From: Rhodobacterales bacterium
GTDB taxonomy: Bacteria > Pseudomonadota > Alphaproteobacteria > Rhodobacterales > Rhodobacteraceae
Assembly (NCBI GenBank): GCA_025362795.1
Contig: JANYFE010000006.1
Span: 1 to 48,611, forward strand
Direction of reading: 5' to 3'
Length of the DNA stretch: 48,611 bases
Shown piece after piece: positions 1 through 48,611 of this stretch (position 1 is the first letter of the stretch; each line of letters begins with the position of its first letter). Made by a program: the position numbers and the translations under genes. The notes beneath the pieces are model-generated. The model was not told the DNA's origin. It was given only the letters and a program-made list of their open reading frames with translations, and searched no databases.

Positions 1-50
1 AGCCGCGCCATCGCGCGGGTCCGAATATCCATCGAAAGGGCTTTTCCCAT
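1..50 (-). CDS. IS630-family transposase, N-terminal fragment
   Basis: Reading the minus strand from an ATG at 50, the first residues are MGKALSMDIRTRAMAR, which matches the usual start of IS630-family transposases (K-A-L-S-x-D-L-R). These begin with a helix-turn-helix domain that binds the element's ends. A good ribosome binding site (GGGAGG) lies about 10 bases upstream of the ATG. Only 16 complete codons are in the window, so neither the catalytic DDE residues nor the integrity of the gene can be judged. The family call rests on this short stretch alone. Confidence 0.5.
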   Translation of the reverse strand, partial: MGKALSMDIRTRAMAR

Positions 51-81
51 GCAAACTGGCCTCCCAGTCCAGTCTCCATGT

Positions 82-119
82 TGAATCAGAAATCATTCCC
101 AACGGGAATCCCCGATTCA
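82..119. repeat. Nested inverted repeat inside the IS630-like end
   Basis: Bases 82-87 (TGAATC) pair with 114-119 (GATTCA), and 95-100 (ATTCCC) pairs with 104-109 (GGGAAT) around a 3-base loop. An A-run follows on the plus strand. No T-run follows the hairpin on either strand, so it is not an intrinsic terminator. It most likely belongs to the terminal region of the IS. Confidence 0.55.
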
Positions 120-267
120 GAAAAAAACCATCCCGCTCTAGGCAACCTGTGTTGGGGGAACCTCTGTTGAAGGTGGCAACGCTTGTTTTCATCTTTGCGA
201 CAGTCGCCCGGAATCCGTCAGGGCAGCCCCCTTTCACCCCGTGCTGCCATCCGGTATGGTCCGGCCC

Positions 268-1029
268 ATGTTAAAAATCCGGATCATCCCCTGTCTGGAC
301 GTCGCCAATGGCCGGGTGGTCAAGGGCGTCAACTTTGTTGACCTGCGCGATGCGGGTGATCCGGTGGAGGCGGCGCGGGCCTATGATGCGGCGGGGGCGG
401 ATGAGCTTTGTTTTCTGGACATCATGGCGACCGAGGAAAACCGCGGCACGATGTTCGATATGGTGACGCGGACGGCAGAGCAATGCTTCATGCCGCTGAC
501 GGTTGGGGGTGGCGTACGCAGCCATCTGGACGTGCGGGCACTGTTGCTGGCGGGGGCGGACAAGGTCTCGTTCAACTCTGCCGCCGTCGCCAACCCCGAC
601 GTAGTGGCAGAGGCGGCGGACCGTTTTGGCAGTCAGTGCATCGTCGTGGCGATAGATGCCAAAACCGTAAACCCCGGAAAGTGGGAGGTTTTTACGCATG
701 GCGGGCGGCGGGCAACCGGGATTGATGCGGTGGAATTTGCGCAGACGGTAGCGGCGAAAGGCGCGGGGGAAATCCTGTTGACCTCGATGGACCGTGACGG
801 CACCAAGGCCGGATTCAACCTGGCTCTGACCCGCGCTGTGGTCGATGCGGTCGGCATTCCGGTCATCGCCTCGGGTGGGGTCGGGACGCTGGATCATCTG
901 GTGGAGGGCGTGACCTTGGGCGGAGCCTCGGCGGTGCTGGCGGCGTCGATCTTTCACTTTGGCACCTTTACGATTGGTCAGGCCAAGGCCCATATGGCGG
1001 CGGCGAGTATTCCGGTGAGGGTATCTTGA
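268..1029 (+). CDS. hisF: Imidazole glycerol phosphate synthase, cyclase subunit HisF
   Basis: HisF is the (beta/alpha)8-barrel half of IGP synthase. It uses ammonia from the HisH glutaminase and PRFAR to make imidazole glycerol phosphate and AICAR in histidine biosynthesis. The start [15 protein letters not shown] is the standard HisF N-terminus. The two catalytic aspartates are visible in [12 protein letters not shown] (residue 11) and VVAIDAK (near 130), and the phosphate-binding loops VGGGVR and ASGGVG are intact. I chose the ATG at 268 over the upstream GTG at 241 and ATG at 256 because it gives the family's usual 253 residues. The stop overlaps the TTG start of hisE, so the two genes are probably translationally coupled. 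hisH and hisA are not present upstream; an IS630-like end is there instead. Confidence 0.97.
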
Positions 1030-1334
1030 GCGCATTGGACCGACTTGCCGCAACGATCGCTGACCGCAAGGGGGCGGACCCGGACACGTCTTGGACCGCG
1101 AAACTGCTGGCCAAAGGGCCGGAGAAATGTGCCGAGAAATTTGGCGAAGAGGCGGTGGAGGCGATTATCGAAGCGGTCAAGGGCGACAAGCCCAAGCTGA
1201 CCGCAGAGGCGGCGGATGTGCTGTATCACCTTTTGGTCATGCTGGCCGCGCGGGATGTGACGCTGGAGGATGTGCTGGCGGAACTGGAACGCCGCGAGGG
1301 TCAGTCGGGGATTGCCGAAAAGGCGTCGCGCTGA
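1026..1334 (+). CDS. hisE: Phosphoribosyl-ATP pyrophosphatase HisE
   Basis: HisE hydrolyses phosphoribosyl-ATP to phosphoribosyl-AMP, the second step of histidine biosynthesis. The 102-residue protein shows the all-alpha MazG-like fold signature: [17 protein letters not shown], with metal-binding glutamates, followed by [13 protein letters not shown]. It is a stand-alone HisE, not fused to HisI. The likely start is TTG at 1026, whose last two bases are shared with the hisF stop codon (TTGA), which implies coupling to hisF. No clear intrinsic terminator follows. Confidence 0.95.
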
Positions 1335-1399
1335 TCCTGAACGCTGGGGGTTTCACACCCATGCGCGGGATGTTTAGGGGCAGAGAATATCAGGAAGAC

Positions 1400-3013
1400 T
1401 CAGGCGCTGATCAGCCTGGAGCGCGCCACCAGATCGGTCTTGGCTGACGCGGTGAGCGACATTTCCGCCACCACATGATAGCGGCGCGGGCGTTCGTGGG
1501 GGGCGAGTTCGGCTTTGGCTGCGATTTCGGCAGCGCGTTGCGGGTTTACGCAGCTGGCGTCTGCGACAAGGACGGCTTGAAGTTCAGCCCCTAGAATGTC
1601 ATGGCGCTGGAAAACCACGGCGGCACTGGTGATGCCGGGGGAGGCACCCAGCACCTGCTCGATGGCCTATGGCGAGGCGGCGGCCGAAGGGTTCAGAGGG
1701 ACGGGGCGGCGCACTCGCGCAGTTTGGTCGGGGTCGTCCCAATGGCCGTGGAAGACCCCTGCCCCGCGATGGACGAACTGGCCCCATTGGCCGGGCGGCA
1801 GCAGCTGGCAGTCGTCGTCCACAATGCACAGCGCCGATCCGGGCGGGGCGGTGCCTGTGATCTGCGGGGCGGTGGCGTTAGATTGCGGCAGGCACCAGCG
1901 TCAGGCCGGGAGTGGCAGGCAGGATCAGACTCAAACAAGGGCGGTAAAGAGCCAGAAGCTGGGTCCAGCCGTAATCGTGGCCAAACGGAACGGCGCACAG
2001 CAGGCGGTCTTGGGCATGGAACCCTATGGCTGCCTCCACGCGGGTAGCGCAGTTCAGCAGGGTGGATTGGAGTTGCACGACGCCCTTGGGACAGCTTGTG
2101 TAACCGGAGGTGAACGCGATTGAGCTGATACCACCCGCGCTGTCACCGTGGAGAGGCGCGTTATGGCCGGTCAGGGTGGCCGGGTGCCAGGCCGGCGTTG
2201 CGGCAGATTGAACCAAGCTGTCGCCGAGGACGACGTGGGCGCTGGTGCGGCTGGCGATGCTGTCAAGCACCTCTGGCCGCAGGTCGGCAGGGGCGCGAAC
2301 GGGGGTTGCACCCAGTGCCCAGAGGGCGGCGGGAAGGGCGGCGGCGGCCGGCCCGTTGGTCAGATGCAGGATGACTCGGTGGCCCTGCCCGCTGCCCAGC
2401 TTGGCCAGAGCGGCGCCCTGAGTGCGGGCCAAAGCGCCGAGTTCGGCAAAGCTGTGGGTCAGATCGCCTTGCAGCAGTGCGCCGCGACATCGCCTTTTCC
2501 AGCGACCGACAGGCGCTGGGTTGAGTTGGGGTTCGGCGTAGGTTTTCCAGTCCCCCGGGCCGGGGCACGACGGGTCCGCGTCGGCTTGTGTGGTGGCCGT
2601 CAGGCTTTGTGGTTCAGCGCCAAGCAAAGTGCAAAGCGGCGTCAGGGTTTCGACCGGCGCGGCCAACAGATCTTCGAACCGGTAAAGGCAGGCGGCCTCG
2701 CCCTGCGCCTCGGCAAAGGCCGGCAGCGCGTCGGTCCGGTCGGCCCGCGCCTGTGCCAACGCCTCGACCGGGGTCGTGAAACGGCTGAGCCAGAGCCGCA
2801 TTTCGGGCATGAAGCGGCCCATCCGTGCCGCTAGGTCGAGGGTGGAGGCAATGACATCCAGCGGGTGACGCACCATGCAGATGAACCATGCGTGGCCTGC
2901 AAGAAGATCGGTGAGGGCGGGCAGGAAATTTTGGGGTGCTAGTCCAGAATGCGCCGCAAAAGCGTGCCGCCGGAGCGCGAAAAGCCCAGGAAGACCGCGA
3001 ATTGCGGGGTCAT
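1400..3013 (-). pseudogene. Decayed sulfotransferase / AMP-dependent ligase fusion
   Basis: The ATG at 3013 overlaps the decarboxylase stop (ATGA) and begins a PAPS-sulfotransferase signature, FLGFSRSGGTLLRRILD. That is cut by an in-frame TAG and continues as HPKIS. A different frame (from 2876) holds the second sulfotransferase motif, VRHPLDVIAST, far closer to the first than normal, so there is also a deletion. This frame runs into an adenylate-forming ligase domain with a P-loop-like A3 motif (FTSGYTSCPKGV, with T-to-Y and G-to-C changes) and stops at 1878. Ligase pieces continue in other frames (SALCIVDDDCQLLPPGQWG near 1840-1800; C-terminal domain at 1654-1400 ending TASAKTDLVAR). Core motifs between A3 and the C-terminal domain are missing. 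The parent probably activated an acyl or aminoacyl group for the ACP of this cassette. The product now is certainly non-functional as a ligase. Confidence 0.85.
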
Positions 3014-4254
3014 ACCATAGCGCCTGACGGGGTCTGATCGGTCAGCCGTGTGCCGTCCCAGATCATTTCGCGCACCACGGGATGGCTGATGAAGCCCGCC
3101 GGACTGGCGGTTGCGCCATATGCACCGGAGAGCCCGACCGACAGCACATCGCCGAAATTCGCCCGTGCAAGGTCGAGGTCACGGGCCAGAAGGTCGATCA
3201 AGGTGCACAGCGGCCCGGCCAGCGTGACCTTTTCGCGTGGGCCGTCCGGGGTGGACAGGTTGCGGATTGGCCAGTTGCGGCGCACCACCGACCCCATCAT
3301 GCCACAGGCCGCGAGGTGGGCGTTAAAGCCGCCGTCACAGATCAGGATCGTGGCACCCCGCCCGGATTTGCGGGTCAGCACGCGGGTCAGAAGCTGTCCT
3401 GCCGGGGCGGTCAGCCAGCGGCCAAGTTCAAGGTCAATCGCGGGTTGCCCGCGCGGGCGCAGTTGCAACAAAGTGCCGAGTGTTTTGGCGGCGACCTGCG
3501 CAAGGTCCAGAGCGGCCTGCCCTTCGTGGTAGGGCACGCCGAAACCAGAGCCGAGGATCAGCCGCTGTGGCGGCTGGCCCAGAAAGGCGGACAGGGTTTG
3601 GGCGAGTTGGGCACAATTCTGCATGTTTGCCGCAATGGCATCCGGGTCGAGCGAATTGGACCCCGCATAGAAATGCATGCCATGCAGCGCCAGACCGGGA
3701 AGGGCAGCAATTTCAGACAGCACGGCGGGCGCGTCTTCCTCGTCAATCCCGAACTGTGTGGCAACGCCAGTCATCCGGGCCCCAAAGCCCTTGGGGCTGG
3801 CGACGGGACTGATCCGGGCCAGAACCGGCTGCACGCTGCCATGCCGCAGGGCAGCCGCACTGGTCTGCTGGGCTTGATGCAAAGATTCGACAACCATATG
3901 GCCGATGCCCCGCATCACAGCCTCGTCGATCTCTGCCGCGCGTTTGCCGGGGCCGGTGAAACTGATGCTGTGCGGTGCGGCACCAACCTCCAGGGCGCGA
4001 CGCACTTCGCCGATCGAGGACGCGTCAAACTGGGCACCGCAGGCCAGCAGCTGGCGTAACACGGCGGGATGGGGATTGGCCTTGACCGCATAACGGATGC
4101 CGAGGGTCGGAAACGCGGCGGCCAGAGCCAGATAGCGGGATTTGATCTGAGTGAGGTCATAGACATAGGCCGGCGTTTCGATGCCATGGCAGAGGGATAT
4201 GAGCGTTGCGTCGTCCAGAGCGGCAGCGCGGGCGTTTCGTGTGGCCCGGTTCAT
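3010..4254 (-). CDS. Fold-III PLP-dependent decarboxylase (DapDC/BtrK-like)
   Basis: This 414-residue enzyme belongs to the Orn/DAP/Arg decarboxylase group 2 family. The PLP lysine is in RYAVKANPHP (about residue 59). Other expected elements are GMHFYAGSNS, the phosphate-binding GSGFGVPY, ELGRWLTAPAG, the CDGGFNAH cysteine/aspartate motif, and the late tyrosine in YGATASPAGF. It is unlikely to be the lysine-pathway LysA because it sits in a coupled cassette: its ATG overlaps the hydrolase stop and its stop overlaps the sulfotransferase/ligase start. Known relatives in such settings are BtrK, which decarboxylates an ACP-bound glutamate, and the decarboxylases of exosortase-A loci. I infer action on an aminoacyl-ACP; the substrate cannot be told from sequence. 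All catalytic motifs look intact. Confidence 0.85.
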   Translation of the reverse strand: MNRATRNARAAALDDATLISLCHGIETPAYVYDLTQIKSRYLALAAAFPTLGIRYAVKANPHPAVLRQLLACGAQFDASSIGEVRRALEVGAAPHSISFTGPGKRAAEIDEAVMRGIGHMVVESLHQAQQTSAAALRHGSVQPVLARISPVASPKGFGARMTGVATQFGIDEEDAPAVLSEIAALPGLALHGMHFYAGSNSLDPDAIAANMQNCAQLAQTLSAFLGQPPQRLILGSGFGVPYHEGQAALDLAQVAAKTLGTLLQLRPRGQPAIDLELGRWLTAPAGQLLTRVLTRKSGRGATILICDGGFNAHLAACGMMGSVVRRNWPIRNLSTPDGPREKVTLAGPLCTLIDLLARDLDLARANFGDVLSVGLSGAYGATASPAGFISHPVVREMIWDGTRLTDQTPSGAMV

Positions 4255-5210
4255 AGCGTTGTCACAAGATCGAAGTTCGCGGCCTTCCCGCTGGCGACCC
4301 GCACGATCAAGTCGATCACGTCGCGCAGTTTCTGCCGCGACGCCAGGGTGGCCATCGGGTTGTGCTTGTCATCCTTGGGGATCGGATGGACCTGGGCTGC
4401 GGGATACTGCGCAACAAGGCGGGCGTTGTTTTCGACGTCAATCAACATGTCGGCACCAAAAATGCTGTAAACCGGCGGTCCTGGGCCTTGCCAGCAGTTG
4501 CACAGCGGCGCGAAGGCGGTGCCAGCCTGTGACAGCGGTATCTTGCGACCGGGCGAGTAGAACCGGCCGCCGATCATGTTGGCGCTGGCTTGCCCGTCGA
4601 GCAGCGCCGCATGGACAGCGGGCCCCCCGCCCGCGCTGGCGCCGACGTATACGCCGGGGCGAATCCCGCGGTGGCCAAGGGTGGACTTAAGCAATTGCAG
4701 CGCAGCGTAAAATCCGCCGGCCGCGCCCAGGTTCCAATTGCCGAAGGTGCCGTCGTCGCTGGTCAGGATGATGACATCGACCGGATAGGCCCCGAGCAGA
4801 TCGAGAAAGCGACAGTTCGCCATGAACAACCCATTGCGGCGGCTGGTAAAGCAGACCATCGCGGGCCGGGCATCTGCAACGGTGGCCGAACGGTACAGGA
4901 CAGCGCCGTCAAACAGCACCTCGCGGCCAAATTCGTAACCGCCGCGACTGGTGAACTGGTTCCATTGCGGCGCCAAGCGGGCGATCCGCAGTCGCGTATC
5001 CTCCGTCACCATGATGGCGACCAGTTGATAGACCTCGGCCAATTCCTGTGGTGCCAGCATGTCGCCAAGGTCGGTCAGCGCGTCACCGAGCCTGCGGTCG
5101 CGCACGTCGGACACCAAAAGGTCCAGCAGACCGATGGCGATGTCCGACAAGGACAGATCATGTGCAAAGAGCGCTGCCTTGGGGGGCGCTGCGCCAAGAT
5201 CAAGTGACAA
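4251..5210 (-). CDS. Alpha/beta-hydrolase-like protein of the ACP cassette
   Basis: The 319-residue protein carries a nucleophile-elbow-like motif, VGASAGGGPA (about residue 192), after a strand with VDVIILTSDDG. A late histidine lies in PKDDKHNPMAT, near the expected catalytic position. This fits an alpha/beta hydrolase (esterase or thioesterase), though overall similarity to a named family is not obvious to me. It starts with TTG at 5210 inside the last codons of the ACP gene, and its TGA overlaps the decarboxylase ATG, so all are coupled. A plausible role is release or editing of the ACP-bound product, comparable to the hydrolases that accompany ligase/decarboxylase pairs in exosortase-A loci. 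Function is inferred from context. Confidence 0.65.
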   Translation of the reverse strand: MSLDLGAAPPKAALFAHDLSLSDIAIGLLDLLVSDVRDRRLGDALTDLGDMLAPQELAEVYQLVAIMVTEDTRLRIARLAPQWNQFTSRGGYEFGREVLFDGAVLYRSATVADARPAMVCFTSRRNGLFMANCRFLDLLGAYPVDVIILTSDDGTFGNWNLGAAGGFYAALQLLKSTLGHRGIRPGVYVGASAGGGPAVHAALLDGQASANMIGGRFYSPGRKIPLSQAGTAFAPLCNCWQGPGPPVYSIFGADMLIDVENNARLVAQYPAAQVHPIPKDDKHNPMATLASRQKLRDVIDLIVRVASGKAANFDLVTTL

Positions 5211-5445
5211 GGCTACGCTCTACATACCTGCAAATTCTTGAAATAGTGTCGAAATTTTCGAAGGTCAGATCAGCAGGCGGCACCTGTTCGCCCAGATGGG
5301 TTTCGACAAAACTGATCACGGTGACCAGTGCGAAACTGTCCAGCAAACCCGTCGACATCAGGCCCTTGGCCGCTTTCAGCGCGTCCGGGTCAATGCCGGA
5401 TTCGTCTGAAATCAAGTCAAGAAGTTTGACTTCAAAAATGCTCAT
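5200..5445 (-). CDS. Acyl carrier protein (phosphopantetheine-binding)
   Basis: The 81-residue protein has the ACP four-helix pattern, with the pantetheine serine in STGLLDSFALVTVISF (about residue 38), then an acidic loop and ENFDTISRICRYVE. I start it at the ATG at 5445 (MSIFEVKLLDLI), preceded by a GGAG about 9 bases upstream; an upstream in-frame start at 5463 has less support. The LLDSFALV form differs from the fatty-acid ACP (DSLD) and is typical of small discrete carriers in amino-acid or natural-product pathways. It is the first gene of the minus-strand cassette, so the promoter should lie in the 277-base gap up to 5722, where I recognise no specific site. Confidence 0.85.
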   Translation of the reverse strand: MSIFEVKLLDLISDESGIDPDALKAAKGLMSTGLLDSFALVTVISFVETHLGEQVPPADLTFENFDTISRICRYVERSLVT

Positions 5446-5722
5446 TGGCAGCACTCCGTACAATTTTAAGGAGAGTACATCAAGCTTGCCATCCTTGGGG
5501 TTGTGTGATCAAGCAAATATCCGGCCTTGCCGCACGGTATTTGCAGCACAGGTGGGATGCGGTGGCGGAGCTGTTCGGTCTGACCCCGCTGATCGCCAGC
5601 CGAATGACAAGGCATTTCCGCCAAAATGCGGCGTCGGTAAGGTTCGCATTGGTTGGATGTCAGTCAGCAGCGGGTCCGCGAACACCGTGGCCCGCAAGGC
5701 AGGCGCACCCGGCGCAGGGTCG

Positions 5723-6817
5723 TCAGCCGTTGAACAGAAAGTGCAGAACGTCGCCGTCTTTGACTTCGTAGGTCTTGCCTTCGACCCGGAATTTACCGAC
5801 TTCCTTGGCCCCTGCCTCGCCGTTGCCCGCGATGTAATCGTCATAGGCCACGGTTTCCGCGCGAATGAAGCCTTTTTCGAAATCGCCGTGGATCACGCCT
5901 GCGGCCTGTGGGGCAAGAGTGCCCTTGGATATGGTCCAGGCGCGGGCCTCTTTCGGGCCTACGGTGAAGTAGGTTTGCAGGCCCAGCAGCGCGTAACCTG
6001 CCTTGATCAGACGGTCGAGACCGGCTTCGTGCAAGCCCATTTCTTCCAGAAACATCGCGGCTTCGTCGGCGGGAAGCTGGCTGATTTCTTCCTCGATCCG
6101 GGCAGAGATCACGACGCAGGCGGCACCCTGGGCACGGGCCATTGCGGCAACTCGGTCGGACTGGGCGTTGCCGGTGGCAGCCTTGACTTCTTCGACATTG
6201 CAGACAAACAGCACCGGCTTGGCGGTGAGAAGCTGCAAGAGACGCCATTGGCGCTGGTCGTCCTCGGACACTGTGACGGTGCGGGCCGGTTTGCCTTCGT
6301 TCAGCACGACAAGCGCGGCTTTCAGCAGGCGGTCCTGATCGATCATGTCCTTGTCGCCGCCCTTGATCTTGCGGGCAAGACCGGCAATCCGACGCTCGAT
6401 GCTTTCCATATCGGCCAGCATCAGTTCGGTTTCAATCGTTTCGGCATCGGCAATCGGGTCGATGCGGCCTTCGACATGGGTAATGTCGCCGTCTTCAAAA
6501 CAGCGCAGGACATGGGCGATGGCGTCGCATTCGCGGATGTTGGCGAGAAACTGGTTGCCCAGCCCCTCGCCCTTGGACGCGCCGCGCACGAGGCCTGCGA
6601 TATCGACAAAGGTCATCCGGGTCGGAATGATCTGTTTGGAGGCGGCGATGGCAGCCAGCCGGTCCAGACGAGCATCTGGCACCGCCACTTCGCCAACGTT
6701 CGGTTCAATGGTGCAGAACGGGAAATTCGCGGCCTGTGCGGCGGCGGTGCGGGTCAGCGCGTTGAAAAGCGTCGATTTGCCGACATTCGGCATGCCGACG
6801 ATACCCATCTTGAACCC
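5723..6817 (-). CDS. ychF: Redox-regulated ATPase YchF
   Basis: YchF is an Obg-family P-loop NTPase that prefers ATP to GTP and binds ribosomes; it is linked to translation and stress responses. The start MGFKMGIVGMPNVGKSTLFN contains the Walker A motif. VDIAGLVRGASKGEGLGNQF gives switch II, and CNVEE replaces the canonical NKxD, as in the family. The C-terminal TGS-like domain ends with VKDGDVLHFLFNG. I chose the start at 6817 because it yields 364 residues, matching the E. coli protein, although two ATGs lie up to 7 codons upstream. The gene is convergent to nothing obvious and is separated from the ACP cassette by a noncoding gap. Confidence 0.97.
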   Translation of the reverse strand, partial: GFKMGIVGMPNVGKSTLFNALTRTAAAQAANFPFCTIEPNVGEVAVPDARLDRLAAIAASKQIIPTRMTFVDIAGLVRGASKGEGLGNQFLANIRECDAIAHVLRCFEDGDITHVEGRIDPIADAETIETELMLADMESIERRIAGLARKIKGGDKDMIDQDRLLKAALVVLNEGKPARTVTVSEDDQRQWRLLQLLTAKPVLFVCNVEEVKAATGNAQSDRVAAMARAQGAACVVISARIEEEISQLPADEAAMFLEEMGLHEAGLDRLIKAGYALLGLQTYFTVGPKEARAWTISKGTLAPQAAGVIHGDFEKGFIRAETVAYDDYIAGNGEAGAKEVGKFRVEGKTYEVKDGDVLHFLFNG

Positions 6818-6975
6818 CATCGGAACCCCCATTGGCACAGCATGCGCCAGACCGGGGCGGGTCTAGGCAAGGGCGGGTCCGGGGTCAAGCCCCGGTGGTC
6901 CGCTGTCAGGCAATGGCGGGATGATCTTGCATGTCGGCACGGAGTGGCGACATCTTAGGTGGAGTGATTCAAGAT

Positions 6976-7950
6976 ATGGGAACCGACATGCGCCCGATCC
7001 TGCGACCGACATTTTACGGCCTGGCCCTGATCCTGTGCGGCGTGATCCCGGCAGGGGCCTATGAGAACCCGATCCTGCCCGCGATCCGCGATCCCGACTG
7101 CATTGTGATGAACGGCATCTATCATCTTGTCGAGCCGGGGGGGACCTCGGCCAAGGGTGGCTATTTCAACTATCGCACCTCGCGCGATCTGCTGCACTGG
7201 TCCGACCCGGTGCGGATCTTGCCACAACCCGCAGGTCTGGGCGTCTGGCAGGGGTCATATTATCGAGACACCGATGGCAGGCTGTATTTCTATTATGCCG
7301 CGGTCGATCTGGGGCGGGACAAGACCATCCATGTCGCGGCGGCTGACAGCCCGACCGGGCCTTTCACCGAACTTGGTGTGGTGGCGGACGGCATTGACCC
7401 CTATCCGTTCCGCGATGATGACGGGACGTTGTGGCTGTATTACAAGGACGACCGGGCGGCGCAAAAAGGCATCTGGGCGCAACGGATGGACGGCCCGGCC
7501 AAGCTGTCTGACGCCGCTGCGGTCGAGGTTCTGCATCCGCAACCTCATACGTTCGAAGATGGCGGCTATCTGACGGTCGAGGGACCGACGCTGATCAAGC
7601 GGGCAGGCAAGTATTTCCTGATCTATTCCGGTGGACCGTTCGGGGCGCCGCGCTATGCCGTGGGTTATGCGGTCGCGGATCACCCGGAGGGGCCGTTCAC
7701 ACGGGGGCCGAATAACCCGATCCTGTCGAATGCCACCAGCCCGGATGTCTATTCGCCCGGCGTGCCCTCTGTCGTGGCGGATGGTGCGGGGGCATCGTGG
7801 CTGGTCTATCGCCAGCGTGCGACGGCGGAAAGGCTAAGCCCGCGCCAGTTGACGATTGACCGGCTGGATGACAGCAAAGCCGCACAGGGGCTGCTGTCGG
7901 CAACACCGACGCATGGTGTGGCGATGCCGGACCCGGTGCCGCTGCCCTGA
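6976..7950 (+). CDS. Secreted glycoside hydrolase family 43-like protein
   Basis: A predicted signal peptide (LRPTFYGLALILCGVIPAGA) is followed by ENPILPAIRDPDCIV, which carries the GH43 general-base Asp. DGIDPYPFRDDDG carries the Asp that tunes the acid, and LTVEGPTLIKR carries the general-acid Glu. The five-bladed propeller fold is suggested by repeated short sheets such as YYRDTDGRLYFYY and WLYYKDD. GH43 enzymes act on arabinose- or xylose-containing glycans, but the substrate cannot be assigned. I prefer ATG 6976, 12 bases after GGTGGAG; ATG 6988 would also give a good signal peptide. It stands alone, with no sugar transporter or regulator beside it. Confidence 0.85.
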   Translation: MGTDMRPILRPTFYGLALILCGVIPAGAYENPILPAIRDPDCIVMNGIYHLVEPGGTSAKGGYFNYRTSRDLLHWSDPVRILPQPAGLGVWQGSYYRDTDGRLYFYYAAVDLGRDKTIHVAAADSPTGPFTELGVVADGIDPYPFRDDDGTLWLYYKDDRAAQKGIWAQRMDGPAKLSDAAAVEVLHPQPHTFEDGGYLTVEGPTLIKRAGKYFLIYSGGPFGAPRYAVGYAVADHPEGPFTRGPNNPILSNATSPDVYSPGVPSVVADGAGASWLVYRQRATAERLSPRQLTIDRLDDSKAAQGLLSATPTHGVAMPDPVPLP

Positions 7951-8014
7951 GCGGCACGGGTCCGCGCGGTCCGGCGTTGTCGCTTGCGGGGCGGCAATGG
8001 CACGGCGCAGGCCG

Positions 8015-9094
8015 TCAGGGAGCGAAGGCCAGGCAGGCGATCGGCGGCAGATGGGCACTGAGCAACTGCCAGTCCGCCCCTTCATTGCCCGACACCCACA
8101 GACCGCCGGTGGTCGACCCCATCGCCAGCAGCCGGCCAGAGCCATCGGCCACTAAAGCGTGGCGATAGATCAAATCGTAGCTGTCATCCTGCGGCAGGCC
8201 GTTTGACAGGCTGCGGAAAGTGGCACCGCCATCGCCGGTTTCCGTCACCACCAGACGCGCGTCGACCGGCAGGCGGCATTCGTCTTTCTGTGCCGGGGCA
8301 AAGAAAGCGCGGTTGCGGTCCGTGGGATGGGGGGCCACGGCAAACCCGAAAGCCGAGGGTTTGACGCCGGTGCTTTCGTGCCAGTTCATCCCGCCATCAT
8401 CGGATACGAAGATGCCGTTGTGGTGCTGGCACCAGATGCGGTCGGGATCGGTGGGCGCGGCGGCGATCAGATGGGGATCTTGCAGGTTGGGGTCTTGTTC
8501 CTGCCCCGGCGGCACATAATCTGACCGCAGGCCGTGGCCGCCCAGCGCCCAGCTTTCGCCGCCGTCGCGGGTGATCCAGACCCCGCCAATCGATACGCCG
8601 ATGACGATGTGCCGGCTGTCGCGCGGATCGACCAGAATGGAATGGATGCCGGCATGGTCATAGCCCGCGCCGAACCATTTCTCGCGCCCCGGCACATGCC
8701 ACAAGGGTTCGTTCAGCGCCCAGGTCGCCCCTTTTTCGGTGGATTTGAACAAGCCACCCGGCAAGGTACCGGCCCAGATCGTGCCGGGCTCGTCTTCGCC
8801 GCCAGCGGCAAAGGTCCAGATGAACTCCAGCGCGGCAGCATCGGGGTCGTCAGACTTGGGATAGGCTGGCGCGGGCAGTTCCAGCCAGCTTTTGCCGCGA
8901 TCATCCGAGCGGTGGAGTTTGCAGCCGAAATGGCCGTGGTACAGCGAGACATAGAGGCTGCCATCGCGCGGGTCGTCCAGCACAGCCGTCACCGGCCCCG
9001 CGATGAAGGCGGGCTTGCCGGGTGAAACCCAGCCACCCGGTGTGTCATCATACCGAAACAGCCCCTTGCGGCTGCCAACCCAAAGCGTGGCCAT
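8015..9094 (-). CDS. BNR/YVTN-repeat beta-propeller protein (sortilin-like photosystem-assembly fold)
   Basis: The 359-residue protein contains repeated Asp-box motifs of the form S-x-D-x-G-x-x-W: SDDRGKSWLEL, TRDGGESWALG, SDDGGMNWHES, a degenerate STEKGATWALN and TGDGGATFRSL. These mark successive blades of a beta-propeller, as in sialidases, YCF48-like and sortilin-type proteins. There is no signal peptide: it begins MATLWVGSRKGLF, so it is probably cytoplasmic. Sialidase catalytic residues (arginine triad, Tyr/Glu) are not apparent, so I do not call it an enzyme. The next gene on the same strand, MoaD-like, ends only 3 bases upstream of its start, so both are one transcription unit. Confidence 0.8.
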   Translation of the reverse strand: MATLWVGSRKGLFRYDDTPGGWVSPGKPAFIAGPVTAVLDDPRDGSLYVSLYHGHFGCKLHRSDDRGKSWLELPAPAYPKSDDPDAAALEFIWTFAAGGEDEPGTIWAGTLPGGLFKSTEKGATWALNEPLWHVPGREKWFGAGYDHAGIHSILVDPRDSRHIVIGVSIGGVWITRDGGESWALGGHGLRSDYVPPGQEQDPNLQDPHLIAAAPTDPDRIWCQHHNGIFVSDDGGMNWHESTGVKPSAFGFAVAPHPTDRNRAFFAPAQKDECRLPVDARLVVTETGDGGATFRSLSNGLPQDDSYDLIYRHALVADGSGRLLAMGSTTGGLWVSGNEGADWQLLSAHLPPIACLAFAP

Positions 9095-9097
9095 GTT

Positions 9098-9367
9098 TCA
9101 TCCCCCAGACAAGGCTTGCAAAACGTAGATTTCGGACGCGGGACCGACCGGATCGCTGAGCCGCAGACGGTCGTGGATCAGTGCGCCGTCCAGATAGATG
9201 TTCACGTGTTTGCGGACCCGGCCCTGTTCGTCAAGCACATAGGAGCGCAAGAGATCGTCGCCTTCAAACCCCTGCGCCAGCACTTCGGCCACCGTGGCAC
9301 CTGCGGCCATGACGGCAGGGGCGGGGCGGTGCCGCACCAGATGTGAGGTGAAGCGGATCGTGGCCAT
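9098..9367 (-). CDS. MoaD/ThiS-family ubiquitin-like protein
   Basis: The 89-residue protein starts MATIRFTSHLVRH and ends ALSGG, the di-glycine tail that MoaD, ThiS and SAMP-type proteins use for adenylation and thiocarboxylate or isopeptide formation. The middle RVRKHVNIYLDG matches the beta-grasp fold pattern of the family. I use the internal ATG at 9367; an upstream start at 9400 adds MESFFREKSVP, which is not family-like. It sits 3 bases before the BNR propeller gene and far from any visible molybdopterin or thiamine genes. A dedicated role with the propeller protein is therefore more likely than housekeeping MoaD. Confidence 0.8.
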   Translation of the reverse strand: MATIRFTSHLVRHRPAPAVMAAGATVAEVLAQGFEGDDLLRSYVLDEQGRVRKHVNIYLDGALIHDRLRLSDPVGPASEIYVLQALSGG

Positions 9368-9443
9368 CGGCACACTTTTCTCGCGGAAAAAACTTTCCAA
9401 ACTCAGGGCGCGGATTTAGCATGATCCTGCAAAGGAGTCATCC

Positions 9444-9863
9444 ATGCCCACCATGCCATATATCCATTTTCAGGGCCAATGCGCCGAGGCGCTGGCTTTT
9501 TATGCAACCGTTTTTGGCGGCACAAACTTGCAGACGATGCGCTATGCCGATGGCCCGGAGGCCTCGGCAGAGTGGAAGGCCAGCCCCCGCATCATGCACG
9601 GTCAGATCACGCTTGGCGACGGGACATTGATGGCCTCGGACTTTCCGCCGGGGATGGCGGGCGATCCGCAGCAGGGCTTTTCGGTGATGCAGACCGCGCC
9701 GGATGTGGCCAGTGCCAAGGCGATCTTCTACCGATTGGCGGACGGTGGTGCCGTAATCGACGACTTCAAACCCACCTTCTTCTCTCCCGGTTTCGGCATG
9801 GTGCAGGACAAGTTCGGCACGCATTGGATCATCTCTGCAATGCCGGCAGGAGCTGCGCCATGA
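9444..9863 (+). CDS. VOC-family (PhnB-like) protein
   Basis: The 139-residue protein has the PhnB/glyoxalase-like fold: PYIHFQGQCAEALAFYATVFGG at the start and FGMVQDKFGTHWII at the end, both hallmark motifs of the subfamily. PhnB-like proteins are mostly uncharacterised and often lack the metal site of true glyoxalases. The start ATG follows AAAGGAG by 7 bases. The TGA overlaps the ATG of a second, related but frameshifted copy, and a third VOC gene follows, so the three form one unit. No substrate can be named. Confidence 0.85.
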   Translation: MPTMPYIHFQGQCAEALAFYATVFGGTNLQTMRYADGPEASAEWKASPRIMHGQITLGDGTLMASDFPPGMAGDPQQGFSVMQTAPDVASAKAIFYRLADGGAVIDDFKPTFFSPGFGMVQDKFGTHWIISAMPAGAAP

Positions 9864-10272
9864 GGATTGCCCCCGATCTGGTTATTGCCGACAATGCCCG
9901 CGAGGCGATGACGGCCTATGCCGCGATCTTTGGAGCGACCGACCTGCAAATCATGAACTTTGCGAATTCGCCGCCCGGGTCTGCACCACCCGGGAACGAG
10001 GCGGGCGTGTTGCCCGCGCAAATCGATGCCGGTCCGGGTGCGCCGCTGATGGGGTCGGATGCGGCGACCGGGATGGAGAACCCGGGGGCCGGCCCGACAG
10101 TATTTCACGCAGCCCCAATGCCGCCAGCGCGACCGGGATTTTTGCCGCACTGGCAGAAGGTGGGACCGTGATCGTGGCGCTGGCCCCGGCCTTCCGGGCG
10201 CGGGCTTTTGGCATGTTGACCGACCGTTTCGGCACCCGCTGGATGATTTCCGTCGCCCCCGGGACAACATAG
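9860..10272 (+). pseudogene. Second VOC-family gene, disrupted by a one-base frameshift
   Basis: The ATG at 9860 overlaps the previous stop (ATGA), and the protein starts MRIAPDLVIADNAREAMTAY, similar to the upstream VOC protein. Up to GPTVFHAAP the frame is sound, but it then runs off-frame and stops at 10171. Shifting by one base near 10115-10120, in a CCCC run, restores NAASATGIFAALAEGGT and the family C-terminus FGMLTDRFGTRWMIS, ending at TAG 10270-10272. One base is therefore missing, either a real inactivating deletion or a sequencing error. Everything else about the gene looks preserved, which points to a very recent change or an artefact. Confidence 0.85.
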
Positions 10273-10281
10273 GAGAACGCG

Positions 10282-10662
10282 ATGATCGACCATACCGGCG
10301 TGGCGTCCGAACGGATCAAGGCCGCTCAGACCTTTTACGATGCGGCCTTTGCTGCCCTTGGCGGCGGGGCACGGATGGTGGTGCCGACGGAACATACCGG
10401 CGGCAAGGTGGTCGTGGGCTATGGCCGCGAACGCCCGGTGTTCTGGCTGCACGAGGGTGAGGCGGGGGTGGGCCGGCACGTGGCGTTCGTGGCCCGCAGC
10501 CGGGCCGAGGTTGATAGATTTTACAAGGCCGCAATCGCGGCCGGCGGGCGCGACAACGGGGCACCGGGCCTGCGGTCGCACTATCACCCCGATTATTACG
10601 GGGCGTTCGTGCTGGACCCGGATGGCAACAACATCGAAGCGGTCTGCCACGCCCCTGCGTAG
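10282..10662 (+). CDS. VOC-family glyoxalase-like protein
   Basis: The 126-residue protein shows the vicinal oxygen chelate pattern: MIDHTGVASERIKAAQTFYD at the start, RHVAFVARSRAEVDRFY in the middle and DPDGNNIEAVCH at the end. His4 and the Glu in NNIEAV occupy the usual metal-ligand positions, unlike in PhnB-type relatives. It begins 9 bases after the restored end of the frameshifted VOC gene, preceded by AGGAG, and so closes a three-gene run. Relatives are annotated as glyoxalase, bleomycin-resistance or dioxygenase proteins; the reaction here is unknown. Confidence 0.85.
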   Translation: MIDHTGVASERIKAAQTFYDAAFAALGGGARMVVPTEHTGGKVVVGYGRERPVFWLHEGEAGVGRHVAFVARSRAEVDRFYKAAIAAGGRDNGAPGLRSHYHPDYYGAFVLDPDGNNIEAVCHAPA

Positions 10663-10731
10663 CAAGGCACCTTGATTTTCCGCCCCATGCCGTGCAAACC
10701 CGCTGGGAATTTGTGAAGGGCGGGCCGCAGC

Positions 10732-11523
10732 ATGACCAGAATCGACGACACTTTCGCGCGGCTGAAAGCCCAGCGCAAAAAGGCCTTTGTCGCCTATATC
10801 ATGGCGGGCGACCCGGATGTGGCGGGCTCGATGGCGGTGATGCGGGGCATGCCGGGCGCGGGTGTCGATATCATCGAGCTGGGCCTGCCGTTTACCGACC
10901 CGATGGCGGACGGACCGACGATCCAGTTTGCCGGGCAGCGGGCGCTGGACGGCGGCATGACCTTGGACCGCACCTTGCAGATGGTCCGCGATTTTCGCGC
11001 GCATGACGCCACCACGCCGATCGTGCTGATGGGCTATTACAACCCGATCCATTCGCGCGGGGTGGATCTGTTTCTGGTGCAGGCCAAGGCCGCCGGGATT
11101 GACGGGCTGATCATTGTCGATCTGCCGCCGGAAGAGGACAGCGAGCTGTGCCTGCCGGCGCAGGCGGCGGGGCTTAACTTTATCCGGCTGGCCACCCCCA
11201 CCACCGATGCCAAACGGCTGCCCAAGGTGCTGACCAATACATCGGGTTTCGTCTATTACGTCTCGATCACGGGGATCACCGGGGCGGCGGCGGCGCAGTC
11301 TGCGGATGTCGGGCCAGAGGTGGCGCGGATCAAGGCCAGCACCGACCTGCCGGTGATCGTCGGTTTCGGGATCACGACGCCCGAGGCAGCACAGGCGATT
11401 GCCTCGGTCGCGGATGGCTGCGTGGTCGGGTCGGCCATTGTGAAGCTGATCGGCGAGGGGCGGACGGTGGCGGAGGTGCTGGCCTTCGTGAAAGGGCTGG
11501 CGGATGGGGCGCATCGGGCCTGA
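10732..11523 (+). CDS. trpA: Tryptophan synthase alpha subunit
   Basis: TrpA cleaves indole-3-glycerol phosphate to indole and glyceraldehyde-3-phosphate and passes indole to TrpB. The 263-residue TIM barrel shows the catalytic Glu in [17 protein letters not shown] (about residue 49) and the catalytic Asp in the same stretch (about 60). [17 protein letters not shown] and [11 protein letters not shown] (loop 6) are also intact. trpB is not in the window, which is common in Rhodobacteraceae. The gene stands alone between the VOC run and a convergent exporter gene. Confidence 0.97.
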
Positions 11524-11636
11524 GACCGTGGCCCTGACGTCGGGTTCTTGGACGAAACCGAACCGGATCCTTTGAAGGGCCCGACCCGGAATTACCGGAA
11601 AGTCCGGTCTGGCGGCTGGTTCGCGGTTGCTTTGGT

Positions 11637-12269
11637 TTACGCAAAAACCCGCAGGGCCGCCCCGACGAAAAACCAGATCAGCAGGGCCGCCGTTGCGCCA
11701 TTCATCACCACGGCGCCCCAGCGGGCCGAACCATCCCCCGCCCGCGATCTGGTGAACAGCACCACCGCGCACCAGACCACACCCCAGGCCGCCGCCCCGG
11801 CCATCACCGCCACAACCACGGTCAGCAGCCCGGCGAGGCCGATGGCGTTCATCCCCGGCCTGCCGATGGCCGCCAGCCAGAAGGTCACGTTCCACGGGCT
11901 GGTCAGCGCCATCGTCAGGCCCAGCAGGAAGCTGGCCTTGCCGGATTCGAACCTTTCGACGGGTGCCGTCCCTTGTCCCAGCCAGGCGGCCCGGGCCCGG
12001 CGCAGGAAGGTCACGGCCAGCATGGCCAGCAGCGCCAGGCTGATTACCCCCAGCACCAGTTGCGCGGTGGGTGTCGTGAACACAGTCCCGATGCCCAGCG
12101 CCACCAACAACGCCCAGGCCGCATCACCGGAACAGGCCCCGAGGATCACGCCAAACCCGGCCCAGAACCCGCCGGACAGGCAACGCCGCGCCACTTCGGC
12201 ATTGATCGGGCCGGGCGGCCAGGCCACCGACCAGCCGAGCAAAAACCCTGATCCCAGCAATGCCAACAT
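11637..12269 (-). CDS. LysE/RhtB-family amino-acid exporter
   Basis: The 210-residue hydrophobic protein has about six membrane segments. It begins LLGSGFLLGWSVAWPPGPIN, matching the family's PGP motif in the first helix. LSGGFWAGFGVILGACSGDA follows, with the small-residue helix and conserved Asp, and the central SPWNVTFWLAA corresponds to the NPK-like motif of the family in modified form. LysE proteins export basic or neutral amino acids and related metabolites; the substrate is not predictable. It is convergent with trpA and divergent from the TMEM175 gene. Confidence 0.8.
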   Translation of the reverse strand: MLALLGSGFLLGWSVAWPPGPINAEVARRCLSGGFWAGFGVILGACSGDAAWALLVALGIGTVFTTPTAQLVLGVISLALLAMLAVTFLRRARAAWLGQGTAPVERFESGKASFLLGLTMALTSPWNVTFWLAAIGRPGMNAIGLAGLLTVVVAVMAGAAAWGVVWCAVVLFTRSRAGDGSARWGAVVMNGATAALLIWFFVGAALRVFA

Positions 12270-12336
12270 CTTTGCCCACCTCTTGTGTCTGTGCCGCTTC
12301 CTGCCCTAACCTTGTGCCAGCGAAAAGGAGTTTCCG

Positions 12337-12915
12337 ATGACCAAGGGCAGGATCGAGGCGTTTTCCGATGGCGTGATCGCCATCATCATCACCATCATGG
12401 TGCTGGAACTGAAAGTACCCGAGGGACGCGATCTGGCAATGCTGGTGCCCTTGCTGCCGGTTTTCCTGTCTTATGTGTTGTCTTTCGTCAATGTCGGCCT
12501 TTACTGGAACAACCACCACCACATGTTCCATGCGGTCAGGCATGTCGGCGGCTGGGTGCTGTGGGCCAATCTGCATCTGCTGTTCTGGCTGTCGCTGATG
12601 CCGTTTGCCACTGGTTTGATGGGCGAAAACCATTTCGCGCCGGTGACAGTGGCGCTGTATGCCGTGGACCTTGCGATGTGCGCGATCGCCTACACGCTGT
12701 TGGTCTTTGCCCTGCTGGCCGAGCATGGCCGTGACAGCGATTTTGCCCGTGCCATCGGATCGGACCGTAAAGGCAAGATCTCTTTGGCTTGCTATGTCGC
12801 GGCCATTCCGCTGGCCTTTGTCCAGCCCTTGATTTCGCTGGTGCTGATGGCCGTGGTTGCCGCAATCTGGGTCGTGCCCGACCGCCGTTTTGCCCGGGTG
12901 GCGGAGCGCGGCTGA
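12337..12915 (+). CDS. TMEM175-family potassium channel-like protein (DUF1211)
   Basis: The 192-residue protein begins TKGRIEAFSDGVIAIIITIM, containing the RxxxFSD[GA] motif that defines TMEM175 proteins. Bacterial members have one six-helix repeat and assemble as tetramers that conduct K+. The remaining sequence gives about five more hydrophobic helices (for example VPLLPVFLSYVLSFVNVGLY and ISLACYVAAIPLAFV) and a histidine-rich turn, NNHHHMFHAV. The ATG is preceded by AAAAGGAG at a good distance. It is divergent from the LysE gene and followed after 62 bases by the lactate dehydrogenase-like gene. Confidence 0.85.
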   Translation: MTKGRIEAFSDGVIAIIITIMVLELKVPEGRDLAMLVPLLPVFLSYVLSFVNVGLYWNNHHHMFHAVRHVGGWVLWANLHLLFWLSLMPFATGLMGENHFAPVTVALYAVDLAMCAIAYTLLVFALLAEHGRDSDFARAIGSDRKGKISLACYVAAIPLAFVQPLISLVLMAVVAAIWVVPDRRFARVAERG

Positions 12916-12977
12916 GGATTGCGCCTGCTGCTGGCGCTTGGCAAACTGACCTGATCAATTTTTCGGAGGACCGCGCC

Positions 12978-14150
12978 GTGAAAGTCATCACCTGCATCGA
13001 AGATCTGCGGCGCATCTATAAGCGGCGGGTGCCGAAGATGTTCTACGATTACGCGGAATCGGGCAGCTATACCGAGCAGACCTTCCGCGAGAACATCACG
13101 GATTATCAGAAAATCCGGCTGCGTCAGCGGGTTGCGGTGGATATGACGGGGCGTTCCACTGAATCCACCATGATCGGCCAAAAGGTCGCGATGCCGGTGG
13201 CCTTGTCGCCGGTGGGCATGACCGGCATGCAATGGGCGGATGGCGAGATCAAAGCGGCCCGCGCTGCAGAGACGTTCGGGGTGCCCTTTACCCTGTCCAC
13301 CATGTCAATCTGTTCGATCGAGGACATTGCCGAACACACCACGGTGCCTTTCTGGTTTCAGCTGTATGTGATGAAAGACGAGGACTTTGTCGATGCCGCC
13401 ATCGAGCGGGCGCGGAAGGCAAAATGTTCGGCGCTGGTTTTGACGCTGGATTTGCAAATTCTGGGGCAGCGCCACAAGGATTTGAAAAACGGGCTGAGCG
13501 CACCGCCCCGCCTGACATTGCCGAACATCCTGAACATGATGACCAAACCGGAATGGTCGCTGGCCATGCTGGGGACGCAGCGCCGGACCTTTCGCAACAT
13601 CGCGGGCCATGCCAAAGGGGTCGAGGATCTGTCGTCGTTGATGAGCTGGACCAACAGCCAGTTCGACCCGATGCTGGACTGGAACAAGGTCGCCCGCATC
13701 CGCGACCAATGGGGCGGCAAGTTGATCCTGAAAGGAATCAACGATGCGGATGACGCCCGGATTGCCGCCGATTTCGGGGCGGACGCGATCATCGTGTCGA
13801 ACCACGGCGGGCGGCAGCTGGATGGTGCGTTGTCATCCATCCGCATGTTGCCCAGCATTTTGCGGGCGGTGGGCGACAAGGTCGAGGTCCATATCGATGG
13901 CGGGATCCGGTCTGGTCAGGACGTGTTCAAGGCGCTGGCCCTGGGGGCGCATGGCACCTATATCGGGCGACCCTATATCTATGGGCTGGGCGCGATGGGC
14001 CAGGCGGGCGTGACCAAAGCCTTGCAGGTGATCCAGAAGGAGCTGGACATCACGATGGCGTTGACCGGGGTGCAGAAGGCCGCCGAGATCAGCCGCAGCA
14101 ACCGCCAGCACATTCTGGTGCCCAAGGATTTCGAGGGTGAGTGGGCCTGA
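12978..14150 (+). CDS. lldD: FMN-dependent alpha-hydroxyacid (L-lactate) dehydrogenase
   Basis: This 390-residue flavoprotein matches LldD/glycolate-oxidase family enzymes, which oxidise L-lactate to pyruvate and feed electrons to the respiratory chain. Visible elements are FYDYAESGSYTE near the N-terminus, FWFQLYV, LTLDLQ, ILKGI, the active-site SNHGGRQLDG (catalytic His and substrate-binding Arg) and the phosphate-binding DGGIRSG and GRPYIYGL. I start at GTG 12978, which has GGAGG 8 bases upstream and gives the normal N-terminus; upstream in-frame codons have no support. Other 2-hydroxy acids remain possible substrates, so the symbol is at family level. Confidence 0.9.
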   Translation: MKVITCIEDLRRIYKRRVPKMFYDYAESGSYTEQTFRENITDYQKIRLRQRVAVDMTGRSTESTMIGQKVAMPVALSPVGMTGMQWADGEIKAARAAETFGVPFTLSTMSICSIEDIAEHTTVPFWFQLYVMKDEDFVDAAIERARKAKCSALVLTLDLQILGQRHKDLKNGLSAPPRLTLPNILNMMTKPEWSLAMLGTQRRTFRNIAGHAKGVEDLSSLMSWTNSQFDPMLDWNKVARIRDQWGGKLILKGINDADDARIAADFGADAIIVSNHGGRQLDGALSSIRMLPSILRAVGDKVEVHIDGGIRSGQDVFKALALGAHGTYIGRPYIYGLGAMGQAGVTKALQVIQKELDITMALTGVQKAAEISRSNRQHILVPKDFEGEWA

Positions 14151-14220
14151 TCTCTCGGAGTGGCAAGGGCCACACGTCTTTGCCTCGGCTGCGCGGCTGA
14201 AGCAGCCGCTTGCCTCAGGT

Positions 14221-14256
14221 GCGCCTGCGGCGGGAGTATTTGCGCCAGAGTGAATG
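14221..14256 (+). repeat. Intergenic GAGTATTTG element, copy 1
   Basis: The sequence gcgcctgcggcgggag followed by tatttgcgccagagtgaa sits between a CDS end and a pseudogene. The core GAGTATTTG recurs at 39452-39460, again just after a gene. Similar elements ending in GAGTATTTnnGCCAGAATGAA occur, as I recall, as dispersed intergenic sequences in Rhodobacteraceae genomes. Function unknown. Confidence 0.5.
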
Positions 14257-14258
14257 GC

Positions 14259-14880
14259 TTAGCGGCGGCGGGCCAGGATTGGGGTCAATAGCCAAACCGT
14301 CAGCAGCAGGATGGCGGCGCGCAGGCCGTAAAGCCCGGCGACAAGGCCGAATGCGGGGGGCAGATGAAATAACCCGGGAAAGTTCCGCGGGCGATGGCAC
14401 GGGCGCGGGCTTGCGCGGCGGCACGGGCGCCGAGCAGGGTGAAGGCGGTGGGCAAGATGACGCTGGACAGGATGCCCATCACGATGAAGCCGGCGTAACA
14501 GCCACCACAGCCCCACCTGACCGGATAGTGCGAAGGCCAGGGCAAACAGCACCGGCAGCGCGACGCGACCAAGGCGGTTGAACATCGGACTGGCCAGCAT
14601 CGCGGCCATGGCCGCCAGGGGCCGTCATGAACCGCAAGAAGCCCAGCCGGAAATAGTCGATGCCACGCATGCATTTGATCTCGGGTAAACCTGCGGCAAA
14701 GGTGCCCCGGTTGACGTCCATCGCGATAAAGGCCGCGATGGCGGGCGCACGGCACGAAGGGTTTGGGGCATGGACATAAGTGCGTTCCTGACCTTGAGTT
14801 CAGATAGCCGCAGCTGATCCGCCCGCAATCCGATGGCCGACACCAGACATGCCGCGACTGCCACAGGCGCGTATTCCGGA
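14259..14880 (-). pseudogene. Remnant of an MFS transporter, C-terminal half, multiply frameshifted
   Basis: Pieces of a membrane transporter can be followed across frames on the minus strand: VAVAACLVSAIGLRADQ, then IAAFIAMDVNRGTFAAGLP and FRLGFLRFMTAP, then MFNRLGRVALPVLFALAFA, then YAGFIVMGILSSVILPTAFT, and finally AFGLVAGLYGLRAAILLL ending at TAA 14261. The order and the alternating hydrophobic helices and short loops fit the second half of a major facilitator protein. At least three frame changes are needed, and the N-terminal half is absent, so the gene is dead. The substrate cannot be inferred. Confidence 0.7.
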
Positions 14881-14893
14881 CAGATGCGGCAGG

Positions 14894-15358
14894 TCAAGCA
14901 ACTGGCGTCCAGTCTGGCAGCTCATCCAGCGCTGGCGGCTGGCACTGCGCCTCATACTTGGCCATTTCCGCCGCACTGACTGAAAACCCCGCATCCCGCG
15001 CGACAATGCGCACCAGCCGCTCGGCGAGACCCGGATCGGGCGGCACATGCAGGCGAGAGCCGAAGGCCGCTGCGACAGCCTGCGTCCGGACGGCGTCGCG
15101 TTCGACCCGGGACCAGAAGCCGAAGTCCAGGATCACATCCGCCCCGGCCCGTAACGCAGATATGGCCAGCGGCCAGAGCGCCGCCTCGATCGTATCATGC
15201 CGCGAGTTGTGGTCGGGATGGCCCACGTCGTCGCCGTAAAGCGCCAGTTGCAGGTCATCCGCGCTTAAACGCAGTGCCGGAAGATCGCGCTGCAAAGCGA
15301 GGGCCATCCGGGTTTTGCCAACGCCCGGCAGTCCGACCATGAGGTGCAGACGGGCCAT
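14894..15358 (-). CDS. P-loop (AAA_33/zeta-like) kinase-fold protein
   Basis: The 154-residue protein starts [20 protein letters not shown], a clear Walker A motif. It continues with [15 protein letters not shown] (a Walker-B-like region and possible substrate-binding acidic residues), then [17 protein letters not shown], the DxGFW pattern seen in gluconate-kinase/zeta-type ATPases. Such proteins phosphorylate small molecules or nucleotides, and the substrate here is unknown. Its ATG directly follows the stop of the cytidine deaminase gene (TGAATG), so the two were one operon. Confidence 0.75.
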
Positions 15359-15747
15359 TCAGGCGCGGTCCAGCAGCCAGTGGTCCGGCAGCAGATCGCG
15401 CATGGTTTTCACGCTTTCCGACAAAATAACGCGGGTTTCCGCGTTGCCTTCATCAACCTGCACCACCAGTTCGCGGCAACGCCCACAGGGTGGCACCACA
15501 CCGCCCTGCCAATGCACCGCTACCAAGCTTTCGATGCGGCTTTCGCCTGCGGTGATCATGGCCGCTGTGGCAGCGTGTTCCGCGCAAAAGCCGATGCCAC
15601 AGGCGGCATCGATGCAAACGCCGGTGTAGATCCGCCCGTCGCCGACCGCAAAGCCGCGGCGACGCCGCCAGCCTCTGCCTTGGCTGACAGCTGCCTTGGA
15701 TTTGCCACCGCCCGCGCTGCCTTGATCAATTCTGCGTCGTCTGTCAC
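15359..15747 (-). pseudogene. cdd: Cytidine deaminase-like gene with a one-base frameshift
   Basis: A GTG at 15747, with GGAGG 5 bases upstream, opens a frame reading [15 protein letters not shown] and [15 protein letters not shown]. The family continuation [22 protein letters not shown] and the zinc site PPCGRCRE lie one base away in another frame ending at 15359. Adding one G to the GGG run near 15628 would join them into a normal 130-residue deaminase of the blasticidin-S/cytidine deaminase type, with HAE replaced by C-A-E as in the CDA class and the PCxxC pair present. As written, the product ends early and lacks the zinc site. It may be a real lesion or a sequencing error. Confidence 0.85.
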
Positions 15748-15874
15748 GTCAACCTCCGTTGAAAACCCCAATACACTGGGGAATTCCTGCTTCCCATCGC
15801 CCCGAATCCCCGCTATAGCCCCGCAGTCGCGCCAAGCACCCTTCACCTTGGCGGATTTACATATGGAGAGATCA

Positions 15875-16480
15875 ATGGCACGCGAGATCGCAGATCTGCA
15901 AGCCGAGGTACGGACGGGGACAGGCAAGGGGGCCGCCCGTCAAGCTCGTCGTCTGGGCCTGGTACCCGGTATCGTTTACGGGGATGGCCAGGAGCCTTCG
16001 CCGATCAACGTCAACTACAACTACCTTCTGAAGCGCCTGAAGGCAGGCCGCTTCCTGCAGACCCTGTTCAACCTGAAGGTTGAAGGGCAAAAGGACGCCC
16101 ATGTGATCTGCCGCGCGGTACAGCGCGACGTGGTCAAGGACCAGCCGACCCATGTGGACTTCATGCGCCTGCATGACGAAAGCCGCATCGTGCTGCACAT
16201 CCACGTGACCTTCATCAACCACGAGGCCTCGCCCGGTCTGAAAAAGGGTGGCACGCTGACGGTTGTTCGCAATGAAGTCGAGCTGGAAGTGCTGGCAGGC
16301 GACATTCCCGATCACGTGACGGTTGATCTGGCTGGCAAGGAAATCGGCGACGTCATCCACATCGAGGACGCGATCCTGCCGGAAGGCGCAAAGCCGACCA
16401 CCGCGCGGAATTTCGTGATTGCCAACGTCTCCGCTCCGGCGGGCTTTGTCGAAGAAGTCGTGGCGGCCCCGGCCGTCTGA
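15875..16480 (+). CDS. rplY: 50S ribosomal protein L25/general stress protein Ctc
   Basis: L25 binds 5S rRNA in the large subunit. The 201-residue form is the long Ctc type with a second beta domain. It begins [20 protein letters not shown], the usual N-terminus with the RGKGAAR-like motif, and continues with VPGIVYG, HVDFMRL and [15 protein letters not shown]. The ATG at 15875 has GGAGAG 5 bases upstream; upstream in-frame codons overlap the divergent deaminase region and are unlikely. A strong intrinsic terminator follows, so pth probably has its own promoter, although rplY-pth adjacency is common in bacteria. Confidence 0.96.
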
Positions 16481-16500
16481 TCTTCGGACAATCTGGACTA

Positions 16501-16531
16501 AGGGCGGCGGGGCAACCTGCCGCCCTTTTTT
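16501..16531 (+). terminator. Rho-independent terminator after rplY
   Basis: AGGGCGGC (16501-16508) pairs with GCCGCCCT (16519-16526) and is followed by six T residues (16526-16531). It begins 20 bases after the rplY stop. Confidence 0.9.
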
Positions 16532-16602
16532 CTTGCGAAGGCGGGGGTTTTGCCGCACCACTCCGGCGACAGGCGGGGCATGGCCCGTGACGGAGCAGCG
16601 GC

Positions 16603-17286
16603 ATGAAACTATTCGTGGGGCTTGGTAATCCGGGTGCGGACTATGCCGGCCACCGTCACAACATCGGCTTCATGGCGGTCGACCGGATCGCCGCCGATCA
16701 CGGCTTTGGCCCGTGGAAGCGCGATTTCAAGGGCCGGGTCAGCGAGGGGCGGCTCGGGGCGGAAAAGGTCGTGCTGCTGAAACCCGAGACGTTCATGAAT
16801 GCCAGCGGCGAGGCGGTGCAGTCCGCGATGGCATTTTACAAGCTGTCCCCGGGCGATATCACGGTGTTCCACGACGAGCTGGACCTCGCCCCCGGCAAGC
16901 TGCGTTACAAGCTCGCGGGCGGTCATGCCGGGCACAATGGCTTGCGCTCGATCCACGCTCAGATCGGCGAAGCGTATGGCCGGGTGCGGCTGGGGATCGG
17001 GCACCCGGGGCACAAGGATGCGGTGGCGGGCTATGTGCTGCACAACTTTGCCAAGGTCGAGCAGGACTGGCTTGACGACCTGTTGCGGGGCATTTCGGAC
17101 GGTGCTGTGGCACTGGCCGAGGGCGACGCGCCGCGGTTCCTGAATGCGGTCGCGCTGCGGATGGCACCGCCGAAGGACAAGGCAGCAGCGGTGCCAGAAC
17201 CAAAAACCAGCGCCGCGGCCACTGCGGTGACTGCGGTTGAAGGATTGTCCGCCTTGCAACGGCTGGCGCAGCGGTTCCGGGGATAG
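16603..17286 (+). CDS. pth: Peptidyl-tRNA hydrolase
   Basis: Pth recycles peptidyl-tRNAs released during aborted translation. The sequence starts MKLFVGLGNPGADYAGHRHN, with the catalytic His about residue 20. It continues with KPETFMNASGEAVQ, containing the substrate-binding Asn, and DELDLAPGKLR, then GGHAGHNGLRSI. At 227 residues it is longer than E. coli Pth (194), because of an Ala/Pro-rich C-terminal tail (KDKAAAVPEPKTSAAATAVT) of a kind common in alphaproteobacteria. It lies downstream of rplY, with a terminator between them. Confidence 0.97.
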   Translation: MKLFVGLGNPGADYAGHRHNIGFMAVDRIAADHGFGPWKRDFKGRVSEGRLGAEKVVLLKPETFMNASGEAVQSAMAFYKLSPGDITVFHDELDLAPGKLRYKLAGGHAGHNGLRSIHAQIGEAYGRVRLGIGHPGHKDAVAGYVLHNFAKVEQDWLDDLLRGISDGAVALAEGDAPRFLNAVALRMAPPKDKAAAVPEPKTSAAATAVTAVEGLSALQRLAQRFRG

Positions 17287-17354
17287 CGGGCGCAGGACTG
17301 CCCGGCGCCCGGCTGGTGGCAGAACCCCGACTGACAACCGCCGCGATTGCCGCC

Positions 17355-17657
17355 TCAAGGATCGAGGCGCAGCATCACGTCACCGGAATAGGCCTCGGTC
17401 AGACCACGCCCACCGCCCAGATCTTCCAGCAGCGGTCGCAACTTGTCGAGACTGCCGATCATCGCGGGACGGGCGGCGGCGAGTGCCGCCATGCTGTCCC
17501 ATTCGCCCACCACGATAAAGCTGCGCTCGCCGGTTTTGACCAGCGCGAAGCTGCGCGAACCGGGCATCGTGGACAGGCTCAACTCTTTGTGGACGCGGAC
17601 ATAATCCGCCTCCATCCCCGGCTTTACACGCATGTGCACCACGTTCATTGCCGTCAT
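17355..17657 (-). CDS. ABM-domain (antibiotic biosynthesis monooxygenase-like) protein
   Basis: The 100-residue protein has the dimeric alpha+beta-barrel pattern: NVVHMRVKPGMEADYVRVH, then GSRSFALVKTGERSFIVVGEW and a final helix. ABM-fold proteins include small oxygenases and heme-degrading enzymes, but most are uncharacterised. GGGGGAG lies 6 bases before the ATG at 17657, which decides the start. Convergent with pth; the HlyU-like gene lies upstream on the same strand. Confidence 0.7.
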   Translation of the reverse strand: MTAMNVVHMRVKPGMEADYVRVHKELSLSTMPGSRSFALVKTGERSFIVVGEWDSMAALAAARPAMIGSLDKLRPLLEDLGGGRGLTEAYSGDVMLRLDP

Positions 17658-17732
17658 GACTTGCTCCCCCTATGGCAAAGGTAGCGGCAAGATAGCACGG
17701 ATCGGGGCGAGTCGGCGGATAGTTGCGTCGGG

Positions 17733-18002
17733 TCAGGTGAACAGCGCATCCCCCAACTGGTCGATGGCCTGCTTCGCCTTGGCGACCGTGATGGCAACAG
17801 CCTCCTCCAGCGAGGGGCAAGTGTCGGCACGGATCAGGTGGTGGACCTTGGTTTGACCGCCGAAATCCTTTTCCACCCGCGCCGCGACGCGGTAAGCGCC
17901 GCCGTCCTTGACGGGCTGGGCAAAGATGCGGAAATCCTTGTGTTGGATAGGTTCAGGGGTGGTGGGTGCAGATTTGCCGAACAGGCGGGAGAGAAGGTTC
18001 AT
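17733..18002 (-). CDS. HlyU-family protein
   Basis: The 89-residue protein MNLLSRLFGKSAPTTPEPIQ continues into HKDFRIFAQPVKDGGAYRVA and HHLIRADTCPSLEEAVAIT, the pattern of the HlyU_2/DUF-type small proteins widespread in alphaproteobacteria. They share a name with a hemolysin regulator of Vibrio but have no helix-turn-helix here, so a regulatory role is unproven. I use the ATG at 18002 with GGAG upstream rather than the longer frame from 18122, which overlaps the toxin gene region. Confidence 0.75.
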   Translation of the reverse strand: MNLLSRLFGKSAPTTPEPIQHKDFRIFAQPVKDGGAYRVAARVEKDFGGQTKVHHLIRADTCPSLEEAVAITVAKAKQAIDQLGDALFT

Positions 18003-18015
18003 AGGGTCGGCTCCG

Positions 18016-18276
18016 TCAGGGGGCGTGGTGGTAGCGTCATCTGACAATTTCCAGAGCGTCACCTGTGACACGATACACCAGCCTGTGCTCCCGGTCGATG
18101 CGCCGGGACCAAAGCCCGGCAAGGTCGCCCTTCAAGGGTTCGGGTTTGCCAATCCCCTCAAAAGGACGGCGCAAGCATTCCTTGATCAGAGCGTTGAGTT
18201 TGCGGAGCGTCGCCTTGTCGGTGTCCTGCAAATACTGGGACTGTTCCCAAGTGACTGGCTCGAAGATAGGCGTCAA
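18016..18276 (-). pseudogene. yoeB: YoeB/Txe-family toxin with premature stop before catalytic tail
   Basis: YoeB toxins are ribosome-dependent mRNA interferases. The frame from the TTG at 18276 reads TWEQSQYLQDTDKATLRKLN, then RPFEGIGKPEPLKGDLAGLW and SRRIDREHRLVYRVTG, all close to YoeB, including the Glu in PFEG and the Arg in HRLVYR region. It stops with ALEIVR and TGA at 18039-18037. The next codons read Arg-Tyr-His-His-Ala-Pro then TGA at 18018-18016. Family members end C-R-Y-H-Y, so TGC (Cys) has become TGA, and the catalytic C-terminal His and aromatic residue are lost. The start overlaps the antitoxin stop. The toxin is probably inactive. Confidence 0.85.
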
Positions 18277-18548
18277 TATTCGGCCATCGCCTCATGCTCT
18301 GCCATTGTCTTGACGATCCCGTGGCCCGCATCAAGTTCAGCAATTCCTCGCATCAGGGCAGCCCTGTTGGCAGGCGAGGCCAAAAGATACGTCGTCTCGT
18401 CCATGCTGGCCCAGTCTTCGAGGCTGACCATGACGACCGGCTTGGCCCCTGGCACGGTGAACGATGACCGGCTCGTGGTCGTCATTCACGCGGTCCATGA
18501 CAGAGCGGAGAGATTGGCGCGGAGTTCGGTGGAGGAGAGGGTTTTCAT
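18273..18548 (-). pseudogene. yefM: YefM/Phd-family antitoxin, broken by two frameshifts
   Basis: An ATG at 18548 starts MKTLSSTELRANLSAL, the DNA-binding N-terminus of YefM antitoxins, but it stops after SWTA. The matching continuation MDRVNDDHEPVIVHRAR is in a second frame, and KPVVMVSLEDWASMDETTYL is in a third, which then runs to 18273. The first shift looks like two extra bases near GCTCTGTC. The second fits loss of one G in a GGGG run. The last frame could still start internally at 18485, yielding 70 residues that keep the toxin-binding part but lack the DNA-binding helix. Operator-dependent autorepression should be lost. Confidence 0.85.
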
Positions 18549-18596
18549 GGGGGGAAGGGCGGGGTTGCGTGGGGGAAGGAAAGGGTGGGGGGGCGG
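18549..18596 (+). other. G-rich tract upstream of the antitoxin
   Basis: On the plus strand this stretch holds G-runs of 5, 3, 4, 5, 3 and 7 bases separated by short spacers, a pattern able to form a G-quadruplex. On the coding (minus) strand it is an almost pure pyrimidine tract directly before the yefM ATG, so no Shine-Dalgarno sequence is present there. Confidence 0.6.
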
Positions 18597-18626
18597 TTGC
18601 GTCCGAAAAAATATGACAGGACGCAA
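18597..18626. repeat. Perfect 8-bp inverted repeat
   Basis: TTGCGTCC (18597-18604) pairs with GGACGCAA (18619-18626) around a 14-base AT-rich spacer. It lies between the decayed toxin-antitoxin module and the AT-rich orphan gene. It is not followed by a T-run on either strand, so an operator or recombination scar is more likely than a terminator. Confidence 0.55.
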
Positions 18627-18631
18627 AAAAT

Positions 18632-19273
18632 TCATCTGAAACGCAAAATGGGATGGAGTGGATTCATTTCAGAGAAGTGGTCGATTAACCGGTTGGAAGC
18701 TCCCGATAGCGCCTGAAGATTCTCCGCCAGTTCAGAAAACGAAAGACTTGATTTTCCATTGGTAATACCAGAATTGAAAAAGTAGATCGGGAGGTTTGCG
18801 GATTTCGACGAACCAGCGCCCTTTCGTCTACCGCCTAGATGCTTCAATTCGTTCGCCAAATCGTCAACCTTACCGGTGAATAGATCATCATCAGTGTATG
18901 GCATCAAATCTGGTATTGACCTGATACTTTCGAAAGCGATGTGCAAGTTAAGCACCACAGATTCCGCGAGATTTAACGCCCGAAAGTAATGCTCAAATCT
19001 TGGTGATTCTGGAACGAAATCCAAAAAATAGGTCTCAAGCGCCAAGCGCATCTCAATGTAAGCCTGTTGAGCACCATCAGAACGACGCGCGAGTTGCCGC
19101 AAAGTTGCTGACGGCACTGGTTTTAATTTTGCAACTAAACACTCAATCATACCAAGCTTTAAGATTTGCTCTATAGAAGGAACAGCCATTTCCAAGGCTG
19201 GTAAATAGCATGGCTCAAATTGACCTAGACCGGTTGCAATCGCTTCAAGATAGCTTGAACTAAACTGAATCAA
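18632..19273 (-). CDS. Hypothetical protein, AT-rich orphan
   Basis: I do not recognise this 213-residue protein. It has no signal peptide or membrane segment, is mostly helical in character, and contains a possible Lys/Arg-rich turn (HLGGRRKGAGSSKSA) near the middle. Its base composition is clearly lower in GC than its neighbours, and its codon use includes AT-ending codons rare elsewhere in the window, so it was probably acquired horizontally. The start is uncertain: the longest frame opens with TTG at 19273. It sits next to a decayed toxin-antitoxin pair and a short inverted repeat, and upstream of the rpoD end. Confidence 0.6.
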   Translation of the reverse strand: MIQFSSSYLEAIATGLGQFEPCYLPALEMAVPSIEQILKLGMIECLVAKLKPVPSATLRQLARRSDGAQQAYIEMRLALETYFLDFVPESPRFEHYFRALNLAESVVLNLHIAFESIRSIPDLMPYTDDDLFTGKVDDLANELKHLGGRRKGAGSSKSANLPIYFFNSGITNGKSSLSFSELAENLQALSGASNRLIDHFSEMNPLHPILRFR

Positions 19274-19340
19274 AACGTTACAATCCCAAGTTGCGCAGAG
19301 TAGGGCAGTTGACGTATCAGAGTTCCTTCATATAAACTCC

Positions 19341-21338
19341 TTACTGATCCAAGAAACTCCGCAACTTCCGGCTCCTTGACGGATGCTTCAGCTTACGCAG
19401 CGCCTTGGCCTCGATCTGCCGGATGCGTTCGCGCGTGACCGAAAACTGCTGTCCGACTTCTTCCAGCGTATGATCGGTGTTCATGCCGATGCCGAAGCGC
19501 ATGCGCAGGACGCGTTCTTCGCGCGGAGTGAGGGAGGCCAGAACCCGTGTCGTGGTTTCTTTCAGGTTTTCCTGAATGGCGCTGTCCAAGGGCAGGATCG
19601 CATTCTTGTCTTCGATGAAATCGCCCAACTGGCTGTCTTCTTCGTCGCCAATCGGAGTTTCCAGGGAAATCGGTTCCTTGGCGATCTTCATCACTTTGCG
19701 AACCTTCTCCAATGGCATTTGCAGCTTTTCGGCCAGTTCTTCCGGCGTCGGTTCGCGGCCAATTTCGTGCAGCATTTGCCGCCCGGTGCGAACCAGTTTG
19801 TTGATCGTCTCGATCATATGCACCGGAATGCGGATGGTGCGGGCTTGATCCGCAATCGACCGAGTAATAGCCTGCCTGATCCACCACGTCGCATAGGTCG
19901 AGAATTTATAGCCGCGGCGGTATTCGAATTTATCGACCGCTTTCATCAGGCCGATATTGCCTTCCTGAATCAAATCCAGGAATTGCAGCCCACGGTTGGT
20001 ATATTTCTTGGCAATGGAAATAACCAGACGCAGGTTGGCCTCGACCATTTCCTTTTTGGCCTGACGCGCCTCTTTCTCGCCTTTTTGGACCTGATTTACG
20101 ATGCGACGGAATTCGGAAATATCGACGCCGATATAGGTGCCGACCCCGGCCATTTCGGCCCGCAATTCCTCGACCTTCTCGCGCGAACGTTCCATCAGCG
20201 CCTGCCAGCCGCGACCGGCTTTGGTTGCCATGCGGTCCAGCCAGGTCGGGTCCAGCTCATACCCCTGATATTCGTCGATGAATTCGCGGCGGTTGATCCG
20301 TGCGGCATCGGCCAGTTTGACCATGCCGGAATTGATCATCATGATCTTGCGGTTGATGCCATAGAGCTGATCAATCAGCGCTTCGATCCGGTTGTTGTGC
20401 AAGTGCAATTCATTGACCAGAACGACGATTTCCGACCGCAGTTTCTGATAGGCGGCCTCGTCCGAGGCGGAAAATCGGGTCTTTTCCGACAGGGTCGCGG
20501 ACATCCGCAGATCCTGCATTTCGGACAATTTGCTATAGTCGCGGGCGATCAGGTCCAGGGTTTCCAGAACCTTGGGCTTGAGCGCCGCCTCCATCGCGGC
20601 CAGCGACATGGCAGCGCCGTCTTCGTCGTCGTCGTCATCTTCGACCGTCGCCATGATCGGATTGCCGTCGGCGTCCATTTCCGGCTCGTCAGAGGCGCGG
20701 CGCGGCGTAGCGGAGGCGGTCATGTCGACGCCTTCCAGAGCCTCGCCAACCAGACCTTCTTCGCCATCGAGCGAGCGGCCAAAGGTCGCTTCAAGGTCGA
20801 TCACGTCGCGCAGCAGAATGTCTTCGGACAAAAGTTCGTCGCGCCAGATGATGATGGCCTGAAAGGTCAGCGGGCTTTCGCACAGGCCTGCGATCATCGT
20901 ATTGCGGCCGGCCTCGATCCGCTTGGCGATGGCAATTTCACCTTCGCGGGACAGAAGTTCGACCGAACCCATTTCGCGCAGATACATCCGCACCGGGTCA
21001 TCGGTGCGGTCCAGCGCCTCGGTGGTGGAGGTGACGACAGCCACATCGCGCGAGGTGGACGACGTTTCCACAAGTTCGCCCGCGACCGCCTCGCCCTCTT
21101 CGGCCTCGTCATTTTCGATGATGTTGATGCCCATTTCGGACAGCATCGACATCACATCCTCGATCTGTTCGGATGAGACCTGTTCAGGCGGCATGACGGT
21201 GTTCAGCTGGTCATAGGTGATATAGCCACGCTCGCGGGCGTCGGCGATCATCTTCTTGACGGCGGCCTGACTCATGTCGAGCGAAACATCGGCCTCTTCG
21301 CCTTCGGGCTTCGCGTCGTCGGTGTCTTTGGGGGCCAT
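19341..21338 (-). CDS. rpoD: RNA polymerase primary sigma factor (sigma-70)
   Basis: The 665-residue protein has the full sigma-70 plan. Acidic region 1.1 contains [14 protein letters not shown], region 1.2 starts [20 protein letters not shown], and a long non-conserved region follows. Region 2 has [14 protein letters not shown] and [16 protein letters not shown]. Region 3 has [13 protein letters not shown]. Region 4 ends with [13 protein letters not shown] and [18 protein letters not shown] start at ATG 21338 (MAPKDTDD), with GGAGAA 5 bases upstream. It lies downstream of dnaG on the same strand, 97 bases away, the classic dnaG-rpoD order. Confidence 0.98.
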
Positions 21339-21435
21339 GTGTTCTCCAAGGGTGCGAATCAGGGGGCGAATCGGTCGGCGAATCAGGTAGTGGCTATAAG
21401 CCATACCGCGAATCACGGGCGAGTTGCAGGGGCGG

Positions 21436-23355
21436 TCAGTGCTTTTTCTTTTCCCATACGCGGGAGTTGATAAGGCTTTGCAAATGGTTCGACATAGCGG
21501 CGCGGTCTTCGCCCATTTGGGCGGTGTCGTTGCGGGGCGGCTGGTCAGCCCGGTGGCGGGCTTCGTTGGCCTGCGACAGCCGCCACGTCAGCCCCTCGTC
21601 GACCAGCCCGGTAAAGTCTTCGATCCCGTCTTCGATCTCGCGCCGCGCCCCACGACCGGCATCGAGTTTGGCAAGTTCTTCGGCAAGGCACAGGCTGGCA
21701 AGGCTGGTATCGGTACGGTTGCGCACAGGGGGCGCGATCAGCACATGGGGGCGCTGCATCAAGGCGTCAAGAACAGCGGGCGCTGCGCGGCGCAAACGGT
21801 CCTCGACGGTGGCGGGGTCAAGGTGGGACAAAAGGATGGTGCGAATGGCGTTGTGATCGTCGCCGGTCAGTTCCATCCGTTCGAGGGCGGATTCAAAGCG
21901 CGCGATCAGAGCGGGATGGGTGATCAGGGTGGCAAGGATAACCGCCTCGCGCAGGATTTCGTCGATGCGGCCAGAGGCAGTGGCGAGCAGGGAACCCTTG
22001 GTACTGCTGAGCGCAGACTGCGGCGGCTGAAATTTACCGCGCTGCTGCGGTTGCCAGGTCGGCCGGGCGCGGGTGCCGAACAAATCGAGACGCAGACGCT
22101 TGATTTCCTCGCCATAATGGCTGCGGATCGACGGGTCAGCGATGCGCGTCAGTGCTGTGCGCAAAGTCTTGTCCAGCGCCGCCTTGCGTTCGGGACTGTC
22201 AAAGTTGCGGCCTTCGGTTTCGCGCTGCCATAACAGGTTGACCATGGGCTGAGCAGCGTCGATGACCTTTTGCATGGCCCCCGCCCCCTGCGCCTTGATC
22301 AGGTCGTCAGGATCGAGACCTGTGGGCAGAACTGCAAAGCGCAGACCGCGTCCTGCCTCGAGCAACGGCAAAGCGAGGTCGACGACACGCAGGGCGGCAG
22401 CGATCCCGGCCTTGTCGCCGTCCAGCGCAATGATCGGCTCGTCATGGATGCGCCACATCAGGCGCAACTGATCTTCGGTCACGGCAGTGCCCAAGGGTGC
22501 TACAGCGGATTTGAAGCCAGCCTCAACCAACGCAATCACATCCATGTAGCCTTCGGCCACGATCAGCGGTTGGCCTTTGCCAGCAGCCTCGCGCGCCGGG
22601 CCGTGGTTGAACAGGTTGCGGCCCTTGTCGAACAGATCGGTTTCCGGGCCATTGAGGTATTTGGCCCGGGCATTGGGGTCCATGGCGCGACCGCCCAGCG
22701 AGATCGCCCTGCCCCGGCCATCGCGGATCGGAAAGATGATGCGGCCGCGAAAGCGGTCATAGGGCGGGCCGCCGTCGTCGGGCTTGGCGCAAAGGCCGGC
22801 ATCAACGATCAGCTGCGGTGCGATTCCCTTTTGGGTCAGTGCCGCGAACAGGGTCTGGCGCTGGTCAGGCGCATAACCGATTTCCCAGCGGTCCTGGGCG
22901 GCTTCGGAGAGACCGCGCCGGGCCAGATAGGCGCGGGCCTCGGCGGCGGCGGAGGTTTTGAGCTGCAGGCGGAACCATTTCACCGCCTCGTCCATGACCT
23001 TGACCAGTTCGCTGCGATGATCGGCCTTTTGCGCCGCAACCGGATCACGTTCCGGCATCTTCATGCCCACTTCGCGGGCCAGCAGTTCCACCGCCCCCAT
23101 GAAGTCCAAGTTTTCGGTTTCCTTGACGAAAGAGACGGCGTCGCCTTTGGCGTGGCAGCCGAAGCAGTAATAGAAACCCTTGCGGTCATCGACGTGGAAA
23201 CTGGGCGATTTTTCTTGATGAAACGGGCACGGCGCCCACAGGTCGCCTTTGCCGGGGTTGGACTTGCGCGGGTCCCAAGTGACCTTGCGGCCCACGACCT
23301 GCGACAGCGAGGTGCGGGTGCGAAGTTCGTCAAGGAATCCGGGCGGCAGGTTCAT
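21436..23355 (-). CDS. dnaG: DNA primase
   Basis: DnaG makes RNA primers at the replication fork. The 639-residue protein starts [20 protein letters not shown]. The zinc-binding CHC2 domain shows [11 protein letters not shown] and [11 protein letters not shown], and the catalytic core starts [15 protein letters not shown]. The TOPRIM motifs [11 protein letters not shown] and [10 protein letters not shown] carry the metal-binding Glu and Asp residues. The C-terminal helicase-interacting region is less conserved and ends VWEKKKH. I use ATG 23355 rather than the upstream in-frame codons because MNLPPGF is the family start. Transcribed with rpoD. Confidence 0.98.
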
Positions 23356-23443
23356 AGTTGCATTATCGGCGCGGGTTGCTTTGGTGTCCAGCAAGAGTGC
23401 GGGCCCGCCCCCGGACCACCGGAACAATTATGAGCAGATGAAT

Positions 23444-24595
23444 TCAGCCGAGAAGGTCGGTCATCACCTTGTGGAAAATCCGTGCACCGAGTGGAATCAG
23501 CGCGTCGGGGAAATCGTAGTCCGGGTGGTGCAGCTGCGGGTGTTTCTCGCCTGCGCCCAAAAACATCATCGCCATGCGGGTGCCGGGTTCGCCGAAACGG
23601 CCAAAATCCTCGGATCCGCGCATCGGCAGGTTGAGGTCGTCATGCGGGATGTTCAGGGCATCAAGGGCGCGGGTAAGCTGGGTAATGGCGTCGGCATCAT
23701 TCACGGTCGCGGCAAAACCGTCCTGCGTCAGGAATTCGACGTGCAAGCCATCGCGGGCGGCTTCGGTTGCGGCAAGAGCGACCGCTTCGACGTAAAGCGC
23801 GGCCATCGGGGCGTCTTCGCGGGTGCGCAGTTTGGCCCACAGTTCGGCATATCCGGGCGATATGCCGAAGGCGGGTTCGCCGACACGGCTGTGGGTGATC
23901 GTGACCATGCGGAAGTCTGCCGTGAGCGCGCCACCGGGGCCAAGCGCCAGCAGTGCCGGGATCAGGCGGGCTACGGCATGGACCGGCGATGTGCCGGTTT
24001 CGGGCATGGAGGCATGGGCGGTCTTGCCAGTCAGGTGGACGCGCAAACCCTGTGAGGCGCACATCATGGTGCCGGGGCGCAGCGTCGCATGGCCAAAGGG
24101 CAGGCCGGGCATGTTGTGCAGGGCAAAGGCCCAGTCGGGTTTGATCTGCGGATAGCGCGGGTCGGCGATGACCTGAGCCGCGCCCGCGCCGTTTTCTTCG
24201 GCGGGTTGGAACAGCAAGATCACCCGGCCTGTGGCAGGGCGATGCCGCCCGATCAGCCGGGCAAGCGCCATCAGGATGGTCATATGGCCGTCGTGGCCGC
24301 ACATATGGCCGTGGCCCGGGATGGTGGAGCGGTAGGTGGGCTGGCCCAGTTCCTCGATCGGCAGGGCGTCGAGTTCGGCGCGAAACAGGACTGTTTCACC
24401 GGGGGCCTTGCCGTTGTAAATCGCCGCAACGCCGTGGCCGCCCAGGTTGGTGACGATCTGCTCAGGCTTGGTGAGGGCCAGCGCTGCGGTGACGCGGGCG
24501 GCAGTTTCGCTCTCTTCGCCAGAGACTTCAGGGAAACGGTGCAATTCGCGGCGCCAGTCGGTCAGCTCGGTGATGTCGGTGTTGGTCAGCATCAC
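23444..24595 (-). CDS. M20-family amidohydrolase (hippurate hydrolase/IAA-amino acid hydrolase-like)
   Basis: The 383-residue zinc/manganese peptidase-like enzyme has the M20 metal motifs GHMCGHDGHMTILM, FQPAEENGAGAA (catalytic Glu pair) and LHNMPGLPFG, plus the dimerisation-domain motif GKTAHASMPE. Its N-terminus LTDWRRELHRFPEVSGEE is typical of the subfamily that removes acyl groups from amino acids. It begins with overlapping bases at the end of soxG (24592-24595), so it is translated with the sarcosine oxidase operon. A role in releasing glycine-type amino acids for that pathway is possible but is only context-based. Confidence 0.88.
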   Translation of the reverse strand: MMLTNTDITELTDWRRELHRFPEVSGEESETAARVTAALALTKPEQIVTNLGGHGVAAIYNGKAPGETVLFRAELDALPIEELGQPTYRSTIPGHGHMCGHDGHMTILMALARLIGRHRPATGRVILLFQPAEENGAGAAQVIADPRYPQIKPDWAFALHNMPGLPFGHATLRPGTMMCASQGLRVHLTGKTAHASMPETGTSPVHAVARLIPALLALGPGGALTADFRMVTITHSRVGEPAFGISPGYAELWAKLRTREDAPMAALYVEAVALAATEAARDGLHVEFLTQDGFAATVNDADAITQLTRALDALNIPHDDLNLPMRGSEDFGRFGEPGTRMAMMFLGAGEKHPQLHHPDYDFPDALIPLGARIFHKVMTDLLG

Positions 24596-25113
24596 AAGGC
24601 TGCGCGGGCGGCGAGCGATTTCAAGGCCGTCTCAATCTCGGACCAGGCGGTGCGGGCCATCGAACGGAACACCAGCAGCAGGAATCCGTCTTTTTCGCGC
24701 AGCAGGACCATGTTCATATGACCAAGCGGCGTGCGGGCAGACTGGCCCGGCTTGAACTGGTTCAGATCAAGAGGCACGAGGCGCATCAGCGCGTTGGCGG
24801 CTTGCGGGCCGGATAGGCGCACGGCGGCCCAACCGCCGCTTTGGTCGGTTGTGGCGGCGATGCCGGTCAGGTCGGGGATCGGCGTGCCAATCAGAAACGC
24901 CTGATCCGGGCCGGTCCAGCATAGGATGCCGGATTTGGTGGAAAAACTGTTGGGCTTTGGGAACGGTTGTCCGAGAGCCGTCGCCGCCGTCTTCAGCTTG
25001 CCCGGGAATACGGCGATCGAGGTGATCTGACCCAGGTCAGCTTCCGCCAAAGTGGTGCCATGATAGTTGACGGACTGCCCTGACAGGGCGGTTTTGGCGA
25101 TGAGTTCAGGCAC
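24592..25113 (-). CDS. soxG: Sarcosine oxidase gamma subunit
   Basis: SoxG is the small structural subunit of heterotetrameric sarcosine oxidase. The 173-residue protein begins VPELIAKTALSGQSVNYH and shows the family motifs PDQAFLIG, SGGWAAVRLSGPQAANAL and MARTAWSEIETA. I prefer the GTG at 25113, which overlaps the soxA stop, to the ATG at 25134 inside soxA, because it gives the usual N-terminus. It is the fourth gene of the order soxB-D-A-G and shares its last bases with the M20 hydrolase. Confidence 0.92.
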   Translation of the reverse strand: MPELIAKTALSGQSVNYHGTTLAEADLGQITSIAVFPGKLKTAATALGQPFPKPNSFSTKSGILCWTGPDQAFLIGTPIPDLTGIAATTDQSGGWAAVRLSGPQAANALMRLVPLDLNQFKPGQSARTPLGHMNMVLLREKDGFLLLVFRSMARTAWSEIETALKSLAARAAL

Positions 25114-28012
25114 GGAGTTTCGCTCCTTCCGCATCGTGGAAAACGGGATCGCAAATCTCGCAGATCACGTCATTTTCGCGCATGTGATCGACCAGACGGA
25201 TGCGCTGGCCATGCCGGGCGCGGCCGTCTTTTAGGAAAGCGAGCCCGAGATAGCCTCGCAGCGTTGGCGAATAGCAGACCGAGGTGACATAGCCCTGATC
25301 ATTGGCCCGGATCACCGCGTCGCCGGGGTTGAACAGATGCGCCCCGGCGCCGATCTGCTTGTCACTGACCGGACGCAGGCCGACCAGTTGTTCGCGTTCG
25401 GGACCAAATAGGCCCGGGCGCTGGCTGCTGGCTTTGCCGATGCAATCCTTCTTGCCGATCATCTTTTGCGCCCCGATGTCGAAGGCCGTCACCCGCCCGT
25501 GAATCTCGGCATGGGTGATCAGTCCCTTTTCGATGCGCAGAACGTTCAGCGCCTCCATCCCATACGGGCCGCCGCCCAGCGTTTCGGCGCGGGCCAGAAG
25601 ATCGCGGAACAAGCTTTCACCATAGGAAGTGGGGACGGCAATCTCGTAACCCTCTTCGCCCGAAAACGAGATGCGGAACAAGCGGGCGGTAACGCCTTTG
25701 ACTGCAGCAACCCCGCACGACATGAAGGAAAAGTCGGCAAGCGGTGCGTCCAGAATGGAATTCAACAGGGCGCGGGCCTTGGGACCAGCCACGGCGAACT
25801 GTGCCCAGCTTTCGGTGACAGAAATGAAGCGCAAGTCATAGGCGGGGCAGTAGGCCTGATGGACAAAATCCAGATGGCGCATCACCTGACCAGCGGCGGC
25901 GGTGGTGGTGGTCATCAGATAGTGATTTTCGCCCAGTCGCGCCGTGGTACCGTCGTCCATCACGAAGCCGTCTTCGCGCAGCATCAGGCCATAGCGCACC
26001 CTGCCCACCGGCAGGGTCGAGAAAGTGCCAGTGTAGACGAGGTCAAGGAAACGGGCGGCATCGGTGCCCTGAATGTCGATCTTGCCCAATGTGGACACAT
26101 CGGCAATCCCCACGGCGGCGCGGACCATATTCACTTCGCGGTCGCAGGCCTCGCGCCAGGTTTTCTCGCCGGGTTTCGGGAAATAGCTGGGGCGATACCA
26201 CAGGCCCGCCTCGATCATCGGCGCCCCCCGGTCGCGGCTGGCCTGATCGGAGGTCAGAAAGCGTTGCGGGGCAAAGCCGTGACCTCGGGCACCTGCACCC
26301 AAAGCCGCAATTGAAACAGGGACATAGGGCGGACGGAAGGTGGTGGTGCCAGTTTCGGGGATGCCACGGCCCGTCGCATCCGCAAGGACTGCCAGCGCCC
26401 CGACGCTGGAGTTTTTGCCCTGGTCCGGGGCCATGCCTTGGGTCGTATAGCGCTTCATATGTTCGACCGAGGAAAAGCCTTCCTGCACCGACAATTGCAC
26501 GTCCTTGACCGTTACATCATTGGCAAAGTCAAGCCAGGCACGGCCTTTGCCGGGCACGTTCCACAGGGCCGTGAGGGTGTAGGGCGTGTCTTCGGCCTGC
26601 GGCAGGGCCATTTCGGCGGTTTTGCCCAAGGCGGTCTGGGCGGCATCACGGCCCGCAGCCAGGCAGGCGGCGGTGGAGAATTGGCCCGTCGCGGCACCGG
26701 CGGCAGTCAGGCCCGGGATCATGCCCGGTTTGGGCACGAAGGCCGCAATGTCGTCGCGCCAGATCGGCCGGCCGTTCTGGTGACAGGTCAGGTGCAGCAG
26801 GGGGTTCCAACCACCGGACATCAGCAGGCAATCGGTTTCGATTTGGAAATCACCGTCGGCATGATGGCCGGTGATGCTGGTCAGGCCAAGGCGACCCTTG
26901 GTGCCAGTGATGGCGGCATTCAGGTAGACCGGGCAATCCTCTAAAGCCGAAGCGTCGGGGCGGCTGTCCAGAATGGCAGCCACTTTGACCCCGGCGGCCA
27001 GCAGCTGGCGGGCAACGCGGCGGGCGTTGTCGTTGTTGGCGAACAGCGTGACGCGGGTGCCGGCGGCCACGCCATAGCGGTTCAAGTAAGTTTGCGCCGC
27101 AGAGGCCAGCAGGATGCCGGGGCGGTCGTTGTTCTGGAACGCGATCGGGCGTTCCAAGGCACCGGAGGCAAGGATCGCCTGCCCCGCCGCAATGCGCCAG
27201 AAACATTCGCGCGGCAGGTCGGGTCGGTGCGGCACATGCAGGCCGACCCTTTCCAGTGCGCCAAAGGTCCCCTGATCGTAAGCGCCGATCACAGTGGTGC
27301 GGGTCATCAGGCGGACGTTGGACAAAGATTGCAGTTCGGCCAAGGTGGCCACGACCCAATCCATCGCAGGCGCGGCGTTGATCTTTTGGTCGTCGGCCAA
27401 CAGACGGCCACCCATCAGGTGGTCCTCCTCGGCCAGAATGACGGAGGCACCGCTGCGGGCCGCGGTCAGTGCAGCCATCAGCCCGGTCGGGCCAGAACCG
27501 ATCACCAGCAAATCACAGAAGGCAAAGGCCTTTTCGTAGGTGGCTTCGTCGTTTTTCGGCAGAAGTTTGCCCAGACCGGCAGCGCGGCGGATGATCGGTT
27601 CATACAGACCTTCCCAGAACGCACGGGGCCACATGAAGGTCTTGTAGTAGAAACCGGCACCAAGAAAGGGCGCGGCGAGGTCGTTGATCGCCATCGCATC
27701 CCAGCGCAGGCTGGGCCAGCGGTTCTGGCTTTTGGCTGCAAGGCCGTCAAAGATTTCCTGCGTGGTGGCGCGGGTGTTGGGGGTTTGCTGGCCTTCGTCG
27801 AGGACTTCAACCAGCGCGTTCGGTTCTTCCGATCCAGCGGTCAGAACGCCCCGCGGCCGGTGGTATTTGAAGCTGCGGCCCATCAACTTGACGCCGTTCG
27901 CGAGCAGCGCGGATGCCAGCGTATCCCCGGCAAAACCGCTGTAAGCTTTGCCGTCAAAGCGGAAGGTGACGGGTTTGGAACGGTCGATCAGACCTTTATC
28001 GGGCAGCCTCAT
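25106..28012 (-). CDS. soxA: Sarcosine oxidase alpha subunit
   Basis: The 968-residue alpha subunit binds NAD+ and tetrahydrofolate and helps convert sarcosine, oxygen and THF to glycine, H2O2 and methylene-THF. The N-terminal 2Fe-2S-like (Fer2_4) domain has FRFDGKAYSGFAGDTLASAL. The Rossmann motif is DLLVIGSGPTGLMAALTAA near residue 167. The C-terminal half is a GcvT-like aminomethyltransferase domain (REVNMVRAAVGIADVS; FRISFSGEEGYEI). The GSEEPNALVEV motif near the N-terminus is characteristic. It overlaps soxD by 4 bases and soxG by 8, so the subunits are translationally coupled. Confidence 0.96.
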   Translation of the reverse strand: MRLPDKGLIDRSKPVTFRFDGKAYSGFAGDTLASALLANGVKLMGRSFKYHRPRGVLTAGSEEPNALVEVLDEGQQTPNTRATTQEIFDGLAAKSQNRWPSLRWDAMAINDLAAPFLGAGFYYKTFMWPRAFWEGLYEPIIRRAAGLGKLLPKNDEATYEKAFAFCDLLVIGSGPTGLMAALTAARSGASVILAEEDHLMGGRLLADDQKINAAPAMDWVVATLAELQSLSNVRLMTRTTVIGAYDQGTFGALERVGLHVPHRPDLPRECFWRIAAGQAILASGALERPIAFQNNDRPGILLASAAQTYLNRYGVAAGTRVTLFANNDNARRVARQLLAAGVKVAAILDSRPDASALEDCPVYLNAAITGTKGRLGLTSITGHHADGDFQIETDCLLMSGGWNPLLHLTCHQNGRPIWRDDIAAFVPKPGMIPGLTAAGAATGQFSTAACLAAGRDAAQTALGKTAEMALPQAEDTPYTLTALWNVPGKGRAWLDFANDVTVKDVQLSVQEGFSSVEHMKRYTTQGMAPDQGKNSSVGALAVLADATGRGIPETGTTTFRPPYVPVSIAALGAGARGHGFAPQRFLTSDQASRDRGAPMIEAGLWYRPSYFPKPGEKTWREACDREVNMVRAAVGIADVSTLGKIDIQGTDAARFLDLVYTGTFSTLPVGRVRYGLMLREDGFVMDDGTTARLGENHYLMTTTTAAAGQVMRHLDFVHQAYCPAYDLRFISVTESWAQFAVAGPKARALLNSILDAPLADFSFMSCGVAAVKGVTARLFRISFSGEEGYEIAVPTSYGESLFRDLLARAETLGGGPYGMEALNVLRIEKGLITHAEIHGRVTAFDIGAQKMIGKKDCIGKASSQRPGLFGPEREQLVGLRPVSDKQIGAGAHLFNPGDAVIRANDQGYVTSVCYSPTLRGYLGLAFLKDGRARHGQRIRLVDHMRENDVICEICDPVFHDAEGAKLRA

Positions 28013-28278
28013 TTGGCACCTTTGCGGTCAGCGATACGCTCGGTTGACAGGATCTCATGGGTCGTGGTGCTGCGAGTGACCAAAAGCCATGAACCGCACC
28101 CGGTCTCGTGATACCACAGATCTTTGGTCTCTCCAGCAGGGTTGGTCCGAAGGTAAAGCATGTCGTCCCAAGCGTCCGCCCGCGCATCTGGCGCGGGGCG
28201 GTTCAGATAGTCTTCCGAACCGACATAGTAGAATTCTCGCCGGTCACGGGGGCCGCAGAGGGGGCAATTCAAGCGCAT
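28009..28278 (-). CDS. soxD: Sarcosine oxidase delta subunit
   Basis: SoxD is the zinc-binding small subunit of heterotetrameric sarcosine oxidase. The 89-residue protein has the ligands in NCPLCGPRD (two Cys) and WYHETGCGSWL (His and Cys), plus EFYYVGSEDY and the typical LRTNPAG. It begins 9 bases downstream of the soxB stop and overlaps soxA by four bases (28009-28012). Confidence 0.95.
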   Translation of the reverse strand: MRLNCPLCGPRDRREFYYVGSEDYLNRPAPDARADAWDDMLYLRTNPAGETKDLWYHETGCGSWLLVTRSTTTHEILSTERIADRKGAK

Positions 28279-28287
28279 AATGTTGCC

Positions 28288-29538
28288 TTAGTGCAAGTTG
28301 TGTTGTGAGCCAGTGCCTTCTTCATCCATCACATGACCCGTGCGAAACCGGTCGAGGCGGAAGCGGCGGGCGACGTCGTGCGATTGTCCGGTGGCCATCA
28401 GATGGGCCATGCACCAGCCCGAGGCAGGTGTGGCCTTGAAGCCGCCGTAGTTCCAGCCGGCATCTACGAACAGGCCGTCGATCGGCGTCTTGTCGATGAT
28501 GGGGGAGCCGTCGGGCGTCATGTCCATGATCCCCCCCCACGACCGCAGCACCTTGGCACGGCCGATCATCGGCATCAGGGTCATCCCCGCCTCCATCACA
28601 TGTTCCACCATCGGCAGGTTGCCGCGCGCGGCGTAGCTGGCATACATGTCGATGTCGCCGCCAAACACCAGACCGCCCTTGTCGGACTGGCTGATGTAGA
28701 AGTGGCCCATGCCGAAGCTGATTACGGAATCGATCACCGGCTTCAGCCCCTCGGTGACAAACGCCTGCAACACGTGGCTTTCGATGGGAAGGCGCAAGCC
28801 CGCCAAAGCGGCGACCTGACCCGAGCGACCGGCAGCGAGCATCCCGACTTTCTTGGCGCGGATCGGGCCTCGGGTGGTCTGGACACCTTTGACGACGCCG
28901 TTTTCGATGTCGATGCCGGTAACTTCGCAGTTCTGAATCAGATCGACGCCGCGTTGATCGGCCCCACGGGCATAGCCCCAAGCCACCGCATCATGCCGGG
29001 CGGTGCCTGCGCGGCGCTGCATCAGGCCGCCGTATATCGGAAAGCGGGTTTGCGCATAGTCGAGGTAAGGGAATTCGTGGCGCAGCTGATCCACCGTCAG
29101 TAACTCGGCATCGTCGCCCTGATTGACGATGGCATTGCCCCGCCGCACCGCGGTATCGCGCTGGCCATCGGAATGGAACAGCACGACCTGACCGCGCTGT
29201 GAGTGCATGACGTTGTAATTCAGTTCCGATTCCAGCGATTCCCACAGTTTCAGCGAATGCGAATAGAACTCCGAATTGCCCGGCATGAAGTAGTTGGCGC
29301 GGACGATGGTGGTGTTGCGGCCAATGTTGCCGGACCCGAGATAGCCCTTTTCCAGCACGGCCACCTTGGTCAGCCCGTGGTTTTTCGCCAGGTAATAGGC
29401 GGTGGCCAGCCCGTGCCCGCCGCCGCCGATGATCACCGCGTCATATTCCGCCTTGGGCGCTGCGTCGCGCCAGGCCGGTTTCCAGCCCTTGTTGCCGAAC
29501 AGCCCCTGGGTGATGACGTTGAAGCCGGAATAGCGCAT
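28288..29538 (-). CDS. soxB: Sarcosine oxidase beta subunit
   Basis: SoxB carries FAD and the covalently bound FMN and performs sarcosine oxidation. The 416-residue protein starts MRYSGFNVITQGLFGNKGW, then shows the dinucleotide-binding AVIIGGGGHGLATAYYLAK, NIGRNTTIVRANY, SHVLQAFVTEGLKPV and GWNYGGFKATPASGW. I start at ATG 29538; an in-frame ATG at 29550 and far upstream codons exist but do not fit the family. It is the first gene of the soxBDAG operon and is preceded by a strong hairpin after the TadG-like gene. Serine hydroxymethyltransferase and folate genes that often accompany sox are not in the window. Confidence 0.96.
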   Translation of the reverse strand: MRYSGFNVITQGLFGNKGWKPAWRDAAPKAEYDAVIIGGGGHGLATAYYLAKNHGLTKVAVLEKGYLGSGNIGRNTTIVRANYFMPGNSEFYSHSLKLWESLESELNYNVMHSQRGQVVLFHSDGQRDTAVRRGNAIVNQGDDAELLTVDQLRHEFPYLDYAQTRFPIYGGLMQRRAGTARHDAVAWGYARGADQRGVDLIQNCEVTGIDIENGVVKGVQTTRGPIRAKKVGMLAAGRSGQVAALAGLRLPIESHVLQAFVTEGLKPVIDSVISFGMGHFYISQSDKGGLVFGGDIDMYASYAARGNLPMVEHVMEAGMTLMPMIGRAKVLRSWGGIMDMTPDGSPIIDKTPIDGLFVDAGWNYGGFKATPASGWCMAHLMATGQSHDVARRFRLDRFRTGHVMDEEGTGSQHNLH

Positions 29539-29612
29539 GGGCGACCTCATCCTGCACGGGCCCTGACGGCGCGGCTTTTCGGCATTGATCAGGGGCAGAC
29601 CAGGAAATTCCC

Positions 29613-29644
29613 GCCCATCCGCGACGTCAGTGTCGCGGATGGGC
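29613..29644 (-). terminator. Strong hairpin between the TadG-like gene and soxB (terminator-like)
   Basis: A perfect 13-bp inverted repeat, GCCCATCCGCGAC at 29613-29625 and GTCGCGGATGGGC at 29632-29644, with a 6-base loop. No T-run follows, so Rho-independent termination is not certain. Position after the minus-strand TadG-like gene suggests transcript termination or 3'-end stabilisation. Confidence 0.6.
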
Positions 29645-29654
29645 TGCGCCGGGC

Positions 29655-30956
29655 CTATTGGACCATCTGAAAATATTCCGCCGTGAATTCGTCGAGGCCG
29701 CCATTGCAGTAGGACATCGACATGTTGGACGTGCCGGAAATCGTACGGTTCGAGATGATCGACGCGCCTTCGATCCCGTTGGCCTGGGCCGCGAACTCGA
29801 CGTTGCCCATGGCGAGCAGCTGGCTGCCGTAGATTTCGAGGGCGGCGGCAAATTTCATGCCGCCCATGGTGACGATTCTGCCACCGCCACCCTTGACGCA
29901 ATGGTCATTCTTGCCCAGGCGAAACCCGTTGGGCGAATTGATCGAGGTGGCAGAGGTCGAGGTTGTCAGAAGAATCGCATCTTCCATCGCAGCGCCATTG
30001 CCCAGTTTCACGTCACAATCCGCGATGATCACAACGCCGCTGACCAGCGTTCCATTGGCGATGGTGCCACCATTGCCCGAGTTGCAGCTCCAGCGATAAA
30101 TGTGCCCGCTGATCAGGTCCGTGGCACTGATCGTCGATTTGGTCAAGGATACCGGCGTCGGGCTGGTCAGGAAGGTCGGGTAGTAGGGCGAGGACGGATC
30201 GGAAACCTCATTGATAATCCGCTGGATCCGTTTCAGCACCCGGATGTTCATCGCGCCCTCGTGCAGCGCTTCGGTCAGGCCGATGTTGGTTTTAAAACCG
30301 GATTGCGGCAGGTCCAGTTGCGATAGGTTGGGCATGGACACGACGGTTCCCGGTTCAAAGAAATTGTTCGAATTCAGTGACACATAGGTGTTTGAATGGA
30401 TGCAGAACCCGTCGAAGTAGCTGTTGTTCGACTGGAGATCGACCACACCTTCGGCTACGAAGCCTTCCCGAAGACACGGGGGTTGATAGGTTGCAAAGGT
30501 CGAGGTCAGCACGACATCCCAATGCCAAATTCCAACCAGCTTCATCAGATAGGTTTCGATCGGATTGCCGTTCACCGCCGTGCGGCGCAAAGTCACCCGC
30601 ACGGCGCTGCGGGAACCGGGAACCGGCGTGAAAACCAGTTTGGTCTTGTCCCAGGTGCCGAAAACCACGTTCTTTGGTTCGAGCGTTGTGCCATATTGTT
30701 TCGTCGGCATGATTTTTTCGCTGCGCTGGACCGCCGCTGCGATGGCATCGCCTTCGGGCTGCAACTCCCGCGTGACAAGCGCGTCATGGGCGGCAGCGTC
30801 TGCCGTGACCTGCAACAGCGTCGTTTGCGACTCGAGGTTTGACACGTCGATCGCATAGCTGCTCATCAACAGGCCAGATCCGAAAATGAACAGGCCGAAG
30901 GCCGTCATACCGCCAACTTCGGTGCGCAAAAACTTTCGAACGGCTGAACGGAGCAT
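29655..30956 (-). CDS. TadG-like surface/pilus assembly protein
   Basis: The 433-residue protein starts with a basic N-terminus and the TadE/G helix MTAFGLFIFGSGLLMSSYAI, followed by DVSNLESQTTLLQVTADAAA, the pattern of Flp/Tad minor proteins with one membrane helix and a periplasmic remainder. The C-terminal part (about 300-430) has short repeating Gly-rich strands such as IIADCDVKLGNGAAMEDAIL that resemble a beta-helix or beta-solenoid. It lacks a VWA domain, unlike the two proteins at 33444-37124. It lies 3 bases downstream of the TadE-like gene and was probably expressed with it. Confidence 0.7.
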   Translation of the reverse strand: MLRSAVRKFLRTEVGGMTAFGLFIFGSGLLMSSYAIDVSNLESQTTLLQVTADAAAHDALVTRELQPEGDAIAAAVQRSEKIMPTKQYGTTLEPKNVVFGTWDKTKLVFTPVPGSRSAVRVTLRRTAVNGNPIETYLMKLVGIWHWDVVLTSTFATYQPPCLREGFVAEGVVDLQSNNSYFDGFCIHSNTYVSLNSNNFFEPGTVVSMPNLSQLDLPQSGFKTNIGLTEALHEGAMNIRVLKRIQRIINEVSDPSSPYYPTFLTSPTPVSLTKSTISATDLISGHIYRWSCNSGNGGTIANGTLVSGVVIIADCDVKLGNGAAMEDAILLTTSTSATSINSPNGFRLGKNDHCVKGGGGRIVTMGGMKFAAALEIYGSQLLAMGNVEFAAQANGIEGASIISNRTISGTSNMSMSYCNGGLDEFTAEYFQMVQ

Positions 30957-30959
30957 CGG

Positions 30960-31367
30960 TCAAACCTCCGACATCTGCGACGCCGAAACGGCAATCGTCA
31001 CGCCCGAGAAGGCTTCAAGAAGGCCAGTGATTGTCAGATCGGTCGCCGGCACCGACACGGTTGTCGAGATGATGCCTTGGTCGATGGAGATATTGACGAT
31101 TGAATGGTGCGAAAATTTGGCAACCTTGTCGCCGACATAGGTCTGCGCCTCTTTGATCGTTTTAAAGTGGCCCACCGCCAGTGACCGATTGGCGTCCTGA
31201 ACGATACGCAAAATTTCGGACTGGCGGCCAAAGATCAACGAAGTGTCGGTCAGCAGGCCGAATAACAGCAGAAATATCGGGGTCCACATGACCGCTTCAA
31301 TCGTGGCGGAACCGTGTTCCGCGTGAACAAAGGCCCGAATTCTGTGGATTAATCCGCGTCGAGTCAT
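30960..31367 (-). CDS. TadE-like pilus assembly protein
   Basis: The 135-residue protein starts TRRGLIHRIRAFVHAEHGSA, then TIEAVMWTPIFLLLFGLLTD: the TadE signature (G-x-A-x-[VI]-E helix). It anchors in the inner membrane with a short periplasmic domain ending in the SASQMSEV tail. I use the internal ATG at 31367 because the longer reading frame from 31508 has no family-like N-terminus. It is followed after 3 bases by the TadG-like gene. TadE proteins are pseudopilins or accessory proteins of Flp pili. Confidence 0.75.
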   Translation of the reverse strand: MTRRGLIHRIRAFVHAEHGSATIEAVMWTPIFLLLFGLLTDTSLIFGRQSEILRIVQDANRSLAVGHFKTIKEAQTYVGDKVAKFSHHSIVNISIDQGIISTTVSVPATDLTITGLLEAFSGVTIAVSASQMSEV

Positions 31368-31647
31368 GTCCTTTGCTCCCCATCTTTCGAATGTCTGAAC
31401 CAGGCAAGCCACGCAATGCCGCGGCAGGAGCACAAATAGCGGATCAGATTGACAAAATTGCGGCTGGATTGTGTCGGGTTGCCCAAGTTCAGGCCGATTT
31501 GGCGGCATTCCGCGCTGTCGGCTGCGTCAGCAGGCACCGCCCCTTCGATCGCGCAGCGTCAGCAACCGGACAAACCGCGCCGCCCCGTGGCGCAGCGCGG
31601 TTTGAGGTTGCTCAATCGGTCCAGCCAGCCGACCCGATGCGGCCCGT

Positions 31648-33081
31648 CTACAACCCCTTCGACCGATACGCCGCTGCAATGCGGCCAATTGACACGATAT
31701 AGGCCGCAACGCGCAGGTCTTCGACATCCTGCCGCCCGTGCCAAACGTCGCGCATCGCCTGATATGCGGCGCGCATCGTGTCATCAAGGCCAGAGCGGAC
31801 CAATTCCAATTCGCCCGCCCCGCGCAGATATTTGGTCTTGAACCCCGGCGACAGGGTCCAGCCCAACTGCTTGTCCGCCGACAACCGCTCGAGCTCTTGC
31901 ACCAAGAGTTCGTGGCGCCCTTCCTCCTGGCGCCGTTGCATGCGGCCAAAGCGAATGTGCGACAAGTTCTTGACCCATTCGAAATAGCTGACCGTCACGC
32001 CGCCGGCATTGGCAAACATGTCGGGAATGATCACCGCGCCCTTGCGCCGCAGGATTTCATCGGCGCCGAAAGTGATCGGGCCATTCGCCGCCTCGATGAT
32101 CAGGGGGGCCTTGATGCGTTCGGCATTGCCCAGATGGATGACACCCTCCATCGCCGCCGGGATCAGGATATCGCAGGCGAGTTCCAGCGCAGCGCCACCA
32201 TCGGCCATAAACTTGCCTTTGGGATACCCGGCAAGTAGGCCGTTGGACCCGGCCATCCACTGCTTGATGCTTTCGATGTCCAGACCGCCCTCGTCGATCA
32301 AGGCACCGTCGCGTTCGATCACAGCGATAACTTTTGCACCGTCCTCTTCGGACAGGAACTTGGCGGCGTAATAGCCAACGTTGCCAAGGCCCTGCACCAC
32401 GATGCGTTTGCCATCCAGATCGCCCGAAAGACCGGCCTTCTGCGCGTCTTCGGGGTGGCGGAAAAATTCGCGCAAGGCAAACTGTACGCCGCGGCCGGTC
32501 GCTTCGGTCCGGCCCTGAATACCACCGGAATTTACCGGCTTGCCGGTGACGCAAGCGTTGCCGTTGATGTCCGTGGTGTTCATCCGTTTGTATTGGTCGG
32601 CGATCCAGGCCATTTCGCGCTCGCCCGTACCCATGTCGGGCGCGGGCACGTTTTGCGCGGGGTTGATCAGGTCGCGCTTGATCAGTTCATAGGCAAAGCG
32701 CCGGGTGATCTGTTCCAACTCGTGTTCGTCCCAGGCGCGCGGGTCGATGCAGAGGCCACCTTTGGAGCCGCCAAACGGGGTTTCAACCAGCGCACATTTG
32801 TAGGTCATCAGGGCAGCCAACGCCTCTACTTCATCCTGATTGACCGACAGCGCATATCGGATGCCACCTTTGACCGGCTCCATGTGTTCCGAGTGAACCG
32901 AGCGATAACCGGTGAAGGTCTTGATCTCACCCCGAAGCCGAACCCCAAACCGAACGGTGTAGGTCGAGTTGCAGACCCGGATCTTTTCTTGCAACCCCGG
33001 GCTCAGATCCAACAGTGCTGCGGCGCGCTTGAACATAAGGTCAACCGAGTCCCGAAAGCTTGGCTCTCCTGCCACATTCAT
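31648..33081 (-). CDS. gdhA: Glu/Leu/Phe/Val dehydrogenase (glutamate dehydrogenase)
   Basis: The 477-residue enzyme interconverts glutamate with 2-oxoglutarate and ammonia. The substrate-binding region GGIRYALSVNQDEVEALAAL, with KCALVETPFGGSKGGLCI (catalytic Lys), is clear. The Rossmann motif is QGLGNVGYYAAKFL. The ending resembles the NAD-type form, but the cofactor cannot be decided by eye. It sits alone, flanked on both sides by TadE/TadG-type genes, and is divergent from the first VWA gene. Downstream it reaches the TadE-like gene region with a 280-base gap that includes an alternative start area. Confidence 0.93.
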   Translation of the reverse strand: MNVAGEPSFRDSVDLMFKRAAALLDLSPGLQEKIRVCNSTYTVRFGVRLRGEIKTFTGYRSVHSEHMEPVKGGIRYALSVNQDEVEALAALMTYKCALVETPFGGSKGGLCIDPRAWDEHELEQITRRFAYELIKRDLINPAQNVPAPDMGTGEREMAWIADQYKRMNTTDINGNACVTGKPVNSGGIQGRTEATGRGVQFALREFFRHPEDAQKAGLSGDLDGKRIVVQGLGNVGYYAAKFLSEEDGAKVIAVIERDGALIDEGGLDIESIKQWMAGSNGLLAGYPKGKFMADGGAALELACDILIPAAMEGVIHLGNAERIKAPLIIEAANGPITFGADEILRRKGAVIIPDMFANAGGVTVSYFEWVKNLSHIRFGRMQRRQEEGRHELLVQELERLSADKQLGWTLSPGFKTKYLRGAGELELVRSGLDDTMRAAYQAMRDVWHGRQDVEDLRVAAYIVSIGRIAAAYRSKGL

Positions 33082-33443
33082 ACCATAATCCTCCCATGTA
33101 GGCCTGCGACCCTCCCGCCCACTGCGCCCTGACTATAGCGGTATGGTTAATTTTTACGCAGTCTTTTCGATCAGCTTGATGACATCTTGGCCGAAAAGTG
33201 ATTCGGTTTTTTTCAATTCGGGCAAGAGGATGGCAGAGCGGACAGCTTTCGCCGCAATCCACTGTCACCACTTTGGCGACAGTTGCGCCGCCCTTGTCGG
33301 GATCGTTTCCGGTCCACCCCCGAATGCCCGGACTTTGCCGCTTCTGCCTTATTTTTGCCTTAACTTCTGGGCTTATCGAAGGCGGTGGGGCGACATATTG
33401 CGGGCTTTGGTTACGGGGTCTGATCGGATTGGGATGTGCTGCC
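33082..33443. other. Divergent intergenic region with a weak hairpin
   Basis: 362 bases between the gdhA start and the first VWA gene, which must contain both promoters. I see no gene with convincing codon use or a recognised motif. On the plus strand, CCGAA (33191-33195) and TTCGG (33202-33206) form a 5-bp stem, followed by T7 (33207-33213). That is terminator-like and could mark a short leader transcript, but it is weak. Confidence 0.4.
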
Positions 33444-35144
33444 ATGCTTAACCGTCAAGAAATTTTGTCTGCTTCCCGCGCGGGTCTTCGGCAATTTCGC
33501 CGCGACGAGACCGGTGCTTTGGTCATCTTCGGGCTGGTCTTGTTCTTTCTGATGGTGATGATGGGTGGCCTGGCGATTGACCTGATGCGCTATGAATACA
33601 CCCGCACCAATCTGCAAAACACGCTGGACCGCTCTACCTTGGCTGCCGCCGCGCTGAACCAGAAGCTGACGCCGAAAGACGTGGTGGCGGATTACATGGA
33701 CAAGGCCGGCCTGAGCGACCAACTGGCCAGCGTCACGGTCACCGAAGTTTTGAATTCGCGCATGGTACATTCGATCGGCCGGGCCGACACGCATCCGGTG
33801 TTCCTGCATCTGCTGGGGATCGACAAACTGGATGCGATGGGTGGCAGCCGGGCCGAACAGGCGATCACCAATGTCGAAATCGCTCTGGTGCTGGATATTT
33901 CCGGCTCCATGCAGCGCAACAACAAGATCGGCAACCTCAAGGCCGCAGCGGCGGATTTTGTCGACACGATTTTGGCGAATGACCCGAACCACCGCGTATC
34001 GATCACCATCGTGCCCTATAATGCACAGGTGAACATCGGACCGGTCCTGGTGTCAAAATTCAACATCACCAACCACAACGACGTGGCCAACGACAATTGC
34101 ATCGAATTGCCGCCGTCGGCCTACGGCACCTTGGTGCTGTCGCAGACCGACCCGATGCCAATGATGGCCTATGCCGACATCGCCTATGGCACGAACCTGA
34201 TTGACGCGACGGTCAAGCCCACCAGCGCCAGCGCAAAGCCGGTCTATGACCGGACGTTCTGCAAGCCGAACCCGGCCAACATCATCCGCTTGCCCAGCAA
34301 TGACGCGACCCAACTGAAGTCGGAAATCAATGCGCTGCAAGCGGAGGGCAACACCTCGATCACGCTGGGCATGAAATGGGGCGTCACACTGCTGGACCCT
34401 TCGATGCGCCCGATGTTCACCGATCTGATTGCATCGGGCGACGTGCCGAAGAATATGCCGGCGCGCCCCTTTGACTATAACGATACCAGCGCGATGAAGA
34501 TCGTGGTTCTGATGACCGATGGCGAGCACGTGCAGCACGAGCGGATCACGAATGGCTATAAAACCGGCCCATCGCCGATCTACCTGTCCAAAACCGATGG
34601 CAGCTATTCGGTCTTTTTTGACACCAAGGTCGACAGCGCAAGCGCGGCCAAGATTTGTGCCAGCCGCCCCTACTGGGTGCCGCATCTGAGCGCGTGGCAA
34701 TCGCGCCCGTGGAATAGCACTGCGCCGGCCAGCACCGATTGTTATGACAAGGCCGCAGCAACGACGGGCGTCGCGCAGCAAGACTGGAAAGACATCTGGG
34801 CCAATCTGAAACTGACCTATGTCGCATGGCAGTTCTATGGCCGTGCTTTGGGCACGACCGCCGGCAGCCGCACCGCCGCCTATACCGATGCGCTGACCAA
34901 GATGCGGGCGGTCTATGCGGACGTGGCGACGATGGACACCACGTTGCAACAGTCCTGCACCGGTGCAAAAGACCGCGGCGTCATCGTCTATGGCATCGCG
35001 TTTGAAGCGCCGGCTCATGGTCAGGACGTGATCAAGGCCTGCGCCTCGTCCACCGCAAATTACTTTGCCGCCGATGGGGTCGAAATCAAGACCGCCTTCC
35101 AGACCATCGCCAGCAACATCACCATGCTGAAACTTACCCAATAG
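33444..35144 (+). CDS. TadG-like protein with VWA domain, paralogue 1
   Basis: The 566-residue protein has the TadG-type N-terminus (GALVIFGLVLFFLMVMMGGL, one membrane helix) followed by the ENTLDRSTL-like turn QNTLDRSTLAAAALNQ. A von Willebrand A domain begins near residue 150 with the MIDAS motif DISGSMQ (DxSxS), then the Thr in NTSITLGMKWG and the Asp in VVLMTDGEH. The domain is interrupted by a long insert (residues about 225-290) and followed by many aromatic residues. The final TIASNITMLKLTQ is shared with the next gene. Probably a calcium- or magnesium-dependent adhesive surface protein. The next gene is a full-length paralogue. Confidence 0.82.
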   Translation: MLNRQEILSASRAGLRQFRRDETGALVIFGLVLFFLMVMMGGLAIDLMRYEYTRTNLQNTLDRSTLAAAALNQKLTPKDVVADYMDKAGLSDQLASVTVTEVLNSRMVHSIGRADTHPVFLHLLGIDKLDAMGGSRAEQAITNVEIALVLDISGSMQRNNKIGNLKAAAADFVDTILANDPNHRVSITIVPYNAQVNIGPVLVSKFNITNHNDVANDNCIELPPSAYGTLVLSQTDPMPMMAYADIAYGTNLIDATVKPTSASAKPVYDRTFCKPNPANIIRLPSNDATQLKSEINALQAEGNTSITLGMKWGVTLLDPSMRPMFTDLIASGDVPKNMPARPFDYNDTSAMKIVVLMTDGEHVQHERITNGYKTGPSPIYLSKTDGSYSVFFDTKVDSASAAKICASRPYWVPHLSAWQSRPWNSTAPASTDCYDKAAATTGVAQQDWKDIWANLKLTYVAWQFYGRALGTTAGSRTAAYTDALTKMRAVYADVATMDTTLQQSCTGAKDRGVIVYGIAFEAPAHGQDVIKACASSTANYFAADGVEIKTAFQTIASNITMLKLTQ

Positions 35145-35363
35145 GGCTGCGGCGGTTTTGCAACTTAGGGTATAATAACCTTTCCAAGCCGTTGCGCCAC
35201 CGCAGTAAAACCCCAAATTCGCCGCTTTTTGCAGGAACCATCAAATTGAGCGCACAAAGCCGACATAATTTCGCCCCAGCCCTGACGGTAGAAAACCCTC
35301 GGAGAACTGTGTGGAGGCCTTTCCCGTCGTGGGTGAGGGCACCTTTTGCAGGGGACGATTGTG

Positions 35364-37124
35364 ATGGCAAATTTGCAGATTGGAAGCGGCGGGCGGCACA
35401 GCCGCAAAGCATTGGCGATCCTGCGGCTCTTTGGTCGCAACGAGGATGGCACACTGGTTATCTTTGCGATGATGCTGGTGCTGCTGATGGTAATGATGGG
35501 CGGCATTGCAGTTGACGTCATGCGCTATGAAACCACACGCACCTCTTTGCAAAACACCCTAGACCGCTCTACCCTGGCTGCGGCGGCCCTGACGCAGGGG
35601 CTTGATCCGACTGCGGTTGTGAATGACTATTTCTTGCGGGCGGGTCTGTCGAGCGAGTTGAAATCGGTGACAGTCACCGAGGGTCTGAACTTTCGCAACG
35701 TTTCCGCAACCGCGCTCGCCGATACCAAGCCTTTGTTCCTGCACATGATGGGGATCAATCAGCTGGATGCGGGCGGCCGGTCCACGGCCGAGCAACGCAT
35801 CAACAACGTGGAAATCATGATGGTGCTGGACGTGTCCGGCTCTATGGCGTCCAACAGCAAAATTCAGAATTTGCAGACTGCCGCCAAACAGTTTGTCGCA
35901 ACCGTCCTGGCCAAGGACAACGAACACCTGATTTCGATCGGCATCGTGCCGTTCAACGGGCAGGTCAACCTGGGCACTACGCTATTGTCGAAATACAACG
36001 CGACGCTGCCCAATGCGGCGACTGCCGCCGCCCCGACCCTGACGGCGACCAACGTGAATTGCGTCGATCTGCCTGCCAGCGCCTACGACGACAGCACGAT
36101 GAGCAGCGCACTGGCTTTGCCGATGACGGCCAATGCCGACACCTATTCTGGCACCAACCAGACGACGGCCTATGTCGCCTACAGCGACACCAGCTACAGC
36201 GTGCCCAATGCCGCCAACGCCTGGTGTCCGCCCAAGCCCGGCAACATCGTGCGGGTGCCCCAGCAGGACGTGGCCACGCTGCAAGGCTATATTAACGGTC
36301 TGTCCGCAGTGGGGGCAACCTCGATCAACGCCGGCATGAAATGGGGCCTGACCCTGCTTGACCCAAGTTCACGCCCGATGTTTTCCACATTGATCGGTGC
36401 CAATGTGATTCCTGCGACGATGGCGGGTCGTCCGTTCGAGTATCAGGACAACGAGGCGATGAAGGTGATCGTCCTGATGACAGATGGCGAGAATTTCCCG
36501 GAAGAGCGGGTAAATGCGTATTACAAGGGCGCCATTTCGCCGATCTACAGAGGCACCAGCGACAACAATTATTCGATCTTCCACGTCAGCAAGGTGGACA
36601 ACACCAGCGCCGCCACGATCGCCGCCAGCAAACCCTATTACGTTCCGCATCTGGGGGCCTGGCATGTGCGCCCGTGGAATGGCACGGTACCGCTCGTTAC
36701 CGACACCTACATTCCGTCGGCGACGATCACTGGGGCCACCATCCAGACCTGGCCGCAGATCTGGGCCAACATGCGTCTGAGCTATGTTGCCTGGCAGTTC
36801 TACGCGCGTCCACTGGGGGGCAACAACAGCACGCTCCGCACCCAGACTTACAGTGACACGATAAGTCTGTTCCGCACCAAGACCGACGTCTCGACCGCCA
36901 ATACCCCGGTGATGGACGGGCAGATGAACGCGATCTGCACGATGGCCAAAAACAACAACGTGATCGTCTATGGCATCGCGTTCGAGGCGCCTACCGGCGG
37001 TCAGACCGCAATCCGTAACTGTTCGACCTCGCCTGCGCATTACTTCAACGCGCAGGGCCTGCAAATCTCCACGGCTTTTACCGCCATCGCCAACAATATC
37101 AGTCAATTGAGGTTGACCCAATGA
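35364..37124 (+). CDS. TadG-like protein with VWA domain, paralogue 2
   Basis: The 586-residue protein is homologous along its full length to the preceding one: same N-terminal helix (TLVIFAMMLVLLMVMMGGIA), VMRYETTRTSLQNTLDRSTL, MIDAS DVSGSMA, Thr in ATSINAGMKWG, Asp in VLMTDGENFPEERV, and C-terminus AIANNISQLRLTQ. It differs in the insert between MIDAS elements and carries many Thr/Asn residues. I start at ATG 35364, after GGGGA, rather than 35346. Its TGA overlaps the next start (ATGA), so it is coupled to the TadE-like gene. The 219-base gap before it holds no gene I recognise. A tandem duplication is the likely origin. Confidence 0.85.
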   Translation: MANLQIGSGGRHSRKALAILRLFGRNEDGTLVIFAMMLVLLMVMMGGIAVDVMRYETTRTSLQNTLDRSTLAAAALTQGLDPTAVVNDYFLRAGLSSELKSVTVTEGLNFRNVSATALADTKPLFLHMMGINQLDAGGRSTAEQRINNVEIMMVLDVSGSMASNSKIQNLQTAAKQFVATVLAKDNEHLISIGIVPFNGQVNLGTTLLSKYNATLPNAATAAAPTLTATNVNCVDLPASAYDDSTMSSALALPMTANADTYSGTNQTTAYVAYSDTSYSVPNAANAWCPPKPGNIVRVPQQDVATLQGYINGLSAVGATSINAGMKWGLTLLDPSSRPMFSTLIGANVIPATMAGRPFEYQDNEAMKVIVLMTDGENFPEERVNAYYKGAISPIYRGTSDNNYSIFHVSKVDNTSAATIAASKPYYVPHLGAWHVRPWNGTVPLVTDTYIPSATITGATIQTWPQIWANMRLSYVAWQFYARPLGGNNSTLRTQTYSDTISLFRTKTDVSTANTPVMDGQMNAICTMAKNNNVIVYGIAFEAPTGGQTAIRNCSTSPAHYFNAQGLQISTAFTAIANNISQLRLTQ

Positions 37125-37678
37125 CACGGCTTTTCCGCCGAATTGTGGATCGGCTGTCCTTTCGGATACCCGATTCCCTACGCCGCGAGGACGGCACGGC
37201 CACGATGGAATTCGTGCTGGTAATTCCGGTGATCATGGCGATTTTCATGGCTTCGTTTGAAAGCGGGTTGTTGATGACCCGCTCGATCATGCTGGAGCAA
37301 GCGGTCGATATGACGATGCGAGAGTTGCGGCTTGGGCACTATCCCAACGCCACGAACATGACGCTGAAAAAGGAAATCTGTGGTCGAACGGTGGTTTTCG
37401 CCAATTGCGTCAGCAGCATGAAGATCGAGTTGCAAAGGGTCAGCACGAGCAGCTGGACGATGCCAAGCGGTCCGACGAAATGCATCAACCGAGCCGACAA
37501 CATCGATCCGGTAATCACGATGAACGCCGGACAACAAAACGACCTGATGCTGATCCGGGTCTGCGTGGTGCTGCAAGCGATTTTCCCAACGACCGGGCTT
37601 GGCTTGCAAATGCCACTGGATAACGGCGGCGGCTACAAGCTGATCGCAAGATCGGCCTTTGTGGTGGAACCGAGTTGA
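37121..37678 (+). CDS. TadE-like pilus assembly protein
   Basis: The 185-residue protein has a basic start, then LRREDGTATMEFVLVIPVIM with the invariant Glu of TadE helices, and a long periplasmic part with an even number of Cys (KKEICGRTVVFANCVSS, KCINRADN and RVCVVLQ), suggesting disulfides in the envelope. It begins inside the last codon of VWA paralogue 2 and is followed after 10 bases by another TadE-like gene. A role as a minor pilin or coupling protein for the VWA proteins is inferred. Confidence 0.78.
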   Translation: MTRLFRRIVDRLSFRIPDSLRREDGTATMEFVLVIPVIMAIFMASFESGLLMTRSIMLEQAVDMTMRELRLGHYPNATNMTLKKEICGRTVVFANCVSSMKIELQRVSTSSWTMPSGPTKCINRADNIDPVITMNAGQQNDLMLIRVCVVLQAIFPTTGLGLQMPLDNGGGYKLIARSAFVVEPS

Positions 37679-37688
37679 GGGCGCATAC

Positions 37689-38297
37689 ATGAAAAACCTG
37701 TCATCCTTGCTGCGTCTGCCCAAGCGCCGCCCCTCCGGGCGCTGGCTGACGCGGTTCCTGCGCGACGAAACCGCAACGGTCGTGGCCGAGGCGGTAATCG
37801 TTTTGCCGTTGTTCCTGTGGGCCTATATCGCGCTTTATGTCTATTGGGACGCGTTCCGGTCGATGAATACGGTGCAAAAGGCGAGCTACACCGTTTCGGA
37901 CATGATCTCGCGCGAGCAATCGAAAACCGGGATCACAACAGCCTATATCACGGGCATGAAACAGGTGATGGAATACCTGATCGACCATGATCAGTCGGTG
38001 CAGATGCGAGTCACCTCTGTCAGCTGGAGCGATCCGAACAAGCGGTTCGAAGTGCATTGGTCCCGCTCGCCAAGCAATACAATGACGCCGCTGACCACGG
38101 CGACGCTGCAGCACTATGCCGGCCATATTCCCAAGATGTCAGCCGGAGATTATGTGATCGTGGTCGAGGTTGATGTTGCCTACGAGCCGGCATTTGATGT
38201 CGGCTTGCCCAAGCAAACGTTCCACCAGTTCATCGTGACTCGGCCGCGTTTCCTGCCCTGCATCGCGCTGGACAATATATCCTGCCCCGTTGGCTGA
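37689..38297 (+). CDS. TadE-like pilus assembly protein
   Basis: The 202-residue protein MKNLSSLLRLPKRRPSGRWL continues FLRDETATVVAEAVIVLPLF, again the TadE membrane helix with its Glu, and then a periplasmic domain rich in Ser/Thr/Met. It follows its TadE-like neighbour by 10 bases and ends the four-gene plus-strand unit, after which there is a strong intrinsic terminator. I start at 37689; the frame extends upstream into the previous gene. Confidence 0.78.
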   Translation: MKNLSSLLRLPKRRPSGRWLTRFLRDETATVVAEAVIVLPLFLWAYIALYVYWDAFRSMNTVQKASYTVSDMISREQSKTGITTAYITGMKQVMEYLIDHDQSVQMRVTSVSWSDPNKRFEVHWSRSPSNTMTPLTTATLQHYAGHIPKMSAGDYVIVVEVDVAYEPAFDVGLPKQTFHQFIVTRPRFLPCIALDNISCPVG

Positions 38298-38303
38298 TCA
38301 ATC

Positions 38304-38324
38304 TGATCTGTATATCAGATCAGG
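38304..38324. repeat. Perfect 8-bp inverted repeat after the TadE-like gene
   Basis: CTGATCTG (38304-38311) and CAGATCAG (38317-38324) flank TATAT. No T-run follows; it lies just ahead of the intrinsic terminator and may support it. Confidence 0.6.
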
Positions 38325-38344
38325 TAAGCGCCAACTCACAGCCA

Positions 38345-38381
38345 AACGACCCTGATCGTCTCGCCCGATCAGGGTCGTTTT
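38345..38381 (+). terminator. Rho-independent terminator closing the VWA/TadE unit
   Basis: AACGACCCTGATCG (38345-38358) pairs perfectly with CGATCAGGGTCGTT (38366-38379), a 14-bp stem with a 7-base loop, followed by a short T-run (to 38381). It may also act on transcripts from the opposite direction, but no gene points that way. Confidence 0.85.
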
Positions 38382-38492
38382 CTGGTGTTTGTGCATTTTT
38401 GCGCAATAAGAGGGCCGAGATCCGCTAAGTCAGGGGACTGGTTCTGTGCGGCATGCTGCCCTAAATCTGCTGACAAGACACAGGAGATTGCC

Positions 38493-39404
38493 ATGTCGAT
38501 CCGACCAATTGCCCAAACCAACCTGGCCATGCCAACACTCGAAGGGGCCGGCGTGCATCTGCACCGCGCCTTCGGCTTTGGCGACCCCAAGCGCATGGAC
38601 CCGTTCCTGCTGTTTGACGACTTTCGCAACGAAGACCCGCGCGACTTCGCCCGCGGCTTTCCCTGGCATCCGCACCGCGGGATCGAGACGATCACCTATG
38701 TGCTGTCCGGCTCGGTCGATCACGGTGACAGTTTGGGCAATCGCGGCACGCTGAAGGGCGGCGATGTGCAATGGATGACTGCGGGTTCGGGGATTTTGCA
38801 TCAGGAAATGCCCAAGGGCAACGCGCGGGGCCAGATGCACGGGTTTCAGCTGTGGGCCAACCTGCCCTCGGCGCTGAAGATGACGGCGCCCCGTTATCAG
38901 GACGTCAAGGGCGGCGATATCCCGGAAGTGATGGATGACGACGGCACTGTGGTAAAAGTCGTGGTGGGGTCGTTCTGGGGCAAGACTGGGCCGGTCGACG
39001 GTATCGCGGCGGATCCGCAGTATCTGGATATTTTCGTGCCGCCGGGGCGTCGCAAGGTGTTCAAGGTGGACACCCGCCGTCACGCCTTTGCCTATGTCTT
39101 TGAAGGATCGGCCAGTTTCCGCGACGCCAGCCGCCCACGTGGCGTGCTGTTGGAAAAAGAGGTCAAGGGCCAGGAGGTCAATATCCGAGACATGTCGGGC
39201 AACCGCACGCTGATCGAATTCGGCAACGGCGACGAAGTCGTGGTCCAGGCCGGTGACGATGGCGTGCGGTTCCTGCTGATTTCCGGGGCACCCTTGCAAG
39301 AGCCGGTAGCCTGGCACGGGCCGATCGTGATGAACACCCAAGCCGAGATCAATCAGGCGATGGCGGATTTGCGCAACGGCACCTTTATCAAACCGGCGCA
39401 CTGA
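38493..39404 (+). CDS. Pirin-family cupin protein
   Basis: The 303-residue protein has the two-cupin pirin plan: HLHRAFGFGDPKRMDPFLLF at the start, FPWHPHRGIETITYVLSGS with the metal-binding histidines, HGDSLGNRG, and the second cupin with WANLPSALKMTAP and YVFEGSASF. Pirins are iron-binding proteins reported as quercetinases or transcription cofactors; the function in alphaproteobacteria is unknown. The ATG at 38493 has CAGGAG 7 bases upstream. It stands alone after the terminator of the VWA unit, with a hairpin-forming element downstream. Confidence 0.92.
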   Translation: MSIRPIAQTNLAMPTLEGAGVHLHRAFGFGDPKRMDPFLLFDDFRNEDPRDFARGFPWHPHRGIETITYVLSGSVDHGDSLGNRGTLKGGDVQWMTAGSGILHQEMPKGNARGQMHGFQLWANLPSALKMTAPRYQDVKGGDIPEVMDDDGTVVKVVVGSFWGKTGPVDGIAADPQYLDIFVPPGRRKVFKVDTRRHAFAYVFEGSASFRDASRPRGVLLEKEVKGQEVNIRDMSGNRTLIEFGNGDEVVVQAGDDGVRFLLISGAPLQEPVAWHGPIVMNTQAEINQAMADLRNGTFIKPAH

Positions 39405-39443
39405 CCACGACCCCGGGACTAGCATCTCTGCCCGCTCCGACCC

Positions 39444-39465
39444 GTCGCCAAGAGTATTTGGCGAC
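39444..39465. repeat. GAGTATTTG element, copy 2, with hairpin
   Basis: GTCGCCAA (39444-39451) and TTGGCGAC (39458-39465) form a perfect 8-bp hairpin around GAGTAT, followed by aggcgaatgtgaag. The core GAGTATTTG matches the element at 14221-14256. Both copies sit just downstream of genes. Confidence 0.6.
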
Positions 39466-39515
39466 AGGCGAATGTGAAGGGTTTAAGCGCTGCTCGGAAA
39501 ACGGTAAACGGGGGC

Positions 39516-39734
39516 ATGTTGAAATACCTTCTTGTCTTGTGCCTGATGGTTGCTGGGTGTGGCACCTTCCCAAAGGTAAGCTGGCCAGCGGGACCGGTGG
39601 GGACACCCCCTGCCCTGCTGCCGCTGTCCGAGATTACGGCGCCGACCAGTCCTGCTCTGGACGGACGTGGCGCGGCACTGGCGGCCGAGGCGGCGGCGTT
39701 GAAAGCACGGGCCGCCGCGATTGGCGGCACCTAG
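39516..39734 (+). CDS. Small lipoprotein, unknown function
   Basis: The 72-residue protein MLKYLLVLCLMVAGCGTFPK has a lipoprotein signal peptide with lipobox L-M-V-A-G-C, so it should be anchored by lipid at Cys15. The rest is Pro- and Ala-rich (PAGPVGTPPALLPLSEITAP) and ends with a possible helix, RGAALAAEAAALKARAAAI. I start at 39516 rather than at the longer in-frame start at 39474 because the signal peptide begins there. It lies between pirin and hom; no family is recognised. Confidence 0.65.
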   Translation: MLKYLLVLCLMVAGCGTFPKVSWPAGPVGTPPALLPLSEITAPTSPALDGRGAALAAEAAALKARAAAIGGT

Positions 39735-39797
39735 CCCTCGTTGCCAGAGGCTTGCGAAACCGCTAACAGGCGGGCAAAGCAAAAGATGAGGCCTGCC

Positions 39798-41096
39798 ATG
39801 ACCCCCCGCCCCAACCCTGACCTGCGCATCGGACTGGCAGGCCTTGGCACGGTCGGGATCGGCGTGGTCAAGGTGATCCAGCGCCATTCCGATCTGATTG
39901 CTGCACGGGCCGGCCGTCGCGTCGTGATCACCGCCGTCTCGGCCCGGGATCAAAGCAAGAGCCGCAGTACCGATCTGTCAGGCTATGCCTGGGAAACTGA
40001 CCCGGTCGCCTTGGCGCGGCGCGGCGATGTTGATGTCTTTGTCGAGGTGATGGGCGGCCATGAAGGACCGGCGAAGGCCGCGACCGAGGCGGCGATTGCA
40101 GCGGGCAAGGACGTGGTGACCGCCAACAAGGCGCTGCTCGCCCATCACGGACAGGCACTGGCCGTAGCGGCCGAGGCTGCGGGGCGGATAATCCGGTTCG
40201 AGGGCGCCGTAGCGGGCGGCATTCCGGTGATCAAGGCCCTGACCGAGGGGCTGGCGGGCAACCAGATCAAGCGCGTCATGGGCGTGATGAATGGCAGCTG
40301 CAACTACATCCTGACCCGGATGCAGAACGAAGGTCTGTCTTATCAGGAGGTTTTCGACGCCGCCCAACAGCTGGGCTATCTGGAAGCCGACCCCAATCTG
40401 GATGTGGGCGGCATCGACGCGGGCCACAAACTGAGCCTTCTGGCCGCCATAGCCTTTGGCACCCAGGTCAGCTTTGACGCGGTCGAACTTGAAGGCATTG
40501 GCGCGATTTCCATCGACGACATCCGGCTGGCCGCCGATATGGGCTACCGGATCAAGCTTTTGGGCGTAGCGCAATTGACAGGCCGGGGGTTGGAGCAGCG
40601 GATGACGCCGTGCCTCGTGCCCGCCGACAGCCCGCTTGGCCAGTTGCAGGGCGGCACCAACATGGTGGTGCTGGAAGGCGACGCCGTGGGCCAGATCGTG
40701 CTGCGTGGACCGGGCGCCGGTGAAGGCCCGACCGCCAGCGCCGTGATGAGCGACGTGATAGACATTGCAAGGGGATTGCGTCTGCCGACTTTTGGCCAGC
40801 CTGCGGCCAACCTTGCCGTGCCGATCGCTGCCAAAGCCACGACCACGGCACCCTATTACCTTCGGATGACGCTGTTAGACAAACCCGGCGCTTTGGCCAA
40901 GATCGCCACCTGTCTGGGCGAGGCCGGTGTCAGCATCGACCGGATGCGGCAGTATGGCCATCAGGGCGTCAATGCCCCGGTTCTGATCGTGACGCACAAG
41001 GCGGCGCGCGATGACATCGACCACGCCGTGACCCGCTTCGCGGCCACCGGTGTTCTGGTCGGCGCCCCGGTTGCCTTGCGGATCGAGGAAGTCTGA
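39798..41096 (+). CDS. hom: Homoserine dehydrogenase
   Basis: Hom reduces aspartate semialdehyde to homoserine, at the branch to threonine and methionine. The 432-residue protein has GLAGLGTVGIGVVK (NAD(P)-binding), GAVAGGIPVIKALTEGL, NGSCNYILTRMQNEG, EADPNLDVGGIDAGHKL and a C-terminal ACT domain beginning LLDKPGALAKIATCL, which usually gives threonine inhibition. TGAGG lies 6 bases before the ATG at 39798; ATG 39786 is an alternative. It starts the conserved order hom - two exported proteins - glpX - recJ. Confidence 0.97.
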   Translation: MTPRPNPDLRIGLAGLGTVGIGVVKVIQRHSDLIAARAGRRVVITAVSARDQSKSRSTDLSGYAWETDPVALARRGDVDVFVEVMGGHEGPAKAATEAAIAAGKDVVTANKALLAHHGQALAVAAEAAGRIIRFEGAVAGGIPVIKALTEGLAGNQIKRVMGVMNGSCNYILTRMQNEGLSYQEVFDAAQQLGYLEADPNLDVGGIDAGHKLSLLAAIAFGTQVSFDAVELEGIGAISIDDIRLAADMGYRIKLLGVAQLTGRGLEQRMTPCLVPADSPLGQLQGGTNMVVLEGDAVGQIVLRGPGAGEGPTASAVMSDVIDIARGLRLPTFGQPAANLAVPIAAKATTTAPYYLRMTLLDKPGALAKIATCLGEAGVSIDRMRQYGHQGVNAPVLIVTHKAARDDIDHAVTRFAATGVLVGAPVALRIEEV

Positions 41097-41147
41097 CCGC
41101 TTGACAGACGTGGCCTGCGAGCGCAGCCTGCGCAGCAAGAGGTGAGC

Positions 41148-42260
41148 ATGCTCAAACCCCTGTTTCTGGCTTTGGCGCTTTACCCGATTCCGGCTTTGGC
41201 CAATACTCTGACCGGCGCAGACGACCCGCAATTCCAAACCTTGGTGACCCGGCTGCTAGCCGCCGACGACCCCGCCGCCGTCAAGGGCCTTTACGACCTT
41301 GCGGCGCAGGGCAATATTGCAGCACTGGTGCTGTTGCCGCTCGCAGAAGGCTGGGTTCCGGCCCAGGGCAGTTTCACCGAAAAGAAAAAATTGCGCCAGA
41401 TCGACGGGCAAAGGATCGAAGACCTCGCCGCCAAGTCCGATCCTGTCGCCGCACTGTGGCAGGGCGGCACCAGCAAAAGCGACCTGCCCGGCGTCATAGC
41501 CCGGGCACTCGACCTGTACCGACAAAGCGAGCCGCGCAAGGCCGACACCCTGCTGTCTGCCGCCTCCCTTCAGGATCCGAATATGGCGCTGCCGTCGGGC
41601 TTTGCCGATTTGCCCGCCGATCCGCGCATGCTGGCGTCGATGCTCGAATATCGGATGAATCTTGGGGACGGTTCGGTCTTGCCCACCCTGCAGAACTGGC
41701 TTGACAGCGACCGGATCGAAGGCTGGATCGTGATGGCGATTCTTGCGAATCCGGACGTGACTTCGAATGCCAAAGCCCTCGCGGCCGAGATCAAACTTCC
41801 GCCCGATGCGGCAGCATGGATCGCAGATGGGGTTCGCATTGTAGATCTGGGGAAGCAGAATTCACCCCCGGTGCCAGCCGAAACGGTGTCTGTTGTGATG
41901 ACGAATTTGATGCCGCGCCCCCTGTTTGCGCCAGTGCGGGCTTATTGCGAAGCCCGGTGCCCGACATCTGCGGCTGCCTGCGAAGCCGCTTTCGTAACGC
42001 TCCTTGGCGTGCCCCATCTGTCGTTAGATCAAGCAACCCCGTTACATGACACGATGAGCGAGGCCGAATTCTTTGCCTCACCGCGCGGCGAACAAGTGTT
42101 GGTGGGACAAGCCCTCATAGCTTGGAGCCACCGACTCGGAGGCGCCGGCTATTCCGGCCCGCTGCAGGATAACCACGCCTTTCAGACCGCCAGCACCGTT
42201 AACGCCTGTTTCGCGGCGGGGGCGCTGCGCGCGTCCGTGCCACTGCCAGCCGCCCCCTGA
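41148..42260 (+). CDS. Exported protein, paralogue A
   Basis: I do not recognise a named family. The 370-residue protein has a signal peptide (LKPLFLALALYPIPALA) and a helical body with short repeats of the Sel1/TPR kind (for example GLYDLAAQGNIAALVLLPLA). Its C-terminus shows LMPRPLFAPVRAYCEARCPT and ACEAAFVTLLG, a C-x3-C-x6-C arrangement fit for periplasmic disulfides, then FFASPRGEQVL and VNACFAAGALRA. AAGAGG precedes the ATG at 41148 by 5 bases. It is closely related to the next gene, and both sit between hom and glpX. Confidence 0.7.
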   Translation: MLKPLFLALALYPIPALANTLTGADDPQFQTLVTRLLAADDPAAVKGLYDLAAQGNIAALVLLPLAEGWVPAQGSFTEKKKLRQIDGQRIEDLAAKSDPVAALWQGGTSKSDLPGVIARALDLYRQSEPRKADTLLSAASLQDPNMALPSGFADLPADPRMLASMLEYRMNLGDGSVLPTLQNWLDSDRIEGWIVMAILANPDVTSNAKALAAEIKLPPDAAAWIADGVRIVDLGKQNSPPVPAETVSVVMTNLMPRPLFAPVRAYCEARCPTSAAACEAAFVTLLGVPHLSLDQATPLHDTMSEAEFFASPRGEQVLVGQALIAWSHRLGGAGYSGPLQDNHAFQTASTVNACFAAGALRASVPLPAAP

Positions 42261-42306
42261 TCCTGCGCTTGACAGTGGCGGAGCCTGCGGCTTGGGAGGG
42301 CCTGTC

Positions 42307-43425
42307 ATGCTGAAAATATTGCGACCCCTTTTGGTGGCATTGGCGCTTTGCCCGCTTCCGGTCATGGCAGACCCGTTGGCCGGGTCGGATGACCCGGCAT
42401 ATGCCGCCGCCATCGCCCGGTTGTTGCAAGCTGATGACCGGGCTGCCATCGCCGCCCTTCATGACCTTGCCACCACCGGCAACACGTCGGCGCTGGTTGC
42501 TTTGCCGATTGTGGAAAGCTGGTTTAGCTTGGGTGATGCGCTGAAGGACCGGCTGGCGCTGCGGCAGATTGACGGGGCTTGGGTCTCAGACCTTGCCGCT
42601 GCCGCCTATAAACCCGCTGCCTTGTGGCAGGGCGGCGCGATTTCTCCGCTCATGCGCGACCAGTTGAGCCGGGCCTTGTGGCTGTACGAACTGGGCGAGG
42701 AGCTCAAAGCAGACGCGTTGCTGCAAGGCTGGTTCAATCACATGCCCGACGCCGCGCCATTGCCAGAGGGGTTCGCCGATCTGGCCGCCGCCGCTTGGCT
42801 GAAAGCGGTGATCCTCGAACAGCATGTGGCGCGCGGTGACCGAAAAGCTTTGCCCGTGCTGCAATATTGGCTGGACCGCGACCGGATCGAGGGCTGGATG
42901 GTGCTGGCAGCGGTAGGCGATCACTATGATGGCCACGGCAAGCCTATGATTTCGGGCCTGACGCTTGGCGCGAACACCGGACTGCGTCTGGCAGAGGGGC
43001 GCAAAGCGCGGCGATTGTTGTGGCAGGAAGAACCGCCTGCCCCGGTGCCGCCAGAGACAGTGCAGATCATCATGACCGAACTGATGCCGCGTCGGCAATT
43101 CGCGCCAGTCCGCGCGTATTGCGAGACGCATTGCCAGGACGACCCCCCGGCGTGCGAGGCCGCCTATGTCACGATTTTTGGTCAGCCCTATCACACGGTC
43201 ACGCCCGAAACCCCGTGGGCTGCCCTGATGAGCGCTGCAAATTTCTTTGCATCAGCGCGCGGCGAACAGGTGTTGTTGGCCACACCCTTGATCCACCGGC
43301 TGGGGATCGACCGTGATGATGGCTATCATGGGGCACTGGAGGACAATCCAGCGTGGATCGCCGCAAACAAGGTTGATGCCTGCTTTGCAAACGGCGCACT
43401 CAGGGCACTGCAACCGCTGCGCTGA
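42307..43425 (+). CDS. Exported protein, paralogue B
   Basis: The 372-residue protein is a tandem paralogue of the preceding one: signal peptide LRPLLVALALCPLPVMA, then SDDPAYAAAIARLLQADDRA, and the shared C-terminal blocks LMPRRQFAPVRAYCETHCQD, ACEAAYVTIFG, FFASARGEQVL and VDACFANGALRAL. The same C-x3-C-x6-C cysteines are kept, which points to an important fold feature. Function unknown. It ends 100 bases before glpX; I see no terminator between them. Confidence 0.7.
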   Translation: MLKILRPLLVALALCPLPVMADPLAGSDDPAYAAAIARLLQADDRAAIAALHDLATTGNTSALVALPIVESWFSLGDALKDRLALRQIDGAWVSDLAAAAYKPAALWQGGAISPLMRDQLSRALWLYELGEELKADALLQGWFNHMPDAAPLPEGFADLAAAAWLKAVILEQHVARGDRKALPVLQYWLDRDRIEGWMVLAAVGDHYDGHGKPMISGLTLGANTGLRLAEGRKARRLLWQEEPPAPVPPETVQIIMTELMPRRQFAPVRAYCETHCQDDPPACEAAYVTIFGQPYHTVTPETPWAALMSAANFFASARGEQVLLATPLIHRLGIDRDDGYHGALEDNPAWIAANKVDACFANGALRALQPLR

Positions 43426-43525
43426 CGAGGATTTACAAGGTGTTGCCACCCGTTAGCGCAACCAGCATTGCCGCGTTCGACGCACCTCGCTAAGCGAAGC
43501 GAAACCGTAACTGATAGGAGCCGCC

Positions 43526-44491
43526 ATGGCCGAAGCCAAAGAATTTCAGGACCGCCTGCTGTCGCTTGGCCTGGCCCGTGTGTCAGAGGCGGCGGCCTTG
43601 GCCTCGGCCCACCTTATCGGGCGTGGCGATGAAAAGGCGGCGGATCAGGCTGCCGTCAACGCCATGCGGGATCAGTTGAACCTGCTGGACATCGCCGGGG
43701 TTGTGGTGATTGGCGAAGGCGAACGCGACGAAGCACCGATGCTGTATATTGGCGAAAAGGTTGGCACCGGCAACGGCCCCGCGGTGGATATCGCGCTGGA
43801 TCCGCTGGAAGGCACCACGCTGACCGCCAAGGACATGCCCAACGCCCTGACCGTGATCGCGATGGCACCGCGCGGCACGCTGCTGCACGCGCCGGATGTC
43901 TATATGGAAAAATTGGCGGTTGGCCCGGGTTTTCGGCGCGGAGTCGTGACGCTCGATATGTCGCCGTCTGAGCGCGTCTCGTCCCTGGCCGCGGCCAAGG
44001 GCTGTTCGACCAAGGAAATAACGGTCTGCGTGCTGGAACGCCCGCGCCACGAAAAGATGATCGAGGAAATCCGCTCGACCGGGGCGGCAATCCGTCTGAT
44101 CACCGATGGCGACGTTGCAGGAATCATGCATTGCGCCGAACCCGGCGTCACAGGCATCGACATGTATATGGGGTCGGGCGGCGCACCCGAAGGCGTGCTG
44201 GCAGCCGCCGCGCTGAAATGCATGGGCGGTCAGGTGTTCGGTAAGCTGCTGTTTCGCAACGAGGATGAAAAAGCCCGCGCCCGAAAGGCCGGCATCACCA
44301 ATTTCGACCGGGTCTATACCCGGGACGATCTGGTGTCGGGCGATGTGATTTTCGCGGCAACTGGGGTGACGGATGGCTCGCTTCTGGCCGGGATCAAGCG
44401 AAGCCCTGGGTTTATCACCGCCGAGACCATCCTGATGCGCTCAAAAACCGGCTCGGTCCGGCGGATGCTGTATCGCAGCCCGATGGCCTGA
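43526..44491 (+). CDS. glpX: Class II fructose-1,6-bisphosphatase
   Basis: GlpX dephosphorylates fructose-1,6-bisphosphate (and in autotrophs often sedoheptulose bisphosphate) in gluconeogenesis or the Calvin cycle. The 321-residue protein has VVIGEGERDEAPMLYIGEKV and DPLEGTTLTAKDMPNALTVI, which carry the metal-binding Asp/Glu residues, and MHCAEPGVTGIDMYMGSGGA with GAPEGV for phosphate binding. The start MAEAKEFQDRLLSLG follows AGGAG by 6 bases. Placed between two exported proteins and recJ, as in other Rhodobacteraceae. Confidence 0.96.
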   Translation: MAEAKEFQDRLLSLGLARVSEAAALASAHLIGRGDEKAADQAAVNAMRDQLNLLDIAGVVVIGEGERDEAPMLYIGEKVGTGNGPAVDIALDPLEGTTLTAKDMPNALTVIAMAPRGTLLHAPDVYMEKLAVGPGFRRGVVTLDMSPSERVSSLAAAKGCSTKEITVCVLERPRHEKMIEEIRSTGAAIRLITDGDVAGIMHCAEPGVTGIDMYMGSGGAPEGVLAAAALKCMGGQVFGKLLFRNEDEKARARKAGITNFDRVYTRDDLVSGDVIFAATGVTDGSLLAGIKRSPGFITAETILMRSKTGSVRRMLYRSPMA

Positions 44492-44537
44492 GGCGGTCCG
44501 GCTTGCGCTGACCGGGCGGCTGGGGCATTGAAATGCC

Positions 44538-46277
44538 ATGACCCAACGCGCCTTTCTTGATGTCGACTGCTCGCTGACCGGGCGCCGCTGGACCGGCCCC
44601 GGGGTCGAGGCGGAACGGCAAGCCGAGGCGATGATGCAGGCGACGAGGCTACCACTGGCGGTCTGCCAGACCCTTGTGGCCCGAAACGTCGCCCCGGCCG
44701 AAGCGCAGGCTTACCTTGCGCCAAGCCTGCGTGACTTGCTGCCTGACCCGGCCACCCTGCGCGACATGACCCGGGCCGCCCAGCGGTTCCTGCACGCGGT
44801 GAACACGCGCCAGCGCCTTGCGATCTTTGCCGATTATGACGTCGACGGCGGCGCATCGGCCGCACTGTTGATAATCTGGCTGCGGGCGATGGACCGCACG
44901 GCGACGCTCTATATCCCTGACCGCATCGACGAAGGTTACGGCCCGAATACCCCTGCCATGGCCGCACTGGGGGCGGCGCATGACCTCATCCTGTGCGTCG
45001 ATTGTGGCACGCTCAGTCACGCGCCGATTGCCGCTGCGGGCTGCGATGTGGTGGTGCTAGACCACCATTTGGGGGCGGACACCCTACCGCCAGCCCATGC
45101 TGTGGTGAACCCGAACCGGCAGGATGAGGATGGCAGCTTGGGTCACTTATGCGCCGCCGCAGTGGTGTTCCTGATGCTGGTCGAGGCAGGCCGGCAGCTG
45201 CGCGAGGTGGGGATCAAGGGGCCGGACCTGATGCCGATGCTGGACCTTGTGGCACTGGCCACGGTCGCCGACGTCGCGCCCCTGGTCGGTGTCAACCGGG
45301 CGTTTGTGCGGCAGGGCCTGACCGTGATGGCGCGGCGCGACCGCAAGGGACTTCGGGCATTGGCTGATGTGGCGCGGCTGGACACTGCACCCACTGCCTA
45401 TGCCCTCGGCTTTGTACTGGGGCCGCGGGTCAACGCCGGGGGCCGCATCGGTCAGGCCGATCTCGGGGCACGACTGCTCGCGACGGATGACCCGTTCGAA
45501 GCCTCGGCTCTTGCCAGCCAGCTTGATCGCCTGAACACCGACCGCCGCGAGATCGAGGCCGCCGTGCGCACCGAAGCTTTGGCGCAGGCCGAGGCGAGGG
45601 GCGTGGACGGCGCCTTGGTCTGGGCTGCGGCAGAGGGTTGGCATCCGGGTGTGGTGGGCATTGTCGCAGCGCGGCTGAAAGAGGCAACCCACCGTCCCGC
45701 TGTGGTGATCGGGTTTGACGGCGATGCCGGCAAAGGGTCGGGCCGTTCGGTCACCGGCGTCGATCTGGGTGCTGCCGTGCATCTGCTCGCGGCAGAAGGG
45801 CTAATTGCCAAGGGCGGCGGCCACAAGATGGCGGCGGGGTTGAGCCTGAGCCGGGCCCAGTTGGAACCGGCGATGGCACGGCTGAATGATCTGCTGGCGC
45901 GTCAGGGCGCAGGCCTGAGCGCTGTTGCGGATCTGCGGGTCGATGCGCTGCTGATGCCCAGCGCCGTAACAGCCACGCTGGTGGAAGCGGTCGAAACAGC
46001 GGGACCATTCGGTGCCGCGTCTCCCGCGCCGCGCTTTGCTTTTGCCACGCAGCAAGTTACGGCCCGCCGCATGGGTGAAAACCATCTGAGGCTGCATTTC
46101 GCCGATGGCGGGGTCAAGCTGGAAGCAGTGCTGTTCAACGCTTTTGAAACCCCGCTGGGGGCGGCCCTGGAGAATGCAGGACACCGCCGCTTTCATTTGG
46201 CGGGGCGGCTGGAGTTGAACAGTTGGGGTGGCAAAACCAAGGTTCAGTTGCGATTGGAAGATGCGGCAAGCGCTTGA
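44538..46277 (+). CDS. recJ: Single-stranded-DNA-specific exonuclease RecJ
   Basis: RecJ is a 5'-3' ssDNA exonuclease in recombination and mismatch repair. The 579-residue protein has the DHH phosphodiesterase motifs DYDVDGGASAALL, VDCGT, LDHHLGAD, and later GRSVTG with GGGHKMAAGLSL of the DHHA1 domain, then an OB-like C-terminus ending KVQLRLEDA. The start MTQRAFLDVDCSLTGRRWTG is the usual alphaproteobacterial N-terminus. It lies 46 bases after glpX and 70 bases upstream of tRNA-Glu. Confidence 0.97.
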   Translation: MTQRAFLDVDCSLTGRRWTGPGVEAERQAEAMMQATRLPLAVCQTLVARNVAPAEAQAYLAPSLRDLLPDPATLRDMTRAAQRFLHAVNTRQRLAIFADYDVDGGASAALLIIWLRAMDRTATLYIPDRIDEGYGPNTPAMAALGAAHDLILCVDCGTLSHAPIAAAGCDVVVLDHHLGADTLPPAHAVVNPNRQDEDGSLGHLCAAAVVFLMLVEAGRQLREVGIKGPDLMPMLDLVALATVADVAPLVGVNRAFVRQGLTVMARRDRKGLRALADVARLDTAPTAYALGFVLGPRVNAGGRIGQADLGARLLATDDPFEASALASQLDRLNTDRREIEAAVRTEALAQAEARGVDGALVWAAAEGWHPGVVGIVAARLKEATHRPAVVIGFDGDAGKGSGRSVTGVDLGAAVHLLAAEGLIAKGGGHKMAAGLSLSRAQLEPAMARLNDLLARQGAGLSAVADLRVDALLMPSAVTATLVEAVETAGPFGAASPAPRFAFATQQVTARRMGENHLRLHFADGGVKLEAVLFNAFETPLGAALENAGHRRFHLAGRLELNSWGGKTKVQLRLEDAASA

Positions 46278-46347
46278 AGATCAAGTCCCACGCTTTTCCC
46301 CTTGCGAAGTCTCGGTGGCTTGATTAGTAACCGCCGCACCGCACTGC

Positions 46348-46422
46348 GGCCCGTTCGTCTATCGGTTAGGACACCAGGTTTTCAACCTGGGAAGAGGGGT
46401 TCAACTCCCCTACGGGCTGCCA
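46348..46422 (+). tRNA. tRNA-Glu (anticodon TTC)
   Basis: The 75-base sequence folds as a cloverleaf: acceptor GGCCCGT with ACGGGCT (G-U at the first pair), D arm, anticodon loop TTTTCAA with anticodon TTC, T arm AGGGGTTCAACTCCCCT and an encoded CCA. Just after it the composition changes and IS remnants begin, so its 3' end is a natural integration site; no direct repeat of that end can be seen within the window. Confidence 0.96.
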
Positions 46423-46468
46423 TTTCCTTTTGTAAGGTCATGTTATTCCTTATCATTTTGGGCCTTCT

Positions 46469-46495
46469 TGTCCAACTGCGGGATAAGGTTGGACA
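46469..46495. repeat. 8-bp inverted repeat between tRNA-Glu and the IS3 remnant
   Basis: TGTCCAAC (46469-46476) and GTTGGACA (46488-46495) are perfect complements with an 11-base spacer. It lies in a low-GC segment and may be part of an IS end, but I cannot assign it. Confidence 0.45.
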
Positions 46496-46564
46496 CATTT
46501 CCCAATTTCGCGATGACACTATCTGCGAGTTTAGTGAGGTTGGCTTTCCGAGGACACGGTTCGT

Positions 46565-46645
46565 GACCTGCATACCAATCTCGGAGAGCCGGCCTTCGCC
46601 AACGATTTTTTGGCAAGAAAGCTCAAGCCCTGGAACGGGAGGTGA
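46565..46645 (+). pseudogene. IS3-family OrfA C-terminal fragment
   Basis: Reads DLHTNLGEPAFANDFLARKL and KPWNGR, ending at TGA 46643-46645. It matches the end of OrfA transposase parts (…ELTxANDFLARKLKPWTG). The upstream part of OrfA, including its helix-turn-helix, is absent. Confidence 0.75.
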
Positions 46646-46690
46646 TGAGGCATTGGAACGCCATTGGTCGGAGAGACAATGCCGAACGGC

Positions 46691-47440
46691 ATGATCGAAC
46701 GGGACCATCCCGTGCTATCGGTCGGGGCGCAGTGCCGCCTGTTGTCGATCTAGCGGTCGTCGTTCTATTATACGCCGCACGGCGAGACCGCGATGAACCT
46801 CGACCTGATGCTGACAATCGACAGGCAGTTCTTTTAGACCCCGTTCTATGGCGTCCGGCAAATGACCTGGCACCTGCAGAACGAGGGCCATGCCGTGAAC
46901 GAAAAGCGCATCCGGCGGCTGATGCGCCTTACGTGCTTGAGGCCGATCTACCAAAAACCCAACACCGGCAGGCCAGCGAAAGGGCACAAGACCTACCCCC
47001 TATCGGGTGCGCGGGCTGCGGACCCTACGGCCCAATCAGGGCTGCTGCGCCGACATCACCTACAACCCGATGCGCTGGGGCTTCCTCTACCTGGTCGCCC
47101 ATATGGACTGGTTCACCCGTAAGGTTCTGGCCCGGCGCATCTCCAACACGCCGGAGGCGGACTTCTGCCTCGAAGCGTTGAGCGAAGGGATCCACAAGTT
47201 CGGCCAACCCGAGATCATGAACACCGACCAAGATAGCCGGCTCAGGTCCTTCGATTGGACCGACAGCTTGAGGCGGGCAAAGACCAGTATCTCGATGGAA
47301 GGCTAAGCGCGTTACCTGGACAACATCTTAGTCGAGCGTCTCTGGCGATCCCTTAAATACGAATGCGTCTACCTGCACGACTGGGAAACCGGGCACTGGT
47401 CAAGGCCGGCGCCGGAAGCTGGGTCACCCTCTTGCTTCTG
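46691..47440 (+). pseudogene. IS3-family OrfB (rve integrase-fold) transposase remnant
   Basis: The frame from ATG 46691 reads IERDHPVLSVGAQCRLLSI but has TAG stops at 46751 and 46835, then carries TPFYGVRQMTWHL and NEKRIRRLMRLTCLRPIYQK. A +1 shift near 47005 leads to RGLRTLRPNQGCCADITYNP (first catalytic Asp) and EADFCLEALSEGI. NTDQDSR has a changed second motif. The frame then reads ISMEG, a TAA, and RYLDNILVERLWR with the catalytic Glu, and a final shift near 47395 reaches KAGAGSWVTL. Several inactivating changes make this an old, dead copy. Confidence 0.85.
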
Positions 47441-47791
47441 TGTTTCTCGGCGCGCCGCTTGACGCTCTGCCCCCTTGGTCCGGCGCAACTTTCTCCGAGA
47501 TGCACGTCGCGAAGCGCGGATCAAGCATTGACCGCGCCCGAAATGGCAGCCATCATCCCGGTCAGCTTCGTTGCAACCGGGCAGATGATCGTCTGCTTGT
47601 CACACGATCGGGAGTAACCTTAGTCCATGTGGGTCGAATTCGTCGATACCGCAATTATAGGCCGAATTGTTTAATAGAACACCTGCTTTAGCGTATGCTT
47701 CACGAACTACGGACCAACTTCGAACTTCTCGGCGCTTTTTTTGCAGATAGACAATCTCTATCGAAAAGTACACTTTTGGCGGCTTGGAAAA
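47441..47791. other. Unassigned AT-richer spacer
   Basis: 351 bases between the IS remnant and the second ACP gene. Short open frames exist on both strands, but none has family-like sequence or the codon use of the neighbours. The part from about 47600 on is distinctly AT-rich. I see no gene here. Confidence 0.5.
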
Positions 47792-48034
47792 TTGACCCTC
47801 AGCAAAGATGATATCCTGGAATTCCTTTAAAGCGACCTTGGCGTGGACGTTGATGGGCTTGACGTCGATATGCCGCTGTTCAGCAGCCAACTGGTCGACA
47901 GCTTTGCCTTGGTCACGCTGATGATGTTCCTCGAACGCGAGGCGGGCATTCGCATCGCACCCGCCGACGTGAACCTGGACAACATGGACACGATCGGGCG
48001 GATGCTGGCCTATGTGTCTCGGGTTGCAGCGTGA
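47792..48034 (+). pseudogene. Second acyl carrier protein, interrupted by a stop codon
   Basis: The frame reads LTLSKDDILEFL from a TTG at 47792, then TAA at 47828-47830, then SDLGVDVDGLDVDMPLF, SSQLVDSFALVTLMMFLERE and MDTIGRMLAYVSRVAA. The pantetheine Ser is in VDSFALV, like the VDSF/LDSF motif of the ACP at 5200-5445. The stop falls in helix I, so the natural product would be truncated. A restart at GTG 47843 would give 63 residues that keep the Ser but lack the first helix; whether that folds is doubtful. Its TGA overlaps the decarboxylase start. Confidence 0.75.
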
Positions 48035-48472
48035 TCCCGGACTGGCGCGTCGATGCGGCACGCCAGCATAGAACACCGCTGTACGTGTATGACGCCGATG
48101 TGCTGACCGACCGTCTGCGCACCCTGTCTGACCTGTTCGGCGACCGCTTCGGGCTGAGCTATGCGATCAAGGCCAATCCGAACCTTGCACTGCTGCGGGT
48201 CATCAAGCCTTGGCTCAGCACCTTTGACGCCTCGTCCCTGGCCGAGGTGGAACGCGCGGTCGCGGCGCACATGGCGCCCGGGCATGTGACCTTTTCCGGC
48301 CCGGCCAAGCGGCGCGAAGAACTTGCGCAGGCGATGGCGATGGGGTTGGGCGAACTGGTGTTGGAACATGTCGACGAGGCGCGGCTGGCAAGCGATGTTG
48401 CGCAGCGGCTGGGCCGGGTGCAGGACGTGCTGGTGCGGATCAACCCGATGCGGATGCCCCGAGGCTTTGGCG
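48031..48472 (+). pseudogene. Second fold-III PLP decarboxylase, interrupted by an IS3 insertion
   Basis: From the GTG at 48031, overlapping the ACP stop, the frame reads TPLYVYDADVLTDRL and LSYAIKANPNLALLR, with the PLP lysine, then FDASSLAEVERAV and GHVTFSGPAKRREE, all like the 3010-4254 protein. It reaches INPMRMPRGFGV at 48472, which aligns with ISPVASPKGFGA in the intact paralogue. There the sequence changes to an insertion-sequence end, so about 150 of some 410 residues are encoded before the IS. The rest lies beyond the window, if it survives. Confidence 0.85.
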
Positions 48473-48611
48473 TGAACCGCCCCTTGTTTGCCGGAGACCT
48501 TCAACCTGACTAAGGATGAGGGCTATGGAAAAGAGTAAGACATCAAATCGTTATTCACCTGAGATGCGGGCGCGTGCTGTCCGCATGGTGCTGGAGCATC
48601 AAGGCTCCTAT
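48473..48611 (+). mobile_element. IS3-family insertion sequence (left end, partial)
   Basis: TGAACCGCCCC followed by TTGTTTGCCGGAGACC starts at 48473 and resembles terminal inverted repeats of IS3-group elements as I know them. An orfA begins at 48525. The element runs out of the window and interrupts the second decarboxylase gene. Confidence 0.75.
48525..48611 (+). CDS. IS3-family OrfA transposase, N-terminal part
   Basis: The frame reads MEKSKTSNRYSPEMRARAVR and MVLEHQGSY, the standard start of OrfA helix-turn-helix proteins of the IS3 group (…RYSPEVRERAVRMVLEHQGE…). AAGGATGAGG lies 4-13 bases upstream of the ATG as ribosome binding site. The gene is cut by the window end; nothing in the visible part is damaged, so this may be an active copy. 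Confidence 0.85.
   Translation, partial: MEKSKTSNRYSPEMRARAVRMVLEHQGSY

Follow-up and report, generated by a model that had tools for sequence, protein, structure and literature searches.

The window analyzed here, the whole stretch of 48,611 nucleotides from a Rhodobacterales bacterium, carried a cassette with genes for an acyl/aminoacyl carrier protein (ACP), a hydrolase-like protein, a fold-III PLP decarboxylase, a sulfotransferase (ST) and an AMP-forming ligase (Table 1). It was placed between ychF and hisE; the flanking genes (a ychF-type GTPase; hisF and hisE) were named by our own assignment to families. The original prediction had described four overlapping genes running in one direction. 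The ACP, hydrolase-like and decarboxylase frames were indeed intact and overlapping (11 bases between ACP and hydrolase, given the TTG start at 5210; 4 bases between hydrolase and decarboxylase; 4 bases between decarboxylase and the start of the ST remnant), but the fourth gene (3013-1400) was a pseudogene with three in-frame stops and four missing blocks.

Table 1. Position of the cassette genes, their flanks, the second remnant and the intact orthologues. Residue numbers of the ST and ligase remnants follow L006.
Feature	Position	Strand	Remarks
ACP	5200..5445	-	81 aa; PF00550 1.8e-08; serine in ...GLLDSFAL...
Hydrolase-like protein	4251..5210	-	319 aa; GASAGG; putative serine hydrolase or acyltransferase
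Fold-III PLP decarboxylase	3010..4254	-	414 aa; PF02784 2.7e-36; carrier-linked (BtrK-side) type; GPLCT motif
ST pseudogene	2472..3013	-	residues 1-35 (3013-2909, stop 2941-2939) and 104-257 (2924-2472)
AMP-forming ligase pseudogene	1400..2480	-	residues 20-211, about 290-352 and about 385-469; stops 1880-1878, 1669-1667; ATP loop degenerate
ychF-type GTPase	5723..6838	-	one flank of the insertion site
hisF and hisE	241..1334	+	opposite flank of the insertion site
Second ACP remnant	47789..48034	+	one in-frame stop near start; by eye closest to L092 ACP
Second carrier-type decarboxylase, N-terminal third	48031..48513	+	PF02784 3.6e-16
Intact ST orthologues	L006:2563-1643; L007:2007-2930
Intact ligase orthologues	L006:1646-225; L007:2927-4339

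Orthologues in the same order, with 52-72% identity to the window proteins (59% between the window and L006 ACPs), were found at loci L006 and L007 of two Pseudorhodobacter genomes (G009 and G011, respectively), and the window frames are therefore real genes rather than chance frames. The five-gene cassette was whole in L006, where linked ACP and AMP-ligase genes were both intact. The L007 contig begins inside the hydrolase gene, so its ACP side is off the contig and the ACP is not visible there; from mid-hydrolase on the cassette was intact, with the ligase beyond the ST. The hisE-side neighbor was the same in L007 as in the window. A cassette-free site, in which ychF and hisE were convergent and about 95-215 bases apart, was present in seven of the 13 congener stretches examined.

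Decay of the cassette in the window

The remaining ligase sequence had a degenerate ATP-binding loop (SGYTSCPKG, compared with SGSTGRPKG in L006), and the ST remnants matched PF13469 (Sulfotransfer_3) below the cut-off. No second copy of the hydrolase gene, or of the decarboxylase gene at 1e-80, was detected in the window's genome (G000). A search of G000 at 1e-30 revealed no intact ligase orthologue; the next match was a distant general synthetase (109.5 bits, versus over 1000 for the ligase orthologues). With both ligase and ST reduced to pseudogenes and no intact orthologue detected, the route is presumably dead in this genome, and the working pathway that had been proposed for it is not supported.

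Since pairwise dN/dS was near saturation (dS 1.1-1.8), dN branch ratios were used instead. The window ligase branch had 3.4 times the rate of its orthologues and the hydrolase 1.75 times (1.30-2.34), and the ST piece showed a ratio of 1.47 (0.93-2.41), not distinguishable from 1. The rate of the decarboxylase was normal (ratio 1.04, 0.77-1.38; dN branch 0.124 in the window, 0.131 and 0.109 in the orthologues), which is odd for a dead pathway: possibly the enzyme retains a function, or the cassette began to decay only recently. One could imagine that ST and ligase were given up and a shortened cassette still works, with another ligase serving ACP and decarboxylase in trans. The unbroken frames of ACP, hydrolase and decarboxylase and the unrelaxed decarboxylase would agree with such a situation; however, the raised hydrolase rate and the lack of an intact close ligase in G000 make it unlikely.

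Affinities of the cassette proteins

Among solved (PDB) structures, the best relative of the decarboxylase was BtrK (4.5e-56), compared with 4.5e-41 for the best diaminopimelate decarboxylase. Phylogenetic analysis, from which LysA of this genome and the truncated second decarboxylase were omitted, placed the window enzyme with BtrK and exosortase-A-type enzymes, split from LysA with 100/100 support; BtrK itself was on a long branch, its position inside this side of the tree not being fixed. The two sides also differed in a motif, which was GPLC[TA] or GCLCT in all 16 carrier-side rows (13 GPLCT, two GCLCT and one GPLCA) and GPVCE in all ten LysA-side rows. Genes for ligase, ACP and decarboxylase were adjacent in Paracoccus, Shinella, S. 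meliloti, Neorhizobium, G049, G038, G079 and G324, and related triads were located in polysaccharide loci on plasmids; an Azoarcus relative of the decarboxylase lay beside one-carbon genes, with no ligase or ACP. The neighborhoods viewed were those of 7 of the 25 rows listed among 252 records, plus one row of another listing. The proposed comparison with BtrK is thus supported by the best solved relative, the split from LysA and kin beside ligase and ACP in several genera.

It has to be considered whether the enzyme acts on a free amino acid, its ACP neighbor being incidental. The lysA model TIGR01048 still scored 215.8 bits, which was below its cut-off (297.9), as was TIGR03099 (339.7 bits, cut-off 478). 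Against this reading stand the carrier-side position, GPLCT instead of GPVCE, the identity of only 29-30% to LysA of four congeners, the adjacency of ACP and ligase in several genera, and the genome's own LysA, which is encoded elsewhere (C64:49482-50702) and scored above the cut-off (455.7 bits). We therefore rejected LysA as the identity of the window decarboxylase, and consider action on a free amino acid very unlikely. A scan of genome contigs with the decarboxylase gave 19 loci, two of which were the cassettes. At E up to 0.01, the decarboxylase was the sole cassette protein matched in the other 17, and the five of them included in the tree (L012, L013, L014, L018 and L023) were all on the LysA side.

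A link to exosortase-A (PEP-CTERM) accessory operons had also been suggested. TIGR03099 and TIGR03098 were the best NCBIfam models for the decarboxylase and for the ligases of L006, L007 and L092 (a locus outside the genus), respectively, and in G324 the contig carrying the cassette also had an XrtE gene at a distance of about 9 kb and an XrtD gene at about 22 kb. However, all of these scores were far below the cut-offs (247, 274 and 327 bits for the ligases, cut-off 592), the exosortase of G000 was XrtD, on another contig, only XrtD and XrtE were found in G324, and no exosortase was matched in G009 or G011, each about 80% complete. With related triads in polysaccharide loci on plasmids and no linked exosortase A, the link amounts to a resemblance, and an exosortase-A operon appears highly improbable.

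An open stretch of 387 codons spans the ST and ligase remnants, which had been read as a fusion gene; since L006 and L007 encode ST (306/307 aa) and ligase (473/470 aa) in separate intact genes with a 4-base overlap, this fusion is an artefact of decay, and a true fusion enzyme, already refuted for the window's genome by the three stops and contradicted by the four missing blocks, is practically inconceivable. The search for loci with an intact fourth gene was successful, but it returned two genes instead of one. The window copy is thus a cautionary case, in which a fusion read off raw sequence proved to be debris.

The ST relatives in L092, L093 and L094 matched PF13469 and had a PRSG[GT]T loop, which presumably binds PAPS; the ST of L006 and L007 was placed by alignment with these. 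Its best solved relatives were tyrosyl-protein sulfotransferases (4.7e-08), and its sole NCBIfam match at 1e-8 was the Nod-factor enzyme NoeE, far below the cut-off. Based on these nearest relatives, the ST may modify a glycan or a protein. Polyketide-synthase STs, enzymes that use carrier-bound chains, matched more weakly (4gox, 2.2e-06; CurM 4gbm, 4.9e-05). A supply of PAPS is plausible, as APS kinase was present in all four genomes tested.

For the hydrolase-like protein, no Pfam match was found at E up to 10 (HMMER filters remove the majority of matches above 0.1), and searches of NCBIfam at 0.1 and of PDB chains at 1 also gave no match. The putative label rests on a GxSxG motif containing S192, together with D258 and H283, all three invariant in the alignment of three orthologues; a structure model from the three sequences was poor (mean pLDDT 42.8). 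Strong matches were restricted to three Pseudorhodobacter genomes among 121 relatives, matches in G004 and G008 being set aside as weak. A profile search of 390 genomes of the order gave two matches, the own genome and the distant G337; the latter, an isolated gene sharing about 30% identity across 178 aa, was set aside, and called frames of the surrounding 18 kb contained no cassette protein. A single-sequence scan yielded 33 pattern matches but no relative in genome contigs, and none in plasmids.

Proposed route and recurrence in other genera

Two characterized systems offer a model for the cassette. In butirosin biosynthesis, BtrK converts BtrI-S-glutamate to BtrI-S-GABA (PMC7857480). In the vicenistatin pathway, a stand-alone ACP is charged with 3-methylaspartate by an adenylation enzyme, and a PLP enzyme decarboxylates the amino acid on this carrier (PMC11284099); the substrates of both VinO and BtrK are carrier-bound (PMC11284099, PMC7857480). 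BtrJ/BtrI/BtrK of Bacillus circulans comprise a ligase, a stand-alone carrier and a fold-III decarboxylase, as in the cassette, whereas the latter has ST and hydrolase in addition and no aminoglycoside genes were noticed beside it. The cassette ligase is of the AMP-forming (PF00501) class, and BtrJ belongs to another ligase class. VinN/VinL/VinO, likened here by their described functions, share ligase loading of a stand-alone ACP and subsequent PLP decarboxylation, but feed a polyketide synthase, of which the cassette has none. Aureimonas and S. meliloti enzymes labeled TIGR03098/TIGR03099, as in exosortase-A loci, share the tree side of the decarboxylase, although the cassette scored well under cut-off and no linked exosortase A was seen.

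Taken together, we consider it probable that the window holds a decaying copy of a five-gene cassette whose live copies most likely load an amino-dicarboxylic acid on the ACP and decarboxylate it there, and that the route is dead in the window's genome. On-carrier decarboxylation in live relatives is most likely because the decarboxylase is on the BtrK side and LysA is encoded elsewhere in the genome. Following the logic of BtrJ/BtrI/BtrK and VinN/VinL/VinO, the ligase would most likely adenylate an acid of glutamate or aspartate type and load it via its side-chain carboxyl onto the ACP phosphopantetheine, and the decarboxylase would strip the alpha-carboxyl to give gamma- or beta-aminoacyl-ACP. 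ST and hydrolase would most likely act downstream, the former in sulfation of the aminoacyl group or its receiving molecule and the latter in release or transfer.

The ACP-decarboxylase-ST-ligase set recurred in another genus. Moreover, all four ST loci found outside the genus (L092, L093, L094 and L097) had ligase, ACP and MBOAT genes beside the ST, a grouping with ST for which our literature search found no report. The hydrolase gene occupies the place of the MBOAT acyltransferases of these four loci; no MBOAT match was present in the three Pseudorhodobacter cassette genomes (two about 80% complete). The combination of AMP-ligase, ACP and MBOAT adjoining the ST relatives in L093, L094 and L097 resembles Dlt D-alanylation, with its DltA ligase, DltC carrier and DltB MBOAT, and the window ACP weakly resembled DltC models and the D-alanyl carrier protein 1dv5. 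The L093 ligase scored 333 bits with the amino-acid adenylation model (cut-off 317) and 245 with DltA (cut-off 476). To our knowledge, Dlt has no sulfotransferase. It is conceivable, but quite doubtful, that the ST works in a new carrier-based line, in which it sulfates the carrier-bound amino acid or decarboxylated amine, and that a surface polymer receives the sulfated aminoacyl group from the MBOAT or, in Pseudorhodobacter, from the hydrolase; Dlt alanylation would then have a sulfated counterpart.

A few antibiotics are known to involve on-carrier decarboxylation. In Alphaproteobacteria it appears to recur in the form of portable cassettes; several of these have polysaccharide genes as neighbors, and one branch is joined to an ST. 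Should the ST take part in this same line, this would point to an undescribed modification of the surface or of a small molecule, and small proteins would allow the purpose of TIGR03098/TIGR03099-like enzymes to be tested.

The right end of the window contained another broken ACP-decarboxylase pair, its decarboxylase cut before a transposase-like start at the contig end; this decarboxylase remnant was 53% identical to the L092 decarboxylase and 43% to the first decarboxylase of the window.

Decay of the cassette in the window

In the window, the carrier protein (ACP), hydrolase-like and decarboxylase genes were confirmed as three intact, overlapping frames (see table); no recognised family could be found in Pfam, NCBIfam or the PDB for the second product, hereafter the hydrolase. 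On the other hand, the fourth gene, originally predicted as a sulfotransferase-ligase fusion, was not intact: 24 sulfotransferase residues were followed by a stop, and further matches lay in other frames. Using intact orthologues as tblastn queries, we found that residues 1-35 and 104-257 of the sulfotransferase and residues 20-211, about 290-352 and about 385-469 of the ligase survived, with four blocks missing and three stops inside matched pieces or at piece ends.

A hydrolase search in 121 relatives matched five genomes including the window's own, with orthologues in two and weak matches in two. Both orthologue-bearing genomes (G009 and G011) belonged to the window's own genus, the window coming from a Pseudorhodobacter relative. 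Their cassette loci supplied the homologues with an intact fourth gene that the original prediction had proposed to seek, there as two genes: L006 of G009 (5608 bases) contained ACP, hydrolase, decarboxylase, sulfotransferase and ligase, every one intact, and L007 of G011 (5972 bases) the same intact set from mid-hydrolase onward. Since the sulfotransferase and ligase are separate genes with 4 bases in common in both loci, a genuine fusion was rejected, and the fused appearance in the window results from deletion. The window holds a degraded example of the cassette.

Rates were compared as the window's non-synonymous branch divided by the mean of the two orthologue branches (300 codon bootstraps), with high dS (1.0-2.4). 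The pooled ligase pieces (3.43; 2.67-4.50) and the hydrolase (1.75; 1.30-2.34) evolve faster in the window than the live copies. For the sulfotransferase piece (1.47; 0.93-2.41) the range spanned 1 and faster evolution was not discernible. The decarboxylase showed no speed-up (1.04; 0.77-1.38), which therefore leaves room for some remaining use. No further copy of the hydrolase, the decarboxylase (at 1e-80) or the ligase was found in the window's genome, the next ligase match being a distant synthetase (109.5 bits), and no sulfotransferase but the remnant was found by profile search (best 5 of 17 candidates scored). The ACP gene had a G+C content of 0.50 and a GC3 of 0.58, much below its neighbours (0.61-0.65 and 0.73-0.77, respectively).

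A second remnant lies at the right end of the window, ahead of an apparent (by eye) transposase start at the contig end. Its decarboxylase piece was 53% identical to the enzyme of G324, a genome outside the genus, and 43% to the window's first; the rest was not found among the four TIGR03099 (exosortase-A locus decarboxylase model) matches of the genome. The genome therefore holds wrecks of two such cassettes. The second remnant is closest to the G324 cassette, and a tRNA-Glu gene and apparent (by eye) transposase relics lie nearby.

The first cassette is flanked by a ychF-type GTPase gene and hisE; the L006 stretch stops on the ychF side and the L007 stretch on the hisE side. Among 13 stretches around hisE from 15 congeners (G008, lacking a hisE match, and G011 were left out), seven (L071-L075, L077 and L078) had ychF and hisE about 95-215 bases apart without a cassette match, and L070 had them about 1 kb apart, also without one. 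L069, L076, L079, L080 and L081 had no ychF match in the stretch and are hence uninformative on the site; L069 is the hisE contig of G009, whose cassette was not tied to a hisE flank. At this housekeeping junction, the cassette is either inserted DNA or a segment that is often lost. Next to ychF, the window encodes a family 43 glycosyl hydrolase and a protein with BNR repeats.

Features of the cassettes and related loci
Feature	Position	Strand	Remarks
Carrier protein (ACP)	5445-5200	-	PF00550; first of trio in 5445-3010
319-aa protein (hydrolase)	5210-4251	-	GASAGG motif; second of trio; without recognised family
Fold-III PLP decarboxylase	4254-3010	-	PF02784; third of trio
Sulfotransferase and ligase remnants	3013-1400	-	
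Family 43 and BNR-repeat genes	6931-9094		
tRNA-Glu	46348-46422		
ACP with one in-frame stop + first third of decarboxylase	47789-48513	+	
Ligase-ACP fusion + sulfotransferase + MBOAT	L094 6484-9353; L097 7148-10053		two different Alphaproteobacteria families
Gemmobacter/Tritonibacter gene with carrier-type decarboxylase	L038 8944-11418; L100 13947-16382		plasmids
XrtD of the window's genome	C65:38710-39462 (L102)		

The decarboxylase and its relatives

The window decarboxylase scored below the cut-offs of both TIGR03099 (339.7 bits; cut-off 478) and the lysA model (215.8 bits; cut-off 298), and a separate diaminopimelate decarboxylase (LysA) on contig 64 scored above cut-off (455.7 bits). BtrK of butirosin synthesis, with which the original prediction drew a comparison, is the closest solved relative (two structures, 4.5e-56 and 6.4e-56, versus 4.5e-41 for the best diaminopimelate decarboxylase; by profile, 1.1e-62 versus 2.6e-49). 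A 26-row tree was split by a branch with 100/100 support into 10 rows, including five LysA, and 16 that included BtrK, exosortase-A labelled enzymes and the window enzyme; BtrK has a long branch, and its place within the carrier side was not settled by the tree. The cysteine of the GPVCE/GPLCT motif is catalytic; in LysA, the glutamate that follows assists in binding the distal amino group of diaminopimelate. All ten LysA-side rows had GPVCE, and carrier-side rows had GPLCT (13 of 16), GCLCT (two) or GPLCA (one).

The closest tree neighbour was the G324 enzyme (100/98), and a group of nine rows (100/99) took in decarboxylases of Paracoccus, Neorhizobium, G049, G038 and G079, each adjoining a ligase and an ACP. 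The carrier-side split and these ACP-linked relatives argue against ordinary LysA with unlinked ACPs. Upstream, a family-61 glycosyltransferase is annotated in Paracoccus, and Pfam recognised one in G049. On the suggested check for polysaccharide genes, similar ligase/ACP/decarboxylase trios lay within polysaccharide loci of Shinella, Aureimonas (ACP on the opposite strand, about 2 kb away) and S. meliloti. On plasmids of Gemmobacter and Tritonibacter, a gene annotated as acyl-CoA dehydrogenase contains a carrier-type decarboxylase. Each is part of a larger cluster, which has genes annotated as KAS-III-like, ACP, ligase and hydrolase and looks like an uncharacterised natural-product line.

Sulfotransferase loci and a proposed route

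With at most the best five or six candidates scored per genome (more may exist), the sulfotransferase profile was passed by at least four of 390 order genomes at 1e-25 (own, G324, G218 and G336) and at least two of 385 class genomes at 1e-45 (own and G731). The G324 locus comprised ACP, decarboxylase, sulfotransferase and ligase (45, 47, 41 and 35% identical to the Pseudorhodobacter counterparts, respectively), then an acyl-CoA-dehydrogenase-like gene, with a divergent MBOAT gene about 1.6 kb ahead of the ACP. The order was MBOAT, ligase, ACP and sulfotransferase in G218, and ligase-ACP fusion, sulfotransferase and MBOAT in G336 (L094) and G731 (L097). Thus, the sulfotransferase was joined to ligase, ACP and MBOAT in all four loci found outside the genus. 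Among the ligases scored (those of L006, L007, G324 and G218), the type resembling TIGR03098 (the ligase model of exosortase-A loci) goes with the decarboxylase (L006, L007 and G324: 247, 274 and 327 bits, respectively), and the ligase of the decarboxylase-free G218 locus passes the amino-acid adenylation model. No MBOAT match was found in the three Pseudorhodobacter genomes (completeness only about 80% in two of them), where the hydrolase may stand in for MBOAT. Sulfotransferase likenesses were all weak, with tyrosyl-protein sulfotransferases first, then polyketide-synthase ones, and NoeE among NCBIfam models. Ahead of each fusion-bearing set lies a ~330-360-aa frame that matches no Pfam family. 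The 106-kb contig of the G324 cassette (G324:C11) is plasmid-like, with ParA-like and weakly ParB-like genes.

On-carrier decarboxylation is already known: BtrK and its vicenistatin counterpart VinO both act on a carrier-bound acid (PMC7857480; PMC11284099). By analogy, the ligase would load an aminodicarboxylic acid on the ACP, and the decarboxylase would yield a beta- or gamma-aminoacyl-ACP. On less ground, the sulfotransferase might sulfate the aminoacyl group or the final acceptor, and the hydrolase might release or transfer the product. An APS-kinase match was present in all four genomes tested, and PAPS should therefore be available. The first step of the route is lost in the window's genome. 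In the open-licence literature searched, we found no paper on the cassette, on a sulfotransferase with ligase, ACP and MBOAT, or working out the exosortase-A labelled relatives.

Exosortases

On the contig of the G324 cassette, an exosortase E/protease (XrtE; TIGR04162, 365 bits, cut-off 150) is encoded about 9 kb from the cassette, and an XrtD (629 bits, cut-off 400) at a distance of about 22 kb. The window's genome has an XrtD, a VPLPA-CTERM exosortase (603 bits, same cut-off), off the window's contig. No exosortase was found in G009 or G011 by profile search. Since none of these three typed exosortases is exosortase A, an exosortase-A system was rejected, the nearness in G324 being noted. 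A frame opposite the XrtD strand in the window's genome looks, by eye, glycosyltransferase-like.
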